Assembly (NCBI RefSeq): GCF_000385335.1
Contig: NZ_ARWA01000001.1
Location: 636,081 to 700,080, forward strand
Source of the DNA: Methyloferula stellata AR4
GTDB lineage: Bacteria > Pseudomonadota > Alphaproteobacteria > Rhizobiales > Beijerinckiaceae
DNA: 64,000 bases
Direction of reading: 5' to 3'
Below the pieces are notes generated by a model, which saw only the letters and a program-made list of their open reading frames with translations, had not been told where the DNA came from and did no database searches. How positions within the stretch are numbered: position 1 is the first letter of the stretch; every line of letters begins with the position of its first letter. The translations under genes and the position numbers were made by a program. Shown one piece after another: positions 1-64,000 of the stretch.

Positions 1-106
1 TAGCATGGATTGGCTGCAAACACCTGCCTAGCTGGAGCGTCACAGTGACGGTTTATTCAGCCATCTGAGAGAAGATGATCGGGAGCGGGCGCGAAAAGGA
101 GCCAAG

Positions 107-280
107 GTGAGCCACGACCATCATCATCATCGCGAGAGGTCAAAGCCCGCCGCATCCTCCCCCGATTGGCGGCGCATTCATCATTCGCCGTTGTTTTGGG
201 TCGGCGTGGTTTTATTTCTGGCCGCGATCTCGATCTATGTTCTGACCAACGATCTGTCGTGGCGGCCGCGGGCGCAATGA
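107..280 (+). CDS. Small single-pass membrane protein (57 aa)
   Basis: A 57-codon frame starts with GTG at 107 behind a clear AAGGAG Shine-Dalgarno sequence (about 96-101) and ends with TGA at 278-280. The N-terminus is hydrophilic with a run of histidines (MSHDHHHHRERS). Around residues 29-46 lies one strong hydrophobic segment (FWVGVVLFLAAISIYVL), followed by a short tail, so a single-pass inner-membrane protein is likely. The family is not recognised and no function is proposed. It converges on the acetyltransferase gene, whose stop lies 20 bases downstream. The histidine cluster could bind metal, but four histidines in a small protein are weak evidence. Confidence 0.6.
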   Translation: MSHDHHHHRERSKPAASSPDWRRIHHSPLFWVGVVLFLAAISIYVLTNDLSWRPRAQ

Positions 281-299
281 AATGCCGATGGCCAAAGCC

Positions 300-803
300 C
301 TAATCCATTGAGCCCTTTTTGGCGGTGCCAAGCGATAAATACAAAGTATCGGGAGAACTCGTCAAAGACCTAAATCCTTCGTGCCGATAGAAAGCAACGG
401 CCTTTTCTGTCTTGGCTTTGACAATGATCGCGAAGGCCTTCGTGTCGCGATTGAGAGCACGCAGCGCAGCGTCAGCAAGCAAAATGCTTCCGAGTCCGTT
501 ACCATGAAAGCGCTGATCGACTGCGAGACGCCCGACAAGAGCTGCCGGCAAAATCGGATATCGCGGCAAACGTTTTAGAACTTCGAGCGGCAAATCACCC
601 GCTAGCACGCTGGTTGCGGCAAGCGTGTAATAGCCCGCAACTGCGCGTGTCGCGGTTTCGACTGCAACGAAACAGCTCGCCATAAGGCGTTTGACATCCT
701 GCGAGGCTAATTCGCGGAGGTACCGATCGAGTGGTTCGACTCCGCAAGAGAAGGCCGAACGATCATGAGCACCAAGGGGATCGATGACGAACTTGCCCGT
801 CAC
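300..803 (-). CDS. GNAT-family acetyltransferase, TacT-type toxin
   Basis: A 167-aa Gcn5-related N-acetyltransferase. The acetyl-CoA binding loop is visible as RLAVDQRFHGNGLGSILL (about residues 92-109), and the conserved tyrosine lies in VAFYRHEGF near residue 141. The length and the N-terminal pattern (a CGVEPLDRYL segment) match TacT/AtaT-type toxins, which acetylate the amino group of charged tRNA and stop translation. It follows a DUF1778 gene with a 4-base overlap (800-803), the usual antitoxin-toxin order. Both the partner and the motif support the call. The tRNA specificity cannot be read from the sequence. Confidence 0.85.
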   Translation of the reverse strand: MTGKFVIDPLGAHDRSAFSCGVEPLDRYLRELASQDVKRLMASCFVAVETATRAVAGYYTLAATSVLAGDLPLEVLKRLPRYPILPAALVGRLAVDQRFHGNGLGSILLADAALRALNRDTKAFAIIVKAKTEKAVAFYRHEGFRSLTSSPDTLYLSLGTAKKGSMD

Positions 804-1087
804 CGCGCCCCTTTGATCAATTCACGGTGGCGCCGAAAAGCGCGGCGGAGCGCGGGGGTCGGTTCCGGCGGATTGAGGATCGCTTCGGCAAAGGCCCGCT
901 GATCCTCGACCGAGAGACGGATGATCTGGGTCTCCTCGATCGTACGATTGGCGGCCTCCTGCGCGGCCGTGACAACGAAGTCGCTCACGCTGCGGCCCTG
1001 GATTTCAGCAGCGCGTTTGACGACTGCGAGCGCCTCGGGGGTGATGCGGGCTTCGATACGCGCCGTGCGGTTTTGTTCTTGAGCCAT
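800..1087 (-). CDS. DUF1778 (TacA-type) antitoxin
   Basis: A 95-aa protein with an N-terminal ribbon-helix-helix segment (TARIEARITPEALAVVKRAA) and the SVSDFVVTAAQEAA motif of DUF1778 antitoxins. The C-terminal half (from about residue 55, ending LRRAFRRHRELI) should wrap the toxin. In the TacA family the RHH end binds the operator and represses the operon jointly with the toxin. The start has a good AGGAG Shine-Dalgarno sequence, and an imperfect palindrome lies 20 bases upstream. The gene is cotranscribed with the acetyltransferase through a 4-base overlap. Confidence 0.87.
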   Translation of the reverse strand: MAQEQNRTARIEARITPEALAVVKRAAEIQGRSVSDFVVTAAQEAANRTIEETQIIRLSVEDQRAFAEAILNPPEPTPALRRAFRRHRELIKGAR

Positions 1088-1106
1088 GGTCTTCTCCTGG
1101 CCAAAA

Positions 1107-1127
1107 TGTACGGTAAATACCCTGACA
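1107..1127 (-). promoter_or_regulatory. Candidate operator of the TacAT-type pair
   Basis: A 21-base imperfect palindrome (TGTnnGGTnAnTnACCnnACA) lies just upstream of the DUF1778 start codon. The symmetry (14 of 20 flanking positions paired) and the placement fit autorepression by a ribbon-helix-helix antitoxin. It is inferred from symmetry and position only. Confidence 0.4.
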
Positions 1128-1138
1128 TTACAAGGGCC

Positions 1139-1573
1139 TCAAACCGCGTGGCCGGCCAGTTTCGCTGTCAGATCCGCGGGCAGGCGCCGCGCCCGGCCCT
1201 CGGCCACCAGCGCGATTTTCACCTTGGCAGCCAGAAGGATGTCCTCCTTGCGCAAAATCCGCTGATCCATCTTGATCGAGGCGCCGCCCAAATCCGCGAT
1301 AATCGTCTCGACGATCAATTCGTCGTCCATTCGCGCCGGTTTTAGAAAATCGAGGCTCATCGCGCGGACGACGAAATAAGAGGCGACACCGGCCTCGCCT
1401 GCGAACAATACGCTTTGGTCGACGCCGCGCGCGCGCAAAAGCTCGGTCCGGCCGCGCTCCAAAAAACGCAGATAGGACGCATGATAGACGCTGCCGGAAA
1501 AATCCGTGTCCTCGTAATAGACGCGGAGCGGCAGCAACCCGGGTTTGGCGGCGGGCAAGACGGAAGAAGTCAT
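1139..1573 (-). CDS. ybgC: Tol-Pal-associated acyl-CoA thioesterase YbgC
   Basis: A 144-aa hot-dog-fold thioesterase. The YbgC/4-hydroxybenzoyl-CoA thioesterase signature appears near residues 18-32 (RVYYEDTDFSGSVYHASY), including the catalytic aspartate, followed by FLERGRTELLR. The family hydrolyses acyl-CoA thioesters at the inner membrane and is normally the first gene of the ybgC-tolQRAB-pal cluster. Here the next gene downstream on the same strand is a TA pair and no tol gene is in view, so the usual cluster is broken or lies elsewhere. Length and motif are typical. Confidence 0.9.
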   Translation of the reverse strand: MTSSVLPAAKPGLLPLRVYYEDTDFSGSVYHASYLRFLERGRTELLRARGVDQSVLFAGEAGVASYFVVRAMSLDFLKPARMDDELIVETIIADLGGASIKMDQRILRKEDILLAAKVKIALVAEGRARRLPADLTAKLAGHAV

Positions 1574-1630
1574 CCCGCCTTTATGAGCATCGCCCCCTGA
1601 TGCGCAAGACCCTCGCGCATCCGGCCTTGC

Positions 1631-2374
1631 TCACTTGATGAAGACGTAAATATCGACTTCCAGCGCCTGATCGTCGGAGTTTTTCGTTTCGGTCAGATAT
1701 TCCTCGATGAAGAGGTTCTGCGCCTCGAGACCTTTTTCATCGAGATAGGCGGTGATGAGATCATAGGTCGAATCGATATCGTCATAGGCGCCGCGATGCT
1801 GGAATTTGATCGCCTTGCCCGCAGGAGAATCGCCGATCTTCACGTCGTTTGAGAGTTCGGTCTTGCCCTCGGGCTTTCCGGTTAGGGGGACCATGGCCTC
1901 ATAGCTGAAGCCATTGTCGTTCGTCTCGGTGAAGACGGCGATCGCTTTGCCGCCTTGCTTCAATCCGGCCTTGGCGATTTCCGCCTCGACCGTGGCGATC
2001 GATTTCATGATCGACTTGAAGCCCGAATCCCAATCGGATTTGGCACGCAGCAAGGCGACCGGGCGCGACGGAATATCGAGCGTCTGCGTCGTGGCATCGT
2101 CGGGAATGCCAGGAACGCCGGGTGCGCCCTTGGTTTCCGTGTCGGGCGCAGGTGTCGCGGGCGCGGTAGCCGAAGGCGGCGAGGCGGGCGTCGCGGGGGC
2201 CGGGGTCGCCGGGGCTGGGGATGCGGGCGAAGCGGCCTGGGGTTCGGCTTTCGGCTCCGTCACCGGCACGGCCGTTTGCGCAAAAGCCGGTTGCGGGCTG
2301 ACGCCGCAGGCGAAAAGAACCGCTCCGCAGAGGAGCGCAGCACCGAAAATATGCCTGATGCTAGCGGATTTCAT
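1631..2374 (-). CDS. Exported GyrI-like (effector-binding) domain protein
   Basis: A 247-aa protein in three parts. Residues 1-32 form a signal peptide (hydrophobic core AALLCGAVLFAC, cleavage near AFA). Residues 33-90 are a proline/alanine/threonine-rich linker. Residues about 95-247 resemble the GyrI-like/AraC effector-binding fold (YEAMVPLTG, FQHRGAYDDIDSTYDLI, FIEEYLT, ending EVDIYVFIK). This fold usually binds small or toxic organic molecules in the cytoplasm, so an exported copy is unusual. The cysteine in LFACG could also be a lipidation site, but the lipobox is poor. It precedes ybgC on the same strand with a 57-base gap. Confidence 0.7.
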   Translation of the reverse strand: MKSASIRHIFGAALLCGAVLFACGVSPQPAFAQTAVPVTEPKAEPQAASPASPAPATPAPATPASPPSATAPATPAPDTETKGAPGVPGIPDDATTQTLDIPSRPVALLRAKSDWDSGFKSIMKSIATVEAEIAKAGLKQGGKAIAVFTETNDNGFSYEAMVPLTGKPEGKTELSNDVKIGDSPAGKAIKFQHRGAYDDIDSTYDLITAYLDEKGLEAQNLFIEEYLTETKNSDDQALEVDIYVFIK

Positions 2375-2581
2375 GCGGCGCGCTCCCCTCTCACGTAAGG
2401 CTCAGTTTTTAGCGATTTCCCGCCAGAAGCCCCGACTTTCGTCAGTTTCGCCTGCCAAGATTGCCAAGGAATGTCACGGCACCGGTCTTGCCCGCGGTTT
2501 TGGCCGGAGGCGCCGATAAGCCATGACTATCAGCCGGTTTTTTCTTATATCATGTCCGAACCGGAGATGAACGGCCGCCCC

Positions 2582-3448
2582 ATGAGCCCGCTTGCGAAAA
2601 AGACAGTGACGAAAATGAACGGGCTCGGCAACGAGATCCTCATTCTCGATCTGCGCGGCACCGATCTTTCGGTGACGGCTGAAGAGGTGCGTGCCATCGG
2701 CCGCGGCGAAGGTCTCAAATTCGATCAGTTGATGGTGCTTTTCGATTCCCGCGCGAAAGATACCGACGCTTTTATGAAAATCTACAATATCGACGGGTCG
2801 GAATCCGCCACATGCGGCAATGGCACACGCTGCGTCGCCTGGTGGCTGCTGCGTGGCACAAGCCGCGATCACCTCACGCTGGAGACGGCGGCTGCGCGGC
2901 TTGTCTGCCACCGCAAGGGCGAGTGGAGCTTTTCCGTCGGGATGGGACAGCCGCGCTTTGCCTGGGACGAGATTCCGCTGCGCGGCCCGGTGCCGGACAC
3001 GGACCACGTTACCTTAGCGCTTTCGCCGCCCGTTGCTTTGCCGGAAGCCACGCTCGTCAGCATGGGCAATCCACATGCTGTGTTTTTCCTGAGCGGTGCC
3101 GGGACGCATGATCTCGCAACCCTCGGACCTCTGCTCGAACATCATCCGCTCTTTCCGGAGCGCGCCAATATTTCTTTCGCGCGGGTCGTGTCGCCGGACC
3201 ATATCATCCTGAATGTTTGGGAACGCGGCACGGGATTGACGCAAGCCTGCGGTTCGGCCGCTTGCGCCACGCTCGTCGCGGCCGTCCGGCGCGGTCTTAG
3301 TGCGCGGGCCGCGCGCATCACCTTGCCCGGCGGCGATCTTCATATCGCCTGGCGCGAAAACGATGGCGAGGTCGAGATGACGGGCCCCGTCGCCTTCGAA
3401 TATGAGAAGAGTCTCGATCCCCTGCTCTTCGCGGGTCTCGCCGCGTGA
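2582..3448 (+). CDS. dapF: Diaminopimelate epimerase
   Basis: DapF interconverts LL- and meso-diaminopimelate for lysine and peptidoglycan synthesis. Both catalytic cysteine motifs are present: [10 protein letters not shown] in the first half and [15 protein letters not shown] in the second. The family N-terminus KMNGLGNE is also clear. The frame is open upstream to 2471, but ATG 2582 ([18 protein letters not shown]) gives the normal start and a 288-aa protein. ATGs at 2552 and 2567 are alternatives, and none has a convincing Shine-Dalgarno sequence. The stop overlaps the GTG start of the next gene by four bases, so the two are translationally coupled. Confidence 0.95.
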
Positions 3449-4707
3449 GTGTCTCCCAAACGATTGAGACAGTCACATTCGGCTGCCGCCTCAATCTCGT
3501 CGAATCCGAAGCCATGCGGCGCGAGGCCATCGCGCAGGGCCGCAGCAATCTCGTCATCGTCAATACGTGCGCGGTGACGGCCGAAGCCGTCCGCCAGGCA
3601 GGGCAGACGATCCGGCGCTTGAAGCGGGAACACCCGGGCAAGGAAATCATTGTGACAGGCTGCGCCGCGCAGACCGATCCGCAGCGCTTCGCCGCCATGC
3701 CGGAAGTTTCCCAAGTGCTCGGCAATGCCGGCAAAGCCGCGTCTGAGACTTGGCGAAGCGAGTCAAAGAGCCATGCGGTTCAAGACATCATGGCACGCTC
3801 ACCAGACCCCTTGCCGCTCGTCGAAGGCGTCGAAGACCATACGCGCGCCTTTCTCGGCGTGCAGACAGGATGCGATCACCGCTGCACTTTCTGCATCATT
3901 CCCTATGGACGCGGACCGTCGCGCTCAGTCCCGCAAGATGAGATCGTCGCAGCGGCGCAGCGGCTCGCTGCGCAGGGCTTCCGCGAAATCGTTTTGACCG
4001 GCGTCGATCTCACCTCCTATGGCGACGATCTCGCGGGCCGCCCGCGACTCGGACAACTCGTCAAAACCATCCTCGCCGCCGTGCCGGATCTGCCGCGCCT
4101 GCGGCTCTCATCGGTCGATTGTATCGAGATCGACGGTGACCTCTTCGATGCCATCGCGCATGAACCCCGGCTTATGCCGCATCTGCATCTTTCGCTGCAA
4201 GCCGGCCACGACCTTACCTTGAAGCGCATGGGCCGGCGGCATTCGCGTAGAGCGGCTATCGAACTCTGCGCGAATCTCAAACGCCTTCGGCCCGATACGA
4301 CCTTCGGTGCCGATCTCATCGCGGGCTTTCCCGGCGAGACGGACGAGATGTTTCAAGCGACTCTCGATCTGATCGAAGAGTGCGATCTGACTTATCTTCA
4401 TGTCTTTCCGTTTTCGGCACGGCCCGGCACGCCCGCCGCGAAAATGCCGGCGCTTCCGGGCGCCGTCGTGAAAGAACGCGCGAGGCTTTTACGCGATGCA
4501 GGCGATGCAGCCTTGGCTGCGCATCTCGTCCAACATGTCGGGCGGCGCTTGAGCATCCTCACCGAACGCGGCGGTACCGGCCGGGCGCAAGATTTTTCGT
4601 TGGTTCAGGTGGGCGATGTGCCTGCGGGGCTCTTGATCGAAAGAGAAATTGTGGCAAGTGACGGAAAAATGCTCGTCGCAGCTAAAGACTTTTATGCTAA
4701 CTTCTGA
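3445..4707 (+). CDS. mtaB: tRNA methylthiotransferase MtaB
   Basis: A radical-SAM methylthiotransferase of 420 aa that makes 2-methylthio-N6-threonylcarbamoyladenosine at tRNA position 37. The UPF0004 domain carries cysteines in [16 protein letters not shown] and VTGCAAQ for the auxiliary iron-sulfur cluster. The radical-SAM motif is [16 protein letters not shown] (CX3CX2C). A TRAM-like tail follows. The [14 protein letters not shown] pattern favours MtaB over MiaB. It starts at GTG 3445 inside the dapF stop (GTGA overlap), an arrangement often seen in alphaproteobacteria. Three bases downstream begins a TA pair. Confidence 0.93.
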
Positions 4708-4710
4708 CCT

Positions 4711-5001
4711 ATGAAACCTTCGATCGCCCTCAATGCACACCGCGAAGACATTCGCAGGATTGTCGCTGCCAACCGCGGGCTGAATCCACGCGTATTTGGT
4801 TCGGTCTTACATCAAGAAGATAATGAAAATAGCGACCTCGATTTGCTGATCGACGCGGCGGATGGATTAAGCTTGTTCGATATGGCGACGATTGCTTTGG
4901 CCATCGAAAAGCTGATCGAAGCGAAAGTCGATGTAAGAACTCCTGAGGATTTGCCAATAAAATTTCGGAGCGTGGTTCTTGCCGAAGCGCGGCCGGTATG
5001 A
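4711..5001 (+). CDS. MntA-type nucleotidyltransferase antitoxin
   Basis: A 96-aa minimal nucleotidyltransferase. The active-site motif GSX10DXD is exact (GSVLHQEDNENSDLDLLID, about residues 31-49). A further acidic residue lies in KVDVRTPEDLP. In MntA/HepT modules this protein transfers AMP to a tyrosine of HepT and so silences it. It starts only three bases after the mtaB stop and overlaps hepT by four bases (ATGA). The AT-richer sequence suggests later arrival than dapF-mtaB. Confidence 0.9.
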   Translation: MKPSIALNAHREDIRRIVAANRGLNPRVFGSVLHQEDNENSDLDLLIDAADGLSLFDMATIALAIEKLIEAKVDVRTPEDLPIKFRSVVLAEARPV

Positions 5002-5360
5002 CGGGGGAAAAAGCCGCACGCGTCATCGACTATATAGATCACATTATAGAGGCGATCGTGCGTATTGAAAATTATGTCAACGGCTTCGATCAAGCGTCAT
5101 TCATGGAAAGTACTCTTGTTCAGGACGCAGTTATTCGTAACATCGAAATTATCGGAGAGGCCGCGAATAAAATAAACGCGGTCGATGTTACTTTTTGGGA
5201 AACCCATCCGAATTTGAGGCTCGATGCCGCCTATAAAATGCGTAACAGCTTGGTGCATGGATATTCGACGGTGAACCTGATTACGGTCTGGAATACCGTG
5301 CAAAACGATTTGCCCGTTTTGAAAACGGAAATGACGGATTTACAAAACAGGTTGCTTTGA
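4998..5360 (+). CDS. HepT-like (DUF86) ribonuclease toxin
   Basis: A 120-aa all-helical HEPN-type protein. The catalytic motif RX4HXY is present as RNSLVHGY (about residues 82-89), which carries both the RNase histidine and the tyrosine that MntA AMPylates. The upstream helix motif VQDAVIRNIEIIGEAANKI is typical of the family. It is coupled to the nucleotidyltransferase by a 4-base overlap. The target RNA is unknown. It converges on priA with a 14-base gap. Confidence 0.9.
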   Translation: MTGEKAARVIDYIDHIIEAIVRIENYVNGFDQASFMESTLVQDAVIRNIEIIGEAANKINAVDVTFWETHPNLRLDAAYKMRNSLVHGYSTVNLITVWNTVQNDLPVLKTEMTDLQNRLL

Positions 5361-5374
5361 CCTGACCGCCGCGC

Positions 5375-7621
5375 TCACAGAAAACTCTGCGGATCGACAT
5401 CGACCGCGACGCGTACGCCGCCGCGCTCCGGCGGCCCGGCCTTCAAAAGCGCACGCAAAAAGCTCTGAAGATCGACCGGTTTCGGCGCCCGCACCAAAAG
5501 CCGGAAGCGGTGCTTGCCGCGAATGACGGCAATCGGCGCCTCCGCCGGACCCAAAAGCACGATGTCTTTTTCATCCGGCAGGCCGCCGGCAGGTGCGAGC
5601 GGCCATTCGCCTTTGCGCGCGAGATCGTAAGCGGCAAAAGCCAAAGCCCTTGCATGCGTTTCAGCGGACGCGCGATCCTTGCCCGAGACGATCAGCGCCG
5701 CGAGCCGCCCGAAGGGCGGCAGGCCACCGCGCCGCCGCTGCTCGGTTTCTTCCGCATAAAAGCGTTCCGCATCGCCGGAAATCAGCGCGCGGATCACCGG
5801 ATGCTCCGGCTGCCAGGTTTGCACCAAAGCGCGGCCGGGCCGCTCCGCGCGGCCGGCGCGGCCCGTCACCTGTTGCAGCAATTGAAAGGTGCGTTCTGCG
5901 GCGCGGGGATCGCCCGTCGAAAGGCCGATATCGGCATCGATCACGCCGACCAAAGTGAGCTGCGGAAAATGATGGCCTTTGGCCACGAGCTGCGTACCGA
6001 TGATGATATCGCAGGAACCCGCCGCGATATCTTCGAGCTCGCGCCGCAGCCGTTCGGTGCCGCCAGGAAAATCGGACGAGAGCACGAGCACTCGCGCGTC
6101 CGGGAAAAGCTCCGCCACTTCCTCGGCCAGCCGCTCAATGCCAGGGCCGCAAGCGGTAAGCGAATCGACCGCTTCACATTCGGGGCATTGATCGGGGCGG
6201 CGTTCGACATGGCCGCAATGATGGCAGACCAGCGCCTTGCGGAAGCGGTGATCGACGAGCCAGGCCGTGCAATTCGGGCATTGAAAGCGATGGCCGCAGG
6301 CCCGGCACAGAGTCAAAGGTGCATAGCCGCGCCGGTTCAGAAACAAAAGCACCTGTTCGCCTTGCGCCAGGGTCTCTTCGACAGCATGAGCGAGACGCGG
6401 CGAGATCCATTTGCCGCGCGGCGCCGCCTCCTTGCGCAGATCGACGGCCGCGATCTCGGGCATGGCGCGGCGGGCGTAACGCGATTTCAGCGTGAGGTGC
6501 CGGTAGCGGCCCTGTTCGGCATTGACGCGCGTCTCGATCGACGGCGTCGCCGAAGCCAGCACGACGGCGGCTTTTTCGATCTGGCCGCGCACCACCGCCA
6601 TGTCGCGTGCGTGATAGGTCACGCCGTCGTCCTGCTTATAGGCCGCCTCATGTTCTTCATCGACGATGATAGTGGCGAGATCGTTGAACGGCAGAAACAA
6701 AGCCGAGCGTGCGCCAGCCACGACCTTGACCTCGCCTGCCGCGACGCCTGCCCAGATGCGGGCGCGTTTGCGCGACGGCACGCCCGAATGCCATTCGGCC
6801 GGCCTTGCGCCGAAGCGGGCCTCGAACCGGTTGAGGAATTGCGCGGTCAACGCGATTTCCGGCATCAGGATCAAGGCCTGCCGGCCTTCCCTCAAAGCCG
6901 CCGCTATGGCTTCGAAATAGACTTCCGTCTTGCCGGAGCCCGTCACGCCTTCGAGCAATGTGACGGAAAAGCTTTTGTCTTTGACCGCGGCTGCGAGTTC
7001 GTCCGCGGCCGCCTTCTGCGCGGCTTCAAGATGCGGCGGCGCGTAGTCCGGATCGCATGGCAAAGCCACGGGATCGGGCGGCAAAGCGATCGCCTCCAGC
7101 GTCCCTTCATCAATGAGCGAATCAATCACGCCGGTGGAGCAAGCCGCCGCCTCGGCCAAGGCGGATTTTAAAAAAGCGAGGCCGCCCTCGGCCGCCGCGA
7201 TCACGCGCGTACGTGCAGGTGTCAGGCGTTGCGGCGGCGGCCCGGCAAGCCGCACGCCAACGCGGACTTTCTCAGGCCCTGCTTGAAAGGCCGCGCCGAT
7301 CGCCATGCGCAAAACCATGCCGCGCGGGCTCAAGGTCCAGCGCGCCACCCAATCGACGAACTGCCGCAGCGTGTCGCGCAGGGGCGCGATGTCGAAAAGC
7401 GATTCGATGCTTTTGAGATTGGAGCCGGCGCCTTTGCGAATCTGCCAGACGACGCCGACCGTCTGTTTCGTGCCAAGCGGCACATCGACGACATCGCCCG
7501 GCGCCACATCGAGATGCGCCGGGATGCGATAGGTGTAAAGCATGTCGATCGCGACCGGCACGAGGACATCGGCGACCGCCTCGTCCACCCCCGCCCGCAT
7601 CGCCTTGCTCTTGCCGTTCAT
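5375..7621 (-). CDS. priA: Primosomal protein N' (PriA helicase)
   Basis: A 748-aa superfamily 2 helicase that restarts stalled replication forks by loading the DnaB system. Visible parts are an N-terminal DNA-binding region, Walker A GVTGSGKTEVYFEAI, the DEEH box in VDEEHEAAYKQDDG, and a zinc region with eight cysteines (CRACGHRFQCPNC and CHHCGHVERRPDQCPEC). Helicase motifs continue with GTQLVAKGHHFP and QVTGRAGRAERPG. The length is normal. A fully open antisense frame of 553 codons is a GC-rich shadow. Confidence 0.96.
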   Translation of the reverse strand: MNGKSKAMRAGVDEAVADVLVPVAIDMLYTYRIPAHLDVAPGDVVDVPLGTKQTVGVVWQIRKGAGSNLKSIESLFDIAPLRDTLRQFVDWVARWTLSPRGMVLRMAIGAAFQAGPEKVRVGVRLAGPPPQRLTPARTRVIAAAEGGLAFLKSALAEAAACSTGVIDSLIDEGTLEAIALPPDPVALPCDPDYAPPHLEAAQKAAADELAAAVKDKSFSVTLLEGVTGSGKTEVYFEAIAAALREGRQALILMPEIALTAQFLNRFEARFGARPAEWHSGVPSRKRARIWAGVAAGEVKVVAGARSALFLPFNDLATIIVDEEHEAAYKQDDGVTYHARDMAVVRGQIEKAAVVLASATPSIETRVNAEQGRYRHLTLKSRYARRAMPEIAAVDLRKEAAPRGKWISPRLAHAVEETLAQGEQVLLFLNRRGYAPLTLCRACGHRFQCPNCTAWLVDHRFRKALVCHHCGHVERRPDQCPECEAVDSLTACGPGIERLAEEVAELFPDARVLVLSSDFPGGTERLRRELEDIAAGSCDIIIGTQLVAKGHHFPQLTLVGVIDADIGLSTGDPRAAERTFQLLQQVTGRAGRAERPGRALVQTWQPEHPVIRALISGDAERFYAEETEQRRRGGLPPFGRLAALIVSGKDRASAETHARALAFAAYDLARKGEWPLAPAGGLPDEKDIVLLGPAEAPIAVIRGKHRFRLLVRAPKPVDLQSFLRALLKAGPPERGGVRVAVDVDPQSFL

Positions 7622-7653
7622 GGCAAGGTTAGATCATGTTTTCAAAGAGCGGA

Positions 7654-7989
7654 TCAAATTTTTTGCCGCTGATCGGCCCACTGCAGCCTTCTGGTTTGCC
7701 CATTGAGCCAAAGCCCCAAGGCAGCCAAGGGGAAGGCCACAACCCAAAGACAGAAGACGAAAAGAAAAGGGCCGCCGAATGCGCCCGTAAATAGAATGCT
7801 GGCCGCGTCAAAACCAGAGATGCGCGTGCCGAGATTCGGATCCTGCAACAGCAGGTAGAAACCGAATAGGAAGAAACCGAGAGGCGGCAGGAAGAAGGAG
7901 ATCAAAGCTCCGCGCAGGCCGAACAGGATCGGAATCAAAAGATATAATGTGAGGAATAGAGCAAGTCCGATCCAGGGATTCATCGTCAT
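7654..7989 (-). CDS. Hypothetical membrane protein (111 aa)
   Basis: Start ATG 7989 is chosen because GGGAG stands six to seven bases upstream; the frame remains open to 8040. The protein has an N-terminal hydrophobic stretch (IGLALFLTLYLLIPILFGL), a second (LISFFLPPLGFFLFGFYLLL) and a third (FGGPFLFVFCLWVVAFPLAALGL, quoted in part), so about three membrane segments. No family is recognised. It lies 32 bases upstream of priA on the same strand and might be cotranscribed. Confidence 0.6.
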   Translation of the reverse strand: MTMNPWIGLALFLTLYLLIPILFGLRGALISFFLPPLGFFLFGFYLLLQDPNLGTRISGFDAASILFTGAFGGPFLFVFCLWVVAFPLAALGLWLNGQTRRLQWADQRQKI

Positions 7990-8069
7990 TCGCGTCTCCC
8001 AAGCTTCGCGGGACTCTATCTCGCGGCGGGATTTACGCAAAGAGCGATGCGCAATTTATGAATGGAAGC

Positions 8070-8112
8070 AAAAAAGCCAACAGCCTCCGGAGGGGGGTCG
8101 CTCCGGAGGCTG
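8070..8112 (-). terminator. Rho-independent terminator
   Basis: A perfect 12-base inverted repeat (CAGCCTCCGGAG / CTCCGGAGGCTG, arms 8081-8092 and 8101-8112) closes an 8-base loop. On the minus strand it is followed by TTGGCTTTTTT. It terminates the small exported-protein gene at 8164-8331. Confidence 0.85.
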
Positions 8113-8163
8113 CCGCCTTTCCTTTCGCCGTCGGGGAAAACCAGCGAAATGAAGCTCTAAAAC

Positions 8164-8331
8164 TTAGCGGCAAATGCCGAGGTGGCAGACGCCTTTCTGT
8201 GCGGTGGCCGCGGCTGCGGCCGTGACCGTGTTCAAGGGTTGCGTCCAGCTTGACGGCGCGACGGCGCAAAAGCCTGCACCCAAGGTGAAGACAACGAGCA
8301 GCGCGATGAAAGACTCGCGAAATTCGATCAT
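8164..8331 (-). CDS. Small exported protein (55 aa)
   Basis: The start at 8331 (MIEFRESFIALLVVF) has a strong GAGGAGGGAGCC Shine-Dalgarno region. One hydrophobic segment, SFIALLVVFTLGAGFCAVA, resembles a signal peptide or anchor. It is followed by an alanine-rich stretch (TVTAAAAATAQ) and a C-terminus with two cysteines (KGVCHLGICR) that could form a disulfide. No family is recognised. Its own terminator follows at 8070-8112, which suggests a monocistronic and possibly abundant transcript. Confidence 0.6.
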   Translation of the reverse strand: MIEFRESFIALLVVFTLGAGFCAVAPSSWTQPLNTVTAAAAATAQKGVCHLGICR

Positions 8332-8499
8332 GGCTCCCTCCTCACCTTGCGCACGCGGACCTGTGCGAAACCCGATGAGGAGAATGTAGCCTGCGCTTGG
8401 TAAGCCGACTGTGTGCGACCGCACGCGGCAATTTAACGATTGCTCGAATTTTTGAATACGTGTTTCAGCGTACGTGCCGCTGTGTAAAAGCGGAGTCTA

Positions 8500-8534
8500 A
8501 AACGCCGAAGGCCTCCGGAACCTTTGGGTTCCAG
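8500..8534 (-). terminator. Rho-independent terminator
   Basis: A long stem, nearly perfect (GAGGCCTCTGGAACC pairing with GGTTCCGGAGGCCTT on the minus strand) around a 4-base loop, followed by GGCGTTTTAG. It lies downstream of the 8598-8870 gene on the minus strand. Confidence 0.75.
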
Positions 8535-8597
8535 AGGCCTCGACTGGCGCTGCCGGTGGGAGAGCCCCCGGCGGCAACGTCTCAAACCATCGGCGAA

Positions 8598-8870
8598 TTA
8601 ACGGCAGACGCGCGTGTGGCCAATGATGTTGCCGTAGACATCGACGACGGCCGTGCGATAGCAGCCATAGCCGTAGCCATAACCATAATAGGGGTTCGCG
8701 GCAGCGGAGGTCGCAGCGATCGCGAGGCCGGTCGCGGCGGCGGCGCCGGCAAGGCCCCAACCGAAGGGGTGATAGCCCCAAGCCGAAGCCGGGGTGGAGG
8801 TGGCGGCAATGCCCGTGCCGAGAGCGGCGACGGCGAGCGTGACGGCAAGGGTTTTGCGGAAATTGATCAT
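8598..8870 (-). CDS. Small exported Gly/Tyr-rich protein (90 aa)
   Basis: The start at 8870 (MINFRKTLAVTLAVAALG) has a GAGGAGAG Shine-Dalgarno sequence. A classical Sec signal peptide ends near TPASA (about residue 30). The mature part has an alanine/glycine-rich hydrophobic segment (AGAAAATGLAIAATSAAA) and a tyrosine-glycine repeat (YYGYGYGYG), followed by two cysteines (one after the repeat, one in HTRVCR). Similar small periplasmic proteins are common in Hyphomicrobiales; their function is unknown. It shares its layout with the neighbour at 8164-8331: short, exported, and with its own terminator. Confidence 0.65.
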   Translation of the reverse strand: MINFRKTLAVTLAVAALGTGIAATSTPASAWGYHPFGWGLAGAAAATGLAIAATSAAANPYYGYGYGYGCYRTAVVDVYGNIIGHTRVCR

Positions 8871-9001
8871 CGTATCTCTCCTCAGAATGTTTCGCCGGGG
8901 GGATGTCGTTCGGCGATGAAGAGAACCTAATCGATGGCCAGAACCGTCGCTGTGCGCGAGCACACAAGAAATTCGAATCGAAAAGCGACCGATAATGCTA
9001 G

Positions 9002-9025
9002 TGCGAAAGACCTAGGTCTTTCGCA
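9002..9025. repeat. Perfect 24-base palindrome
   Basis: Half-site TGCGAAAGACCT is followed directly by its exact reverse complement, with no loop. It lies between the 8598-8870 gene (upstream side) and the end of secA. It may be a protein-binding site or part of a terminator. No T-run follows on either strand. Confidence 0.55.
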
Positions 9026-9090
9026 TGCGTCGGACGTCCGTCAACGTCCGATTACGTCTGCGATGTTTTGGGATCAGGCTTTCTTCCATC

Positions 9091-9133
9091 GCATGATCTT
9101 ATCCGAAAAGTCTGCAACTTTTCGGGATCATGC
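9091..9133. repeat. Dispersed palindrome family A, copy 1 (secA end)
   Basis: The arms begin GCATGATC and end GATCATGC, with an inner stem CCGAAAAGT / ACTTTTCGG around TGCAG. It matches 58120-58163 at all but one or two positions. The secA stop codon (9128-9130, minus strand) lies inside it. It can form a hairpin in the mRNA tail. Confidence 0.8.
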
Positions 9134-11947
9134 TATCTGACCGTGGCAATGTTTGAACTTCTTGCCCGAACCGCACGGACATGGCTCGTTGCGGCCAACC
9201 TTGCCCCAGGTCGAGGGATCGTCAGCATCGCGCGATAGCGTCGCGACGCCGCCATTATCCTGCGCGGTCAAAGGCGGAAAATTTTGCGAGCCGTAATCCC
9301 GCGCCTCAGGCAATGCGCCTTGACCGACGAAAGCGGATTCGGGTGAGCCATCCATTGCCACCTGCATCGGCGGACCGGCATTGGCAGACGGCTCGAAGGC
9401 CACTTCGAGATGAGTCAATTGCGCCGTCGTTACTTCGCGCAAATGCGTGATCAATTCGTCGAAAAGCTCGAAAGCTTCCGACTTATATTCGTTCAAGGGA
9501 TCGCGCTGCGCGAGACCGCGCCAGCCGATCACCTGGCGCAGATGATCGAGCGTGACGAGATGTTCGCGCCATAGATGGTCGAGCACTTGCAGGACCACCT
9601 GCTTTTCGAAATAGCGCATCAGGTCGGGCGTATTTTTCTCGACCCTCGCCACATAGGATTCATCCGCGAGCTTCGTCAGGCGCTCATGCATCTCATCGTC
9701 GGTGATACCCTCTTCCTTGGCCCAATCGGCCAAAGGCAACACGAGATTGAGAGCCGAATCGATGCCTTTGGTCAGGCCTTCGATGTCCCAAGCTTCCGGG
9801 TAGGCATCGCGCGGAACATATTTCGTGACGAGATCTTCGACCACGCCGTGACGCATGTCGTCGATCATTTCTTCGAGCGAGTCCTGCGCCATCATTTCGC
9901 GGCGCTGCTCGAAGACGACCTTGCGCTGGTCGTTCATTACGTTGTCGTATTTCAAAATATTCTTGCGCATGTCGAAGTTGCGGGCTTCGACTTTCTGCTG
10001 CGCCTTTTCCAAGGCCTTGTTGATCCACGGATGGACGATCGCCTCGTCTTCCTGGAGGCCGAGCTTGACCAGCATGCCTTCCATCCGGTCGGATCCGAAG
10101 ATCCGCATCAGATCGTCCTTGAGCGACAGGAAGAATTTCGAGCGGCCCGGATCGCCCTGGCGGCCCGCGCGGCCGCGGAGCTGATTGTCGATGCGGCGGC
10201 TTTCGTGGCGTTCGGTACCGACGATATAAAGCCCGCCCGCGGCCTTGGCCTGCTCGCGGAAGGCTTCGACCTCGGCGCGGATCTCGGCTTCCTTGGCCTC
10301 GCGTTCCGGACCTTCGGGAATGCTCGCGCATTCCTGCAAGACACGCATTTCGACATTGCCGCCGAGCTGAATGTCGGTGCCGCGACCGGCCATATTGGTC
10401 GCCACCGTGATCGCGCCGGGCACGCCCGCTTCGGCAACGATATAGGCTTCCTGCTCGTGGAAGCGCGCATTCAACACCGTGAAGAATTTCGACGGTTTGC
10501 CGGCGCGGGCTGCCGCGTAAAGTTTCTGCAAGGCTTGCGGCTCGGTCACGTCGAGGAGCCTATAGCCCTGCTTCAGAAGAAACTCGCCAAGCTGTTCGGA
10601 TTTCTCGATCGAGGTCGTGCCAACGAGCATAGGCTGCATCTTCTCGCCGGCCGCTTCGATCTCGCGCACGATGGCGCGCAGCTTCTCTTCATGCGTGCGA
10701 TAGACTTCGTCGTCTTCGTCTTTGCGCTGCACCGGCCGATTGGTCGGGATTTCGACGACGTCGAGCTTGTAGATCTCGGCAAATTCATTGGCTTCGGTCG
10801 AAGCCGTGCCGGTCATACCCGCGAGTTTTTTGTAGAGACGGAAATAATTCTGGAAGGTGATCGAGGCGAGCGTCACATTCTCCGGCTGCACCTGGACATG
10901 TTCCTTCGCTTCCAGGGCCTGATGCAGGCCTTCGGAATAGCGGCGGCCCGGCATCATGCGGCCGGTGAATTCGTCGATGATTACCAATTCGCCGTTGCGG
11001 ACGATGTAATCCTTGTCGAGCTGAAACAGCTTATGCGCCCGCAACGCCTGGTTGACGTGATGAACCAGCGTCACATTGGCGGCCTCATAGAGCGAGCCTT
11101 CCGTCAACACGCCCACGTCGCGCAGCAATTCTTCCATATGCTCGTTGCCGACTTCGGTCAGATTGACCGACCGCTGCTTTTCGTCGAGATCGTAATCCTC
11201 GCGCGTCAGGCGCGGGATGATCACGTCGACGGCATTGTAGAGGTCGGACTTATCGTCCGATGGGCCGGAAATGATCAAAGGCGTGCGGGCTTCGTCGACG
11301 AGGATCGAATCGACCTCATCTACAATCGCGAAATTATGCCCGCGCTGCACCATCTGCCCGAGCTCATATTTCATATTGTCGCGCAGATAGTCGAAGCCGA
11401 ACTCGTTGTTCGTGCCATAGGTGATATCGGCGGCGTACCCCGCACGGCGCTCGTTATCGTCTATGCCGTGAACGATGATGCCGAACGAAAGTCCCAGGAA
11501 CTTATAGACCTGACCCATCCATTCGGCGTCGCGGCGGGCGAGGTAATCATTGACGGTGACGACATGCACGCCCTTGCCCGGCAGGGCATTGAGATAACAG
11601 GCGAGCGTCGCGACCAGCGTCTTGCCTTCGCCCGTCCGCATTTCGGCGATGGCACCTTCGTGCAAAACCATGCCGCCGATGAGCTGGACATCGAAATGGC
11701 GCTGGCCGAGCACGCGGCGCGCCGCTTCGCGCACAGTGGCAAAAGCCGGAACGAGCAGGTCGTCGAGGGCTGCGCCTTGCGCCAGCGCGTCGCGAAACAT
11801 TTGGGTGCGCCCGGCGAGCTCATCGTCCGAGAGTTTGAGCATCTCCGGTTCGAGCGCGTTGATGGCGGCGACTTTCGGCCTGTATCCCTTGAGGCGCCGG
11901 TCATTGGCCGAACCGAAAATCTTTTTGGCGAGCGTGCCTAACAACAT
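9128..11947 (-). CDS. secA: Preprotein translocase ATPase SecA
   Basis: SecA drives Sec-dependent export across the inner membrane. Start ATG 11947 ([13 protein letters not shown]) matches the family; the frame is open 13 codons further. It gives about 939 aa, a normal length. Visible motifs are Walker [14 protein letters not shown], the [15 protein letters not shown] helicase segment, [14 protein letters not shown], the [10 protein letters not shown] motif VI, and a C-terminal zinc-binding SEC-C tail ([17 protein letters not shown]) that contacts SecB. secB lies at the far end of this window. The stop codon is supplied by a dispersed palindrome. Confidence 0.97.
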
Positions 11948-12601
11948 CAAGCAAGACCTTTTCGGACCCTTGAGGGGCCGCAGCACTGGGTTAACGTGGG
12001 GAGCCTGAACCCGAAGAAGCCTCGAGTTTTAGGCCGATGCGCCGGAGCGAATTATGGCCGGAAGGACGCCGTCTGGCCAAGCGCCGCCGCCGGCACGGGG
12101 AAATGCCCTATACCATGCCTTGCCGGAGGCGCTGACCAGATACCGTTCTTCCCTTGGCCGAACTTTGCCCGGCGCCCTACAAATGTGCAGGCAGGGCCAC
12201 TCCTGCAAGGCGGCAGACGGGCCTAAAGAGAGCGGTAAAAAGGGGATTTGCATGTCCTGACAAGGGTTAAGGAAGCAAGACCGTTGCGGGAGGAATCTGC
12301 CCCGGTTCCATTGCTCCAGCCTGCGGTGTAATCTGGGTTTTATCCTTATCCTGCCCATTCGAGCAAATTTAAGCCCAACTCTTCTCCCAAGCCCTGCAAA
12401 TGATGTAGCCTTTCATTGAAAGTTACGTCAAAGCCCTGCAGCCCGTTGCGGCACCGCCCCTTGACCCCGTGACAGCGCTGATCCGACACTCATCTGAAAG
12501 ACATATAATATTCGTATTTTCCCGCCGGTTTTTGCCGGCCGGCAATGACAGTCTCGGAACCTGACCTTCGTGGGGTTTCTTCAGCCCGGAGTATATGAGG
12601 T
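11948..12601. other. Intergenic region between divergent secA and PPIase genes
   Basis: 654 bases with no convincing gene. A TATAAT at 12504-12509 could be a -10 box for the PPIase gene, but no good -35 sits at the right distance. The rest shows no clear hairpin or repeat family. A 109-codon minus-strand frame here has no family signature and was left out. Confidence 0.5.
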
Positions 12602-13528
12602 ATGATTATGATGAAACCCCAACGTGCGATTGTGCTTGGTCTTGCTTGGGCATTTCTTTCGACCGGCATGATCCACGCCACGGCCGCCGATCCGGCCGCG
12701 CCCGCGCCCAAGGTCCTCGCCACGGTCAACGGCAAGACGATCACCGAGGAAGATCTGAAGCTCGCCATGGAAGACCTCGGCGCGAGCCTGCCGCAGCAGC
12801 TTAAGGGGAAGGCGCGCGAGACCTATGTGCTTGACTATCTCATCGACGGTCAGCTCGTCGTCCAGAAGGCGCTCGCCGACAAACTGGATAAGACCCCGGA
12901 TTTTACCGAAAAGCTCTCCTATCTCCGCGACAAGGCCTTGATGGACGTTCTTCTCAGCGATGTCGCCAAGGCCGCGACGACCGATGAGGCTTTGCACAAG
13001 ACCTATGACGAGGCGGCCGCGGCGCAAAAGCCCGAGACCGAGATTCACGCCCGCCACATTCTGGTCGCCACCGAAGCCGACGCGCAGGCCGCCTTGAAAC
13101 GGGTGAAGGCCGGCGAGGATTTCGCCAAAGTTGCAAAGGACGTGTCGAAAGATCCGGGCTCGGAAGGCGGCGACCTCGGCTGGTTCACCAAGGACCGCAT
13201 GGTGCCGGAATTCGCCGATGCCGCCTTCAAACTGGAGCCGGGACAGATTTCCGATCCGGTGAAGAGCCAATTCGGCTGGCACATCATCCAGGTCGAGGAT
13301 AAGCGCCAGAAGAGCTTCCCGCCCTTCGACCAAGTGAAGGATCAGCTCGTGCGCTATGTCGTGCAGAAGGCGCAAAGCGAGATGATCGTCAAATTGCGCG
13401 ACGCCGCCAAAATCGAGCGCGCCGACGCCGAGCCCGCTCCGGGCGAGGCGCCGCCTGCCGGCAAATCGTCGGCGACCGATCCTGCGAAGCCCGCAGGCGA
13501 TGCGCCCAAGCCCGCCACCGGCAAATAG
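12602..13528 (+). CDS. Parvulin-type peptidyl-prolyl cis-trans isomerase
   Basis: A 308-aa exported chaperone. Residues 1-28 are a signal peptide (LGLAWAFLSTGMIHATA). A SurA-like N-terminal helical region follows (KVLATVNGKTITEEDLKLAM). The rotamase domain sits at about residues 145-235, with IHARHILVATEADAQAAL, DPGSEGGDLGWF and FGWHIIQVEDKR. A proline/alanine-rich tail ends the protein. It probably folds secreted or outer-membrane proteins in the periplasm. An ATG six bases later (12608) is an alternative start. A strong terminator follows the stop. Confidence 0.93.
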   Translation: MIMMKPQRAIVLGLAWAFLSTGMIHATAADPAAPAPKVLATVNGKTITEEDLKLAMEDLGASLPQQLKGKARETYVLDYLIDGQLVVQKALADKLDKTPDFTEKLSYLRDKALMDVLLSDVAKAATTDEALHKTYDEAAAAQKPETEIHARHILVATEADAQAALKRVKAGEDFAKVAKDVSKDPGSEGGDLGWFTKDRMVPEFADAAFKLEPGQISDPVKSQFGWHIIQVEDKRQKSFPPFDQVKDQLVRYVVQKAQSEMIVKLRDAAKIERADAEPAPGEAPPAGKSSATDPAKPAGDAPKPATGK

Positions 13529-13551
13529 GCGCTTGCCTGCAAACAGCATTG

Positions 13552-13580
13552 AAGCCTCGGCGTCTCGCCGGGGCTTTTTT
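13552..13580 (+). terminator. Rho-independent terminator after the PPIase gene
   Basis: The stem AGCCTCGGCG / CGCCGGGGCT (one G-T wobble) closes a TCT loop and is followed by six T residues. Confidence 0.9.
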
Positions 13581-13691
13581 GTGCTTTATGGCGAAACTTG
13601 AAACCCTTGTCTTGACGCAGATGCGCTGCGCCCGGCAAATCGCGCCTGCCTCTCACGCCGTAGAGCGCTCATTCCGCTCTGGAAGAAACCT

Positions 13692-14924
13692 ATGACCTCT
13701 CCTTTCGCGCCGACCGAATTTCCACCGATCCCGCCCATCGAGGGCGTGCGCTTTGCGACGGGCGCTGCCGGAATCCGCTATAAGGAGCGAACCGACGTGA
13801 TGCTGGCGCTCTTCGACAAGGGCACGCAGGTGGCGGGCGTCTTCACAAAGTCGAAATGCCCCTCCGCTCCCGTCGATTGGTGCCGCGCCAAGCTCAAGGG
13901 CGGCAAGGCGCGCACGCTTGTCGTGAATTCCGGCAATGCCAATGCCTTTACCGGCAAGACAGGCGCCGAGGCCGTGAAATTCACCGCCGCGCTCGCCGCC
14001 AAAGCCACGGGCGCACCGGCATCCGAGATTTTTCTCGCCTCGACGGGCGTCATCGGCGAGCCGCTCGATGCCGGCAAATTCGACGGCGTACTCGACAGGC
14101 TCGCGGAGGCGGCGTCGCCGGAGGGCATGCTCGAAGCGGCCAAGGCCATCATGACGACCGACACCTATCCGAAGGTCGCAACCGCCAAGGCCGAGATCGG
14201 CGGCGTCGAGGTGACGATCGCCGGCATGGCCAAAGGCGCCGGCATGATCGCGCCCGACATGGCAACCATGCTCGCCTTTCTTTTCACCGACGCGCCGATC
14301 GATGCCGAAGCTTTGCAAGTGCTGCTCGCCAAGGCTGTGCCTGGCTCCTTCAACGCGATCACCATCGACAGCGATACCTCGACCTCCGACACGCTTTTGC
14401 TGTTTGCGACGGGTGCGGCCAAAAAGCGCGGCGCACCGCGGATCACCGAGCCCTCAGACCGCCGCCTCGCGTCGTTCAAGACGGCCTTGCAGAAGGTCTG
14501 TCTCAATCTCGCGCATCAGATCGTCAAGGACGGCGAAGGCGCCCGGAAATTCGTCGAGATCGCGGTCGAAGGCGCGGCCAGCGCCGGCGCAGCCAAGAAG
14601 ATCGCACTGTCGATCGCCAATTCGCCGCTGGTGAAGACGGCGATCGCCGGCGAAGACGCAAATTGGGGCCGTATCGTCATGGCGATCGGCAAGGCCGGTG
14701 AAAAAGCCGAACGCGATAAGCTTGCCATCTGGTTCGGCAATATCCGCGTCGCCCACAAAGGCTTGCGCGACCCGAAATATGACGAAGCCGAGGTATCGGC
14801 CAAGATGCGCCTGCCGGAAATCGAGATCAAAGTCGATCTCGGCCTCGGACGCGGAAAGGCAACGGTCTGGACCTGCGACCTGACCAAAGAATATGTCGCC
14901 ATCAACGGCGACTACCGGTCTTGA
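13692..14924 (+). CDS. argJ: Glutamate N-acetyltransferase / amino-acid acetyltransferase ArgJ
   Basis: ArgJ recycles the acetyl group from N-acetylornithine to glutamate in arginine synthesis. The 410-aa precursor should cleave itself before the threonine of [11 protein letters not shown] (about residue 194), within the family motif [14 protein letters not shown]. Other conserved segments are [10 protein letters not shown] and [12 protein letters not shown]. The length is typical. It is coupled to the downstream mutT gene by a TTGA overlap. argG, a later arginine gene, lies 6 kb away. Confidence 0.96.
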
Positions 14925-15325
14925 CCAAGCTCCTTCTCGTCGTCGCCGTCGCGCTCATCGATGCCGACGGGCGGATCCTTCTCAGCCAAAGGCCGGAAGG
15001 CAAGGCGCTGGCCGGGCTTTGGGAATTTCCGGGCGGCAAAGTCGAGGAAGGCGAGCGGCCCGAACATGCGCTCATCCGGGAATTGCAAGAAGAATTAGGC
15101 ATTAAAGTCGAGGAGGCATGCCTCGCGCCGCTCGTTTTCGCGAGCCATGCCTATCCGGATTTTCATTTGCTGATGCCGCTTTATGTGTGCCGGCGCTGGA
15201 GCGGCACAGTCTCAGGGCGGGAAGGACAAGCTTTGAAATGGGTGCGCCCGCATGACCTGCGCGCCTATCCCATGCCGCCCGCCGATGCACCGCTGATCCC
15301 GGCGCTCATGGATCTTTTACCCTAA
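14921..15325 (+). CDS. mutT: 8-oxo-dGTP diphosphatase (MutT, Nudix)
   Basis: A 134-aa Nudix hydrolase. The Nudix box GX5EX7REUXEEXGU is complete ([20 protein letters not shown] followed by ELG, about residues 34-56). MutT removes oxidised dGTP from the nucleotide pool. Translation begins at TTG 14921, which overlaps the argJ stop. The argJ-mutT pairing is widespread in alphaproteobacteria. Confidence 0.92.
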
Positions 15326-15359
15326 GTGAAACACCGCGGGAGAAATCCGCTGCACCGAT

Positions 15360-15384
15360 GGAACAAATCAGGCTTTTTTTGGTT
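15360..15384 (+). promoter_or_regulatory. Candidate EcfG-type (general stress) promoter
   Basis: GGAAC at 15360-15364, a 16-base spacer, then GGTT at 15381-15384. The alphaproteobacterial EcfG consensus is GGAAC-N16/17-CGTT, so only the first base of the -10 differs. It points at the NepR-like gene 100 bases downstream, a known type of EcfG target. Confidence 0.55.
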
Positions 15385-15485
15385 TTCGTTACGCTTGTAG
15401 AAACCAAGCATGACCTTCACCCCGGCACAGCAAACCTGATCCAGTCGAAGAAAAGGGAAGCCCCGACGCACCTAAGTTTGAAGTG

Positions 15486-15710
15486 ATGACCGATCTTTCG
15501 AAAATCGATATTACCAAGGTACGCCGTCCGATGCGCCACGATGAACGCTCCGCACCCAAATTGGAACGCGCTGATCTCAACCGCTCCTGCCAAGGGCAGA
15601 CTCTGCCCAGTCAGCTCGGTCATCGCCTGCGGACTGTCTACGTCGCGCCCGAAACGCAGGGCGACGCGTTTGAGTCGCTGTTGAAGCAGATTTCCAGCGT
15701 TCTTCCCTAG
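15486..15710 (+). CDS. NepR-like anti-sigma factor (putative)
   Basis: A 74-aa protein from ATG 15486. The C-terminal half (LGHRLRTVYVAPETQGDAF, then ESLLKQISSVLP) aligns by eye with the NepR core LRxxYxxxxxQGxPDRFxxLLxxL, with two residues missing before the aspartate. NepR sequesters the stress sigma factor EcfG until phosphorylated PhyR removes it. An EcfG-type promoter upstream fits. No phyR or ecfG gene is nearby, so this would be a second or orphan copy and may be degenerate. The N-terminal half (KVRRPMRHDERSAPKLERAD) is charged and probably disordered. Confidence 0.45.
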   Translation: MTDLSKIDITKVRRPMRHDERSAPKLERADLNRSCQGQTLPSQLGHRLRTVYVAPETQGDAFESLLKQISSVLP

Positions 15711-15875
15711 AGCGGGCGGGGCGGCGCTTATTTGCGCCTCGCCAAAGCCTCTTGTCATCATTATCTCTTGTGAGCTGCACGGTTCGGAAAGCGATCCGCG
15801 CGGTTTTCCTTTGTGCTTTCAAACACTCGGCGGGCTCGCCTTTCCTTCCCGTGCTCCGCCTGCTATGCGCAACCC

Positions 15876-17681
15876 ATGACCACCCAGAAAATCGACGCGA
15901 TCCGCAACTTTTCCATCGTCGCCCATATCGACCATGGCAAATCGACCTTGGCCGACCGCCTGATCCAGGCGACAGGCACCGTCGCCGAGCGTGACATGGT
16001 CGAGCAGGTGCTCGATTCCATGGATATCGAGCGCGAGCGCGGCATCACCATCAAAGCCCAGACTGTGCGGCTCGACTATAAGGCGCAGGACGGCAAGACC
16101 TATATCCTGAACCTCATGGATACGCCCGGCCACGTCGACTTCGCTTATGAGGTCTCGCGGTCGCTTGCCGCCTGCGAGGGTTCGCTGCTGGTTGTCGACG
16201 CGAGCCAGGGCGTCGAGGCTCAGACGCTCGCCAATGTCTATCACGCGCTCGACGCCGGCCATGAGATCGTGCCGGTCTTGAACAAGATCGATCTGCCCGC
16301 CGCCGAGCCGGAGCGAATCAAGCAGCAGATCGAAGATGTCATCGGCATCGATGCGTCGGAGGCCGTTCTGATCTCGGCCAAGACCGGGCTCAATATCGAC
16401 CAGGTGCTGGAGGCGATCGTCCATCGCCTGCCGCCGCCGCAGGGCGACGCGACCGCGCCCTTGAAGGCGCTCCTCGTCGATTCCTGGTACGACGCCTATC
16501 TCGGCGTCGTCGTGCTCGTGCGGATCATCGACGGCTCGCTCAAGAAGCATCAGAAGATCAAGATGATGGGCACCGATGCCCATTATGAGGTGGATCGCGT
16601 CGGCATCTTCCGGCCGAAAATGATCGAGACCGCCGAGCTCGGCCCGGGCGAGATCGGCTATATCACGGCTCAGATCAAGCAGGTCGCCGATACGCGCGTC
16701 GGTGATACGATCACCGACGAGAAAAAGCCCTGCACTGAGGCATTGCCCGGCTTCAAGCCGGCGCAGCCGGTCGTCTTCTGCGGATTGTTTCCGGTCGATG
16801 CCGCCGATTTCGAGGATCTGCGCGCCGCCATCGGGCGGCTGCGCCTCAACGACGCGAGCTTTTCCTATGAGATGGAGAGTTCGGCCGCGCTCGGCTTTGG
16901 CTTTCGCTGCGGCTTTCTCGGCCTCCTCCATCTCGAAATCATCCAGGAGCGGCTGGCGCGTGAGTTCAATCTCGACCTCATCGCGACGGCGCCATCGGTC
17001 GTCTACAAGATCATCCTGCGCGACGGCACCACGCTCGAAATGCACAATCCGGCGGATATGCCCGACCCTTCTCGCATCGAGAAGATCGAGGAGCCCTGGA
17101 TCCGCGCGACGATCCTGACGCCGGACGATTATCTCGGTGCAGTCTTGAAGCTCTGTCAGGATAGGCGCGGCATTCAGGTCGATCTGAACTATGTCGGCAA
17201 GCGCGCCATGGCCGTCTACGACCTGCCGCTCAACGAAGTGGTGTTCGATTTCTACGACCGGCTGAAATCGATCTCCAAAGGCTATGCGAGCTTCGACTAT
17301 AATCTCACCGATCACCGCGAAGGCGATCTCGTGAAAATGTCGATCCTCGTCAATGCCGAGCCGGTCGATGCGCTTTCGATGCTCGTCCACAAAGACCGCG
17401 CCGAGGCCCGCGGCCGCGCCATGGTCGAGAAGCTGAAGGACCTGATCCCGCAGCACATGTTCCAGATCCCGATTCAGGCGGCGATCGGCGGCAAGGTCAT
17501 CGCGCGCGAAACGATCCGCGCCATGCGCAAGGACGTGACCGCCAAATGCTATGGCGGCGACGCGACCCGCAAGCGCAAGCTGTTGGAAAAGCAGAAGGCC
17601 GGCAAGAAGAAGATGCGGCAGTTCGGCAAGGTCGAAATCCCGCAGGAGGCTTTTATCGCGGCGCTGAAGATGGATGATTAG
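15876..17681 (+). CDS. lepA: Elongation factor 4 (LepA)
   Basis: EF4 is a translational GTPase acting on stalled or assembling ribosomes. ATG 15876 ([20 protein letters not shown]) is the family start, giving 601 aa. G motifs are [30 protein letters not shown] and NKIDLP. The C-terminal domain ends with [20 protein letters not shown] and [20 protein letters not shown], also standard. The last 70 bases of the gene reappear twice downstream (about 19067-19156 and 19873-19949), which suggests that this 3' end is an integration target. Confidence 0.97.
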
Positions 17682-17690
17682 CTTAAAATA
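17611..17690. repeat. lepA 3' end, copy 0 of a triplicated segment
   Basis: The last codons and stop of functional lepA plus about ten bases beyond it (AGCTTAAAATA). Related copies lie 1.46 kb and 2.26 kb downstream in the same orientation. Copy 2 differs inside the codons mainly at third positions. Confidence 0.75.
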
Positions 17691-18459
17691 GGTTGCCTTG
17701 TCCTCCACCGCCGGGTGGTGGAGGATCGTCGGGATCCTCTTTGGTCGCCTTCCAATCCTGCGCTCGTTGGCGCAAGTCTCGCAAAACTATATCGCGAGCC
17801 AAGAGAAAAATTTCGATAGCCTCGTCGACTTCAGATTGCGCCAACTGTTCATAGTCAGCTCGATGCCAAATTTCGACTTGACGCTCATAATCCTTGTCAC
17901 CTTGAATTTTCGGAAAAAACAAAACTTCAGCCGGAGAGGTTTGGAAGTCGGTCAATGATAGGAAAGCGTCTTCGTACACGGTCATCAAAAGACGGCGCTG
18001 AAATAAGGAGAAAGGCAAACTACTCCAACCACAAACAAAAACCGGCAAAAACTGTCCGCCTTCGCGGATGATCGATAAGGGGGCGACAGGAACCAGAATG
18101 TCGCGCGAAACCCTATAATGCCCTTTGTCAAAGGTGATCGGGTTATCACTTTTATACTGCCTAGCGTCGTCGTAATCGAAGAATGCCTCAACAAGCGTCT
18201 TGTTAGACTCACGGCCAGCAGGAGCGCCCCGCTTTGATACGGTCGAAATCGCGGTAAGGCGATCAATGCCTAATTCGATACGATCCTTAATACTGGCATA
18301 GCCTGTTTGATAGGTGAACGGCGGTCGACCAAAGGCCCACTTCGATATCGCCCTTGCGGTTTTTAAGGGGTCGTCACATACAAACCTGACCCAGTTAGGC
18401 CCTGCGGGCGGGTGGTCAAGCTTAAGTATCATCTTTAAGAAGGGGTTTTGGTTAGCCAT
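17683..18459 (-). CDS. Unknown protein paired with Panacea antitoxin; candidate toxin
   Basis: A 258-aa soluble protein of unrecognised family. It has no signal peptide and no membrane segment. Notable segments are VRFVCDDPLKTARAISKWAF near the N-terminus, EAFFDYDDARQYKSD, FVCGWSSLPFSLFQRRL in the middle, and an acidic helix-rich stretch (EVDEAIEIFLLARDIVLRDL) before a low-complexity tail (DPDDPPPPGGGGQGNLF). The start ATG overlaps the stop of the Panacea gene by one base (TGATG), so the two are translationally coupled. Panacea proteins usually neutralise a toxin encoded beside them, so a toxin role is inferred from position only. The gene ends immediately after the lepA stop (convergent). 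Confidence 0.6.
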   Translation of the reverse strand: MANQNPFLKMILKLDHPPAGPNWVRFVCDDPLKTARAISKWAFGRPPFTYQTGYASIKDRIELGIDRLTAISTVSKRGAPAGRESNKTLVEAFFDYDDARQYKSDNPITFDKGHYRVSRDILVPVAPLSIIREGGQFLPVFVCGWSSLPFSLFQRRLLMTVYEDAFLSLTDFQTSPAEVLFFPKIQGDKDYERQVEIWHRADYEQLAQSEVDEAIEIFLLARDIVLRDLRQRAQDWKATKEDPDDPPPPGGGGQGNLF

Positions 18460-18947
18460 CAGTGCCTCAGAGACTGCCTGTACCAGTTCAAGACGACTTC
18501 ATCCGATATTCTCATAGAGGAGTTGACGCGTCCTTGGTGGTTCCACACGCGGTCCCAAGGCCCTCCCTTTTCGTGCGATAAAGTCACCAATTGGCTCGCA
18601 GATAAGCGCACGTATTCAGCGGCAACCTTACGCAAAAACGACTCTTCTTCGTGCGACAGCACGGCGATGCAGACTTCGGATAGACCCGTTCCAGCGTCGA
18701 TCCTTGTGGCCTGTGTAGTAATCGGGTTGTCTCCGAATCCTTTGAACGAGTGATAAACCTCACGAAAAACCGGCCCTAACTTCCACGCTTCTATCTTGGC
18801 GCTAACGAGCGGGCGGCCGAATTGCACTAAATAATATGCGTGCAAGAAATAGATAATCTTGTTGATCGACAGATTATCAAGCAAACGCCCTTCCTGTTTA
18901 GCACAGTCAAGGACCCAATTTGCTATGGCGCGTACATCATGGCCCAT
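18459..18947 (-). CDS. Panacea-domain (DUF4065, SocA-like) antitoxin
   Basis: A 162-aa protein from ATG 18947 (MGHDVRAIANWVLDCAKQEG). The frame continues to GTG 19013, but the domain begins at 18947 and neither start has a good Shine-Dalgarno sequence. Panacea hallmarks are LSINKIIYFLHAYYLVQFGR, the IEAWKLGPVFREVYHSFKGF segment, and the C-terminal GPWDRVWN. Family members are antitoxins for many unrelated toxins, and SocA also acts as a proteolytic adaptor. It is the upstream gene of a two-gene operon and lies in AT-richer sequence between two lepA-end copies. Confidence 0.85.
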   Translation of the reverse strand: MGHDVRAIANWVLDCAKQEGRLLDNLSINKIIYFLHAYYLVQFGRPLVSAKIEAWKLGPVFREVYHSFKGFGDNPITTQATRIDAGTGLSEVCIAVLSHEEESFLRKVAAEYVRLSASQLVTLSHEKGGPWDRVWNHQGRVNSSMRISDEVVLNWYRQSLRH

Positions 18948-19066
18948 ATACAAAAATACCGATTTCTTGTCACGGCTGATAGCCAGGATCCTCCCAATAT
19001 CCTCACAATCCACCGTGTTGCAAAAAATTGATCCGATTCATCGAAAAGGAAGTTGCCGAATCAACA

Positions 19067-19156
19067 GCGAGGAGAGATGCGCCAGTTGGGTAAGGCCGAA
19101 ATCCCCGCGGAAAGCCCTTATCGCGGCGATGAAGATGGATGATTGAGCATAAAGTA
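19067..19156. repeat. Degenerate lepA 3' end, copy 1
   Basis: Matches the lepA end (GATGCGCCAGTTGGGTAAGG compare GATGCGGCAGTTCGGCAAGG), carries a two-base insertion that breaks the lepA frame, and ends in the same GAAGATGGATGATT before TGA. Similarity continues past the stop (AGCATAAAGTA). It has no coding role. Confidence 0.75.
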
Positions 19157-19474
19157 CATTCGTCAGAGAAGTTACTCGTAGCCTATTTTTACCCCCATTT
19201 TAAGAACGACTCCATACTGTCTCCAAAGCTAAGTGAGCGCAACACAGGAGCTCATACCATCCGTAGTAGATGGCCGACTGCCTCTACCAACGTTGTAACT
19301 GGAAATGTTTTGAGGCCGTTTGCGAATGGATGCCTCCGGCGGATTGATACTTGCGATGCACTCACAACTGAATACCCATCGCGTTAAATTGCCAAAGACA
19401 AGAAAGAAACTTATCATTTACGCCCAGCCCTCGGGCCGGAGATTTTTGAAATTCATTTTTAAAGGAGAACAAAG
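19157..19474. other. AT-rich gap between lepA-end copy 1 and the orphan gene
   Basis: About 320 bases without a recognisable gene, with composition lower in GC than the flanking core genes. It probably holds the promoter of the 19475 gene, but no clear -35/-10 pair can be assigned. Short open frames here show no family signature. Confidence 0.4.
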
Positions 19475-19837
19475 ATGGCTATTCCGGTGAATCATACCGA
19501 CCAACTAGTGATCGACCTTGATGCAGCGGACGATCGAATGGAAGTGCTTGTCAACGGCAATCTAGTCGATTCTCTTAATGTTGGTGAACCCGCAAAGACT
19601 CATAATCTTCTTACAGATTTTAAACCCGGACTGAACGTCGTGAGCGTCGTTGGCATAGATACGCAAATCCCACATCGTTCAGTGGGTTATCGCGTAGTAA
19701 AGACCACGCTAGGTGCAGATCATTCAAAAATTGAAGTGATCGTGTGGCAAGATCACGAAGAACAAACCAATGGTCCGGGTGATGGCTCCCCGCATGGCGT
19801 TTGGTATCAGAGGCAAAATGAATTCGAGCTCGTGTAA
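19475..19837 (+). CDS. Orphan hypothetical protein (120 aa)
   Basis: Starts at ATG 19475 behind AAAGGAGAAC, a strong Shine-Dalgarno sequence. The sequence alternates hydrophobic residues (DQLVIDLDAADDRMEVLVNG, LNVVSVVGID, KIEVIVWQ), as expected for a small beta-sandwich protein. It is acidic and has no signal peptide. No family is recognised. It lies alone between the second and third lepA-end copies, so it appears to be cargo of a separate insertion at the same site. Confidence 0.6.
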   Translation: MAIPVNHTDQLVIDLDAADDRMEVLVNGNLVDSLNVGEPAKTHNLLTDFKPGLNVVSVVGIDTQIPHRSVGYRVVKTTLGADHSKIEVIVWQDHEEQTNGPGDGSPHGVWYQRQNEFELV

Positions 19838-19872
19838 TTGCGAAGATTCGATCTGAGGCATGGGAGAAGCCG

Positions 19873-19949
19873 AGTTCCGGCAAGGTCGAAATCCCGCAGG
19901 AGGCCTTTATCGCCGCTCTGAAGATGGATGATTGAGGGTGCGCTTAAAG
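19873..19949. repeat. lepA 3' end, copy 2
   Basis: GGCAAGGTCGAAATCCCGCA and the following AGGAGGC match lepA exactly. The next codons differ from lepA only at third positions (GCT to GCC, GCG to GCC, GCG to GCT), and the stop changes from TAG to TGA. Synonymous-only divergence implies this was once a working lepA terminus, probably the original end displaced by insertion. Confidence 0.75.
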
Positions 19950-20030
19950 TCTCAAACGCGTCATGGCCGGGAGAAGCTCTCGGCTATCCGCGTACGGCTA
20001 TAACGGTGCCCTGGCAGGGCCTATCAGATT

Positions 20031-20180
20031 TCACCATTCATCTGTCGGCGGAATTTTCGGCGAGGCGGATATGCTTTCGTCAAGGATGGCCCTTCGGGCC
20101 ACCGCCTTCGGCGGCGCATCGAAGATGCGTCCTTGACGAAAGCGATCCGCTCGCCATGCTCGCCACCAAGAGATGTATGG
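20031..20180. repeat. Cloverleaf-like repeat element, copy A
   Basis: The outer arms CCATTCATC / GATGTATGG enclose a long stem (left 20059-20086, right 20130-20155, including 14 paired bases GCTTTCGTCAAGGA). The stem closes three consecutive hairpins with no unpaired bases between them: 20087-20101 (TGGCCC-TTC-GGGCCA), 20102-20114 (CCGCC-TTC-GGCGG) and 20115-20129 (CGCATC-GAA-GATGCG). Copy B at 25830-26014 has the same plan. Confidence 0.75.
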
Positions 20181-20239
20181 CGGTCTTTGAATGAGGCTTG
20201 AGGCTAAGCGGATTCAGAGAATGAGGCGCATGCCTCTCA

Positions 20240-20364
20240 ACCGTCATGCGCGGTCCCCGGATCAAGTCCGGGGATGACCCGCGCATCCAGGAACGTGGGC
20301 CGTCGCGAGGCGCAATTCCCAACCATCTTCGCGTGGATGCCCGGCTCAAGGCCGGGCATGACGA
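20240..20364. repeat. Dispersed repeat family D, copy 1
   Basis: Paired hairpins: CCCCGGATCAAGTCCGGGG flanked by ATGCGCGG/CCGCGCAT, then GATGCCCGGCTCAAGGCCGG and GCATGACG. Related copies are at 26059-26175, 36755-36847 and (single hairpin) 41911-41942. It follows the cloverleaf element in the same order as at 26 kb. Confidence 0.8.
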
Positions 20365-20401
20365 GACGTTGGAAATCGAGGCAAGACGCGCGGGTGCTGG
20401 C

Positions 20402-20773
20402 TTATTTCAAATGTTTCGCGAGGTGCTTGTTCATTTCGAACATGGTCACCTTGGGAACGCCAAACACCGCCTGGAGCTTGTCGTCGGCCAAGATCTCGCG
20501 CTTGTTAGCTTCGTTCTGAAGCTTGTGCTTCTTGATATATTCCCACACCTTGCTCACGACTTCCGTGCGCGGCAGCGGAGCGGCGCCGACAACGGCGGCG
20601 AGTTCCTTCGACGGCGTCAAAGGCTTTGTGAAAGCGCTTTGGGTTGCCGGCTTCTTGGCGGCGGCCTTTTTCGGCGCAGCCTTTTTGACAGGAGCTTTCA
20701 CAGCAGCCTTTTTCGGGGCGGCCTTCGCGGGCGCGGCCTTTTTCGCCGGCGCTTTCTTGGGTGCACTTACCAT
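20402..20773 (-). CDS. SWIB/MDM2-domain histone-like protein
   Basis: ATG 20773 (MVSAPKKAPAKKAAPAKA) has a GGGAG Shine-Dalgarno sequence; six further in-frame codons upstream are unlikely to be used. Residues 1-45 are a lysine/alanine/proline repeat like histone H1 or bacterial HctB-type proteins. Residues 50-123 form a SWIB domain (LAAVVGAAPLPRTEVVSKVW, YIKKHKLQNEANKREI). SWIB is mainly eukaryotic but occurs in chlamydiae and alphaproteobacteria. A nucleoid or DNA-topology role is plausible. The gene stands alone between repeats. Confidence 0.9.
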   Translation of the reverse strand: MVSAPKKAPAKKAAPAKAAPKKAAVKAPVKKAAPKKAAAKKPATQSAFTKPLTPSKELAAVVGAAPLPRTEVVSKVWEYIKKHKLQNEANKREILADDKLQAVFGVPKVTMFEMNKHLAKHLK

Positions 20774-21214
20774 CGTCTCCCTCCGAGTCATCCCGCGCTC
20801 AATGCCGCGCAGACGTAGGAAAATAGATTCAGCGTCCGGGCTTGATCGTCGGGTCCGGAAACCGGCCCCTAGAGCATCTTAAACTTAGGGCATGCCTGGC
20901 GCGAAAAACCGCGGACACTTTTTCGCAGCATGCCCTAAGCCGTTCAACCATCGCTCACGCGGAGGGGATCGATGGTTCGCTCTCAAGATTTTCGCCAAGC
21001 CCTTAAACTGCGAAAATCCAGGAACGCGACGACGAGATCTTCGCCGCGCCACCCGATGACTGAGCCCGATAAACCAGCGCGTGCTGGCCGGGCTCTGCGC
21101 TCAATGACGCTGCGATCACTCAACGCTACAGATTTCTCGATAAATGTCATGAGAAAATCGGCGCTTTGAACGAAAAGCTGGAGATAGAATCCGCCAAGCC
21201 ACGCCTGCGGAACG
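20774..21214. other. Intergenic region between the SWIB gene and argG
   Basis: About 440 bases without a supported gene. It contains a palindromic repeat at 20885-20938. The rest has no clear hairpin followed by a T-run. It must contain the SWIB gene promoter, which was not located. Confidence 0.5.
20885..20938. repeat. Dispersed palindrome family B, copy 1
   Basis: The arms TTAGGGCATGC / GCATGCCCTAA enclose an inner stem GCGAAAAA / TTTTTCGC. The same plan (outer GC-rich arms and an inner GCGAAAAA / TTTTTCGC stem) is seen at 23093-23206. Confidence 0.7.
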
Positions 21215-22453
21215 TTAACCAGGCGCGCGCTTGGCCCGCTTGGCGAGGGTCCGAAGCCGCAAAGCGTTGAGCTTGATGAAGCCCGCGGCGTCTTTATGAT
21301 CATATGCGACCGCGCCCTCTTCGAAGGTCACAAGGTCTTGATCATAAAGGGAAAGTGGGCTGCTGCGACCGACAACGTAAACGCCGCCTTTATAGAGCTT
21401 GAGGCGCACCCGGCCGGAGACGTAGGTCTGGCTCTTGTCGATCAAAGCCTGCAGCATCTCCCGCTCGGGGGAGAACCAAAATCCATTGTAGATAAGTTCG
21501 GCGTAGCGCGGCATCAGCTCGTCTTTGAGGTGCGCGGCGCCCCTGTCGAGCGTGATTGATTCGATTCCGCGGTGGGCCATGAGGAGAATCGTGCCCCCCG
21601 GGGTCTCATACATGCCGCGTGATTTCATCCCCACGAATCGGTTTTCGACGAGGTCGAGCCGGCCGATGCCGTTGTCGCGGCCGAGCTGATTGAGCGCGGT
21701 CAGCAAGGTCGCAGGCGACATGACCTGGCCGTCAATCGCGACCGGATCGCCCTTGATGAACTCGATCTCGATGAAGGTCGGCTTGTCCGGCGCGTCCTCC
21801 GGCGAGATCGTCCTGGAATAGACATAATCCGGCACGTCCAGCGCCGGATCCTCGAGGACTTTGCCCTCCGAGGAGGCATGCAGAAGATTGGCATCGACCG
21901 AAAACGGCGCTTCGCCCTGCTTGTCCTTGGCGATCGGGATCTGATTTTGCTCGGCGAAAGCCAGAAGCGCCGTGCGCGAGGCGAATTCCCATTCGCGCCA
22001 GGGCGCGATGACCTTGATCTCCGGCTCGAGCGCATAATAGGAGAGCTCGAACCGGACCTGATCATTGCCCTTGCCGGTCGCGCCATGCGCCACCGCGTCG
22101 GCCCCCACCTGCCGTGCGATTTCGATCTGTTTCTTGGCGATCAAGGGCCGCGCGATCGAGGTGCCGAGCAGATACAGCCCTTCATATTCCGCATTGGCGC
22201 GAAACATCGGGAAGACGTAATCGCGGACGAACTCCTCGCGGAGATCCTCGATGAAAATATGTTCCGGCTTGATGCCGAGGAGCAGCGCCTTATCCCGCGC
22301 GGGCCCCAATTCCTCCCCCTGGCCGAGATCGGCGGTGAAGGTCACGACCTCGCAGCCATAATTGGTCTGCAGCCATTTCAGGATGATCGAAGTATCGAGC
22401 CCCCCGGAATAAGCGAGAACAACCCGTTTCACATCTTGTTTTTGCTGCGGCAT
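21215..22453 (-). CDS. argG: Argininosuccinate synthase
   Basis: ArgG joins citrulline and aspartate using ATP in arginine synthesis. The 412-aa protein has the PP-loop [14 protein letters not shown] near residue 15, [14 protein letters not shown], and the family segment [19 protein letters not shown]. Length and motifs are standard. It is monocistronic here. Two glycines and basic residues ([10 protein letters not shown]) end the protein. Confidence 0.97.
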
Positions 22454-22485
22454 TTCAAACTCTAATTACGCCCCCGGAGTCTCGA

Positions 22486-23355
22486 CTATAAAGGCGCGGG
22501 GTCCTCCTGCAAACCTGTCTTGGCTTCTGTCACATGAGGTAAAGAGCGCCGCCGCGTCGCATACCAAACCCCGATCGTCGTCAGCCCCATGGCAAGCCCG
22601 CTGAAAAGAACGTCGGATAAAAAATGCGCGCCGACCGCCATGCGCGAAGCGCCAGTCGCGGCGCCGAACAGAATCGCGGCGGCCAGCGCAACCCCGCGCA
22701 ACGGCGGCGGGGCCAGGGCCGCCGGCGCCATCGTCCAAAAGGAAGCGGCCGTTTCTCCCGACGGGAAGGAGCAATTCTTCACGCAGTCGCCGTCCGCCCG
22801 ATAAAACGGCCGGAACGCCGAAGCGCCGCCGAACGATTGCACATGCACCGGACGCGGGCGGTGAAAATGCGCCTTGAAGACCTCGTTGACGAGGAGACCG
22901 GGGCCAAGCGCCAGAGACAGGCTGAGAAAAATCACGCTGCGATGGCTTAAAGTGAGGTGTTTTGGCACCACACGCGCCAGGCCGGCGAGATAAAGCAGGA
23001 TCACGCCGCCATAGATCAGAAAGGGCAAAAGCGATGCGAACGCGCGAAAAACCCGCATTTCCGGCGTCGCGCCGATGAAATGGCCGGGCGCTAGAGCGGG
23101 ATGCGAAAAAGTGGATGCCGGTTTTTCGCTAAAATCCCGCTCTAAATTATTAGAATCGATCACGTTCATGATTTTGGATCGGTTCGATCCAAAATCATCG
23201 TGATCTGTGAAAAACAAGGCCGCCGAGGCCAGATCGAGCCCGGGCCGGATGGCGAGCAAGGCAAGCCCGGAACTTGCTAGCAATAGGCCTGAGACAATGA
23301 GTGTTTTCAGGCCGGTTTGGCGCCGTCTTTCTTCTTGAGCTACGAACGGCATCAA
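22486..23355 (-). CDS. PAP2-family membrane phosphatase with in-frame repeat
   Basis: A 289-aa membrane phosphatase of the PAP2/lipid phosphatase family. The three catalytic motifs are present: KAHFHRPRP (KX6RP-like), FPSGETA, and SRMAVGAHFLSDV (SRX5H). About five membrane segments are visible, e.g. LLPFLIYGGVILLYLAGL. The likely substrate is an undecaprenyl- or lipid-linked phosphate on the periplasmic side. Residues 50-88 (around DFGSNRSKIMNVIDSNNLER) are encoded by a dispersed palindromic repeat read in frame, making the protein about 38 residues longer than expected. It diverges from the SMI1 gene with only a 16-base gap, so one of the two starts may be internal. Confidence 0.85.
   Translation of the reverse strand: MMPFVAQEERRRQTGLKTLIVSGLLLASSGLALLAIRPGLDLASAALFFTDHDDFGSNRSKIMNVIDSNNLERDFSEKPASTFSHPALAPGHFIGATPEMRVFRAFASLLPFLIYGGVILLYLAGLARVVPKHLTLSHRSVIFLSLSLALGPGLLVNEVFKAHFHRPRPVHVQSFGGASAFRPFYRADGDCVKNCSFPSGETAASFWTMAPAALAPPPLRGVALAAAILFGAATGASRMAVGAHFLSDVLFSGLAMGLTTIGVWYATRRRSLPHVTEAKTGLQEDPAPL
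23093..23206. repeat. Dispersed palindrome family B, copy 2, inside the PAP2 gene
   Basis: Two adjacent palindromes: AGAGCGGGAT...ATCCCGCTCT with an inner AAAAA/TTTTT, then ATGATTTTGGATC / GATCCAAAATCAT with outer CGATCACG. The total length is a multiple of three and it contains no stop in the PAP2 frame. Confidence 0.75.
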
Positions 23356-23371
23356 ACGCGCCTCAGACGAG

Positions 23372-23833
23372 ATGATGGTTATGAGTTTTGAAATGAGCGA
23401 TGTCGGCGTCCTGCTGACGGAAAAACAGATCGAACGCGTCGAACGCGACCTCGACGTGAAACTGCCGGAAGACTACCGGAGCTTTCTGCTCCGCACCAAT
23501 GGCGGCAAGCCGCGTCCCGATTTTTTCCCGGTTCAGGGCCATAAAACCATATCCTCCGGCAGGGTGGAGCAGGTTTTTGGCCTCGCCCGCCCGGTAAAAG
23601 AGAGCAATATCGATTGGAATTATAAGAATCTCATCGGGCAATTGCCGAATTATCATTTCCCGATCGCCGCCGCGACGGAAGGCGACATGGTCACCCTGTC
23701 GCTCGGAAAATTGGACGAAGGCCGGATCTATTACTGGATACGGGCCGAATATAATGTCACGGGCGATAATGAAGCCTATTTCGTCGCGGGGAATTTCACC
23801 AAATTCCTGGACTCGCTTTACGCGGTTTCGTGA
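23372..23833 (+). CDS. SMI1/KNR4-family protein
   Basis: A 153-aa protein of the SMI1/KNR4 (SUKH) superfamily. Conserved parts are LTEKQIERVERDLDVKLPED, YRSFLLRTNGGKPRPD, and the C-terminal FTKFLDSLYA. In bacteria these proteins often act as immunity proteins against secreted toxins, but many are orphans. No toxin gene lies beside it. ATGs at 23372, 23381 and 23393 are all possible starts; the longest is listed. Confidence 0.8.
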   Translation: MMVMSFEMSDVGVLLTEKQIERVERDLDVKLPEDYRSFLLRTNGGKPRPDFFPVQGHKTISSGRVEQVFGLARPVKESNIDWNYKNLIGQLPNYHFPIAAATEGDMVTLSLGKLDEGRIYYWIRAEYNVTGDNEAYFVAGNFTKFLDSLYAVS

Positions 23834-23856
23834 TCAAGAGCTCCCCGCACCTACCG

Positions 23857-23964
23857 CCCTCACCCTGAGGAGCGCTCCGCAGGAGCGCGTCTCGAAGGGC
23901 GAGGGCTATCGAGCTCTTGGCCCATCCTTCGAGACGGCCCTTTCAGGGCCTCCTCAGGATGAGG
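23857..23964. repeat. Dispersed repeat family C, copy 1
   Basis: Two hairpins: CCCTGAGGAGCGCTCCGCAG with GAGCGCGTCTCGAAGGGCGA, then ATCCTTCGAGACGGCC with GGCCTCCTCAGGAT. Other copies are at 30589, 32881, 33460 and 33847. Confidence 0.8.
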
Positions 23965-24038
23965 GGCGTTCCGGGCGGCGGCGTCTTCAAGATCAAGAAA
24001 TCATGGCGCAGAGGAACCTGCGTGCCTAAATAGCCTCC

Positions 24039-24821
24039 ATGTTCTCAAAGGAAGAAGTCGAGCGCTACGCGCGCCATATCGTGCTCCGCGATGTCGGCGG
24101 CCCCGGCCAGCAAAAGCTGAAAAACGCCCGCGTTCTCATCGTGGGCGCGGGCGGGCTCGGTTCGCCGCTGATCCAATATCTCGCCGCAGCCGGTGTCGGC
24201 GAGATCGGCGTCGTCGATGACGACGAGGTCTCGCTCTCCAATCTGCAGCGCCAGGTTCTGCACGGCACGGGCGACATTGGCCGCGCCAAGGTCCTGAGCG
24301 CGGCGGATGCCGTCACCCGGCTGAACCCCAATGTGCGGTTCACATCGTTCAAGACCCGGCTCGATGCGACAAACGCGGCGGAGATTATCCGCGGCTTCGA
24401 TCTCGTCGCCGACGGATCGGATAATTTCGAGACGCGCTATCTCACAGCCGACACGTGCTTTTATGAAAAGAAGCCGCTCGTGACGGCGGCCGTCGGAGCG
24501 TTTGATGGATCGCTCACGACCTTGCGGCCGTTTGAAAAATCCGCCAATGGCGAACCGAACCCGACCTATCGCTGTCTCTTCCCTGCGCCGCCGCCGCCCG
24601 GCACCGTGCCCGCCTGCGCCGAGGCCGGCGTGCTCGGCGCCCTGACCGGGCTGCTTGGCACGATGATGGCGCTGGAAGTCATCCGCGAGATCGTCGGCTT
24701 CGGCGAAGGGCTTGTCGGGCGGCTCGTGCTGGTCGATGCGCTATCGATGCGCTTCGAGACGCTCACCTATGGCTGGGACAAGGACAACCCGCTGAATGGG
24801 GCGGGGATGAAGGGCGGGTGA
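24039..24821 (+). CDS. moeB: MoeB/ThiF/HesA-family adenylyltransferase
   Basis: A 260-aa E1-like enzyme. The nucleotide-binding motif GAGGLGSPLIQYLAAAGVGE, the DDDEVSLSNLQRQVLH segment and GRAKVLSA are classical. It adenylates the C-terminal glycine of a sulfur carrier (MoaD or ThiS). The zinc-site and active-site region is YRCLFPAPPPPGTVPACAEAG. It lacks a rhodanese domain, so it resembles MoeB. No moaD or thiS gene is near, so the partner is not settled. Confidence 0.88.
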   Translation: MFSKEEVERYARHIVLRDVGGPGQQKLKNARVLIVGAGGLGSPLIQYLAAAGVGEIGVVDDDEVSLSNLQRQVLHGTGDIGRAKVLSAADAVTRLNPNVRFTSFKTRLDATNAAEIIRGFDLVADGSDNFETRYLTADTCFYEKKPLVTAAVGAFDGSLTTLRPFEKSANGEPNPTYRCLFPAPPPPGTVPACAEAGVLGALTGLLGTMMALEVIREIVGFGEGLVGRLVLVDALSMRFETLTYGWDKDNPLNGAGMKGG

Positions 24822-24860
24822 CACAAGGCAAGCATTGTAAACAAGCTTGCCAGAGATAAA

Positions 24861-25714
24861 GTGACTGCCGCTCCTTCTCATGACATTGGCAGCAATTGGA
24901 TGCGAAGCTATCCAAATAAGAGATGTTTGAGCCTCTTGTTGGCTTTTTTTGCTTTGGTAAGTTCGACTCAGCTATGGGCCGGTCAGCAAACCGAAAACCA
25001 GCAGAGTGCACAAAATATAATACTGCACGCATCGACCGCTCCACCAGCCGTTTTGAGCAATCGTGGCAATGACGAAAAGGATGCAAACGACGAAGGAACC
25101 GAGTTTTGGCCTCCGATCCGTGGGGTACGGCTGAAAATAACGGACACCGCCCTCGCCATTTTCACTGCATTGCTTTTTTTCGCTACTCTAGGTGTCTCTG
25201 GCTTGCCACCCGAAAATTGGTGAGAGATGCTAGCGAGAGCAGCAAAACAGAGTTACGTGCTTACGTCTCGATCGCTGATAAGGGCGCCCTTTTTCTGCAA
25301 TCCGAACTCAACAAACACACCATAAGCGTCTCAGTGGTGCTCGAAAATGCAGGGAAGACCCCCGGCAAAAATTTCTCTACATGGTTTGGAGGAGGCTTTT
25401 ACCCATCGGAATCCGTGCCTTTTCCGGCCGAATCCAAGCGACTTAGTGAGCGAGTCAATAGCTCCATCATCGGGGCCGGAGCGACAGTAAATATTATTCC
25501 TGAGCCAATGATCCTTAATGACTTTGAGTTTCAAGAACTGATCCACGGCTCCAAAGCAATTTTCCTCTGGGGAGGTGCCGATTACACTGATGTGTTCGGA
25601 CATCAGCAAAGTTTTTTCTTCCGAATGAAGATGACAGGCAAGCCCATTAATATTGGTAATGGAATGATCGGGTGGCATCTCACACCCCATCCCTTGGGTT
25701 ACCAGATGAGCTAA
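24861..25714 (+). pseudogene. Frameshifted hypothetical membrane-anchored protein
   Basis: Two overlapping frames look like one gene broken by a single-base change around 25185-25205. The first (from ATG 24861 or 24900) has a signal-like segment (LSLLLAFFALVSSTQLWAG) and a membrane helix TALAIFTALLFFATLG, then runs out of frame. The second continues LWLATRKLVRDASESSKTEL and a long extracytoplasmic-type domain to 25714. Proteins with a helix followed by RKLV...RAYVSI are common, with a small-molecule or unknown role. Without the shift the protein would be about 280 aa. A sequencing error is possible. The region is AT-richer than its neighbours. Confidence 0.65.
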
Positions 25715-25829
25715 CAATAACGCGCATCACGCCCGCCACCCTTAGTCACTAATTTCCTTTCGGAATCAGGGCGTGATTGCCTCGCGGCAAGCTTGTGGCG
25801 TTTGGCTCAAAATACCGAGCTCATCACAT

Positions 25830-26014
25830 TTCGCCATTCATCCAACGGCGGGCATTTTCGGCGAGGCGGATACGCTTTTGTCAATGATCGCTTCGCGACC
25901 GCCCAAGGCGGCGAGCCACGCAGATCAGTTTACGCAATCTGCGTAAACTTATCTGCGTTGCGATCATTGACCAAAGCGATCCGCTCGCCATGCTCGCCGC
26001 CAAGAGATGAATGG
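25830..26014. repeat. Cloverleaf-like repeat element, copy B
   Basis: The outer arms CCATTCATC / GATGAATGG enclose a stem with left arm from 25860 and right arm to 25989. The inner junction holds hairpins 25888-25898 (TCGC-TTC-GCGA), 25899-25911 (CCGCC-CAA-GGCGG) and a long arm 25919-25957 (CGCAGAT, then AGTTTACGCA / TGCGTAAACT). The architecture is that of copy A, with different sequence in the paired parts. An alternative pairing extends the main stem over the first hairpin. Confidence 0.72.
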
Positions 26015-26058
26015 CCCATCGTGAATAACAATGAAGCACATGCCTCTCAACCGTCATG

Positions 26059-26175
26059 CGCGGTACCCGGATCAAGTCCGGGCATGATCCGCGCATCCAG
26101 GAACGCGGTTCGGCACAAGGTGCCACTACCTTTGTCAGCGGTGCTTGGATGGCCGGGTCAAGCCCGGCCATGACG
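26059..26175. repeat. Dispersed repeat family D, copy 2
   Basis: TGCGCGGTACCCGGATCAAG pairs with TCCGGGCATGATCCGCGCA, then GATGGCCGGGTCAAGCCCGG and CCATGACGG. It lies directly after the cloverleaf element, as at 20.2 kb, and just before the holA stop (minus strand). Confidence 0.8.
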
Positions 26176-26187
26176 GCTGTGCTCTAC

Positions 26188-27210
26188 TCACGCCGCCTGC
26201 CGCGATGCGGCCAATGCCACCGCCCATAGCGCGCGCACGGCCACCACTTCCGCCAGACGCGGTTCGCGCCGCACCTTGCCGATCGCTTCCGCAAGGCCCG
26301 CGATCGCGCGCGCCAGCCGCGCCGAGGTCCAGTTCCGCATCTGGCGTTCCATCGCGGCGGCGCGCCCATAGGTGCTGCGCGCCTTCATCTCGCCGCCTGC
26401 CGTATCCGCATTCTCATATTCGAGCCGCGCGCGATGCAGGCTGATCGCGTGACGCAAGGCCATAGCCAGCAACATATTGGCATCGCCCCCTTCGCCGAAG
26501 ACGCGCGCCGCCGTCTCCTCGACCGCTTTGAATTGCCCGTCGAAGGCGCCGTCGATCGCGTGATCGAAGACGAGCGCCGAGGCGTCGGAGACCACGGCCG
26601 CGATATGGGCGAGCCCGACATGGTCTTCGCCATGCGCATAGAGCAAAAGCTTATCGAGTTCCGATCGCGTCGTCAGCCTGTCCTGGCCGAGCAGCGACAC
26701 GAGCAGGGTTTTGGCGCCGGCGTCGATCGCAAGCCCGGCCTTTGCGACTTCGCTGTCGATCAGATGCGCGACGTCCTTGGCCGAATCCGGATAGCATTCG
26801 ATCGCGGCGGCATTCTTGTCGCGCTCGCACAGGCGGCGCAGCGGCGACTCGCGCTTGAGACCGCCCGCTTCGATCACGATGGTGCAGGCGTCGGGCGGCG
26901 TCGCCAGCAGCGGATCGAGCGCCGCGTCGAAGGCCTTGCCGCCCGCTTCGATCAGGACAGCTTTGCGGCCGCCGAAGAGCGGCAGCGTATAGGCTTCATC
27001 GGCGAGCCGCAGCGGATCGCCTGCGAGTTCGTCGCCGCTCAGCCGCGCCAGTTGAAACGGATCCTTGGGATCATCGACCGCCTGGCTCACGATGCGGTGT
27101 ACGCGCTCGGAGATCAGGCCCGCGTCGGTTCCGAAGACGAGAAAGACGAACATATGCGCCGGAGGGCGCGCCAGAAAACGGTCGGCCTCGTAGCTCTTGA
27201 CCGCGACCAT
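26188..27210 (-). CDS. holA: DNA polymerase III subunit delta
   Basis: HolA opens the sliding clamp within the clamp loader. The 340-aa protein shows the family pattern: FLVFGTDAGLISERVHRIVS at the N-terminus, LSGDELAGDPLRLADEAYTL, and TLLVSLLGQDRLTTRSELDK. The C-terminal helical domain is ordinary (AMERQMRNWTSARLARAIAG). The start overlaps the lptE stop by one base (TGATG). leuS-lptE-holA is a conserved order in Hyphomicrobiales. Confidence 0.92.
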   Translation of the reverse strand: MVAVKSYEADRFLARPPAHMFVFLVFGTDAGLISERVHRIVSQAVDDPKDPFQLARLSGDELAGDPLRLADEAYTLPLFGGRKAVLIEAGGKAFDAALDPLLATPPDACTIVIEAGGLKRESPLRRLCERDKNAAAIECYPDSAKDVAHLIDSEVAKAGLAIDAGAKTLLVSLLGQDRLTTRSELDKLLLYAHGEDHVGLAHIAAVVSDASALVFDHAIDGAFDGQFKAVEETAARVFGEGGDANMLLAMALRHAISLHRARLEYENADTAGGEMKARSTYGRAAAMERQMRNWTSARLARAIAGLAEAIGKVRREPRLAEVVAVRALWAVALAASRQAA

Positions 27211-27773
27211 CAGGACTTTGGAACGACGACCGGCGCAGGTGCCTGCGGTGGCGCCCCGGCTGCGAAAATGGCCGCGATCCGGGTGCGGATCTGATCGGCG
27301 AGCCGTTCCGCGTCGCGGATTTCCGCATCGCGCGCGGCGCGCACGCTGGCAAAGCGCTGGGTCGTGCGGTCATAGCTCGCAACGACTGTCGCCGAATCCT
27401 TGTAGATCGGCGGCCCGCCGGTCGCGTGCTCCAGGCGGAAATTTGCCGTAACAAGCACATTGGCGGCGCTCGCCTGGCCGGTGACCGTGTCGACCAAAGG
27501 CGTTTGCGTGCTTTCCGACAGGCTCACGAAAAGACGGTAGCGCGGCGGAACCCGCGAACCAGTTCCATTAAAGCCGAAGATCAGCTCATTTTCCAGATAA
27601 TGGCCGAGCCGGTCGCCGATCGGCTCGATGGAAACGGCCTGCATTTCGGTGGCGACGCTGCCGCCGCCATCTGCCAAAGGCCCGTAAAGCGGCTGGATGC
27701 AGCCGGCGAGCGGCGCAGCCAACAGAAACAGGCCGAAAGCCCATAGGGCTTTTTTGGAGCGCATCGGATTCAT
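27210..27773 (-). CDS. lptE: LPS-assembly lipoprotein LptE
   Basis: LptE plugs the LptD barrel that inserts lipopolysaccharide in the outer membrane. A lipoprotein signal peptide is clear: ALWAFGLFLLAAPLAGC, with the lipobox cysteine near residue 23. The mature part fits the family (ALVTANFRLEH-like beta pattern, TTQRFASVRAARDAEIRDAE). ATG 27773 or 27764 is the probable start; the frame is open further upstream into a palindrome. It lies 67 bases after leuS and overlaps holA. Confidence 0.85.
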   Translation of the reverse strand: MNPMRSKKALWAFGLFLLAAPLAGCIQPLYGPLADGGGSVATEMQAVSIEPIGDRLGHYLENELIFGFNGTGSRVPPRYRLFVSLSESTQTPLVDTVTGQASAANVLVTANFRLEHATGGPPIYKDSATVVASYDRTTQRFASVRAARDAEIRDAERLADQIRTRIAAIFAAGAPPQAPAPVVVPKS

Positions 27774-27786
27774 CCGAAACCCGCAT

Positions 27787-27817
27787 CGCTGGCGATCTAT
27801 CGCGACAGCGAGATCGC
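27787..27817. repeat. 31-base repeat with GCGATCT/AGATCGC arms, copy 1
   Basis: CGCTGGCGATCTATCGC, two variable bases, CAGCGAGATCGC. The same 31 bases, with only the two variable positions changed, occur at 41996-42026. The arms are inverted repeats. It lies in the lptE leader. Confidence 0.65.
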
Positions 27818-27840
27818 GAGGTACTTTTCGGTCCGATGCT

Positions 27841-30474
27841 CTAGCCGACGACATTCACGATCCTTTGCGGGACGATGATGATTTTCTTCACCGGACGGCC
27901 CTCCAGGGCCTTTTGCACAAAATCGAGCGCCAGGACGGCGGACTCGATCGCCGCCTGATCGGCGGTGCGGTCGATCACGAGATCGCCGCGCTTCTTACCA
28001 TTCACCTGCACGGGCAGGCTTATCACATCTTCGACGACAAGGGCAGGCTCGGCAATGGGCCAGGCCGTCTCGGCAACCAGCACCTTATGACCGAGCCGCG
28101 CCCAGCATTCCTCGGCGAGATGCGGCATCATCGGCGCAAAAAGCTGGACCATGATGTCGCCCGCCTCCCTGAAGGCAAATCTTAGATCGTCTGAAATCTC
28201 AGGTGTTTCAACCGCGCCGACGGCGGCCGAGACCTTATTGGCGAGATCGTGGACCTGAGCGATCGCGCGATTGAACCGCAACCGGTCCAAATCCTCGCCG
28301 ACCTTGATTAAGGCCCCGTGAACCGCCTTGCGAAGCTCCATCGCGGGGGGAGAAAACACCGTGGGCTTGGGTATATCCGGGGCCGAGGCCAGCTCCGCCA
28401 GTTCGCCGGTGAGCCGCCATAGCCGCTGCAGGAATTTCGAAACGTTCTGAGCACCTTCCTGGGTCCAGATCACATCGCGCTCGGGCGGCGAATCGCTGAG
28501 CATGAACCAGCGCGCGGTATCGGCCCCGAAACTTTCGATGATCTCGTCCGGGTCGACGACGTTCTTTTTCGACTTCGACATTTTCTCGATCGGGCCGATC
28601 TCGACTTCGGCGCCATTATTGTCGAGCCTGAAGGCCTTGCGCCCCTCCGGCGTCTGCTCGATCCGCACATCGGCGGGCGCGACCCAGGCGCCGTCCAGGC
28701 CCTTATAGGTTTCGTGAACCACCATGCCCTGCGTGAAGAGGCCGGTGAAAGGCTCCTTCAACTCGTCGGCATGATTGGTCATCCGCATCGCGCGGGTGAA
28801 GAAACGCGCATAGAGCAGATGCAAAATCGCGTGTTCGATGCCGCCTATATATTGATCGACCGGCATCCAGCGGGAAACCGCCGCGGCATCCGTCGGCTCG
28901 GCTTGGTCCTTCGGGTCGGTGAAGCGCAGAAAATACCAGGACGAATCGACGAAAGTATCCATCGTGTCGGTTTCGCGCCGGGCCGGACCGCCGCAGATCG
29001 GGCAGGCGACATGTTTCCAAGTCGGATGCCGGTCGAGCGGATTGCCGGGCTGATCGAAAGTGACATCCTTCGGCAATTCGACCGGCAGATCCTTTTCAGG
29101 TACCGGGACAACCCCGCAGGATTCGCAATGGATGATCGGGATCGGGCAGCCCCAATAGCGCTGCCGCGAAATGCCCCAATCGCGCAGGCGGAAGTTGATC
29201 TGGCGCTTCGCAATGGGGCGGCCATCGAACACCGCCGCCTCGAGCCGTTTCGCAACTTCTTCCTTGGCCTCGGGAATCGAAAGCCCATCGAGAAAGCGGG
29301 AATGAAAGAGCGTGCCTTCGCCGTCATAGGCCTGCGTCGTGATGACGAAACTCGCGGGATCGGCGCCGGGCGGCAGGATCACCGGCTGATTGCCGAGCCC
29401 GTAAGTATTGGCGAAATCGAGGTCGCGCTGGTCATGCGCGGGACAGCCGAAAATGGCGCCCGTGCCATAATCCATGAGCACGAAATTCGCGACATAGACC
29501 GGCAGGCCCCAGTTGTCATCGAAAGGATGGCGGACCTTCAGCCCCGTGTCATAGCCCTTCTTTTCGGCCGTCTCGATCGCCGCCACCGACGTGCCGCGAT
29601 GGCTGCACTCGATGATGAAATCCTTCAGCGCCGGATCACTCTCGGCAAGCTTCTGCGCCAGCGGATGATCCGGCGCGATCGCCAGAAACTTGGCACCGAA
29701 AAGCGTGTCCGGCCGTGTGGTGTAGACTTCGAGTTCCCGCGTATCGACAGCCGGGCCCGGCACGAGCTCGAAGCGCACCAGCAAGCCTTCGGAGCGGCCA
29801 ATCCAGTTCTTCTGCATCAGCCGGACTTTTTCCGGCCAATGCTCGAGCGTATCGAGCCCGGCGAGCAAATCATCCGCTTGCGCCGCGATCTTCAAGAACC
29901 ATTGCGTCAGCTCGCGCTGTTCGACGAGCGCGCCGGAACGCCAGCCGCGTCCGTCGATCACTTGCTCATTGGCAAGCACGGTATGATCGACCGGGTCCCA
30001 ATTGACCTTCGCCTGTTTGCGATCGACAAGCCCCGCGGCCAGAAAATCCAGAAACAATTTCTGCTGATGCTTGTAATAGGACGGATCGCAGGTCGCGATT
30101 TCCCGCGTCCAATCGATGGAAAGCCCCATCGATTTCAACTGCGTCCGCATGGTCGCAATATTCGCATAGGTCCAATCGGCCGGATGGCTCTTGTTCTGCA
30201 TCGCCGCGTTTTCGGCAGGCATGCCGAAGGCGTCCCAGCCCATCGGATGCAGCACCATGAAACCCTTGGCGCGCTTATAACGGGCGATGACGTCGCCCAT
30301 GGCATAATTGCGCACGTGCCCCATATGGATGCGGCCGGACGGATAGGGAAACATTTCAAGGACGTAGTATTTTGGCCGCGCTGCATCGGTGCCGGTCAGA
30401 AAGGTGCCGGCCTCATCCCAAAACTTTTGCCATTTGGGTTCCGCTTCGCGGGCGTTGTAGCGCTCCGATTCCAT
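27841..30474 (-). CDS. leuS: Leucyl-tRNA synthetase
   Basis: An 877-aa class I synthetase. The HIGH signature is [15 protein letters not shown] and the KMSKS loop is [16 protein letters not shown]. The editing domain has the GTG segment [20 protein letters not shown] with its conserved aspartate. Cysteine pairs IHCESCG and HVACPICG mark the zinc insertions. The length is normal. It starts an operon leuS-lptE-holA and diverges from yggS. Confidence 0.97.
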
Positions 30475-30588
30475 GTTTAAGTGTCGATTCTTAGATGGGA
30501 AATGCCAGATTGAACCGGGTAAACAGCATCATTCGGCCGAGGGGTCAAATGTTTCGCGGCGGCGCAATATTACCTGGAATTCCGGCCG

Positions 30589-30636
30589 CCCTCATGCTGA
30601 GGAAGCCGCGAAGCGGCTGTCTCGAAGCGCGAGGGC
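30589..30636. repeat. Dispersed repeat family C, copy 2 (single hairpin)
   Basis: CCCTCATGCTGAGGAAGCCG, then CGAAGCGGCTGTCTCGAAGC and GCGAGGG. One half of the two-hairpin unit, upstream of yggS. Confidence 0.7.
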
Positions 30637-30660
30637 GTAGCAGCCTGAAGGAGCTGAGAC

Positions 30661-31323
30661 TTGAGCAATAGCGCCGCCCAATTGGCAGAGGTGCGGGAGC
30701 GGCTTGCCCGCGCCGCCCGGGACACCGGCCGTGATCCGGCCGAAATCACCCTCGTCTGCGTCTCCAAAACCTTCGGCCCGGAGGATATAAGGCCTGTGCT
30801 CGCTTCGGGGGAGCGGCATTTCGGCGAAAACCGCGTCCAGGAGGCGGAGGAGAAATGGCCCGCGCTCCGGACGGACTATCCTGATCTCGAGCTTCACCTG
30901 ATCGGCCCCCTGCAATCGAACAAAGCGCGGGAGGCGGTCGCCCTCTTCGACGTGATCGAGACGGTCGACCGGGAGAAGATCGCCGAAGCTCTGGCAAAGG
31001 AAATCAAGCGCACGGGCAAGCATCCGAAGCTCTATGTCCAGGTGAACACCGGCGCCGAACCGCAAAAGGCCGGAATCCTGCCGGAAGACGCCGACGCTTT
31101 CATCAAAACCTGCCGCGAGACCTATGGGCTCGAAATCTCAGGTTTGATGTGCATCCCGCCGGTCGACGACCAGGCCTCGCCGCATTTCGCTTTGCTGAAT
31201 AAGATCGCCGCGCGCAATGGGATCAAGATTATGTCGATGGGCATGAGCTCGGATTTCGAGCTCGCGATCCAGCTGGGTGCTACTCACGTGCGGGTCGGGA
31301 CCGCGATTTTCGGGAAGAGGTAA
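30661..31323 (+). CDS. yggS: Pyridoxal-phosphate homeostasis protein (YggS/PLPBP)
   Basis: A 220-aa PLP-binding protein that buffers vitamin B6 and amino-acid pools. The PLP lysine lies in TLVCVSKTFGPEDIRP, and the conserved GERHFGENRVQEAEEKW and HLIGPLQSNKAR segments are present, as is MSMGMSSDFELAIQLGATHV. TTG 30661 is the start, with AGGAG 10 bases before it. It diverges from leuS, the normal arrangement in this order. Confidence 0.93.
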   Translation: MSNSAAQLAEVRERLARAARDTGRDPAEITLVCVSKTFGPEDIRPVLASGERHFGENRVQEAEEKWPALRTDYPDLELHLIGPLQSNKAREAVALFDVIETVDREKIAEALAKEIKRTGKHPKLYVQVNTGAEPQKAGILPEDADAFIKTCRETYGLEISGLMCIPPVDDQASPHFALLNKIAARNGIKIMSMGMSSDFELAIQLGATHVRVGTAIFGKR

Positions 31324-31330
31324 AGCACCC

Positions 31331-31738
31331 ATGCGCTGCACGGTTTTATTCATTGGCATATCTACTTTATGCGCGGCTCTTTTGAAGGCAGGGCTTGATG
31401 TCGCAATAGCGTCGCCACAACTGCAAACGCCTGTCTGGCCCGACAAGGATTATCCGCCACTCGTATCAGCGAACAGATTATTTGAAGCTGTCCACCAAGC
31501 CTGTCCGCAACAGGGCTGGAATGAGCATTTGCTTTCGCACACCGAGGAAGGTCCATGGAATCGTGTGGCCGATAGCCTCACACCGGCCGAGAACGCGGCC
31601 ATCGAAAAGGCTCAGGAGCAATGCGACGCAGGCCTGTCTTGCCCGGCGGATACGAGGTTCGGCATGGAAGTGGAGATGGGCTACCTTCACGAACTTGTGC
31701 AAGCCATCTGTTCGCAGAGAGCGTCACCCGACTGGTAA
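31331..31738 (+). CDS. Hypothetical secreted protein (135 aa)
   Basis: ATG 31331 gives a signal peptide (VLFIGISTLCAALLKAG) and a mature part of about 110 residues with four cysteines (CPQQGW, EQCDAGLSC, AICSQRA). No family is recognised. It starts seven bases after yggS and may be cotranscribed. The cysteines suggest disulfides in the periplasm. Confidence 0.55.
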   Translation: MRCTVLFIGISTLCAALLKAGLDVAIASPQLQTPVWPDKDYPPLVSANRLFEAVHQACPQQGWNEHLLSHTEEGPWNRVADSLTPAENAAIEKAQEQCDAGLSCPADTRFGMEVEMGYLHELVQAICSQRASPDW

Positions 31739-31769
31739 GATCACCGCGCAATAAAAATAGGAGATCATT

Positions 31770-32831
31770 ATGACCGATACGGTCTTGATCGCCGGCGCGA
31801 GCGGCATCGTCGGCAGCGCCGCGGCTGAGGTCTTCAGTCAAGAAGGCTGGAGCGTGCTAGGCCTTGCCCGCAAACCCATCGCGCAACAAGGCGTGACGCC
31901 GGTCGCCGCCGATCTGCTCGATCCGGCATCGCTTCAGGCCGCAGTCGCCGGATTGAAACCCACCCAAGTCATCCTGTCGAGTTGGCTGCGGCAGGCGACG
32001 GAGGCGGAGAATATCCGCGTCAATTCAGCCATGGTGCGCAATATCCTCGACGCGCTTCGGCCGGCACAATCGGTGCGCCATGTCGCCCTCGTCACCGGGC
32101 TCAAACATTATCTCGGGCCGTTCGAGGCCTATGGCAAAGGCACGTTGCCGCAAACGCCTTTCCGGGAAGATCAAGCCCGGCTCGACATCGAGAATTTCTA
32201 CTATGCGCAGGAAGACGAAGTCTTCGCCGCGGCGGCGCGCGACGGTTTCGCTTGGGGCGTTCACCGGCCGCATACGATCATCGGCAAGGCCGTCGGCAAT
32301 GCGATGAATATGGGCACGACGCTCGCCGTCTATGCGACGATTTGCAGAGAGACCGGCCGGGCCGTCCGATTCCCAGGAAGCGCGACGCAATGGAACAGCC
32401 TCACCGATATGACCGATGCGCATTTGCTCGCTCGGCATTTGCTTTGGGCGATGACGACACCGGCCGCCGCCAATGAGGCCTTCAATGTCGTCAATGGCGA
32501 TGTCTTTCGCTGGAAATGGATGTGGCCCCGATTGGCCCATTGGTTCGGCATAGAAGCGGAAGAGTTCGACGGCGTGGTTCGTCCGCTCGAGCAGCAAATG
32601 GCCGATGATGCGCCCATTTGGCGCGATATCGCGACACGTCATCATTTGGTTGAACCGGATATAGACCGGCTCATCTCGGCGTGGCATACGGACGCCGATC
32701 TCGGCCGTCCGATCGAAGTCGTCACCGACATGACGAAGAGCCGGAAATTGGGATTCGCTCTCTACCAGCCGACTGATGAGGCCTTCTTCGCCTTGTTCGA
32801 CCAGTTGCGGCGCGAACGGCTGATTCCCTGA
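31770..32831 (+). CDS. PRISE-type NAD(P)-dependent reductase (SDR)
   Basis: A 353-aa short-chain dehydrogenase. The Rossmann motif is GASGIVGSAAAEVF near residue 9. The segment TGLKHYLGPFEAYGKG and the later ENFYYAQED are typical of progesterone 5-beta-reductase/iridoid synthase-like enzymes, which reduce enones with NADPH. The substrate is unknown. GAGATC precedes the ATG. No neighbouring pathway genes point to a role. Confidence 0.8.
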   Translation: MTDTVLIAGASGIVGSAAAEVFSQEGWSVLGLARKPIAQQGVTPVAADLLDPASLQAAVAGLKPTQVILSSWLRQATEAENIRVNSAMVRNILDALRPAQSVRHVALVTGLKHYLGPFEAYGKGTLPQTPFREDQARLDIENFYYAQEDEVFAAAARDGFAWGVHRPHTIIGKAVGNAMNMGTTLAVYATICRETGRAVRFPGSATQWNSLTDMTDAHLLARHLLWAMTTPAAANEAFNVVNGDVFRWKWMWPRLAHWFGIEAEEFDGVVRPLEQQMADDAPIWRDIATRHHLVEPDIDRLISAWHTDADLGRPIEVVTDMTKSRKLGFALYQPTDEAFFALFDQLRRERLIP

Positions 32832-32880
32832 GCAGGGTAGAGGATGCAAGCCTCTCGAAGAATGGCCAAGAGCGCGACCG

Positions 32881-32927
32881 CCCTCGTCCTTCGAGACGGC
32901 GGCTTCGCCGCCTCCTCAGGATGAGGG
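32881..32927. repeat. Dispersed repeat family C, copy 3
   Basis: CGTCCTTCGAGACGGCGG and CTTCGCCGCCTCCTCAGGA: a single strong hairpin between the reductase gene and the DUF805 gene. Confidence 0.75.
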
Positions 32928-33020
32928 CTTTCTTGCCATATTACATTCCGCCGAGGTTGGTTGCCGCCATTCGGCGCCGCACATAAAGTCTCCATGGCTT
33001 CAATGTGAATCGGGCCAGTC

Positions 33021-33437
33021 TTGGACCTCATCCCAATCCTCTTCAGCATCACCGGCCGCCTGGACCGCGGCCGGTTTTGGCGCGCGGTGCTCGTCTCCAT
33101 CTGCGCCTGGATCCTCATCTTCCTCGTCGCGGCCGGCATTGCCTTTATCTTCGGCGCTCAGCGGGCCGTTCTCAATGCCGGGATTCTGCCGCTGCTCGTC
33201 AGCACCCCCATCGGCATAAGGCGGCTGCACGATCGCGACAAAAGCGGCCGATGGCTCGTCGTCTTTTATGGACTGCCGCTGCTTTTTGGGTACATCGCGG
33301 ATACGACCGATATCGGCGTCGAATTCCTTCTGTCGCTCGCGAGCACAGCGATTGCGATCTGGGGATTCATAGAGCTCGGCTGCCTGCGCGGGACAGAGGG
33401 GCCCAATCGATTCGGGCCCGACCCGCTCGCAAGCTAG
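33021..33437 (+). CDS. DUF805 membrane protein
   Basis: A 138-aa inner-membrane protein of the DUF805 family. The N-terminal GRLDRGRFWRAVL motif and the middle IGIRRLHDRDKSGRW motif are diagnostic. About four membrane segments are present. The start is TTG 33021 because no in-frame ATG lies upstream. The function of the family is unknown. Confidence 0.88.
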   Translation: MDLIPILFSITGRLDRGRFWRAVLVSICAWILIFLVAAGIAFIFGAQRAVLNAGILPLLVSTPIGIRRLHDRDKSGRWLVVFYGLPLLFGYIADTTDIGVEFLLSLASTAIAIWGFIELGCLRGTEGPNRFGPDPLAS

Positions 33438-33459
33438 ATCGGATAATTCTTGCACCTTC

Positions 33460-33506
33460 CCCTCACCTTTCGAGACCGCCCCTTTCGGGGCCTCCTCAGG
33501 ATGAGG
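33460..33506. repeat. Dispersed repeat family C, copy 4
   Basis: CCTCACCTTTCGAGACCGCC, then CCTTTCGGGGCCTCCTCAGG and ATGAGG: a single hairpin between DUF805 and the next gene. Confidence 0.7.
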
Positions 33507-33547
33507 TAAACTTGGTTCGAACGAGCGATGCGAAGAAAGCGCGATAG

Positions 33548-33829
33548 ATGATCGAAGATGATGACGAAGACGAAGAAAATATCGAGCACGGCATTTATCG
33601 CGTGACGCATATGCTTGTGACCGGCGGCGAGCGGCGCAAGGTCGAAAGCGATTTCATTCTGATGGACGATAGACTTCTTCTCGTCCTCGAATGGATCAAC
33701 CGTCCCGAAGGCGATCTTTGGCCGAGCCTGACCTTGCCGCTTGACGAAGAGCTTCTCGACGAAGATCCCGACCGGCCAGGCAAGTTTCTCTATTCCGGCG
33801 AGCTCGTCGATCCCCGCAAAGTGCAATGA
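33548..33829 (+). CDS. Acidic hypothetical protein (93 aa)
   Basis: A small soluble acidic protein (DDDEDEENIEHG at the N-terminus; LDEELLDEDPDRPG near the C-terminus). Between them is a beta-like stretch (YRVTHMLVTGG, VESDFILMDDRLLLVLEW). No family is recognised and the start lacks a strong Shine-Dalgarno sequence. Coding bias fits its neighbours, so it is probably real. Confidence 0.6.
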   Translation: MIEDDDEDEENIEHGIYRVTHMLVTGGERRKVESDFILMDDRLLLVLEWINRPEGDLWPSLTLPLDEELLDEDPDRPGKFLYSGELVDPRKVQ

Positions 33830-33846
33830 CGCCGCCAGAGATAGAG

Positions 33847-33950
33847 CCCTCATCCTGAGGAGCTTGCGGAGCAAGCGTCTCGAAGGACGAGGGCGATACG
33901 CTCTTGGCTCATCCTTCGAGACGGCGGCTTCGCCGCCTCCTCAGGATGAA
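33847..33950. repeat. Dispersed repeat family C, copy 5 (mutS end)
   Basis: The full two-hairpin unit (CATCCTGAGGAGCTTGCGGA; CTCGAAGGACGAGGG; TCCTTCGAGACGGCGGC; TCCTCAGGATGA). Its last bases encode the final residues and stop codon of mutS on the minus strand. Confidence 0.8.
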
Positions 33951-36664
33951 GGTTTGCGCAGCCCCTTAAGCTTATAAAGCGCTTCCAACGCCTCTCTTGG
34001 GCTCAGCGCGTCGGGGTCGAGCGCATCGAGCGCGAGATTGAGAGGATCAGGCTTTGGCGCTGGCGCAGGCGGTTCCTCGCGCACGGCGAACAAAGGCAGA
34101 TCCGCCACGAGCCGCTCGACCGGCATATGCCGGTCGCCCGCTTCAAGTTCGGCCAGCAGAATTCTTGCGCGTTCGACGACAGCGCCCGGCAAGCCTGCGA
34201 GCTTTGCCACCTGAATGCCGTAGGAGCGATCCGCCGCGCCCGGCAAAATTTCATGCAGGAAGACCACCTCGCCGTTCCAATCGGCGACGCGCATGGTGAG
34301 ATTGGTGAGGCGTGGCAGCCGCTTTGCCAGATGCGTCAATTCGTGAAAATGCGTCGCGAAGATCGCCCGCGAGCGGTTCTTCTCGTGCAGATGTTCGATC
34401 ACGGCCCAGGCGATCGACAGACCGTCGAAGGTTGCCGTGCCGCGCCCGATCTCATCGAGGATCACCAACGAGTTCGCGGTCGCCTGATTGAGGATCGCCG
34501 CCGTTTCGACCATCTCGACCATGAAGGTCGAGCGGCCGCGCGCCAGATCGTCGGCCGCGCCCACACGGGAAAACAGCCGGTCGACGATGCCTATCTGCGC
34601 TTTCGAAGCAGGAACAAAAGCGCCCATTTGCGCGAGCACGGCGATCAACGCGTTTTGGCGGAGATAGGTCGATTTGCCAGCCATGTTCGGGCCGGTGATG
34701 ACGGCGATGCAGCCGCCCTGGCCGGACCCCGAGAGATCGCAATCATTGGCGACGAAGGCTTGGCCCGTAGCCGCAAGTGCCGCCTCGACGACGGGATGAC
34801 GCCCACCTTCGATCACGAAAGCCTGCGAAGCCTCAATGAGAGGACGCGTCCAATTTCGCGCGGACGCCAGCTCCGCCAGCGCGGTGGACACATCGATCGC
34901 AGCCAGCGCCGCCGCGAGATGTTTGATCGCAACCTCTTCCGCCAGTACAAGCGCCACGAGCCGGTCGAAGATCGAGAGCTCGACGGCGAGCGCCTCGTCG
35001 GCAGCGGACGCGATCTTGGCTTCAAGCGCGGCCAGTTCGCTTGTCGAAAAGCGCATGGCGTCGGGCATGGTCTGACGATGCACGAAAGTCGCGTTGAAGG
35101 GCGGCTGCAACAAGGCCTCGCCTTGCGTGCGCGGCACTTCGATGAAGAAGCCGAGAAAATGATTATGTTTGAGCTTGAGCTGCTTCGTCTGCGCCAATTC
35201 GCAATAACGCGCTTGCAGCGCTGCGATCACGCGGCGGCTTTCATCGCGCAGCGCGCGTTGTTCATCCAGCGTCGCCTCATAACCCGCGCGGATAAAATTG
35301 CCGTCGCGCCGCTGCAAGGGAAGCTCATCGGCCAAAGCCTCCGTCAAAGCCGCAGCGACTTTCAAATCGACATCCCCGCATGCCTTTGCGGCTGACGCCA
35401 GTTCATCCGGCAAATCGGGCTTCGACAAAATCTCTCGCGCTAAAACCTGCGCAGCCTCGAGCCCGTCGCGGAGCGCTGCCAGATCGCGCGGGCCGCCGCG
35501 TTGAAGCGCGATGCGCGACAGTGCGCGGGCCAAATCCGGCACGGATTTCAGCCTCAAGCGGACCGCCGCGCGGAAATCATCCGCACCCACAAAAAACGCG
35601 ACCGCATCGAGCCTTGCGTCGATCGCCTGCGTCCCGGTCAGAGGCGCCGCCAGCCGTTCGGCCAGCAAGCGGCTTCCCGCCGAGGTCAATGTGAGATCGA
35701 TTGCAGCCAGCAGCGAGCCCTCGCGTGCGCCGGCGAGCGTGCGGGTCAATTCGAGATTGGCTCTGGTCGCCGCGTCGATCTCCATATGCGTGGCGCGCGT
35801 AAGGCGTTGCGGTAGATCGAGCGCGGGCCGCGCCGCGAGCTGGGTGCGCTCGACATAGAAGATCGCAACCGCCGCCGCGGCGCGTTCGACATCTGAAAAT
35901 GCGCCAAGCCCATCGAGCGTGGCGAGCTTGAAATAATCCTTCAGGCGGCGTTCGGCATTTTGCGCCTCACCGACATCGCGGCCAAGCGGCGTCAAAGGCA
36001 CACGTAGATCGGCGAAGAGACGCGCCGCGCGGGGCATGGCACAAATTCTCTCAGGCGCGACGATCTCGGACGGATCGATGCGGCTGATCTCGGCGCCGAG
36101 CGAGGCGTCCATGACTTCCGTCACGCGAAAGGCGCCAGTCGAAATATCGACCGCCGCGAGGCCGAACATCACATTGCCTTCGCCATCCTCGGCACAGGCC
36201 AAAGCCAAAAGGCAATTGGGCCGGCCGGGATCGAGCAATCTTTCTTCGGTGATCGTGCCCGGCGTCACGAGCCGCACGACATCGCGCTTGACGACGGATT
36301 TGCCGCCGCGTTTTTTGGCTTCGGCCGGGTCTTCGATCTGTTCGCAGACCGCGACGCGATGGCCCTTGCCAATCAACCTCTGCAGATAATCGTCGGCGCG
36401 CTCGACCGGCACACCGCACATGGGGATATCCTCGCCCTTGTGCTTGCCGCGCTTCGTCAAAACGATGCCGAGCGCGCGGCTCGCGATCTCCGCATCCTCG
36501 AAGAAAAGCTCGTAGAAATCGCCCATGCGATAGAAGAGCAGACTGCCCGGATGCGCCGCCTTGATCTCGATATATTGCGCCATCATCGGCGACGGCTTGG
36601 CCGCCTCGGGCTCAAGCGGATCAGCAGGCGCGGAGGAAGGCGCGGAGGCACGGCTTTTTCGCAT
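33941..36664 (-). CDS. mutS: DNA mismatch repair protein MutS
   Basis: MutS recognises mismatches as a dimer and recruits MutL. The 907-aa protein has the mismatch-reading motif [14 protein letters not shown] (about residue 45), Walker [16 protein letters not shown], and [15 protein letters not shown]. The C-terminal dimerisation end is [20 protein letters not shown]. The last codons (KPSS, stop) are read from a dispersed repeat, so the natural end may have been altered slightly. It is monocistronic. Confidence 0.97.
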
Positions 36665-36754
36665 GAGCGCAGACTAGCAAAGGGCGGGTGCTTCCGCATC
36701 CCGGTTCGCGAAGCTGTCTAGCGCGATCCAATGGGAAGTTTCATTTGCCTTCGT

Positions 36755-36847
36755 CGCGTCATGCGCGGACTTGATCCGCGCATCAGGCTCAGCCACAAAA
36801 AGCAAAGCGTTATGCTTGGATGCGCGGGTCAAGCCCGCGCATGACGG
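36755..36847. repeat. Dispersed repeat family D, copy 3
   Basis: CGTCATGCGCGGACTTGATC with CGCGCATCA, then GGATGCGCGGGTCAAGCCCG and GCGCATGACGG, between mutS and kup. Confidence 0.75.
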
Positions 36848-36856
36848 CTATTGTTT

Positions 36857-38791
36857 CTACACCGTCACCTGGGCGCCGAGTTCGACCACGCGGTCTGAGG
36901 GAATCGAGAAGAAGTCCGTCGCATTGGTCGCCTGTTTCGACAGGCCGATGAAGAGCTTGTCCTGCCAGGCCGGCATGCCCGAATTGGGCGAGGGTTTGAT
37001 CGTGCGCCGCCCCAGAAAGAAGGACGTCGTCATGATATCGAACTTCATGCCCATTTTGCGCAGCGAGGCCAAGGCGGTCGGCAGGCGCGGGCTCTCCATA
37101 TAGCCATAATGCAGCGTGATCGCGGTGAAATCCGACGACAGCGGCACGATTTCGCAGCGCTTTGACGGCGGCACGCGCGGCGTTGCCTCGGTCACGACCG
37201 ACATCAGCACCACGCGCTCGTGCAAAACCTTATTGTGTTTCAGATTATGCATCAGAGCCGAAGGCGCGGCATCCGGCGTACTCGTCAGGAAGATCGCGGT
37301 ACCCGGTACGCGGGTCGGCTTCGATGTTTCGAGCATGCGGATCAATTCATTGATCGGGATCGAATCGCGCCGCGTCTTGCGGGCGAGCAAGCCCGTGCCG
37401 CGCACCCAGGTCCACATGATGATCATCGAACAGCAACCGAGCGCCAATGGCATCCAGCCGCCCTCCAGAACCTTGGTAAGGTTGGCGGCGAGAAAGGCGC
37501 AATCGATGATGAGGAAGCCCGAGACCATAAGAGCCGCGCCCCAGAGCGGCCAATGCCAGCGCTTCCACACGACGACGAAGGCAAGCGCCGTCGTCACCAG
37601 CATGGTGCCCGACACGGCGATGCCATAGGCCGAGGCGAGCGAACTGGAACTCTTGAAGATGAATACGAGACTCAACACGCCGATCAGCAAAAGCCGGTTG
37701 ACGCGCGGAAGGAAGATCTGGCCTTCCAGCATTTCGGATTTGTGCTGGATTTCCATGCGCGGCAGAAGGCCGAGTTGGATCGCCTGACGCACCAGGGAAT
37801 AGGCGCCCGTAATCACGGCTTGGCTGGCGATGACGGTCGCGAAGGTTGAAAGGATCACGAGCGGCAGCAGCGCCCAACTCGGCGCCAGCAGATAAAACGG
37901 ATTGGCAACGGCGGCCTCATTCGACAGAACCAAGGCGCCCTGGCCAAGATAATTCAAGGTGAGCGCCGGCAGGACGAAAAAGACCCAGGCGATTTGAATC
38001 GGACGCCGGCCAAAATGGCCCATGTCGGCGTAAAGCGCTTCCGCCCCGGTCACGGCCAGAAAGACGGAGCCCAATACCGCGAAACCCAAAAATCCATGGC
38101 TGAACAAAAACCGCAGGCCATGAATCGGATTGAAGGCATAGAGAATACGCGGCGCATCGCCGATATGGGTTATCCCCAAAATGCCGATGACCGCGAAGAA
38201 AACCACCATCACCGGGCCGAAGAAAGATGCGACCCGCGCCGTGCCATGGGTTTGTACCCAGAACACCGAGACCAGGATCAAGACGGTGAGCGGTATGACA
38301 TAGGGCTCGAATTCCGGGGTCACGAGATCGAGACCCTCGATCGCCGACAGCACCGAAATCGCCGGCGTGATGATCGCATCGCCGGAAAACAGCGCGGCAC
38401 CGGCTACCCCCAAGAAAAACACCGGCGCGGCCCGCCGCCCAAGCGCGCTTTGCGCCAGGGCCATCAGCGATAGGATGCCGCCTTCACCCTTATTGTCGGC
38501 GCGCATCAGGAAGAGCACGTATTTCGCCGTCACGGTGAAAAACAGCGCCCAAAGCAAGAGCGACACCGTCCCGATGATGCCCTCATCGGTAATACCGGCA
38601 TTTTTGCTATGGATCAGCGATTCTCGCAGCGCGTAGAGCGGGCTGGTGCCGATATCGCCATAGACCACGCCGATCGATCCGACCGCCAAAGCGGTAAACG
38701 TCGGCTTTAACGGGGGAACGGCTGGGTGGACGGCTGTGAGCCCGTCCGCGACCGGCGGCGGGAGTTGATCTTGCGCGATCTGCGACGCCAT
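36857..38791 (-). CDS. kup: Kup-type potassium uptake permease
   Basis: A K+/H+ symporter of the KUP/HAK family with about 12 membrane segments. Family motifs are VVYGDIGTSPLYALRESL, GEGGILSLMALAQ and GALVLSNEAAVANPFY. ATG 38791 (MASQIAQDQ) is chosen for AAGGAC six bases upstream, giving 644 aa; the frame is open to 38860. A cytoplasmic tail of about 180 residues follows the last helix. A family D repeat lies just downstream of the stop. Confidence 0.94.
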   Translation of the reverse strand: MASQIAQDQLPPPVADGLTAVHPAVPPLKPTFTALAVGSIGVVYGDIGTSPLYALRESLIHSKNAGITDEGIIGTVSLLLWALFFTVTAKYVLFLMRADNKGEGGILSLMALAQSALGRRAAPVFFLGVAGAALFSGDAIITPAISVLSAIEGLDLVTPEFEPYVIPLTVLILVSVFWVQTHGTARVASFFGPVMVVFFAVIGILGITHIGDAPRILYAFNPIHGLRFLFSHGFLGFAVLGSVFLAVTGAEALYADMGHFGRRPIQIAWVFFVLPALTLNYLGQGALVLSNEAAVANPFYLLAPSWALLPLVILSTFATVIASQAVITGAYSLVRQAIQLGLLPRMEIQHKSEMLEGQIFLPRVNRLLLIGVLSLVFIFKSSSSLASAYGIAVSGTMLVTTALAFVVVWKRWHWPLWGAALMVSGFLIIDCAFLAANLTKVLEGGWMPLALGCCSMIIMWTWVRGTGLLARKTRRDSIPINELIRMLETSKPTRVPGTAIFLTSTPDAAPSALMHNLKHNKVLHERVVLMSVVTEATPRVPPSKRCEIVPLSSDFTAITLHYGYMESPRLPTALASLRKMGMKFDIMTTSFFLGRRTIKPSPNSGMPAWQDKLFIGLSKQATNATDFFSIPSDRVVELGAQVTV

Positions 38792-39036
38792 CTTTTGTCC
38801 TTCGAGGGACTCTTGCGGCAACTTGAGAGCAAGGCTCATGAAGCGTCCGCGCGGAGGCATATAGCGTTTTTATATACGTTAGAGAAGGGGTCTCCTTTAT
38901 CGGGGGCGATTGATCCCTATTGACCTTAATGCCGCATATGACGGTAGCTTAGCAGCACCATGTCCGGTCGCGCCCGAAATGCGCTTCGGTTCGAAATCCC
39001 GTTGTCCACCGGCATTCCACCTGTCATGCAGACTCC

Positions 39037-41517
39037 ATGACTCTTTTTAGCCCCGCGCTTCCGATCGACGCGGTTTTGGACGAGATCGGCGCCTGCCTCA
39101 CAGCAGGCCGGAACGCCGTCCTTGTCGCGCCGCCTGGCGCGGGCAAGACGACGCGGGTGCCGCTGCACCTTCTCGCCGCTCCCTGGATGGCGGACCGCAA
39201 GCTGATCCTGCTCGAACCCCGGCGGCTCGCGGCTCGCGCGGCGGCCGAACGCATGGCATCGACACTCGGCGAAAGGGTGGGCGAGACGATCGGGCTCCGC
39301 ATGCGTCTCGAAGCGCGGGTTTCGGCCAAAACCCGCATCGAAGTGGTCACCGAGGGCGTTTTCGCCCGCATGATTTTGAACGACCCGGGCCTCGACAAGA
39401 TCGCGGCGGTTCTCTTCGACGAATTTCACGAACGCTCGCTCGACGCCGATCTCGGCCTGGCGCTAGCGATCGACGTGCAATCGGGCCTGCGCGACGATCT
39501 GCGCGTTCTTGTCATGTCGGCGACCTTGGATGCCGCACGGGTTTCGACGCTGCTCGGCTCCTGTCCCACCATCGAAAGCCTGGGGCGAAGCTTTCCGGTC
39601 GAGACCATCTATCTCGGCCGCGATCCGCGCGAAAGAATCGAAGACGCTGTCGGAAGGGCGACCATAAGAGCCATGGGAGAAACGGAGGGCTCGGCTCTGG
39701 TCTTCCTGCCGGGGCAAAGCGAGATTCGCCGCGTCGCCGCGCTGCTTGAGCCACGATATGCAGGAACCAATGTCGAGATCGCGCCGCTCTATTCGGCGCT
39801 TGATAAAAGGGCGCAGGATCAGGCCATCGCGCCAACCGACAAAACCCGACGCAAAATCGTGCTTGCGACCTCGATCGCGGAGACGTCGCTCACGATCGAA
39901 GGCGTGCGCATCGTCGTCGATGCCGGGCTCGCGCGCGTGCCGCGCTATGAGCCGGATACGGGCCTGACGCGGCTTGAAACGCAACGGGTCTCGCGCGCGG
40001 CAGCCGATCAAAGGCGCGGGCGCGCCGGACGCACCGAGCCAGGCTCTTGCTACCGGCTCTGGGAAGAAGCCGCGACCGGCTCATTCGCGGCTTTCGCAAC
40101 GCCGGAAATTCTCGCAGCTGACATGTCGGGCCTCGTGCTCGATCTCGCCTCCTGGGGCGTGCGCAATCCGGCCGAAGAGTTGCGCTGGCTCGATCCGCCG
40201 CCGCAACCGGCCTTGATCGAAGCGCGCGCACTCTTGCAGGCGCTTGGCGCGATCGAGCCCGACGGCGCTCTTACCGATCACGGCAAGGCGATGAGCGGCT
40301 TGGCTCTGCCGCCGCGCCTCGCGCATATGCTGATCAAGGCGGCCGAGAGTGGCGAAGGTTGGCTGGCTTCCGAGATCGCCGCCATTCTCGTCGAACGCGG
40401 ACTTGGCGGCGACGCGGCAGACCTGACAATCCGGCTCACGGAATTTCGTCGCGACCGCTCGCACCGCGCGGAGGACGCACGGCATCTTGCGCAAAATTTC
40501 GCCCGGCAAGCGGGTGCGGGACGACAGATCGCAGGCGACATTTTTCGCGCCGGAGCGCTGCTCGCTTTGGCCTTCCCTGAGCGCATTGCCAAGGCGCGCG
40601 GCAAGCCGGGCGAGTTTCTGCTCGCCAATGGCCGCGCCGCCGCCGTCGCGCCGCATGATCCGCTCGCGCGCGAGCCTTTTCTCGCCGTGGGCGAGATAGC
40701 GGGTAAAGCCGGCGCCGCGCGCATCCTGCTCGCCGCGCCTTTGAGTCTCGAAGATTTTGAGGCGGCGGCGGGAGCGCGGCTCGAAATGAAGGAAGAGCTT
40801 TCGTTCGATCAGGCGCGAGGGGCTCTCACCTTACGAAGGCAAAAGCGCGTCGGCGCCATCGTGCTCGCCGAGCAAAATCTTCAAGTCGTGCCCAATGCCG
40901 ATACAGCACTGCTGTTGGCAGATGGCATCGCCCGGCGCGGCGTCGCGCGCCTGCCTTGGACAAAAGAACAGATCCAATGGCGTGATCGTATTTCATTTCT
41001 GCGCCGGCATGAAGGCGAGGCATGGCCGGATGTCTCGGATGATGCACTCGCGCAAAATGCCAAAACCTGGCTCGCACCCTATCTCACCGGCAAGATCAGT
41101 CTTGCCGACATCAAAGCTGACGATCTGCACGCAACGCTTGAAGCGCTTCTGCCTTGGGACATGAAGAAACGGCTTGAGGCCGAAGCGCCCACGCATTTCA
41201 CAACGCCCGCTGGGTCGCATATCGCGGTGGATTATGCAGCCGAACAAGGACCCACGCTCTCCGTGCGCGTGCAGGAACTCTACGGGCTTTCGACTCATCC
41301 GGCGCTGGCCGGCGGGCGTGTGCCGTTGACGCTCGAGCTTTTATCGCCGGCGCATCGGCCGATTCAGATTACGCGCGATCTGCCCGGCTTTTGGCGCGGC
41401 TCCTGGGCCGCCGTGAAAACTGAAATGAAGGGACGCTATCCCAAACATCTTTGGCCCGACGATCCCGCCGCCGCGCAGGCGACGACACGGGCCAAGCCGC
41501 GAAACACTTCCTTTTGA
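39037..41517 (+). CDS. hrpB: ATP-dependent helicase HrpB
   Basis: An 826-aa DEAH-box helicase. Motif I is APPGAGKTTRVPLHL, motif II is DEFHERSLDAD, motif III is MSATLDAARV and motif VI is QRRGRAGRTEPG. The HrpB C-terminal domain follows (LPWDMKKRLEAEAPTHF, HLWPDDPAAA). The cellular role of HrpB is poorly defined; RNA processing is suspected. The length is typical. Confidence 0.95.
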   Translation: MTLFSPALPIDAVLDEIGACLTAGRNAVLVAPPGAGKTTRVPLHLLAAPWMADRKLILLEPRRLAARAAAERMASTLGERVGETIGLRMRLEARVSAKTRIEVVTEGVFARMILNDPGLDKIAAVLFDEFHERSLDADLGLALAIDVQSGLRDDLRVLVMSATLDAARVSTLLGSCPTIESLGRSFPVETIYLGRDPRERIEDAVGRATIRAMGETEGSALVFLPGQSEIRRVAALLEPRYAGTNVEIAPLYSALDKRAQDQAIAPTDKTRRKIVLATSIAETSLTIEGVRIVVDAGLARVPRYEPDTGLTRLETQRVSRAAADQRRGRAGRTEPGSCYRLWEEAATGSFAAFATPEILAADMSGLVLDLASWGVRNPAEELRWLDPPPQPALIEARALLQALGAIEPDGALTDHGKAMSGLALPPRLAHMLIKAAESGEGWLASEIAAILVERGLGGDAADLTIRLTEFRRDRSHRAEDARHLAQNFARQAGAGRQIAGDIFRAGALLALAFPERIAKARGKPGEFLLANGRAAAVAPHDPLAREPFLAVGEIAGKAGAARILLAAPLSLEDFEAAAGARLEMKEELSFDQARGALTLRRQKRVGAIVLAEQNLQVVPNADTALLLADGIARRGVARLPWTKEQIQWRDRISFLRRHEGEAWPDVSDDALAQNAKTWLAPYLTGKISLADIKADDLHATLEALLPWDMKKRLEAEAPTHFTTPAGSHIAVDYAAEQGPTLSVRVQELYGLSTHPALAGGRVPLTLELLSPAHRPIQITRDLPGFWRGSWAAVKTEMKGRYPKHLWPDDPAAAQATTRAKPRNTSF

Positions 41518-41910
41518 AGTCCTCGATGATCGAAGTCATGCGATAGACGCACAAGATGCTCACTATGAGCAAGTCCTGATCAAGGAGACTGATAATGAGT
41601 TTTGTCGCGATCGTTTATTTCAGCGGCTACGGCCACACGGCCAAACAGGCAGACGCCGTCGCGGAAGGCGTGAAAGCAGCGGGCGCTGAACTGCGAGTCT
41701 ATCGCATCAGCGACGCCGGCGATCTGCCCGAAGGCACCTTGGAAGAATTGAGCGGCGCCAGCGCGATCATCTATGGAAGCCCGACCTATATGGGATCGGT
41801 CGCCTGGCAGTTTAAAAAATTCGCGGACGCGTCGTCGAAAGTCTGGTTTGTCCCGGCCATCCACGTAGCAACTTTGATGATACCTTCAATAAGCAGCGAT
41901 ATCCCGGCGT

Positions 41911-41942
41911 GGATGCCCGGCACAAGGCCGGGCATGACGGTC
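41911..41942. repeat. Dispersed repeat family D, copy 4 (single hairpin)
   Basis: GGATGCCCGGCACAAGGCCG and GGCATGACGG, lying inside the broken flavodoxin gene. Confidence 0.75.
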
Positions 41943-41995
41943 AGCTTATGGTCATCTCGAAGGGCGAGGGCGGTTTATTTCGCGGGTGCGCGCAA

Positions 41996-42026
41996 CGCTG
42001 GCGATCTATCGCATCAGCGAGATCGC
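41996..42026. repeat. 31-base repeat, copy 2 (tfoX-like end)
   Basis: Matches 27787-27817 except at two positions. On the minus strand it encodes the last three residues (RSR) and the stop codon of the tfoX-like gene. Confidence 0.65.
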
Positions 42027-42331
42027 AATGCCGCCTCGTAAGCCAGCCGCACCCAACGCGCCATGATGTCGGGATCGTCGAAGGCATCTTCCGGGATGGA
42101 CCAATAAGGCATGTTGATCGGCTTGCCCTTCTTGCCCTCATAGAACCAGCGCCGCGCACCGGCCGCTTCGAATTCGGGCGCGCTGATCGCATCGGCTTTC
42201 AAAAGCATCTCGTCGCGCACTTCGACGGCAACGATGAGCCCCTTGTGATAGACGCCCTTGCCGCCGAACATACGCTTGATGGTCACCGGCCCGAGCGCGG
42301 AAAACATCTCCTCGATCTCGATCGTGTCCAT
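42014..42331 (-). CDS. TfoX N-terminal-domain protein
   Basis: A 105-aa protein with the TfoX/Sxy N-terminal fold (FSALGPVTIKRMFGGKGVYH, GLIVAVEVRDEMLLKADA, FYEGKKGKPINMPYW). TfoX controls competence in gammaproteobacteria. In alphaproteobacteria stand-alone versions are common and of unknown function. The last residues are supplied by a dispersed repeat, so the original C-terminus may be changed. It follows the M3 peptidase on the same strand with a 25-base gap. Confidence 0.82.
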   Translation of the reverse strand: MDTIEIEEMFSALGPVTIKRMFGGKGVYHKGLIVAVEVRDEMLLKADAISAPEFEAAGARRWFYEGKKGKPINMPYWSIPEDAFDDPDIMARWVRLAYEAALRSR

Positions 42332-42356
42332 GGCCCGTCCGTAATGCGATCAGCTT

Positions 42357-44423
42357 TTAAGAGTTCGACGGCGCCAGCAATCCGCGCTTGCGCAGCAGCG
42401 GTTCCGGCGTCGGCGCACGGCCGCGGAAGGCTTCGTAGGCTTCGTCCGGCGCACGGCTATAACCCGCCGAATAGACGAAATCATGCAGCTTCTTCGCGGT
42501 TTCGGAATCGAAGATGTCGCCCTTTTCCTCGAAGGCGTCGAAACCATCGGCATCGAGAATTTCCGACCACATATAGCTGTAATAGCCGGCCGAATATCCA
42601 TCGCCCGAGAAGATATGCTGGAAGTGTGGCATGCGATGGCGCATCACGATGCCTTTCGGCATGCCGAGCCTTGCCAGTTCTTCCGCCTCGAAGGCTGCGA
42701 TATCGATATCCTTCGACTCCGCTGCGAGATGCAGATCGAGATCGACCAGCGCCGAGGCGGTGAATTCGACGGTCGCGAAGCCCTGGTTGAAGAGCCGCGT
42801 CGACAGGAGTCGCTCCAGCAGCGGTTCGGGCATGGGCTCGCCGGTCTTATGATGCACGGCGAATTTGCGCAGGATCTCCGGGCGGTCCAGCCAATGTTCG
42901 TAAAGCTGTGACGGGAATTCCACGAAATCGCGCGCGACATTGGTGCCCGAGATCATCGGATAGGTGACGTCCGACAACATGCCGTGCAGACCGTGGCCGA
43001 ATTCGTGAAACAAGGTCCGCGCATCGTCGAAGGAAAGAAGACACGCCTCGCCCGGCGCAGGCGGCGCGAAATTCAAGCAATTGACGACGATCGGCAGGCT
43101 GCCGCCGTCGATCTTATATTGCTCGCGGAAATTGCTCATCCAAGCGCCGCTGCGCTTTGAACTCCGCGCATAATAATCGCCGAGGAAAAGCGCGATATCC
43201 TTGCCCTCGCGCCGGACGGTCCATGCGCGCGTGTCCTTGTTATAGAGTGGAATATCGTGACGCTCAATGAAGTCGAGGCCAAACAGCCGGTTCGCCGTAT
43301 AGAACACGGCCTCGATCATCTTATCGAGCTGCATATAGGGCTTCAGCTCGCTCTCATCGAGATCGAATTCGGCCTTGCGGCGGCGCTCGGCGTAATAGCG
43401 CCAATCCCATGGTGCGATTTCGAAATTGCCGCCTTCGTCTGCGACCATTTTTTGCAAGGCAGCTTCCTCGGCGAGCGCCTGCAGGCGTGCGGGCTCCCAG
43501 ACCTTGTGCAAAAGGTCGAGCGCAGCTTGCGGCGTCTTTGCCATCGTGTCCGACAATTGAAAATCGGCATAGGTCTCAAAACCCATGAGACGGGCGCGTT
43601 CGGCGCGCAGTTTTACCGTCTCGGCGGCAATGGCGCGATTGTCGGTGGCGCCGCCGCCTTCGCCGCGCGCGGCCCACGCACGAAACGCCTTTTCGCGCAG
43701 ATCGCGCCGCGCCGAGAATTGCAAAAAGGGCTCGACGCTCGAACGCGACAGAGTGATCACATATTTGCCCGGCAGATCGCGCTCGACTGCCGCAGCGGCG
43801 GCCGCTGCCACAAGCGACTCGGGCAGACCGATCAGATCGGCCTCGCTTTCGAGCACGAGCGTGAAGGATTTCTCGTCGGCGAGAACATTCTGGCTGAATT
43901 GCGTGCCGAGTGCCGCGAGCCTTTCGCCGATCGCGGCGAGCCGCGTCCGCGCGTCTTGCGGCAGGCCCGCACCCGCCCGCTTGAAGGTCACGAAATAGCG
44001 TTCGATGACACGTTTCTGTTCGTCGGATAAGCCAAGCGCGTCGCGCTGCGTGTGAAGCGCCTCGACCTTGCGGAAGAGCTTTTCATTTTGATAGATCGCG
44101 CTGCGGTGACGCGAAAGCAAAGGCGCGATGTCGCGCTCGATCGCATCCAGCGTGTCGTCCGTATCCGTGTTGGTAAGATTGAAGAAGACCAGCGATACGC
44201 GCTCGAGCGCGCGGCCGCTGCGCTCCAAAGCCTCGATCACATTTGCAAAGGTCGGCGGCTCCGTTGAATCGGCAATGGCGGCGATCTCGGCGCTTTGTTC
44301 AGCCAAAGCCGTATCGAAAGCCGGGCGGAATTGCTCCGCCTTCACGAGATCGAAGGGCGGCGCGCCGAAAGGCCCCGTCCACGGGGCGAGAAGGGGGTTT
44401 TGCTCCTGGCTGGCTTGCGTCAT
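42357..44423 (-). CDS. M3-family metallopeptidase (Dcp/oligopeptidase A type)
   Basis: A 688-aa peptidase from ATG 44423 (MTQASQEQNPLLAPWTGPFG); the frame is open 37 codons upstream, but those overlap the TA promoter region. The zinc motif HEXXH is LFHEFGHGLHGMLS, with the second glutamate downstream in VEFPSQLYEHW. It cleaves short peptides in the cytoplasm or periplasm. No signal peptide is present, so it is probably cytoplasmic. It diverges from the HigBA-type pair. Confidence 0.92.
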   Translation of the reverse strand: MTQASQEQNPLLAPWTGPFGAPPFDLVKAEQFRPAFDTALAEQSAEIAAIADSTEPPTFANVIEALERSGRALERVSLVFFNLTNTDTDDTLDAIERDIAPLLSRHRSAIYQNEKLFRKVEALHTQRDALGLSDEQKRVIERYFVTFKRAGAGLPQDARTRLAAIGERLAALGTQFSQNVLADEKSFTLVLESEADLIGLPESLVAAAAAAAVERDLPGKYVITLSRSSVEPFLQFSARRDLREKAFRAWAARGEGGGATDNRAIAAETVKLRAERARLMGFETYADFQLSDTMAKTPQAALDLLHKVWEPARLQALAEEAALQKMVADEGGNFEIAPWDWRYYAERRRKAEFDLDESELKPYMQLDKMIEAVFYTANRLFGLDFIERHDIPLYNKDTRAWTVRREGKDIALFLGDYYARSSKRSGAWMSNFREQYKIDGGSLPIVVNCLNFAPPAPGEACLLSFDDARTLFHEFGHGLHGMLSDVTYPMISGTNVARDFVEFPSQLYEHWLDRPEILRKFAVHHKTGEPMPEPLLERLLSTRLFNQGFATVEFTASALVDLDLHLAAESKDIDIAAFEAEELARLGMPKGIVMRHRMPHFQHIFSGDGYSAGYYSYMWSEILDADGFDAFEEKGDIFDSETAKKLHDFVYSAGYSRAPDEAYEAFRGRAPTPEPLLRKRGLLAPSNS

Positions 44424-44527
44424 GACATGATGATCCGGGTGAATGATTTCTCGTGTCATATATAGTATCGGCCCGGCAAATGACCGAAGAATCTCTTTGG
44501 TCCAAACTTCCTGCCGCGCGTTTCCAG

Positions 44528-44556
44528 TTGACATTTGTAGCTTAAAAGCTACAAAT
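44528..44556 (+). promoter_or_regulatory. Promoter and operator of the HigBA-type TA pair
   Basis: A perfect -35 TTGACA (44528-44533), a 16-base spacer and a -10-like TACAAA (44550-44555). An exact inverted repeat, ATTTGTAGCTT-AA-AAGCTACAAAT (44533-44556), covers both boxes. This is the layout of an autoregulated TA operon, with the helix-turn-helix antitoxin as the likely repressor. Confidence 0.75.
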
Positions 44557-44560
44557 AGCC

Positions 44561-44857
44561 CTGACCGATATCAGGCAGACCGAAACTTATGCGAGATGGT
44601 TTCGCCGATTGAAGGACACGGGCGCCAGAGCCCGTATTGATATCCGTATTCGGCGCCTCTCACTCGGCAATCCAGGGGATGTGAAACCGGTCGGGAGCGG
44701 GATCAACGAGATGCGCATCGATTATGGCCCTGGTTACCGAGTTTATTATATCGAGAGAAGCGCGACGATCATCCTTCTTCTCTGCGGCGGCAACAAAAGC
44801 ACTCAAGCGACAGATATCAAGGAAGCAAAGAGGCTCGCGTCGGAATTGGAGGTTTGA
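44561..44857 (+). CDS. HigB/Gp49-type addiction-module toxin without an ATG start
   Basis: A RelE-superfamily mRNA interferase. The family end is clear: GARARIDIRIRRLSLGNPGD, RIDYGPGYRVYYIERS, LLLCGGNKSTQ. The expected N-terminus (DIRQTETYARWFRRLKDTG) is in the same frame but has no ATG, GTG or TTG before it; the only plausible codon is CTG 44561, which gives 98 aa. TTG 44609 would remove the first helix. Toxin and antitoxin are three bases apart. The toxin should cut mRNA on the ribosome. Confidence 0.8.
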   Translation: MTDIRQTETYARWFRRLKDTGARARIDIRIRRLSLGNPGDVKPVGSGINEMRIDYGPGYRVYYIERSATIILLLCGGNKSTQATDIKEAKRLASELEV

Positions 44858-44860
44858 ACC

Positions 44861-45199
44861 ATGACACTCAAAACGGCGGTATGGGATGCGGCTGAGCATC
44901 TTGATACGCCTGAAGCTATTGCAGCCTATCTCGAAGCAGCGTTTGACGATGGCGATCCGGCCTTAATTGCCGCCGTGATTGGCGATGTCGCCCGCGCAAG
45001 AGGAATGGCTGAGCTTGCTCGCGAAACGGGCCTTTCGCGCGAGAGCCTCTATAGAACCTTGTCTGGAGACGGTAATCCGTCCTTCGGCACCGTACTCAAA
45101 ATTCTTCAAACATTTGGAGTTCGCCTCGAAGCAAAACCGGTGGAGGCGAAAGCGGCTACGAAATCGCGGCGAAAAGGCCGACCGGTCGCTACAGCGTAA
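44861..45199 (+). CDS. HigA-type helix-turn-helix antitoxin
   Basis: A 112-aa antidote protein of the addiction-module family. The N-terminal part is WDAAEHLDTPEAIAAYLEAA; the helix-turn-helix is GMAELARETGLSRESLYRTL, followed by GNPSFGTVLKILQTFG. The C-terminus is basic (KSRRKGRP). It probably binds the palindrome at 44533-44556. The toxin-first order is typical of higBA. Confidence 0.9.
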   Translation: MTLKTAVWDAAEHLDTPEAIAAYLEAAFDDGDPALIAAVIGDVARARGMAELARETGLSRESLYRTLSGDGNPSFGTVLKILQTFGVRLEAKPVEAKAATKSRRKGRPVATA

Positions 45200-45225
45200 G
45201 GGGTGAGGCTCCCTGGAGAAGCGCC

Positions 45226-45663
45226 ATGAAATTTCGAGGCCTGATCCAGGCGGCTCTTATTCAAATTTTGCTTTTTTGCGCACCGCCTTTGGCTCATGCG
45301 GAGGATACGCCTGCGCCCGCAACACAAGGCTGCGTTCTGCCGGCCAAACGCATGGAGCGGCTCGAATTGGTGTTCGGACTGGCGGGCAAGCCGGGCCGCG
45401 TCGCGTCCCACGCCTGGGACGCCTTTATGGAGCGCGAAGTGACGCCGCGCTTTCCCGACGGCCTCACCGTTTTCGACGGCTACGGGCAATGGCGCAATAA
45501 ACGCGGCACAATCAGCAAGGAATCCTCGCGGCTTTTGCTCATATGGTATGAAAAAGACGCGACGACCGAGACCAAGATCGAGGCGATCCGCGCCGCCTAT
45601 AAGCGCCGCTTTCACCAGGACTCGGTGCTGCGCGCGGATGAAATCTCCTGCGTTTCCTTTTAA
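45226..45663 (+). CDS. DUF3574-domain protein
   Basis: A 145-aa exported protein: signal peptide IQAALIQILLFCAPPLAHAE, then a DUF3574 domain (MERLELVFGLAGKPGRVASH, FMEREVTPRFPDGLTVFDGY, LLLIWYEKDA). The role of the family is unknown. It begins 26 bases after the antitoxin gene. Confidence 0.82.
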   Translation: MKFRGLIQAALIQILLFCAPPLAHAEDTPAPATQGCVLPAKRMERLELVFGLAGKPGRVASHAWDAFMEREVTPRFPDGLTVFDGYGQWRNKRGTISKESSRLLLIWYEKDATTETKIEAIRAAYKRRFHQDSVLRADEISCVSF

Positions 45664-45715
45664 AATGGCGTGGCAAGACGGCGCTGGCAGACCTACATAG
45701 ATCGCGGAGAGACCT

Positions 45716-46036
45716 ATGCCCAAAACCATTTCGATCAGTTTGCCGCATGATCTCGGCACCGAGGAAGCCAAGCGCCGCGTCCAGGATCAGCTCGAACGTC
45801 TGCGCAAGGAATATGTCGACAAGGTCGGCCAATCGCAGGTGAATTGGGCCGGCGATCAGGCCAAGGTCGATGTCTCGGCACTCGGTCAGGCAGCGAGCGC
45901 GACTATCGACGTTCTGCCCGACACATTGCGCATCGAGGTCGAGCTGCCATGGGTTTTGGCGGCGCTCTCCACCAGGGTCCAAAGCTTTATGACGTCGCAT
46001 GCCTCGGACGCTTTGCGTCTGACCCACACGAAATAA
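45716..46036 (+). CDS. Polyhydroxyalkanoic-acid-system (PHA granule-related) protein
   Basis: A 106-aa protein of the family annotated polyhydroxyalkanoic acid system (PF09650 type): ISLPHDLGTEEAKRRVQDQL, WAGDQAKVDVSALGQAASAT, IDVLPDTLRIEVELPWVLAA. A role at polyester granules has been suggested for the family; no PHA genes lie nearby. GCGGAGAG upstream is a fair Shine-Dalgarno sequence. Confidence 0.82.
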   Translation: MPKTISISLPHDLGTEEAKRRVQDQLERLRKEYVDKVGQSQVNWAGDQAKVDVSALGQAASATIDVLPDTLRIEVELPWVLAALSTRVQSFMTSHASDALRLTHTK

Positions 46037-46210
46037 AGCTTCACCTTTTCCATATCAGCCGCCGCAGGCTCTGCACGTAAAAGTCGGGTCGCGATCCGGC
46101 GGCCAAGCTTCCGAAAGACTTTCGCGCATAGGATGAGCGCTCCAGACTTAATATAAATTATTATATAGCTTTATGCGCCCCGTGTCACCTCTCGCGGCGA
46201 AAATCAGGGT

Positions 46211-47383
46211 TCAAGAGAGGAGACCGCCCTGCTTGGCCGCGAGCGGATTCTCCGTCAGCGCCTGGCGATCGGCGCGATCCGGTGCGGGAATGCCCATCGC
46301 CGCATTCCACAGACCTTCGACGAAGCCCGGCTGGATGTCTTTCAGAATGAAGACCATGCGGGTCGCATGATCGTCGTCCGGCCAGGCATCGAGCCTTTGC
46401 GGCGCATGAAACACATGCTGCACGCCATGCACGATCAGTGGCCGCGCGGGATCATCGGCCAAAGCGACAATGCCTTTGACGCGCAAAAGATTGGCGCCAT
46501 AGGCATTGCGCATGAGTTCCAAAAACAGATCGAGCCCTGCGGGTTCGACGAGCGGCGCGAAACGCAGGCAGAAGGCCGCGATGCGCGCATCGTGACGGTT
46601 GACGTCCTGGTGCGCATGGGCGTGATCGTGGTGGCCATGCTCGCGCCCTTGATGATCATGCCCGTGATGGTCGTGACCGTCTTCGAACGCCTCCGCGTTC
46701 AGCCAATGGCGGACATTGGGTATCTTCCCGTCAATATCGTAGAGCCCTGCATCGAGAAGGCGCGAGGCTGTCGCTTGACCTGATGCCGCATCGAGCAGAA
46801 GCGCTCCCGGATTGAGTTCGGCGAGGCGCGCCTGCAGCGCATCGAGGCGAGGGCGATCGGCCCCGGAAACGAGATCCGATTTGGCGAGCACCAGCCGGTC
46901 GGCGACCGCTGCCTGTTTCACCGCTTCCTCATGCGCATCGAGTGTGGCTGCCCCATTCACCGCATCGATCAACGTGATGACGCCCTCAAGCCGGAAACGC
47001 AGCATGAGATAGGGATGAAACATGATCGTTTGCAGGATCGGCGCCGGATCGGCCAATCCCGTCGTCTCGATGATCACACGTTTGAACGGCGCGATGCGAT
47101 CATTGTCGCGGCGGCGCAAAAGATCTTCAAGCGTCTCGATGAGGTCGCCGCGGATCGTGCAGCAGAGGCAGCCCGACGACAAAAGAATCATGTCGGAATC
47201 GATCTTCTCGATCAGGAGGTGATCGAGGCCGATCTCGCCGAATTCATTGATGATGACGAGCGTGTCCGCAAGCACCGGATCCTTCAGAAGGCGGTTCAAG
47301 AGTGTCGTCTTGCCGGCGCCGAGAAAGCCCGTGATGACGGTCAGGGGAAAAGGCGGCGGCGGCCGTCTGGCTAATTCGGACAT
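46211..47383 (-). CDS. CobW-family GTP-binding metallochaperone
   Basis: A 390-aa G3E GTPase. Walker A is GFLGAGKTTLLNRLL (residues 19-33), the metal-binding CXCC is GCLCCTIRGD (cysteines 72-75), and the G4 motif is AKSD. A histidine/aspartate-rich loop covers residues 237-264 (EDGHDHHGHDHQGREHGHHD), suggesting zinc or cobalt buffering. The C-terminal CobW domain (LIVHGVQHVFHAP) is normal. The family delivers metal to client proteins, often under zinc limitation. It lies downstream of a carboxypeptidase gene, with no cobalamin gene adjacent. cobS and cobT are 4 kb away. Confidence 0.9.
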   Translation of the reverse strand: MSELARRPPPPFPLTVITGFLGAGKTTLLNRLLKDPVLADTLVIINEFGEIGLDHLLIEKIDSDMILLSSGCLCCTIRGDLIETLEDLLRRRDNDRIAPFKRVIIETTGLADPAPILQTIMFHPYLMLRFRLEGVITLIDAVNGAATLDAHEEAVKQAAVADRLVLAKSDLVSGADRPRLDALQARLAELNPGALLLDAASGQATASRLLDAGLYDIDGKIPNVRHWLNAEAFEDGHDHHGHDHQGREHGHHDHAHAHQDVNRHDARIAAFCLRFAPLVEPAGLDLFLELMRNAYGANLLRVKGIVALADDPARPLIVHGVQHVFHAPQRLDAWPDDDHATRMVFILKDIQPGFVEGLWNAAMGIPAPDRADRQALTENPLAAKQGGLLS

Positions 47384-47484
47384 GATGGCGGTTCCAGAGC
47401 GGGTTCAGACCGGCATCTATGCACGAGAAGCCCGCATTGCGATCCATTTCACCTGCAAAACCGCGCAACAAAACGTGCGCCTGT

Positions 47485-49047
47485 TCATTGCTTGGCGGCG
47501 GCTTGGCCCTTATTGGTTTTCACCTTCGCTTGGGCTACGGCATGATCCTTGGCGTGGAGGGTTTTCGCGGTCTCTTTGGCTTTGGCGGGCTTCGGCTTAT
47601 CCGCATGCGCCTCTTTGACCGAGTGCTGTTTCACCGAAGCCTTTTTAGCCTTGCCCTTTTTGGGATGGGTATCGTCCGCCTCGCCGCCAGCACCTTCGAG
47701 CATTTTCGCAGCGATCTTCTTATTCACGGGCTTTTCGGCGACAGCCTTTGGCGCATGGCGCCCCTTGATCGGCAGAGCCGTCGGGTCGGGGGCGAGCGGC
47801 GTTTTGGCGGTAGCGGCGGGCAATGTTGCCGCATAGGCGCTGGCCTGCTCAGGCGTCGGCTCTGTTCCGACGGCCGAATGCGGCGGCCGCGCTTGCGCAA
47901 CGGGTCCGATATAGCCCGCCATCGGGCCAATATAGACCGGGACCGGCGAAAAGACCGGCGCCGGCACCAGATCGATTCGCGTCAGGACCGGCGTCGTATG
48001 GAAGGGCGTGTTCGTCACGAAGGGAAACGAGCGCTGGCCCGCCGGATTGGCGGCCGGTCCCGCTTCGGCGACGAGCGGCGCCGTCAACTGCGCGATTTCG
48101 GCATTAAATTGCACGATCGCCTTGCCGCGGCGGCGGCAGATCTGATCGCGCATGTCCGGCGCGTTCGTCCCGCCTGCGGGCCCGAGATTGTCCAAGGACG
48201 CAATGGCGTGATCGACACCGCCAAAGCCGCGGTCGAACAGAGCGGAGACCTTCTGCGTCCGCAGCGGCACGGTCGGCGCGCCCATGACGACGACGATCAA
48301 CCTTTGGCTGCCGCGCGCGGCGCTGGCGACAATGTTAAATCCCGCCGGACAGGTGAAGCCCGTCTTCATACCTTCGGCACCCGGATAACGCCCGAGAAGA
48401 TTATTGTGATTGGTGATGACCTCGGACCCCAGAGCCAAGGCACCGAGATTGAAGAGATCGATATGCTCTGGGAAGGTTTTGTAAAGCGCCCGGCCGAGTA
48501 TCGCCATGTCGCGCGCCGACGACACATGGCGCGGATCGGGCAGGCCATTCGGATTGACGAAATGCGATTCCTGCATGCCCAATTGAGCTGCCGCCGCATT
48601 CATATCCTCGGCGAAGGCTTCGACCGAGCCCGATACGCCTTCCGCGACGGTGACGGCGAGATCGTTCGCCGAGCGCACCATCAACATCTTGAGCGCATTG
48701 TCGAGAGTGACTTCGGTGCCCGCTGCGAAACCCATTTTGGACGGCGGCATCGAAACCGCGCGCGGCGAAACGACCAAGGGCGTGTCCAGCGCGATCTTGT
48801 GGTCGCGCACGGCCTGCAGGGCCACATAAACCGTCATCAATTTGGTAAGCGAGGCCGGAAACCAGGGCTCCGTCGCCTCTTGCTGGTAGAGAACCGCGCC
48901 TGAGGCGACGTCGACGACGAGGGCCGGCGCCGCTTCGGCAGAGAGAGCCAAGGGACCGCACAACCAACCCGCTGTGAAGACATTCGCCGCAAGAGCGAAA
49001 GCCGCAAAACGGAGCATCCGACTTCCAGCGTTTGAACGGCCCATCAC
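47485..49047 (-). CDS. D-alanyl-D-alanine carboxypeptidase (PBP5/6 type) with basic tail
   Basis: A 520-aa exported serine peptidase of family S11. The active-site motifs are ASLTKLM (SXXK, residues 66-69), SAN (126-128) and KTG (228-230). A signal peptide covers about residues 1-40. Past about residue 360 the protein turns proline/alanine-rich and ends in a long lysine/alanine-rich tail (KKGKAKKASVKQHSVKEA, HAKDHAVAQAKVKTNKGQAA), where PBP5 would have an amphipathic anchor. It trims pentapeptides in the periplasm. The basic tail might bind the wall or DNA-like polyanions. Confidence 0.9.
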   Translation of the reverse strand: MMGRSNAGSRMLRFAAFALAANVFTAGWLCGPLALSAEAAPALVVDVASGAVLYQQEATEPWFPASLTKLMTVYVALQAVRDHKIALDTPLVVSPRAVSMPPSKMGFAAGTEVTLDNALKMLMVRSANDLAVTVAEGVSGSVEAFAEDMNAAAAQLGMQESHFVNPNGLPDPRHVSSARDMAILGRALYKTFPEHIDLFNLGALALGSEVITNHNNLLGRYPGAEGMKTGFTCPAGFNIVASAARGSQRLIVVVMGAPTVPLRTQKVSALFDRGFGGVDHAIASLDNLGPAGGTNAPDMRDQICRRRGKAIVQFNAEIAQLTAPLVAEAGPAANPAGQRSFPFVTNTPFHTTPVLTRIDLVPAPVFSPVPVYIGPMAGYIGPVAQARPPHSAVGTEPTPEQASAYAATLPAATAKTPLAPDPTALPIKGRHAPKAVAEKPVNKKIAAKMLEGAGGEADDTHPKKGKAKKASVKQHSVKEAHADKPKPAKAKETAKTLHAKDHAVAQAKVKTNKGQAAAKQ

Positions 49048-49325
49048 ATGATCCTGAACGATCGAAAGGCTTCGGCAACGCAGAATAGCGCCAATGCCTT
49101 CCTACCGTGCTCCGGCCAAATTGAAAAGGGACTAGCCGGATACTCCAGCACCCTTTGAGGCCATCTGTTTGAAAATCAGCCCAATTGGTTCGATCACCTA
49201 TACGTATTAGGGCATATGCTCTCTAAGATCAGCCCGATTTTCATGGCAAGTTTGAGACATCGCGGATCGATGTCTCTCACATTGGCGTTTGCTTTAATTC
49301 GAAGATGCTGAATTCTCCGGCGGGA

Positions 49326-49631
49326 TTATTCGCCAGGGGCTTTGGCTTCGATCGACAGTGCATGCACGGTGTCGTTCAGCTCGGCCTGCAAAACAGAATT
49401 GATGGTACGATGACGGTCCACTCGGCTCTTGCCAGCGAAGGCTTGCGAGATCACTTTAACTTGGAAATGCGTTCCGCCATCGCCATGCGCCCGGCCGGGG
49501 CTCATCGCGGCATGCGCATGACCGGCGTGCTTATGCGATTCATCGATGACTTCAAGCAGGCTCGGGGCCAAAGCGGCTTCAAGTTTGCTTTTGATTCGCT
49601 GTGCCATTGTGGCTTCGGCGTGTTCGCTCAT
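49326..49631 (-). CDS. bolA: BolA-family protein
   Basis: A 101-aa BolA protein: IKSKLEAALAPSLLEVIDES, HAGHAHA, THFQVKVISQAFAGKSRVDR, HRTINSVLQAELNDTVHALS. The invariant histidines for iron-sulfur ligation with a monothiol glutaredoxin are present. It diverges from the J-domain gene. The bolA, J-domain, cobS, cobT order is conserved in Hyphomicrobiales. Confidence 0.92.
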   Translation of the reverse strand: MSEHAEATMAQRIKSKLEAALAPSLLEVIDESHKHAGHAHAAMSPGRAHGDGGTHFQVKVISQAFAGKSRVDRHRTINSVLQAELNDTVHALSIEAKAPGE

Positions 49632-49720
49632 TTTTTAGACTCCTCATCAAACCGGCTCGGTTCGTTCATTTTTCATTTTATCGCTTCGAGCGCCTTGCGG
49701 CCACCCCAAAGAGCTTCATA

Positions 49721-50332
49721 ATGGACGACATGGATTTGAATTCTCGACTCTTCGATCGCATCAGGGTCAAGCCTGCGCGAAAACAAACCGTACAAACCAA
49801 TCAGGTGCGCTGCGATCATCCAGGTTGTAACGAACCTGGAGCATTTCGCGCGCCAATGGGACGATTGCGCGAGGGGCAATATTTCAGCTTTTGCCTCGAT
49901 CATGTGCGCGAATACAACGCCTCCTACAATTATTTCAACGGGATGACCGCCGAAGACGTCGCCGTTTACCAAAAAGAAGACGTGGTCGGCCATCGCCCGA
50001 CCTGGTCGATGGGGGTGAACCGCAGCCGTAGCGGCTTCCGGGAGGAGGGTGACGATCCGTCGCGGACCTCGGATCCGCTTGGCTTGTTCCGCTCGCGGAT
50101 GCGGCAGGCGGCCGAGCCAGCGCCCAAGCCAAGGACCGGCGTCGCTGCTCTTAAAGCCTTGGATCAATTGGGACTTGACGACGGAGCAGATGCGCCAACG
50201 ATCAAGACCCGCTATAAGGATCTGGTCAAACGTCTCCACCCGGATGCCAATGGCGGCGACCGGTCGAATGAAGACAAATTGCGGGAAATCATCCGCGCCT
50301 ATAATTATCTAAAGTCGGTCAAGCTCGCCTGA
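49721..50332 (+). CDS. C-terminal J-domain protein
   Basis: A 203-aa protein from ATG 49721 (MDDMDLNSRLFDRIRVKP); ATG 49730 is also possible. The N-terminal half has cysteines (RCDHPGCNEPGAFRAP) and a second motif FCLDHVREYNASYNYFNGM. The C-terminal 60 residues form a J domain with the HPD tripeptide in YKDLVKRLHPDANGGD. J domains stimulate DnaK; the N-terminal half is a client or zinc module of unknown role. cobS follows after 124 bases. Confidence 0.88.
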   Translation: MDDMDLNSRLFDRIRVKPARKQTVQTNQVRCDHPGCNEPGAFRAPMGRLREGQYFSFCLDHVREYNASYNYFNGMTAEDVAVYQKEDVVGHRPTWSMGVNRSRSGFREEGDDPSRTSDPLGLFRSRMRQAAEPAPKPRTGVAALKALDQLGLDDGADAPTIKTRYKDLVKRLHPDANGGDRSNEDKLREIIRAYNYLKSVKLA

Positions 50333-50456
50333 ATCTTGCTTCGGCGCCTTGAGGCATAATGTCAGGCATTTCAGCGGTGCCGAGTTGCGACCGAGTTTAC
50401 AACAGCGTTCCGGGTTTCGGCACATGCTGGCGCGACTCCCGTCCGAAGGAGGATGA

Positions 50457-51452
50457 ATGCAAAGCGCAGCAGCGTCAGGCGGGGTGAGTGGCCTGCCCGA
50501 CATGAAAATATCGGTTCGTCAGGTTTTCGGAATCGACACCGACCTTGAGGCCCCGGCCTATTCCACAGCCGAAGAACATGTTCCCGACACCGATCCCGAT
50601 TATATTTTCGATCGCGATACGACACTTGCCATTCTCGCGGGGTTCATCAAGAACCGCCGCGTGATGGTGACCGGCTATCACGGCACCGGCAAGTCGACGC
50701 ATATCGAGCAGGTGGCCGCACGGCTCAACTGGCCTTGCGTGCGCATCAATCTCGACAGCCATGTCTCACGCGTCGATCTCGTCGGCAAGGACGCGATCGT
50801 CCTGAAGGACGGCAAGCAGGTCACAGAGTTCAAGGACGGCATCCTGCCCTGGGCGCTGCAAAACAATATCGCGCTTTGCTTCGACGAATATGACGCCGGC
50901 CGGCCGGATGTGATGTTCGTCATTCAGCGCGTGCTCGAAGTTTCGGGCAGGCTCACGCTTCTCGATCAGAGCCGGGTTATCCGTCCTCATCCGGCCTTCC
51001 GCTTGTTTTCGACGACGAATACGATCGGGCTTGGCGATACGTCCGGCCTTTATCACGGCACGCAGCAGATCAATCAGGGCCAGATGGACCGCTGGTCGAT
51101 TGTCGCGACGCTGAATTATCTGCCGCACGACAAGGAAGTCGAAATCGTCCTCGCCAAGGTCAAATCCTATCAGCAGACCAAGGAAGGCCGCGACGCGATC
51201 AACAAGATGGTGCGTGTCGCCGATTTGACCCGCAACGCCTTCATCGCCGGCGATCTTTCGACCGTTATGAGCCCACGCACGGTGATCACCTGGGCCGAGA
51301 ATGCCGAAATTTTCGGCGACATCGGTTTCGCTTTCCGGCTCACGTTCCTAAATAAGTGCGATGAATTGGAGCGCACGCTCGTCGCCGAATTCTATCAGCG
51401 CTGCTTCGGCCAGGATCTGCCCGAAAGCGCTGTGAATGTGGTGATGAGCTAG
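50457..51452 (+). CDS. cobS: Cobaltochelatase AAA+ subunit CobS
   Basis: CobS is the AAA+ motor that, with CobT and CobN, inserts cobalt into hydrogenobyrinic acid diamide in aerobic cobalamin synthesis. The 331-aa protein has Walker [19 protein letters not shown] and Walker [15 protein letters not shown], with sensor [14 protein letters not shown]. Length and family segments are typical. Its partner cobT follows, separated by a repeat of about 200 bases. Confidence 0.96.
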
Positions 51453-51472
51453 CTAACCCTGCCGATGAAGGC

Positions 51473-51672
51473 GGCACCTTCTCCCGACCAAACTCGGGCT
51501 TGCCCGAGTTTGGCATTCTCAAAGACGCAAGTCGGGCAAGCCCGGCTTGCTTGCGGGAGAAGGTGCCGAGCGAATGCGAAGCGGATGAGGGGCTAAACCC
51601 TTCCGCCGACAGAGCGTAACCCCTCACCCGGCCAGCTCCGCTGGCCACCCTCTCCCACAAGGGGAGAGGGGT
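51473..51672. repeat. Dispersed composite repeat (family F) between cobS and cobT
   Basis: A set of hairpin-forming pieces: CTCGGGCTTGCCCGAG and ACGCAAGTCGGGCAAGCCCG, AAGGTGCCGAGCGAATGCGA, then CCCTCTCCCACAAGGGGAGA. Such units are spread widely in Hyphomicrobiales genomes. No coding content is seen. Confidence 0.7.
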
Positions 51673-51692
51673 TCGCACGACCGTTGAGCCTA

Positions 51693-53627
51693 ATGACTTC
51701 GAACTCAAAGCCGCCAAGCAAGGCCGAAGCGCCGCAGGAGCCCTTCAAACGGGCCTTGGCCGGCTGCATGCGCGCGCTGTCGCACATGCCGCAGCTCGAA
51801 GTCGCCTATGCGTCGGAACGGCCGAACCTCATCCGTACGGGCACGACTGCGAAAGCCCGCCTGCCCGAACCGGCGCGCAAGCTCGATCCGCGCGAGGCCT
51901 CGATCTTGCGCGGCCACGCCGATTCGATGGCGCTCCGGCTCGCCTGCCACAACACCGATATTCACCGGAAGCTTCTCCCGCAGGCCTCTGCGGCCCGCGC
52001 GGTCTTCGATGCCGTCGAACAGGCGCGCGTCGAAGCCATTGGCTCACGGCGCATGCAGGGCGTTGCCAATAATCTCGATGCCATGCTCGACGATCGCTAT
52101 TATCGCAGCCGCGCATCCGAAGTGACGGCGCGCGCCGATGCACCGCTCGAAGACGCCGTCGCCATGATCGTGCGCGAGCGGCTCACCGGCCGCAAACCGC
52201 CAAAAAATGCGCAAAAGCTCGTCGACCTCTGGCGCCCCTGGGTCGAGGAACGCGCAAAAAGCGATCTCGACAGGCTCGGCACGGCGATCGAAGACCAGGC
52301 GGCTTTTGCGCAAGCGGTTCACAAGCTTCTCAGCTCGCTCGAAATGGGTGAGGAAGGCAGCCTCGGCCAGGACGAAAACGACGAGGACCTGCCGCAGGAT
52401 CAGGCCGACGAGGGCGATGCCGGCCTCAATAATGACGGCGAAGAAGACCAGACCGCCGAGGCCATGCAGTCGGAGCAGACGGACTCGGCCGAGGAGTCTT
52501 TGGACGACGGCACGACCGAATCGGCCGAGGCGCCTTCCGGAGAATTCGAAGAAGACGCCGAATATGCCGACGCGGAACAAGGCTCCGAGTCGCGCCGCCA
52601 GCCGTCGCCAGGCAAAACCGAACCGCGGCTGCAAGACTATAAGGCTTTCTCGAAACGCCATGACGAAACCGTCATGGCCGAAGACCTCTGCGATGCCGAC
52701 GAACTCGACCGGCTGCGTGCCTATCTCGATAAGCAATTGCAAAATCTCTCGTCGATCGTCTCGCGTCTCGCCAACCGCCTGCAACGCCGGCTGATGGCGC
52801 AGCAAAACCGCTCGTGGGAATTCGATCTCGAAGAAGGCATGCTCGATGCCTCGCGCCTGCCGCGCGTCGTCATCGATCCGCAGCAGCCCTTGTCCTTCAA
52901 ACGCGAGAAGGACACCGACTTCCGCGATACGGTCGTGACCTTGCTCCTCGACAATTCCGGCTCGATGCGCGGGCGGCCGATCACGGTTGCCGCGACCTGC
53001 GCCGATATTCTGGCCCGCACGCTGGAGCGCTGCGGCGTGAAAGTGGAAATCCTTGGATTTACGACCCGCGCGTGGAAAGGCGGCCAGGCGCGCGAGGCCT
53101 GGCTGCAGGCGGGCAAGCCGCCGAACCCGGGCCGGCTCAACGATCTGCGCCATATCATCTACAAATCCGCTGATGCGCCCTGGCGGCGGGCGCGCAAGAA
53201 TCTCGGCCTGATGATGCGCGAAGGCCTGCTCAAGGAGAATATCGACGGCGAGGCGCTCGATTGGGCGCACAAGAGATTGCTGGCCCGGCCCGAGCAGCGC
53301 AAGATTCTGATGATGATCTCCGACGGCGCGCCGGTCGATGATTCGACGCTCTCGGTCAATCCCGGCAATTATCTCGAGCGGCATTTGCGCCAGATGATCG
53401 AAGAGATCGAGACGAAATCGCCAGTCGAACTCATCGCCATTGGCATAGGCCATGATGTGACGCGCTATTATCGCCGCGCGGTGACGATCGTCGATGCGGA
53501 GGAGCTCGGCGGCGCGATGACCGACAAGCTCGCCGAGCTCTTCAGCGAGAAGGGCGATGCGCAGCCCGCAAGTGGGCGGCGCGGCTATGCGCCGGGCAAG
53601 ACCGGCGTCGCACCTACCCTGCACTGA
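51693..53627 (+). CDS. cobT: Cobaltochelatase subunit CobT
   Basis: A 644-aa protein from ATG 51693; a TTG nine bases upstream is possible. The N-terminal region matches CobT ([20 protein letters not shown]). A long acidic linker covers about residues 215-310 ([20 protein letters not shown]). The C-terminal von Willebrand A domain has the MIDAS motif [16 protein letters not shown]. CobT forms a ring with CobS. The acidic linker is normal for the family. Confidence 0.96.
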
Positions 53628-53730
53628 GCGGCCATCCAGTCTTCGCGAATGACGGAAACGGCGCTTGTCATAGGAACAGCAGATTGATCTGATACGCGGC
53701 AAAGCTTGATATTATTCGCCGAGTTTTCCG

Positions 53731-55104
53731 ATGACGCGCTTTTTAGCTGGATTTTTGACCCTCGGCGCTCTGTTCGCGGGCATCCCCTTGGCCGCCGCAC
53801 AGGACGCACCAAAGCCGGTACCCGGTCTCGACAAGATCAACCATATTATCGTCATTTATCTCGAGAACCGCAGCTTCGACAATCTCTATGGATTGTTTCC
53901 AGGTGCCGATGGTCTCGCCAACGCTGGCGCCACGGCGACGCAGGTCGGCAAAGACGGCAAAGTGCTCGAAACCCTGCCGCCGGTGATGAACACCAATCCG
54001 AAGGTGCCGATCGTCGACACGCGCTTTCCCGCCAATCTGCCGAATGCGCCGTTTCGCGCCGAACCCTATGTCGGGCCGGAACAGACCACGGGCGATCTGG
54101 TGCACCGTTTCTACCACGAGCAATTGCAGATCGACGACGGCAAGATGGACAAGTTCGCCATTTGGTCGGATGCCGGCGGCCTTGTCATGAGCACTTATGA
54201 TGGCAGCAAATTTCCGCTGTGGGATTATGCCAAGCGCTACGTGCTGATGGATCATTTTTACCATGCGGCTTTCGGCGGCTCGTTCCTCAACCATTTCTGG
54301 ACGATTTGCGCCTGCACGCCGCGTTTCGAAAACGCGCCTGCGGAGCTTGTCGCCACGCTCGATGAAAATGGCGTGATCACCAGCGACAAAGCCGATAATG
54401 CCGTGACGCCTGATTTTTATGCGGTCAATACGTTGCAGCCGAAGCTCGGACCGCATGCGCAAAGCGTCCCCGAGGCTAAATTATTGCCGCCACAGGACAT
54501 GCCGAATATCGGCGACAGGCTCAGTGAAAAAGGCGTGCCCTGGGCCTGGTATTCGGGCGGCTGGAACGATGCGCTGGCAGGCAAGCCAGACCCGCTGTTT
54601 CAATTCCATCATCAGGCCTTCGCCTTCTTTGGCCGCTATGCCAATGGCACAGAAGACAGCAAGGCACATATCAAGGATGCGCTCGATTTCACCGCAGGAA
54701 TCGAGAAGGGCCAGCTTCCTGCCGTGACCTTCTATAAGCCGATCGGCGAATTCAACGAACATCCGGGCTATTCGACGGTGCTCGCCTCCGAGCGCTATGC
54801 CGCCGATCTCGTGAAACTGATCGAAGACAGTCCTCTCTGGAAGGACACGCTCATCGTCATCACTTACGATGAGAATGGCGGCCTTTGGGATCATATGGCG
54901 CCGCCGAAGAAGGACCGTTGGGGTCCGGGCGTGCGGGTGCCGACGCTCGTCATTTCGCCTTTCGCCAAGAAAGGCTTCATCGATCATACGGACTATGACA
55001 CGACGGCGATTCTGAAATTGATCGAAACCCGTTTTGGGATCGTGCCGCTCGGCGAGCGCGACGCGGCCGCACCCGATATGACGAATGCACTCGATTTGAA
55101 TTGA
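53731..55104 (+). CDS. Acid phosphatase/phospholipase C-like phosphoesterase (AcpA family)
   Basis: A 457-aa exported phosphoesterase (PF04185 type). A signal peptide covers residues 1-25 (LAGFLTLGALFAGIPLAAA). The active-site segment IIVIYLENRSFDNLYGLFPG is diagnostic, with later metal-ligand motifs DENGGLWDHMAPP and FGIVPLGERD. It acts in the periplasm on phosphate esters. It is an insertion between cobT and rpmB compared with relatives. Confidence 0.9.
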   Translation: MTRFLAGFLTLGALFAGIPLAAAQDAPKPVPGLDKINHIIVIYLENRSFDNLYGLFPGADGLANAGATATQVGKDGKVLETLPPVMNTNPKVPIVDTRFPANLPNAPFRAEPYVGPEQTTGDLVHRFYHEQLQIDDGKMDKFAIWSDAGGLVMSTYDGSKFPLWDYAKRYVLMDHFYHAAFGGSFLNHFWTICACTPRFENAPAELVATLDENGVITSDKADNAVTPDFYAVNTLQPKLGPHAQSVPEAKLLPPQDMPNIGDRLSEKGVPWAWYSGGWNDALAGKPDPLFQFHHQAFAFFGRYANGTEDSKAHIKDALDFTAGIEKGQLPAVTFYKPIGEFNEHPGYSTVLASERYAADLVKLIEDSPLWKDTLIVITYDENGGLWDHMAPPKKDRWGPGVRVPTLVISPFAKKGFIDHTDYDTTAILKLIETRFGIVPLGERDAAAPDMTNALDLN

Positions 55105-55122
55105 GCAGGCATAAGCCGCTTG

Positions 55123-55205
55123 GTCATCGTCATTGCGAGGAGTGAAACGACGAAGCAATCCATGTGGCAACTTTCCCGGATTGCTTCGCTGCGCTCGCAA
55201 TGACG
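55123..55205. repeat. Dispersed repeat family E
   Basis: CGTCATTGCGAGGAGTGAAA with CGACGAAGCAATCC, and its inverted partner GGATTGCTTCGCTGCGCTCG with CAATGACG. It lies between the convergent phosphoesterase and LysR genes and could terminate both. Confidence 0.8.
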
Positions 55206-55217
55206 CTAGGTCTTGAC

Positions 55218-56111
55218 CTACCGCGTCTTGATGAAATCGACAAAAGCTCTGAGCGGCGCGGGCATATGTTTGCGGCTCGGATAATAGAGAAAAGGCCCGG
55301 GAAAGCGCGGCGACCAATCGGCCAATAGTTCGACAAGTTCGGCTTTATCCAGGTAGGGGCGTAGAAACTCTTCGAATGAATAGATGAGACCGAGGCCCGC
55401 TAGGGCCGCGCCGATTTCGAGTTCACCCATTGTGGCGATCATCGGGCCTTCCGGGCTGACACGGACGATCTCGCCGTCGCGCTCGAATTCCCAGGTCGAG
55501 ATGAGGACGCCGCTCAGGAAGCGATGCCGGATACAAGGGTGATCCAAGATTTCCCGCGGCTCTTTCGGCGCACCGCGCGCTGCGATATAGGCGGGCGAGG
55601 CTGCCAGCACGAAGCGCTGAACGCTCGGGCCGATCGGCACGGCAATCATGTCCTTTTCGATCCGCTCGTCGTAACGGATGCCTGCGTCAAAGCCAGCGGC
55701 GAGCACGTCGATGAACGTATCGCTCGCCGTCACGTCGAGCGTAATGCCCGGATGGGCGATGAGAAAACGCGTCGCAATCGGCGGCAGAATTTCCCGCGCC
55801 ACAATGGTCGGCACGTTGAGCTTGAGCGTGCCGCGCGGGCTGTCGCGAAACTGATTCACCGCATCGAGCGCGCCTGAAATATCGCCAAGCGCCGGTGCCA
55901 GACGCTCGAGCAAATGCGCGCCAGCCTCCGTCGGCGTCACGCTGCGCGTCGTGCGATTGAGAAGCCGTACGCCCAATCGCAATTCGAGGCGCCGCAGGGC
56001 CTCGCTCAGCGAGGAGGGCGAAACGCCGCGCAATTTGGCGGCGCCGCGAAAGCTGCGCGCTTGCGCGACGGCAACGAAAGCATCGAGATCCGCAAGATCC
56101 ATGTCAGCCAT
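55218..56111 (-). CDS. LysR-type transcriptional regulator
   Basis: A 297-aa regulator from ATG 56111 (MADMDLADLDAFVAVAQARS). The helix-turn-helix is SFRGAAKLRGVSPSSLSEAL, followed by RRLELRLGVRLLNRTTRSVT. The effector domain covers the rest. It diverges from an aldo/keto reductase gene, which it probably controls. Ten extra in-frame codons upstream are not expected to be used. Confidence 0.9.
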   Translation of the reverse strand: MADMDLADLDAFVAVAQARSFRGAAKLRGVSPSSLSEALRRLELRLGVRLLNRTTRSVTPTEAGAHLLERLAPALGDISGALDAVNQFRDSPRGTLKLNVPTIVAREILPPIATRFLIAHPGITLDVTASDTFIDVLAAGFDAGIRYDERIEKDMIAVPIGPSVQRFVLAASPAYIAARGAPKEPREILDHPCIRHRFLSGVLISTWEFERDGEIVRVSPEGPMIATMGELEIGAALAGLGLIYSFEEFLRPYLDKAELVELLADWSPRFPGPFLYYPSRKHMPAPLRAFVDFIKTR

Positions 56112-56133
56112 TGTTTCGTTTTTAGCACAGGCT

Positions 56134-56147
56134 GTTCTCAAAAGAAC
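56134..56147. promoter_or_regulatory. Candidate LysR operator
   Basis: The inverted repeat GTTCT-N4-AGAAC lies in the 106-base gap between the divergent lysR and reductase genes. Position and symmetry only. Confidence 0.4.
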
Positions 56148-56217
56148 GTATTATCGTACAGCTCGTAGACCCCACCTTTAGGCTGTTCGCAATGGCTTTT
56201 CGAAAACGGGGTTCACG

Positions 56218-57210
56218 ATGGAAATTTTGCAATTGGGCGCGGCTGGACCGCGCGTGTCGGCCATGGGTCTTGGCTGCATGGGCATGTCGGACCTTTACGG
56301 CCCTTCGGATCGGTCGGAGAGCATAGCGACGATCCATGCCGCGCTCGACGCGGGGATCACGCTTCTCGACACCGGCGATTTCTATGGCATGGGCCATAAT
56401 GAAATGCTGATCGGCGAAGCGGTGAAAAGCGTGCCGCGCGATCGCTTCCAGGTCAGCGTGAAATTCGGCGCCATGCGCGATCCGGCGGGTGGCTGGCTCG
56501 GCTTCGATGGCCGGCCCGCCGCTGTGAAGAATTTCTTGGCTTACACGCTGCGCCGGCTCGGCCTCAACTATATCGACATCTATCGCCCGGCGCGGCTCGA
56601 TCCCAACGTTCCGATCGAGGATACCGTCGGCGCTATCTCCGACATGGTGAAAGCTGGTTTCGTCCGCCATATCGGCCTGTCGGAGGTGGGCGCGGAAACC
56701 ATCCGCCGGGCCGCGGCCGTTCATCCGATCGTGGATCTTCAAATCGAATATTCGCTGATCTCACGCGGCATAGAAGATAAGATCTTGCCCGTCTGCCGCG
56801 AACTCGGCATCGCCATCACGGCCTATGGCGTGCTCTCGCGCGGACTCATCAGCGGGCATTGGCAGAAGCCCGCGGGCGCGACCGACTTTCGCGGCTACAG
56901 TCCGCGCTTCCAGGAAGGCAATGTCGAGAAGAACCTGGCGCTCGTCGAGCAGCTCCGGGGGCTGGCCGAAGCAAAAGGCGCCAGCGTCGCGCAAATCGCG
57001 ATCGCCTGGGTGGTGGCGCAAGGCAAGGACATCGTGCCGCTCGTCGGAGCCCGCCGCCGCGACCGGCTGACAGAAGCCTTGGGCGCGCTCGATGTGATGC
57101 TGACGCCTGAAGATCTCGCGGCGATCGAACGCGTGGTGCCGAAAGGCGCCGCCGCCGGCGAGCGCTATGCAACCGAGCAGATGGCCATGCTCGACAGCGA
57201 ACGCGTCTGA
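56218..57210 (+). CDS. Aldo/keto reductase
   Basis: A 330-aa NADPH-dependent reductase. Family motifs are GLGCMGMSDLYGPSDRSESI, the catalytic-aspartate and tyrosine segment LLDTGDFYGMGHNEMLIGEA, and IEYSLISRGIEDKILPVCRE. The C-terminal VPLVGARRRDRLTEALGA binds NADPH. The substrate is unknown. It is divergent from the LysR gene. Confidence 0.92.
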   Translation: MEILQLGAAGPRVSAMGLGCMGMSDLYGPSDRSESIATIHAALDAGITLLDTGDFYGMGHNEMLIGEAVKSVPRDRFQVSVKFGAMRDPAGGWLGFDGRPAAVKNFLAYTLRRLGLNYIDIYRPARLDPNVPIEDTVGAISDMVKAGFVRHIGLSEVGAETIRRAAAVHPIVDLQIEYSLISRGIEDKILPVCRELGIAITAYGVLSRGLISGHWQKPAGATDFRGYSPRFQEGNVEKNLALVEQLRGLAEAKGASVAQIAIAWVVAQGKDIVPLVGARRRDRLTEALGALDVMLTPEDLAAIERVVPKGAAAGERYATEQMAMLDSERV

Positions 57211-57310
57211 GCGGGTCGCGAGACGGTTACATTGGCAAATTGGAGGCGCGGCCGAACAGGCTCGCGCCTTCATAGCCTGAGGCAAGCGGTCGACGGAAAG
57301 CGAAGGAAGC

Positions 57311-57601
57311 TTACGCCTCGGCGGCTTTCGCTTTGGCGATTTCGGATTTGATCTTTTTGGCGCCGAGCGACAATTCGCTCTCGCTGGCCTTGATCAGAAA
57401 GGCATCGAGGCCGCCGCGATGTTCGACCGAGCGCAAGGCCGCGGCCGTCACGCGCAGACGGAAGGGCCGCTGCAAGATTTCGGATTGCAGCGTGACATTG
57501 CAGAGGTTCGGCAGGAATCGCGTCCGCGTCTTGCGATTGGAGTGGCTGACGAGATTGCCGGTCAAAACGGCCTTACCCGTCAAATCGCAACGGCGTGACA
57601 T
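57311..57601 (-). CDS. rpmB: 50S ribosomal protein L28
   Basis: A 96-aa L28: [60 protein letters not shown]. The alphaproteobacterial length and lysine-rich end ([15 protein letters not shown]) are normal. Confidence 0.97.
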
Positions 57602-57734
57602 CGAATTCTTCCTTATAGTCTAAGCGCGGGAGCCTGACCCGAAGCGCGGAAACCCGTCTCCAGCGGATCGGGCGAGAGCGCAGTCTCTAAGCGAGGAGAG
57701 CCGCCGCGTCAAGGTTTTCCGAACTTTTTAAGAC

Positions 57735-57767
57735 GGAGCAGGACCCGCCTCAGACGGCTCCTGCTCC
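57735..57767 (-). terminator. Hairpin downstream of the DUF3309 gene
   Basis: A stem of nine pairs, GGAGCAGGA / TCCTGCTCC, with a 15-base loop. No T-run follows on the minus strand, so termination is only suggested. Confidence 0.45.
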
Positions 57768-57809
57768 CGTTTAACATTCTGTTTTAAGGCAGGATTTCGA
57801 GGCCGCGCC

Positions 57810-57965
57810 CTAAGCCCGGCCGGTCAGAGCCAGAATGATGACGATCAGAAGGATAAGGCCGAGGCCGCCGGACGGGTAATACCCCCAACCGGAGGAATAG
57901 GGCCAAGCCGGCAGACCACCAATCAACGCCAAAATCAGAAGAATAATCAGAATTGTATAGAGCAT
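57810..57965 (-). CDS. DUF3309 small membrane protein (51 aa)
   Basis: Start ATG 57965 (MLYTILIILLILALIGGLP) with GAGG eight bases upstream. Two hydrophobic segments flank a YPSGGLG turn, a hallmark of DUF3309. The family is common in alphaproteobacteria and often stress-induced; its function is unknown. Confidence 0.82.
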   Translation of the reverse strand: MLYTILIILLILALIGGLPAWPYSSGWGYYPSGGLGLILLIVIILALTGRA

Positions 57966-58119
57966 TTCGGAAACCTCATGCAGATCAGCCCGGCGCCTCA
58001 GCCCGCCAAGCTCGTATGCATCACAATCCCGAAAAGCGGCTCCGGTTCCGCCGCGCCCAGCTTTGAAGCGCGATCGCTTCAAGTTAAACCGCAATCGCGC
58101 TTTAAGCTTTTGTTTCGAC

Positions 58120-58163
58120 GCATGATCTTGATCCGAAAAGTCTGCAACTTTTCGGGATCATGC
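58120..58163. repeat. Dispersed palindrome family A, copy 2 (leuD end)
   Basis: GCATGATCTTGATCCGAAAA, the loop TCTGCAAC, then TTTTCGGGATCATGC. It ends one base before the leuD stop codon (58165-58167, minus strand). An extended shoulder (GCAATCGCGCTTTAAGC) precedes it. Confidence 0.8.
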
Positions 58164-58164
58164 T

Positions 58165-58770
58165 CTAGTGCCAGGGCCGGAGCGCGCGCGCCTTTTCCTC
58201 GAAATGCTCGATCTTTTTCGCCTTTTCCATCGTGAGGCCAATGTCGTCGAGGCCATTCAAAAGGCAATGTTTGCGGTGCGGATCGATGTCGAATTTGACG
58301 GTGCCGCCGTCCGGGCCGCGCACTTCCTGGGCCTCGAGATCGATGGTGAGCGTCGCATTGGCGCCGCGCTCGGCATCGTCCATCAGCTTGGCGAGATCCT
58401 CAGGCGAGACCTTGATCGGCAAGATCCCGTTCTTGAAGCAATTGTTGTAAAAAATATCCGCGAAACTCGTCGAGATCACGCAGCGGATGCCGAAATCGAG
58501 CAGAGCCCAAGGCGCGTGCTCGCGCGATGAGCCGCAGCCGAAATTATCGCCGGCGACAAGAACCTGCGCCTTGCGATAGGCCGGCTTGTTCAAGACGAAA
58601 TCCGGATTTTCCTTTCCGTCTTCCGTAAAGCGCATCTCGTGAAAGAGCCCAGCGCCAAGGCCCGTGCGCTTGATGGTTTTCAAATATTGCTTCGGGATGA
58701 TCATGTCGGTGTCGACATTGGTGATCTTCAGGGGCGCCGCAACGCCGGTCAGCGTCGTAAACTTGTCCAT
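58165..58770 (-). CDS. leuD: 3-isopropylmalate dehydratase small subunit
   Basis: LeuD pairs with LeuC to isomerise 2- to 3-isopropylmalate in leucine synthesis. ATG 58770 ([20 protein letters not shown]) has GGGAGAG upstream, giving 201 aa. The family motifs are [33 protein letters not shown] and [16 protein letters not shown]. leuC is not in the window. Confidence 0.96.
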
Positions 58771-58881
58771 TCTCTCCCAATCCTCGTTCCGAAAGACCAA
58801 ATAACGCGCGGCCTAACTTATGTCACGCCCGGAACCTTTGCGGCGGCCCGCCCGTTCGGCCCAAGAGGAGGGGAGACGGAA

Positions 58882-59385
58882 ATGCCCGACATATCCAGGT
58901 CCGAGGCGGATCGCCGCAAGGTCTTCGACCTCATCAAGGATATAGGCATTGCGCTCCTGACGACGCATGGCGCCGATGGCCGGCTCCATTCGCGGCCGCT
59001 CGCCGCGTCGCAAAAGCATTTCGACGGCAAACTCTGGTTCATCACACAGGAGGGCTCGCCCAAAATCTCCGAGCTTCTCGCCGATCCGAACGTGCTCGTC
59101 GCCTATTCCGATCCTAAGAGCCAGCGCTATGTTTCCATTTCCGGGACTGCGGAAATCCGCGTCGATCCCGCCAAGGTCAGGGAGATATGGGATGCCAATC
59201 AGCGGCTTTGGTTTCCCAAAGGCCCCGACGAAGACGATATTCGCCTGATCTGCGTCACGGTCGAAAGCGCCGAATATTGGGACCGGCCGACGATGCCGCT
59301 CATCTATGCCTATCATTATATCAAGACCCGGCTGACCGGCCGGCCGGCCGATCTCATCGGCGAAAACAAAGTGGTCTATTTCTGA
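58882..59385 (+). CDS. General-stress pyridoxamine-phosphate-oxidase-like protein
   Basis: A 167-aa split-barrel flavin protein of the general stress protein 26 type. ATG 58882 has GGGAGACGG upstream. Conserved segments are RSEADRRKVFDLIKDIGIAL, HSRPLAASQKHFDGKLWFIT and YVSISGTAEIRVDP. It probably binds FMN or a reduced cofactor; the substrate is unknown. It diverges from leuD with a 111-base gap. Confidence 0.88.
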   Translation: MPDISRSEADRRKVFDLIKDIGIALLTTHGADGRLHSRPLAASQKHFDGKLWFITQEGSPKISELLADPNVLVAYSDPKSQRYVSISGTAEIRVDPAKVREIWDANQRLWFPKGPDEDDIRLICVTVESAEYWDRPTMPLIYAYHYIKTRLTGRPADLIGENKVVYF

Positions 59386-59402
59386 GCTCGCGCCCTCCGC
59401 GA

Positions 59403-59837
59403 TCAGGCCTGCTCGATCGCATGCATATCGTCGTCGGAAAGCCCGAAATGATGGCCAATCTCATGGACGAGGACATGAGTGACGATGTCGCCCAGACTCT
59501 CCTCGTGCTCGGCCCAGAAATCGAGAATGGGCCTTCGATAAAGCCATATCATATTCGGCATTTGACCCGTTGCCACGCCCGTGCCGCCTTGCGCGAGGCC
59601 ACGCCCCTGGAAGAGACCCAGAAGATCGAATTCGGTCTCGCATTCCATCAAATCGAGCGTGTCGTCGTCGGGAAAATCATCGACCTGGATGACGAGATCC
59701 TCACAGAGCTTGCGGAAACGCTCCGGCAAATGCGCATAGGCCACCTCTGCCAGAGTTTCGAAATCGGCCAGCGACGGCGCCTTAATTGCGTTCCAGTCGG
59801 GACCATGACCGTTCAAGCCGCTTGTTTCATTCGCCAT
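59403..59837 (-). CDS. Zincin-like metallopeptidase family protein
   Basis: A 144-aa protein from ATG 59837 (MANETSGLNGHGPDW), preceded by GAAGGGGA. The zinc motif HEXGHH is VLVHEIGHHFGLSDDDMHAI near the C-terminus. The N-terminal half is LADFETLAEVAYAHLPERFR. The family (PF06262 type) is short and its role unknown. The start lies inside the end of the smr gene (11-base overlap). Confidence 0.87.
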   Translation of the reverse strand: MANETSGLNGHGPDWNAIKAPSLADFETLAEVAYAHLPERFRKLCEDLVIQVDDFPDDDTLDLMECETEFDLLGLFQGRGLAQGGTGVATGQMPNMIWLYRRPILDFWAEHEESLGDIVTHVLVHEIGHHFGLSDDDMHAIEQA

Positions 59838-60450
59838 GCCATCCCCTTCCAGCTTTTGCCGGAGCCATTCGATCGCGCCGCCTGATCCGCACATATAGCG
59901 CGCCGGCGCCGCCATGCGGTCGTGTCGCTTCTTCAAAACCGATCACAATTGAGCGCAGTTCGGGTGCGCTCAGCCAATGCGGCACGCTGCGGCGCAAGAC
60001 GCCGCCTTGCTCGAACGGATCGGCCGAAGCCCGCTCGCCCTTGCCGGTGATGACGAGGACAAGTTTAGCGCCGTCGCGCTGCGCCGTGTTCAAAAAGTGC
60101 CGCAGCGCGCCAAAGGCCGTGTGCTGATGCATGCCGTGAAGATCGAGAACCGCGTCGACGCCGGCCCTGCCTTGCGAGAGTTTCGCCTTCAGCCGCCGCT
60201 CGACGCCGGCCAAAGCCGGAAGCGCCGGGGCCTTGGCCGAAGGCGCAGGCTGAGTCCGCTCCGCAGTCTGCGCCGGTCCAGCCTCAATGGAGAGTTCGAT
60301 CTCGACGACTGCTGGTTCCTTTGGAAGATGCGGCAGGCTTTTGCCATGCCGGGGCGTCACGCTGCGCGCGACCTCGATCCAAAGCTCGATTTCTTCATCG
60401 GTCAGGGACCGCGCGCGCGGCGACCGATGAACGGACTGGCCTTTCTTCAT
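59827..60450 (-). CDS. Smr-domain protein
   Basis: A 207-aa protein with a C-terminal Smr domain: DAVLDLHGMHQHTAFGALRH, LVLVITGKGERA, APAKAGRGWHGE at the end. The N-terminal half carries SLTDEEIELWIEVARSVTPR. Small Smr proteins act as nucleases on nicked or colliding-ribosome RNA or DNA. It is coupled to the zincin downstream and overlaps mltA by four bases upstream. Confidence 0.9.
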   Translation of the reverse strand: MKKGQSVHRSPRARSLTDEEIELWIEVARSVTPRHGKSLPHLPKEPAVVEIELSIEAGPAQTAERTQPAPSAKAPALPALAGVERRLKAKLSQGRAGVDAVLDLHGMHQHTAFGALRHFLNTAQRDGAKLVLVITGKGERASADPFEQGGVLRRSVPHWLSAPELRSIVIGFEEATRPHGGAGALYVRIRRRDRMAPAKAGRGWHGE

Positions 60451-61565
60451 GACGATCCGTCGAGATCGCGCGGAAGCAGCACCGTGAATTCGGCTTTATG
60501 CCTGATCGCACCTGCGAGCGCGCCCGCCGCATCGCCGGAACCAAAATAAAGATCGCCGCGCGCGGCGCCGACGATGGCCGAACCCGTATCCTGCCCGATC
60601 ATCAGCCGGCGAAATTTCGATGAAGCCGGCGACTGCCAAGGGATCTCCGCATCGATCCACATCGGCAAGCCATAGGGCCAGATGGCACGATCCAGGGCGA
60701 TCGACCGGAAAGCGGTCAGGCTGACGCCCTGGCCGCCTATAGGACCCTCCTCGGGCCGCAATACCTCCGTCAAAGCGAAGAAAATATAGGATTTATTGCG
60801 CAACATGAGCGCAGCACCGGCCTCGCCCGGTCCTTGACCCTGTGTCCTGATCCAGTCCTTCAGCCCGGTGAGACCGGCCTTTTCCGGCGGGATATCATGT
60901 TCCACGACGAGAATCCGGCCAATCGACGTATAGGGATGACCATTGCGCCCCGCGTAAGTCAGCCGGACCTCTGCCCCGTCGCGCAGTTTGACGCGTGCCG
61001 AGCCTTGCACATGAATGAAGAAGGCCTCGACCTTATCCTTCACCCAGACGAGCGGTTTCACCCGGCCTTCGAGTGCCCCCGCATCGATCGCGGCGCGATC
61101 TGGATAGGGCTCCAAAAATGGCGCCGCGGCACCTGCGAGGCTTTCGCTTTGCCGCAAATCGACGAGACTGTCGGGCCGGCCTAGGATCGGCGCGGCAAAA
61201 TCGGGATGCGGTGCCAAGGACCCTTCGACGACCGGCTCGTAATAGGCGGTGACGAAACCGGCGCCCGAGGCCGTCTTCGGCCGGATGCGATGCGGCGCGA
61301 AAAATGTCTCGAAGAACTGCCGCGCCTCCCGCGCATTCGAAGCAGGCTCGGCGAGCGCCTTGAGGCAGACGGTCTTCAGGAAGGAAGGCGCCGGATCGGC
61401 GGCCGGGCGCAAAGCCGGCTCGTTTTCGACGATCGCCTTGCAGGAGACTAAAAAGGCGCGAAAGGCCGCGTGGCAATCCTCGCCGTCAAATCCGTCGAGC
61501 GCCGCGAAAGGCACTGCGTCTTGCGACATCTCGGGAGGCGTGAGGAAACCGCGAATCATCGTCAA
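60447..61565 (-). CDS. mltA: Membrane-bound lytic murein transglycosylase A
   Basis: MltA cleaves the glycan strands of peptidoglycan. The 372-aa protein has the family segments GFVTAYYEPVVEGSLAPHPD and LTYAGRNGHPYTSIGRILV, and the C-terminal 3D domain IGQDTGSAIVGAARGDLYFG with the catalytic aspartates. No clear lipobox or signal is seen at the first methionine, so the start may lie elsewhere or export may use another route. smr follows with a 4-base overlap. Confidence 0.92.
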   Translation of the reverse strand: MTMIRGFLTPPEMSQDAVPFAALDGFDGEDCHAAFRAFLVSCKAIVENEPALRPAADPAPSFLKTVCLKALAEPASNAREARQFFETFFAPHRIRPKTASGAGFVTAYYEPVVEGSLAPHPDFAAPILGRPDSLVDLRQSESLAGAAAPFLEPYPDRAAIDAGALEGRVKPLVWVKDKVEAFFIHVQGSARVKLRDGAEVRLTYAGRNGHPYTSIGRILVVEHDIPPEKAGLTGLKDWIRTQGQGPGEAGAALMLRNKSYIFFALTEVLRPEEGPIGGQGVSLTAFRSIALDRAIWPYGLPMWIDAEIPWQSPASSKFRRLMIGQDTGSAIVGAARGDLYFGSGDAAGALAGAIRHKAEFTVLLPRDLDGSS

Positions 61566-61577
61566 CCCCGATATGGG

Positions 61578-62303
61578 TCAGTGGCGGCTTTCCGTGGCGA
61601 TCAGTTTCCAATTCGGATCGCGCGAGCTGGTATCGCGGGCAAAGGTCCAAAGATCATTGACATCGATGACCTTGTCCGCGGCGCCGTCGATGACCGCGCC
61701 GGTCTTGTCGCGCGTGACCGTGATCAGCTTGACCGCGAAAATCACACTGACCTGCGCCACGCTACCGTGCAATTGGACGTGATCGAAGGCCGCCTTGTCG
61801 ATCGACACCAAAGTGGTTTCGACCTTGTCGCCGCGCTCTTCGCGATCTGAAATCGCCCCGGAAAAACTTGCGAAGACATCCTCGGCCAGAAGATTTTGCA
61901 AGGTGGCTTTATCGCCATTGGCAAAAGCATTGATGATCATCTCATAGGCGGCTTTCGCACCTTCGAGAAAGGCCTTGGGATCGAAATTCGGATCGGCACG
62001 GCCCAAAGCGTCGAGATCGGCCCAAAGCGGCGTGGCTGGCTCGGCAAAGCCAGCCCAGCGGCCAGGACCCCCACCCTTTTGCTCTTGCGCCCGCTTGTCG
62101 TCATTGGCCGCACCCGGCAGCCTGATGACATTTCCGTCGGTTTCGGTGGCCTCGCGCCGCGCATCGTCGCGCGGCCGGGCGAAAGGATCGACCGGCGGCT
62201 TTTCATGCCCCGTCCGCATGCCGAGAACGGAACTCAGCTTCCACACCACGAAAATGGCCAGAAGCGCGAAAATAATGGTCGTCATGTCAAATGGCTCGTG
62301 CAT
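61578..62303 (-). CDS. timA: Tim44/TimA-family inner-membrane adaptor
   Basis: A 241-aa protein: N-terminal membrane helix FDMTTIIFALLAIFVVWKLS, a charged linker (DPFARPRDDARREATETDGN), and a C-terminal Tim44 domain (FDPKAFLEGAKAAYEMIINA, ALRNL-like helices, RDPNWKLIATES at the end). The start at 62303 (MHEPFDM) fits the usual family N-terminus. It is proposed to assist membrane protein handling. It precedes mltA on the same strand. Confidence 0.88.
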   Translation of the reverse strand: MHEPFDMTTIIFALLAIFVVWKLSSVLGMRTGHEKPPVDPFARPRDDARREATETDGNVIRLPGAANDDKRAQEQKGGGPGRWAGFAEPATPLWADLDALGRADPNFDPKAFLEGAKAAYEMIINAFANGDKATLQNLLAEDVFASFSGAISDREERGDKVETTLVSIDKAAFDHVQLHGSVAQVSVIFAVKLITVTRDKTGAVIDGAADKVIDVNDLWTFARDTSSRDPNWKLIATESRH

Positions 62304-62509
62304 CGGATCCGGTGTGGCTTAGAAGAGGTCTTAAGCGATAGGCAGCGTGGTTGCCGGATGCCCCATCTCTTATCATATATATTGGCAATCTGGAGGCCAG
62401 TTCGCCAAACCGCCTCGAAACGCCTGTCCGGCACCATTTGGGAAGCAGGTCCCCACCTGTCCAGCGAAATCGCGAAGAGCACGCGGCGGCTTACGAAGAG
62501 TTCATAGAG

Positions 62510-63004
62510 ATGCAGATCACGCACGGCCCGGTCGAACTTCCAAAACGCCTTCTGCTCGGGTTTGCACTCTGGTTTGCGGCCGAGCTTTGCGCTTTTGCGC
62601 TGGTTGTCGCCTATATCGGCCTGGCGGGCGCGCTTTTGCTCGGCCTCCTGACAAGCCTGATGGGATTTTCGCTGTTGCGGCGGCTCGGCCAGGACGCCGC
62701 TTCGAGCCTGAGACAGGTGTTGGGTACCCAAGGCGTTGTTCTCAAACCGGAATCTATGGTCGATGGCACGATTTCGGCCATCGCCGGCGTATTACTGATC
62801 CTGCCGGGTTTTCTGTCCGATCTGGTCGGGCTTGCGCTTTCGGCACCGATGATCCGGCTCTGGCTCGCCAATCGGATGCATTGGCAAGGCGCGTCTTTCA
62901 CGGCGCAATCGCAGCCAAGACGCCGCGATGAGGTGATTGATCTCACCGATGGCGAGTGGCGGCGTCTCGACGATAGCGCGCCCAATCCGCGCGGCCAGAG
63001 CTAA
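62510..63004 (+). CDS. fxsA: FxsA-family membrane protein
   Basis: A 164-aa protein from ATG 62510 (MQITHGPVELPKR). Three or four membrane segments include LLLGFALWFAAELCAFALVV. Family motifs are GLLTSLMGFSLLRRLGQD and the GVLLILPGFLSDLVGLAL loop. FxsA is linked to phage exclusion in E. coli. It diverges from timA; secB follows 112 bases on. Confidence 0.9.
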   Translation: MQITHGPVELPKRLLLGFALWFAAELCAFALVVAYIGLAGALLLGLLTSLMGFSLLRRLGQDAASSLRQVLGTQGVVLKPESMVDGTISAIAGVLLILPGFLSDLVGLALSAPMIRLWLANRMHWQGASFTAQSQPRRRDEVIDLTDGEWRRLDDSAPNPRGQS

Positions 63005-63115
63005 AGCCGCGGCCGGGGCGTTTCAGCTTCACCTTGTTCCGCTCTTCTATCCATGCTACCGGCAGCCGCATTCCGTCCGGCACAGTCAAGCGGACTTCGA
63101 GGGAGATTTTTGAAA

Positions 63116-63607
63116 ATGGCCGAAGCGAACGGCAATGACGCACAGCCGAACAATGGTGTGCCCGCCCTCAACGCGATGGTTCAATATATCAAGGACTTTT
63201 CCTTCGAGAACCCGAATGCGCCCCGGTCTTTAGGGCCGCAAAGTAAGGCTCCGAACATCTCCATCCAGGTCAATGTGAACGCCAAGCAGGTCGCCGAAGC
63301 CGATTTCGAGGTCGAAATCCTGCTCGAGGGCTCCGCCGGCGAGGGTGCCGACCTTCTGTTCAAATTCGAGCTCGATTATGCCGGCATCTTCCGGCTGCAG
63401 AATATCGCGGCCTCCGATCAGCATCCGGTCATCATGATCGAATGCCCGCGCCTGCTGTTTCCCTTCGCCCGGCAGATCGTCGCCGATGCGGTGCGCAACG
63501 GTGGTTTTCCGCCGCTTTATATCGATCCGATCGATTTCGCCTCGCTTTACCGGCAGAAAATGGCCGAAGTCGCGGCGACCGGCGCTCCGGCCACGGCGCC
63601 GAACTGA
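63116..63607 (+). CDS. secB: Protein-export chaperone SecB
   Basis: A 163-aa SecB from ATG 63116 (MAEANGNDAQPNNG). It binds unfolded preproteins and hands them to SecA. The family segments are YIKDFSFENPNAPRSL, VNVNAKQVAEADFEVEILLE, DYAGIFRLQ and the C-terminal NGGFPPLYIDPIDFASLYRQ. secA lies 50 kb upstream in this window. Confidence 0.96.
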   Translation: MAEANGNDAQPNNGVPALNAMVQYIKDFSFENPNAPRSLGPQSKAPNISIQVNVNAKQVAEADFEVEILLEGSAGEGADLLFKFELDYAGIFRLQNIAASDQHPVIMIECPRLLFPFARQIVADAVRNGGFPPLYIDPIDFASLYRQKMAEVAATGAPATAPN

Positions 63608-63609
63608 GC

Positions 63610-63637
63610 TTTGCTGCGCAACATAGGCCGCAGCAAA
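63610..63637. terminator. Hairpin between convergent secB and dnaQ
   Basis: The arms TTTGCTGCG / CGCAGCAAA fill the gap between the two stop codons. It could act as a bidirectional terminator; there is no long T-run. Confidence 0.5.
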
Positions 63638-64000
63638 TCAAGGATCGGATGGCGGCTCGGGCAGTTTGAACTGATGCCAGATCGCCTTGTCGCCCAAGGT
63701 TTTGATGAAGGCCCAATGGCGCAAGGTCGCCATCGCCTCAATGGCAAACGGCAGCGGCTCCGGCCGCGCCTTCATCAGGCCCTCGGCTGATCGATCAAAG
63801 CCCCGGTTGGGGCCGCCGAGCAGCAGATTGGCCTGCCGGCCACCGGTCAGTTCCGCATAGACTTCCGCCAAGATCTCGGCATCGAGCAGCGCGCCGTGTT
63901 TTGTGCGGCGGGAATTATCGATTCCATAGCGCTGGCAGAGTGCGTCGAGGTTGTTCGGCGAACCAGGGTGGCGCCGGCGCGCCATCGTCAAAGTATCGAT
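63638..64000 (-). CDS. dnaQ: DNA polymerase III epsilon subunit, 3' part (cut by window edge)
   Basis: The visible part is the last 120 or so residues of the proofreading exonuclease: [40 protein letters not shown] (exonuclease III motif with HXXXXXD), [19 protein letters not shown]. The N-terminal exonuclease motifs lie beyond 64000. It converges on secB. Confidence 0.93.

Follow-up and report, generated by a model that had tools for sequence, protein, structure and literature searches.

A dispersed cloverleaf-forming repeat with maintained pairing in Methyloferula stellata and other Alphaproteobacteria

Introduction

It is an old question what keeps palindromic repeats in bacterial genomes: a role as RNA, a role as duplex sites for proteins, a role as folded single-stranded DNA, or mutation only. 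It is raised again by a repeat present in two copies (A and B) in a stretch of 64,000 nucleotides of the genome of Methyloferula stellata AR4 (contig NZ_ARWA01000001.1, positions 636,081 to 700,080), here called the window. A preliminary description of both copies held that their fold, not their sequence, is kept, and suggested a structured RNA, a hairpin-type mobile element (MITE/REP-like) or a folded single-strand recombination substrate. What kind of element is this, and what keeps its fold? We compared the window's genome (G000, 100% complete) with that of its sister (G001, 78% complete) and with other genomes and plasmids, and lean towards a dispersed, non-autonomous REPIN/MITE-like DNA element of about 145-200 bp that acts as folded single-stranded DNA.

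Results

Structure of the two copies in the window

Sequence and folding place both copies where they had been described or slightly beyond (Table 1; the element bounds include the terminal TCA...TGA repeats). The element consists of three nested levels of inverted repeats, namely termini, outer arms and inner stem, around three short hairpins. Copies A and B have in common the terminal inverted repeats TCA...ATTCATC / GATGAAT...TGA (GATGTAT in A), which are imperfect (TCAGATTTCGCCATTCATC / GATGAATGGC..TGA) and of the MITE type. They also share outer arms that are asymmetric (GGCGAGGCGGAT.. / ..ATCCGCTCGCC) and an inner module whose closing pairs are GTCAA(G/T)GA / TC(C/A)TTGAC. The module stem is long, with the 8-bp core GTCAA(T/G)GA, and closes three adjacent hairpins.

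Table 1. Features of the two cloverleaf copies (window positions unless a contig is given)
Feature	Position	Strand	Remarks
Copy A, whole element	20024..20190	+	terminal TCAGATTTCACCATTCATC -> GATGTATGGCGGTCTTTGA
Copy A, 150-base core	G000:C1:656111-656260		match in DNA search
Copy A, inner module	20079..20137	+	stem GTCAAGGA/TCCTTGAC; covariance score 85.6 bits
Copy A, arms	arm 1 20087-20101, arm 2 20102-20114, arm 3 20115-20129		
Copy B, whole element	25824..26024	+	terminal TCACATTTCGCCATTCATC -> GATGAATGGCCCATCGTGA
Copy B, 185-base core	G000:C1:661910-662094		match in DNA search
Copy B, inner module, rearranged	25880..25971	+	GTCAATGA stem; covariance score 39.4 bits
Copy B, module parts	CCGCC arm 25899-25911		TCGC/GCGA arm (longer main stem competes), CCGCC arm, long-hairpin insert
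Copy B, 41-nt inserted hairpin	25918..25958	+	

The arms of copy A, TGGCCC-TTC-GGGCCA, CCGCC-TTC-GGCGG and CGCATC-GAA-GATGCG, follow one another with zero unpaired bases between them, as had been claimed, whether the sequence is folded as RNA or as DNA. The three-arm fold is clean in copy A, but copy B is rearranged: its minimum-energy fold (RNA and DNA) extends the main stem to GTCAATGATCGC/GCGATCATTGAC, and the first arm is given up because this longer stem takes its TCGC. Copy B also has the lowest covariance score of the 20 modules in G000. Both copies outfold every shuffle (n=200 each), with z = -8.3 for A and -14.3 for B. The paired differences between them, AAGGA/TCCTT versus AATGA/TCATT and TGGCCC/GGGCCA versus TCGC/GCGA, are present in the sequence as described.

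Pairing is maintained while the letters change

Pair counts and permutation of the arms give strong support to the view that the fold is kept rather than the sequence. In an alignment of 29 modules, with columns set by MAFFT and the structure hand-written from the arms visible in the sequences, 96.8% of 749 cells pair, against 82.7% in shuffles. Two-sided changes occur in 15 of 28 pairs, a number that none of 500 shuffles reaches, and 99 cells are changed on both sides compared with 25.8 in shuffles (0/500). Against these stand 3 cells changed on one side and 24 of the 749 that do not pair, 15 of the latter at the pair immediately outside GTCAA.

Independently of this alignment, the 22 bases flanking the module were compared in 36 rows from other genomes, where the two sides match with a score of 8.28 within copies and -3.04 between copies. 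None of 2000 permutations attains the observed value, in a set that includes some close relatives and one mis-bounded row (L064; also present in the G-U strand tests and left out of the fold counts below). A first permutation within G000 and G001 was negative (1968/2000 and 1523/2000 shuffles at or above the observed value), because the arms had not been oriented; with 37 oriented copies, two of which still look reversed, the match is 6.49 versus 4.78 and is reached in 0 of 5000 permutations. Two-sided stem changes are seen even at a single site common to both species (TCATACCT/AGGTATGA versus TCGTTCCT/AGGAACGA). Between genera it is the inner core that is conserved, whereas the outer stem varies and is still matched; within G000, termini and outer arms are conserved as well.

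Such a pattern could partly stem from palindrome-correcting template switching rather than from selection. Quasi-palindrome correction is a replication template switching at hairpins, and a functionless element might be kept palindromic if such switching copied arm onto arm and inverted inner segments. We regard this as a real if rather doubtful possibility. A copying process gives both changes of a pair in one step, which suits the great excess of two-sided over one-sided cells, and outer stems that differ between genera and are still matched agree with it. It does not as readily account for the recurrence across families of the GTCAA/TTGA core, a CCGC-type middle arm and the order of the three arms, a recurrence for which the search pattern is partly responsible.

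The predicted fold as DNA and as RNA

With DNA energies, the lowest-energy fold has three arms in 15 of 17 modules from G000, 10 of 11 from G001 and 33 of 35 from other genomes (opposite strand: 15, 9 and 30, respectively). With RNA energies the corresponding numbers are 15, 8 and 13 (opposite strand: 11, 6 and 11). The G000 set holds 17 of the 20 modules because the module pattern missed L034, L043 and L046, and the 35 modules from other genomes were obtained with an exact pattern in which stem core and middle arm are fixed. The predictions favour the three-arm fold as single-stranded DNA over RNA in modules from other genomes, a claim limited by a further set found by plasmid BLAST and covariance model, in which three arms form in 10 of 24 with DNA energies and 6 of 24 with RNA energies (other strand: 11 and 7).

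The loops point in the same direction. Triloops are GNA or the complement TNC in 76 of 105 cases and closed by C-G in 101; in a second set the share of GNA/TNC is 24 of 33, compared with 23 of 136 palindromes of the window that have a C-G-closed triloop. In DNA, GNA triloops have an unusually high stability, and their enrichment is a further observation against mutational palindrome keeping. Predicted pairs include 2.3-3.6% G-U (other strand 4.1-4.8%), against 9.3% (other strand 10.2%) in the small SRP RNA of relatives; loop counts and G-U percentages leave out inner modules longer than 65 nt. The two strands are alike in the modules and in the SRP control, which makes the strand comparison uninformative, and we use the overall G-U level only.

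These data bear on the suggestion of a structured RNA or 3' untranslated element (terminator, stabiliser or small RNA) expressed from intergenic DNA. The hairpins are very stable, and of 18 placed modules among the 20 in G000, nine lie between convergent genes, eight between co-directional ones and one between divergent ones (from a table of 20 rows, two of them repeated, with genes predicted by codon-position G+C only), an arrangement that suits 3' elements. Against an RNA speak the level of G-U pairs, about 6 of some 725 paired cells in the 29-module alignment and below SRP RNA among predicted pairs, a three-arm RNA fold that is less common outside G000, an orientation that is free, and the absence of terminator-like sites from copy B (two are listed, both outside it). 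No Rfam 15 covariance model matches the window at its gathering score; in six loci the only matches, to MIR4387, snoTBR2 and RtT, are below threshold, which we read as generic hairpin similarity. A structured RNA, one of the three original suggestions, is accordingly disfavoured, and we consider it quite improbable.

Size and distribution of the family

A covariance model built from 29 diverse modules finds 20 modules in G000, 23 in G001 and 29 in a further genome, G027, with 150 candidates scored per genome. These numbers are places, derived from 37, 38 and 47 hits, respectively, most places being matched on both strands. None of the 18 placed G000 modules lies wholly within a predicted gene, and two overlap a gene end by 4 and 19 bases. 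The repeat is small, dispersed, non-autonomous and mostly intergenic, as MITEs are, and no larger or autonomous copy is found among its BLAST matches (40 scored among 93 candidates).

Outside these genomes the distribution is patchy. A DNA search gave matches in 5 of 60 genomes including the window's own, of which two matched over a single short stretch, and the covariance model matches 16 of 397 genomes of the order (own included) in 13 of 142 genera. The exact pattern occurs in one of 385 sampled genomes of the class, again the window's own, and in 37 stretches of the genome collection: 30 in records labelled as alphaproteobacterial groups, four in unclassified proteobacteria and three in metagenome-assembled genomes labelled Acidobacteriota, Lachnotalea and Streptosporangiaceae. 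The Lachnotalea contig (L093) was judged a chance match and excluded from the module sets. Four further stretches lie on three viral contigs; the phage records searched hold no module match.

On plasmids, 45 records match one Rhodobacter copy at E <= 0.01. The 22 Agrobacterium pAt records among them share a 42-base match only, and the one examined (L161) forms no module. It is the sole exception among 14 plasmid loci (L152-L165), the other 13 of which have a stem-closed module, including those in Microvirga, Azospirillum, Skermanella, Sinorhizobium and Acidiphilium and on actinobacterial plasmids of 'Candidatus Mycobacterium methanotrophicum' and Nocardia. Plasmid-type copies (L152-L154, L158, L159, L163-L165) also have a tail like GGTCGGGACGGAGGGATGG..CGAACAAAGGGATGG to the right of the module, after the hairpin; this pair of near direct repeats is absent at the window's copies.

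Orientation states and exchange of parts

The termini of parvoviruses exist in flip and flop orientations. Two states are likewise found in the cloverleaf repeat, in which the inner module, relative to the outer arms, is reversed in 10 and the same in 7 of 17 G000 copies (B counted as the same), and reversed in 7 and the same in 4 of 11 G001 copies. Adding L034, L043 and L046, all 'same' by eye, brings the G000 ratio to 10:10. By reading of their arms, six copies of Methylocapsa S129 are likewise in both states, 4 versus 2.

Eight loci have flanks common to G000 and G001. At all five shared sites with intact modules in both species, alignment scores indicate that the inner segment, the outer segment or both are inverted: the inner module and not the outer arms at the site of copy B, the inner module at 607.5 kb and, by a small margin (66.5 vs 56), at 515.2 kb, the outer arms and not the inner module at 594.9 kb, and the whole element including its own terminal letters at 1964.0 kb. 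A truncated G001 module led to the exclusion of the 709-kb pair from this count; read by eye, the inner part of this module is inverted too and the outer arms are not. G001 retains a deletion derivative at 534.9 kb, and its aligned stretch at 1600.3 kb is free of the element. Template switching in a functionless palindrome would also leave inverted segments and deletion derivatives where the two species share a site.

Exchange between copies acts besides inversion, since the G001 module at the site of copy B is of the AAGGA type. Moreover, several copies have, in place of the arm 1 loop, a hairpin of about 40 nt that is near-identical to the 41-nt insert of copy B and that also serves as an arm in a dispersed composite repeat of unrelated kind (L050-L058), which implies that arms act as exchangeable parts. 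This composite repeat has the form TAGAGCGGGATGAG..ATCCCGCTCTA at most of its loci, its long arm being the hairpin inserted in the cloverleaf arm loops. We also considered whether the inner module inserts independently into outer arms and rejected this: of the 17 places with GTCAANGA...TCNTTGAC in G000, 16 belong to elements and one is unrelated sequence.

Insertion sites and candidate movers

An indication of mobility comes from an IS110 element in genome G606, in which all three copies carry the module at the 3' end of the transposase gene, while five aligned plasmid relatives are without it. In a wider IS110 search, copies in genome G814 have 81 bases where G606 has 260. The empty site outlined by these relatives, and the junction, are approximate because the relatives are only about 70-75% identical. 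Dispersed copies, with one in an insertion sequence whose aligned relatives lack the module, speak against mutational keeping and are in line with an element that moves. Empty sites and target duplications were sought at the eight loci shared by G000 and G001, with no clean case; the site of copy B is occupied in both, and the flanks of copy A have no unique match in G001.

No candidate for a mobiliser emerged. A RAYT/IS200-605 mover is rejected by the Y1_Tnp profile (PF01797), which has no match in G000 or, within its 78% completeness, in G001, and 6 matches in G027. The suggestion of a hairpin-type mobile element (MITE/REP-like) is supported for the kind of element, but G000 lacks the RAYT by which REP/REPIN systems are defined.

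Alternatively, a larger transposon, of the tyrosine-recombinase type or IS110, could have the module as its end or its target, and solitary copies would be remnants of it. Some plasmid loci suggest such a link. In Microvirga a module follows, at a distance of about 70 bp, a pair of tyrosine-recombinase genes, which we label Tn554-like from their sizes and from PMC3414803; in Skermanella the end of an annotated recombinase gene overlaps with a stretch resembling the module; and modules lie near IS110 genes in four loci (L153, L154, L163, L164) and, on plasmids, near other transposase genes too. Yet a motif search found no second module at the other end of the Microvirga unit, the module is missing from the aligned IS110 relatives, and the examined G000 copies are solitary and between genes. 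A catalytic-motif scan of the loci otherwise gave xerC at one shared site and a doubtful match in L060 only, and was not sensitive, as it missed the annotated Skermanella recombinases. With the Microvirga case and the weaker Skermanella case as its examples, to which others may be added, a tyrosine-recombinase transposon was set aside as the mover, and we think that an origin of the repeat from larger transposons is unlikely.

Discussion

Comparison with known repeats

We recognised no description of the cloverleaf repeat in the open-access literature, to which the search was mostly confined. One close likeness is to REPINs, which are doublets of REP sequences that form hairpins and are moved by RAYTs (PMC3116915). 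The cloverleaf repeat is like them short, extragenic, palindromic and dispersed, and further features match: compensatory changes in a paired spacer, a 'clover' fold that was proposed for REPINs, and a supposed movement as single strands. Unlike REPINs, it has three arms at a junction and a flip-flop inner module that is the conserved part across genera while the outer stem varies (within G000, termini and outer arms are conserved too), and Y1 transposase has no match in G000 or in the 78% complete G001.

CGTC-tagged REPs, as presented in PMC3733652, are likewise alphaproteobacterial, palindromic and without a known dedicated transposase, and a repeat that looks like one of them adjoins both window copies. 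They are, however, small hairpins carrying a CGTC tag, with 4-5 bases in the loop, whereas the cloverleaf repeat combines triloops with three arms and a stem tens of pairs long; in sequence and fold, A and B have neither the tag nor a single small hairpin. The CIR elements of Caulobacter and Brucella (about 110 bp) are also intergenic, alphaproteobacterial and folding, and consist of two arms on a linker, with unpaired ends and a GANTC site at a loop (PMC2229807). By contrast, the ends of the cloverleaf repeat pair, and no GANTC site is present in copy A or B. With the MITEs ERIC, RUP and Correia/NEMIS, as treated in PMC2229807, it shares small size, non-autonomy, intergenic position and terminal inverted repeats; it differs in its nested invertible levels and three-arm core, and the target duplication or TA ends of those MITEs are not shown for it. 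We file the cloverleaf repeat among the small palindromic mobile repeats, where it has the complete set of features of neither REPIN, CGTC REP, CIR nor MITE.

A likeness of another kind is found in the 3' overhangs of Streptomyces telomeres, which fold into adjacent hairpins from one DNA strand, are capped by GCA loops with sheared G-A pairs and resemble the 'rabbit ears' of parvoviruses (PMC4513846). The cloverleaf repeat shares C-G-closed GNA triloop hairpins with this type of folded end. Such folds terminate linear genomes and go with terminal or Rep proteins, whereas the cloverleaf repeat is internal in chromosomes and plasmids.

A possible mechanism

Among the three suggestions of the preliminary description, a folded single-strand recombination substrate fits best, its enzyme and reaction being putative. 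If the repeat acts as folded single-stranded DNA, a strand exposed by replication, conjugation or a supercoiled cruciform would fold into the cloverleaf, which a structure-specific enzyme of the host or of a mobile element, other than a Y1/RAYT of G000, might then copy or move. The nested inverted repeats may allow the inner module or the whole element to invert in place or to be exchanged with another copy, by recombination or by replication template switching. Such events would yield the flip-flop states and could help to keep the two arms matched.

A bolder and more tentative proposal, which we hold to be doubtful at present, is that of a distinct class of alphaproteobacterial mobile elements, with look-alikes on two actinobacterial plasmids, that are recognised as cloverleaves of single-stranded DNA, each a four-way junction on a GTCAA stem with three C(GNA)G mini-hairpins, and that are moved and inverted by a structure-specific enzyme. 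It would be a bacterial counterpart, in chromosomes and plasmids, of the parvovirus and Streptomyces telomere folds. If the fold is the substrate, this would point to an undiscovered structure-specific transposition or recombination enzyme other than RAYT. The family offers a test bed for the reasons why palindromic repeats are kept, with one module in many genomes, nearly no one-sided changes, a fold predicted to be preferred as DNA and differences of orientation at fixed sites.

Other repeats in the window

Several further repeats were observed. CGTC-starting palindromes that are separate from the element lie downstream of copy A (20242..20290) and of copy B (26053..26100), both with approximate ends; such palindromes, often in inverted doublets, occur at 20242-20364, 26053-26178 and 36757-36849 and resemble the CGTC-tagged REPs described in PMC3733652. 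The 3' end of a lepA-like gene (17607-17681, stop at 17681) is repeated twice downstream, just before copy A, at 19072-19146 and about 19861-19935, with identities of 61/74 and 66/73; these repeats resemble the attachment-type duplications that integrative elements leave. Another family of composite palindromes, of the type CCTCATCCT-GAGGAG-arm-CGTCTCGAAGGA, is found at 33835-33960, 32870-32940 and 23840-23970 and holds inner hairpins such as GGCGGC-TTC-GCCGCC. Finally, a hairpin repeat GCATGATC..CCGAAAAGTCTGCAACTTTTCGGGATCATGC is present at 9070-9160 and 58090-58190, with almost the same sequence in both places.
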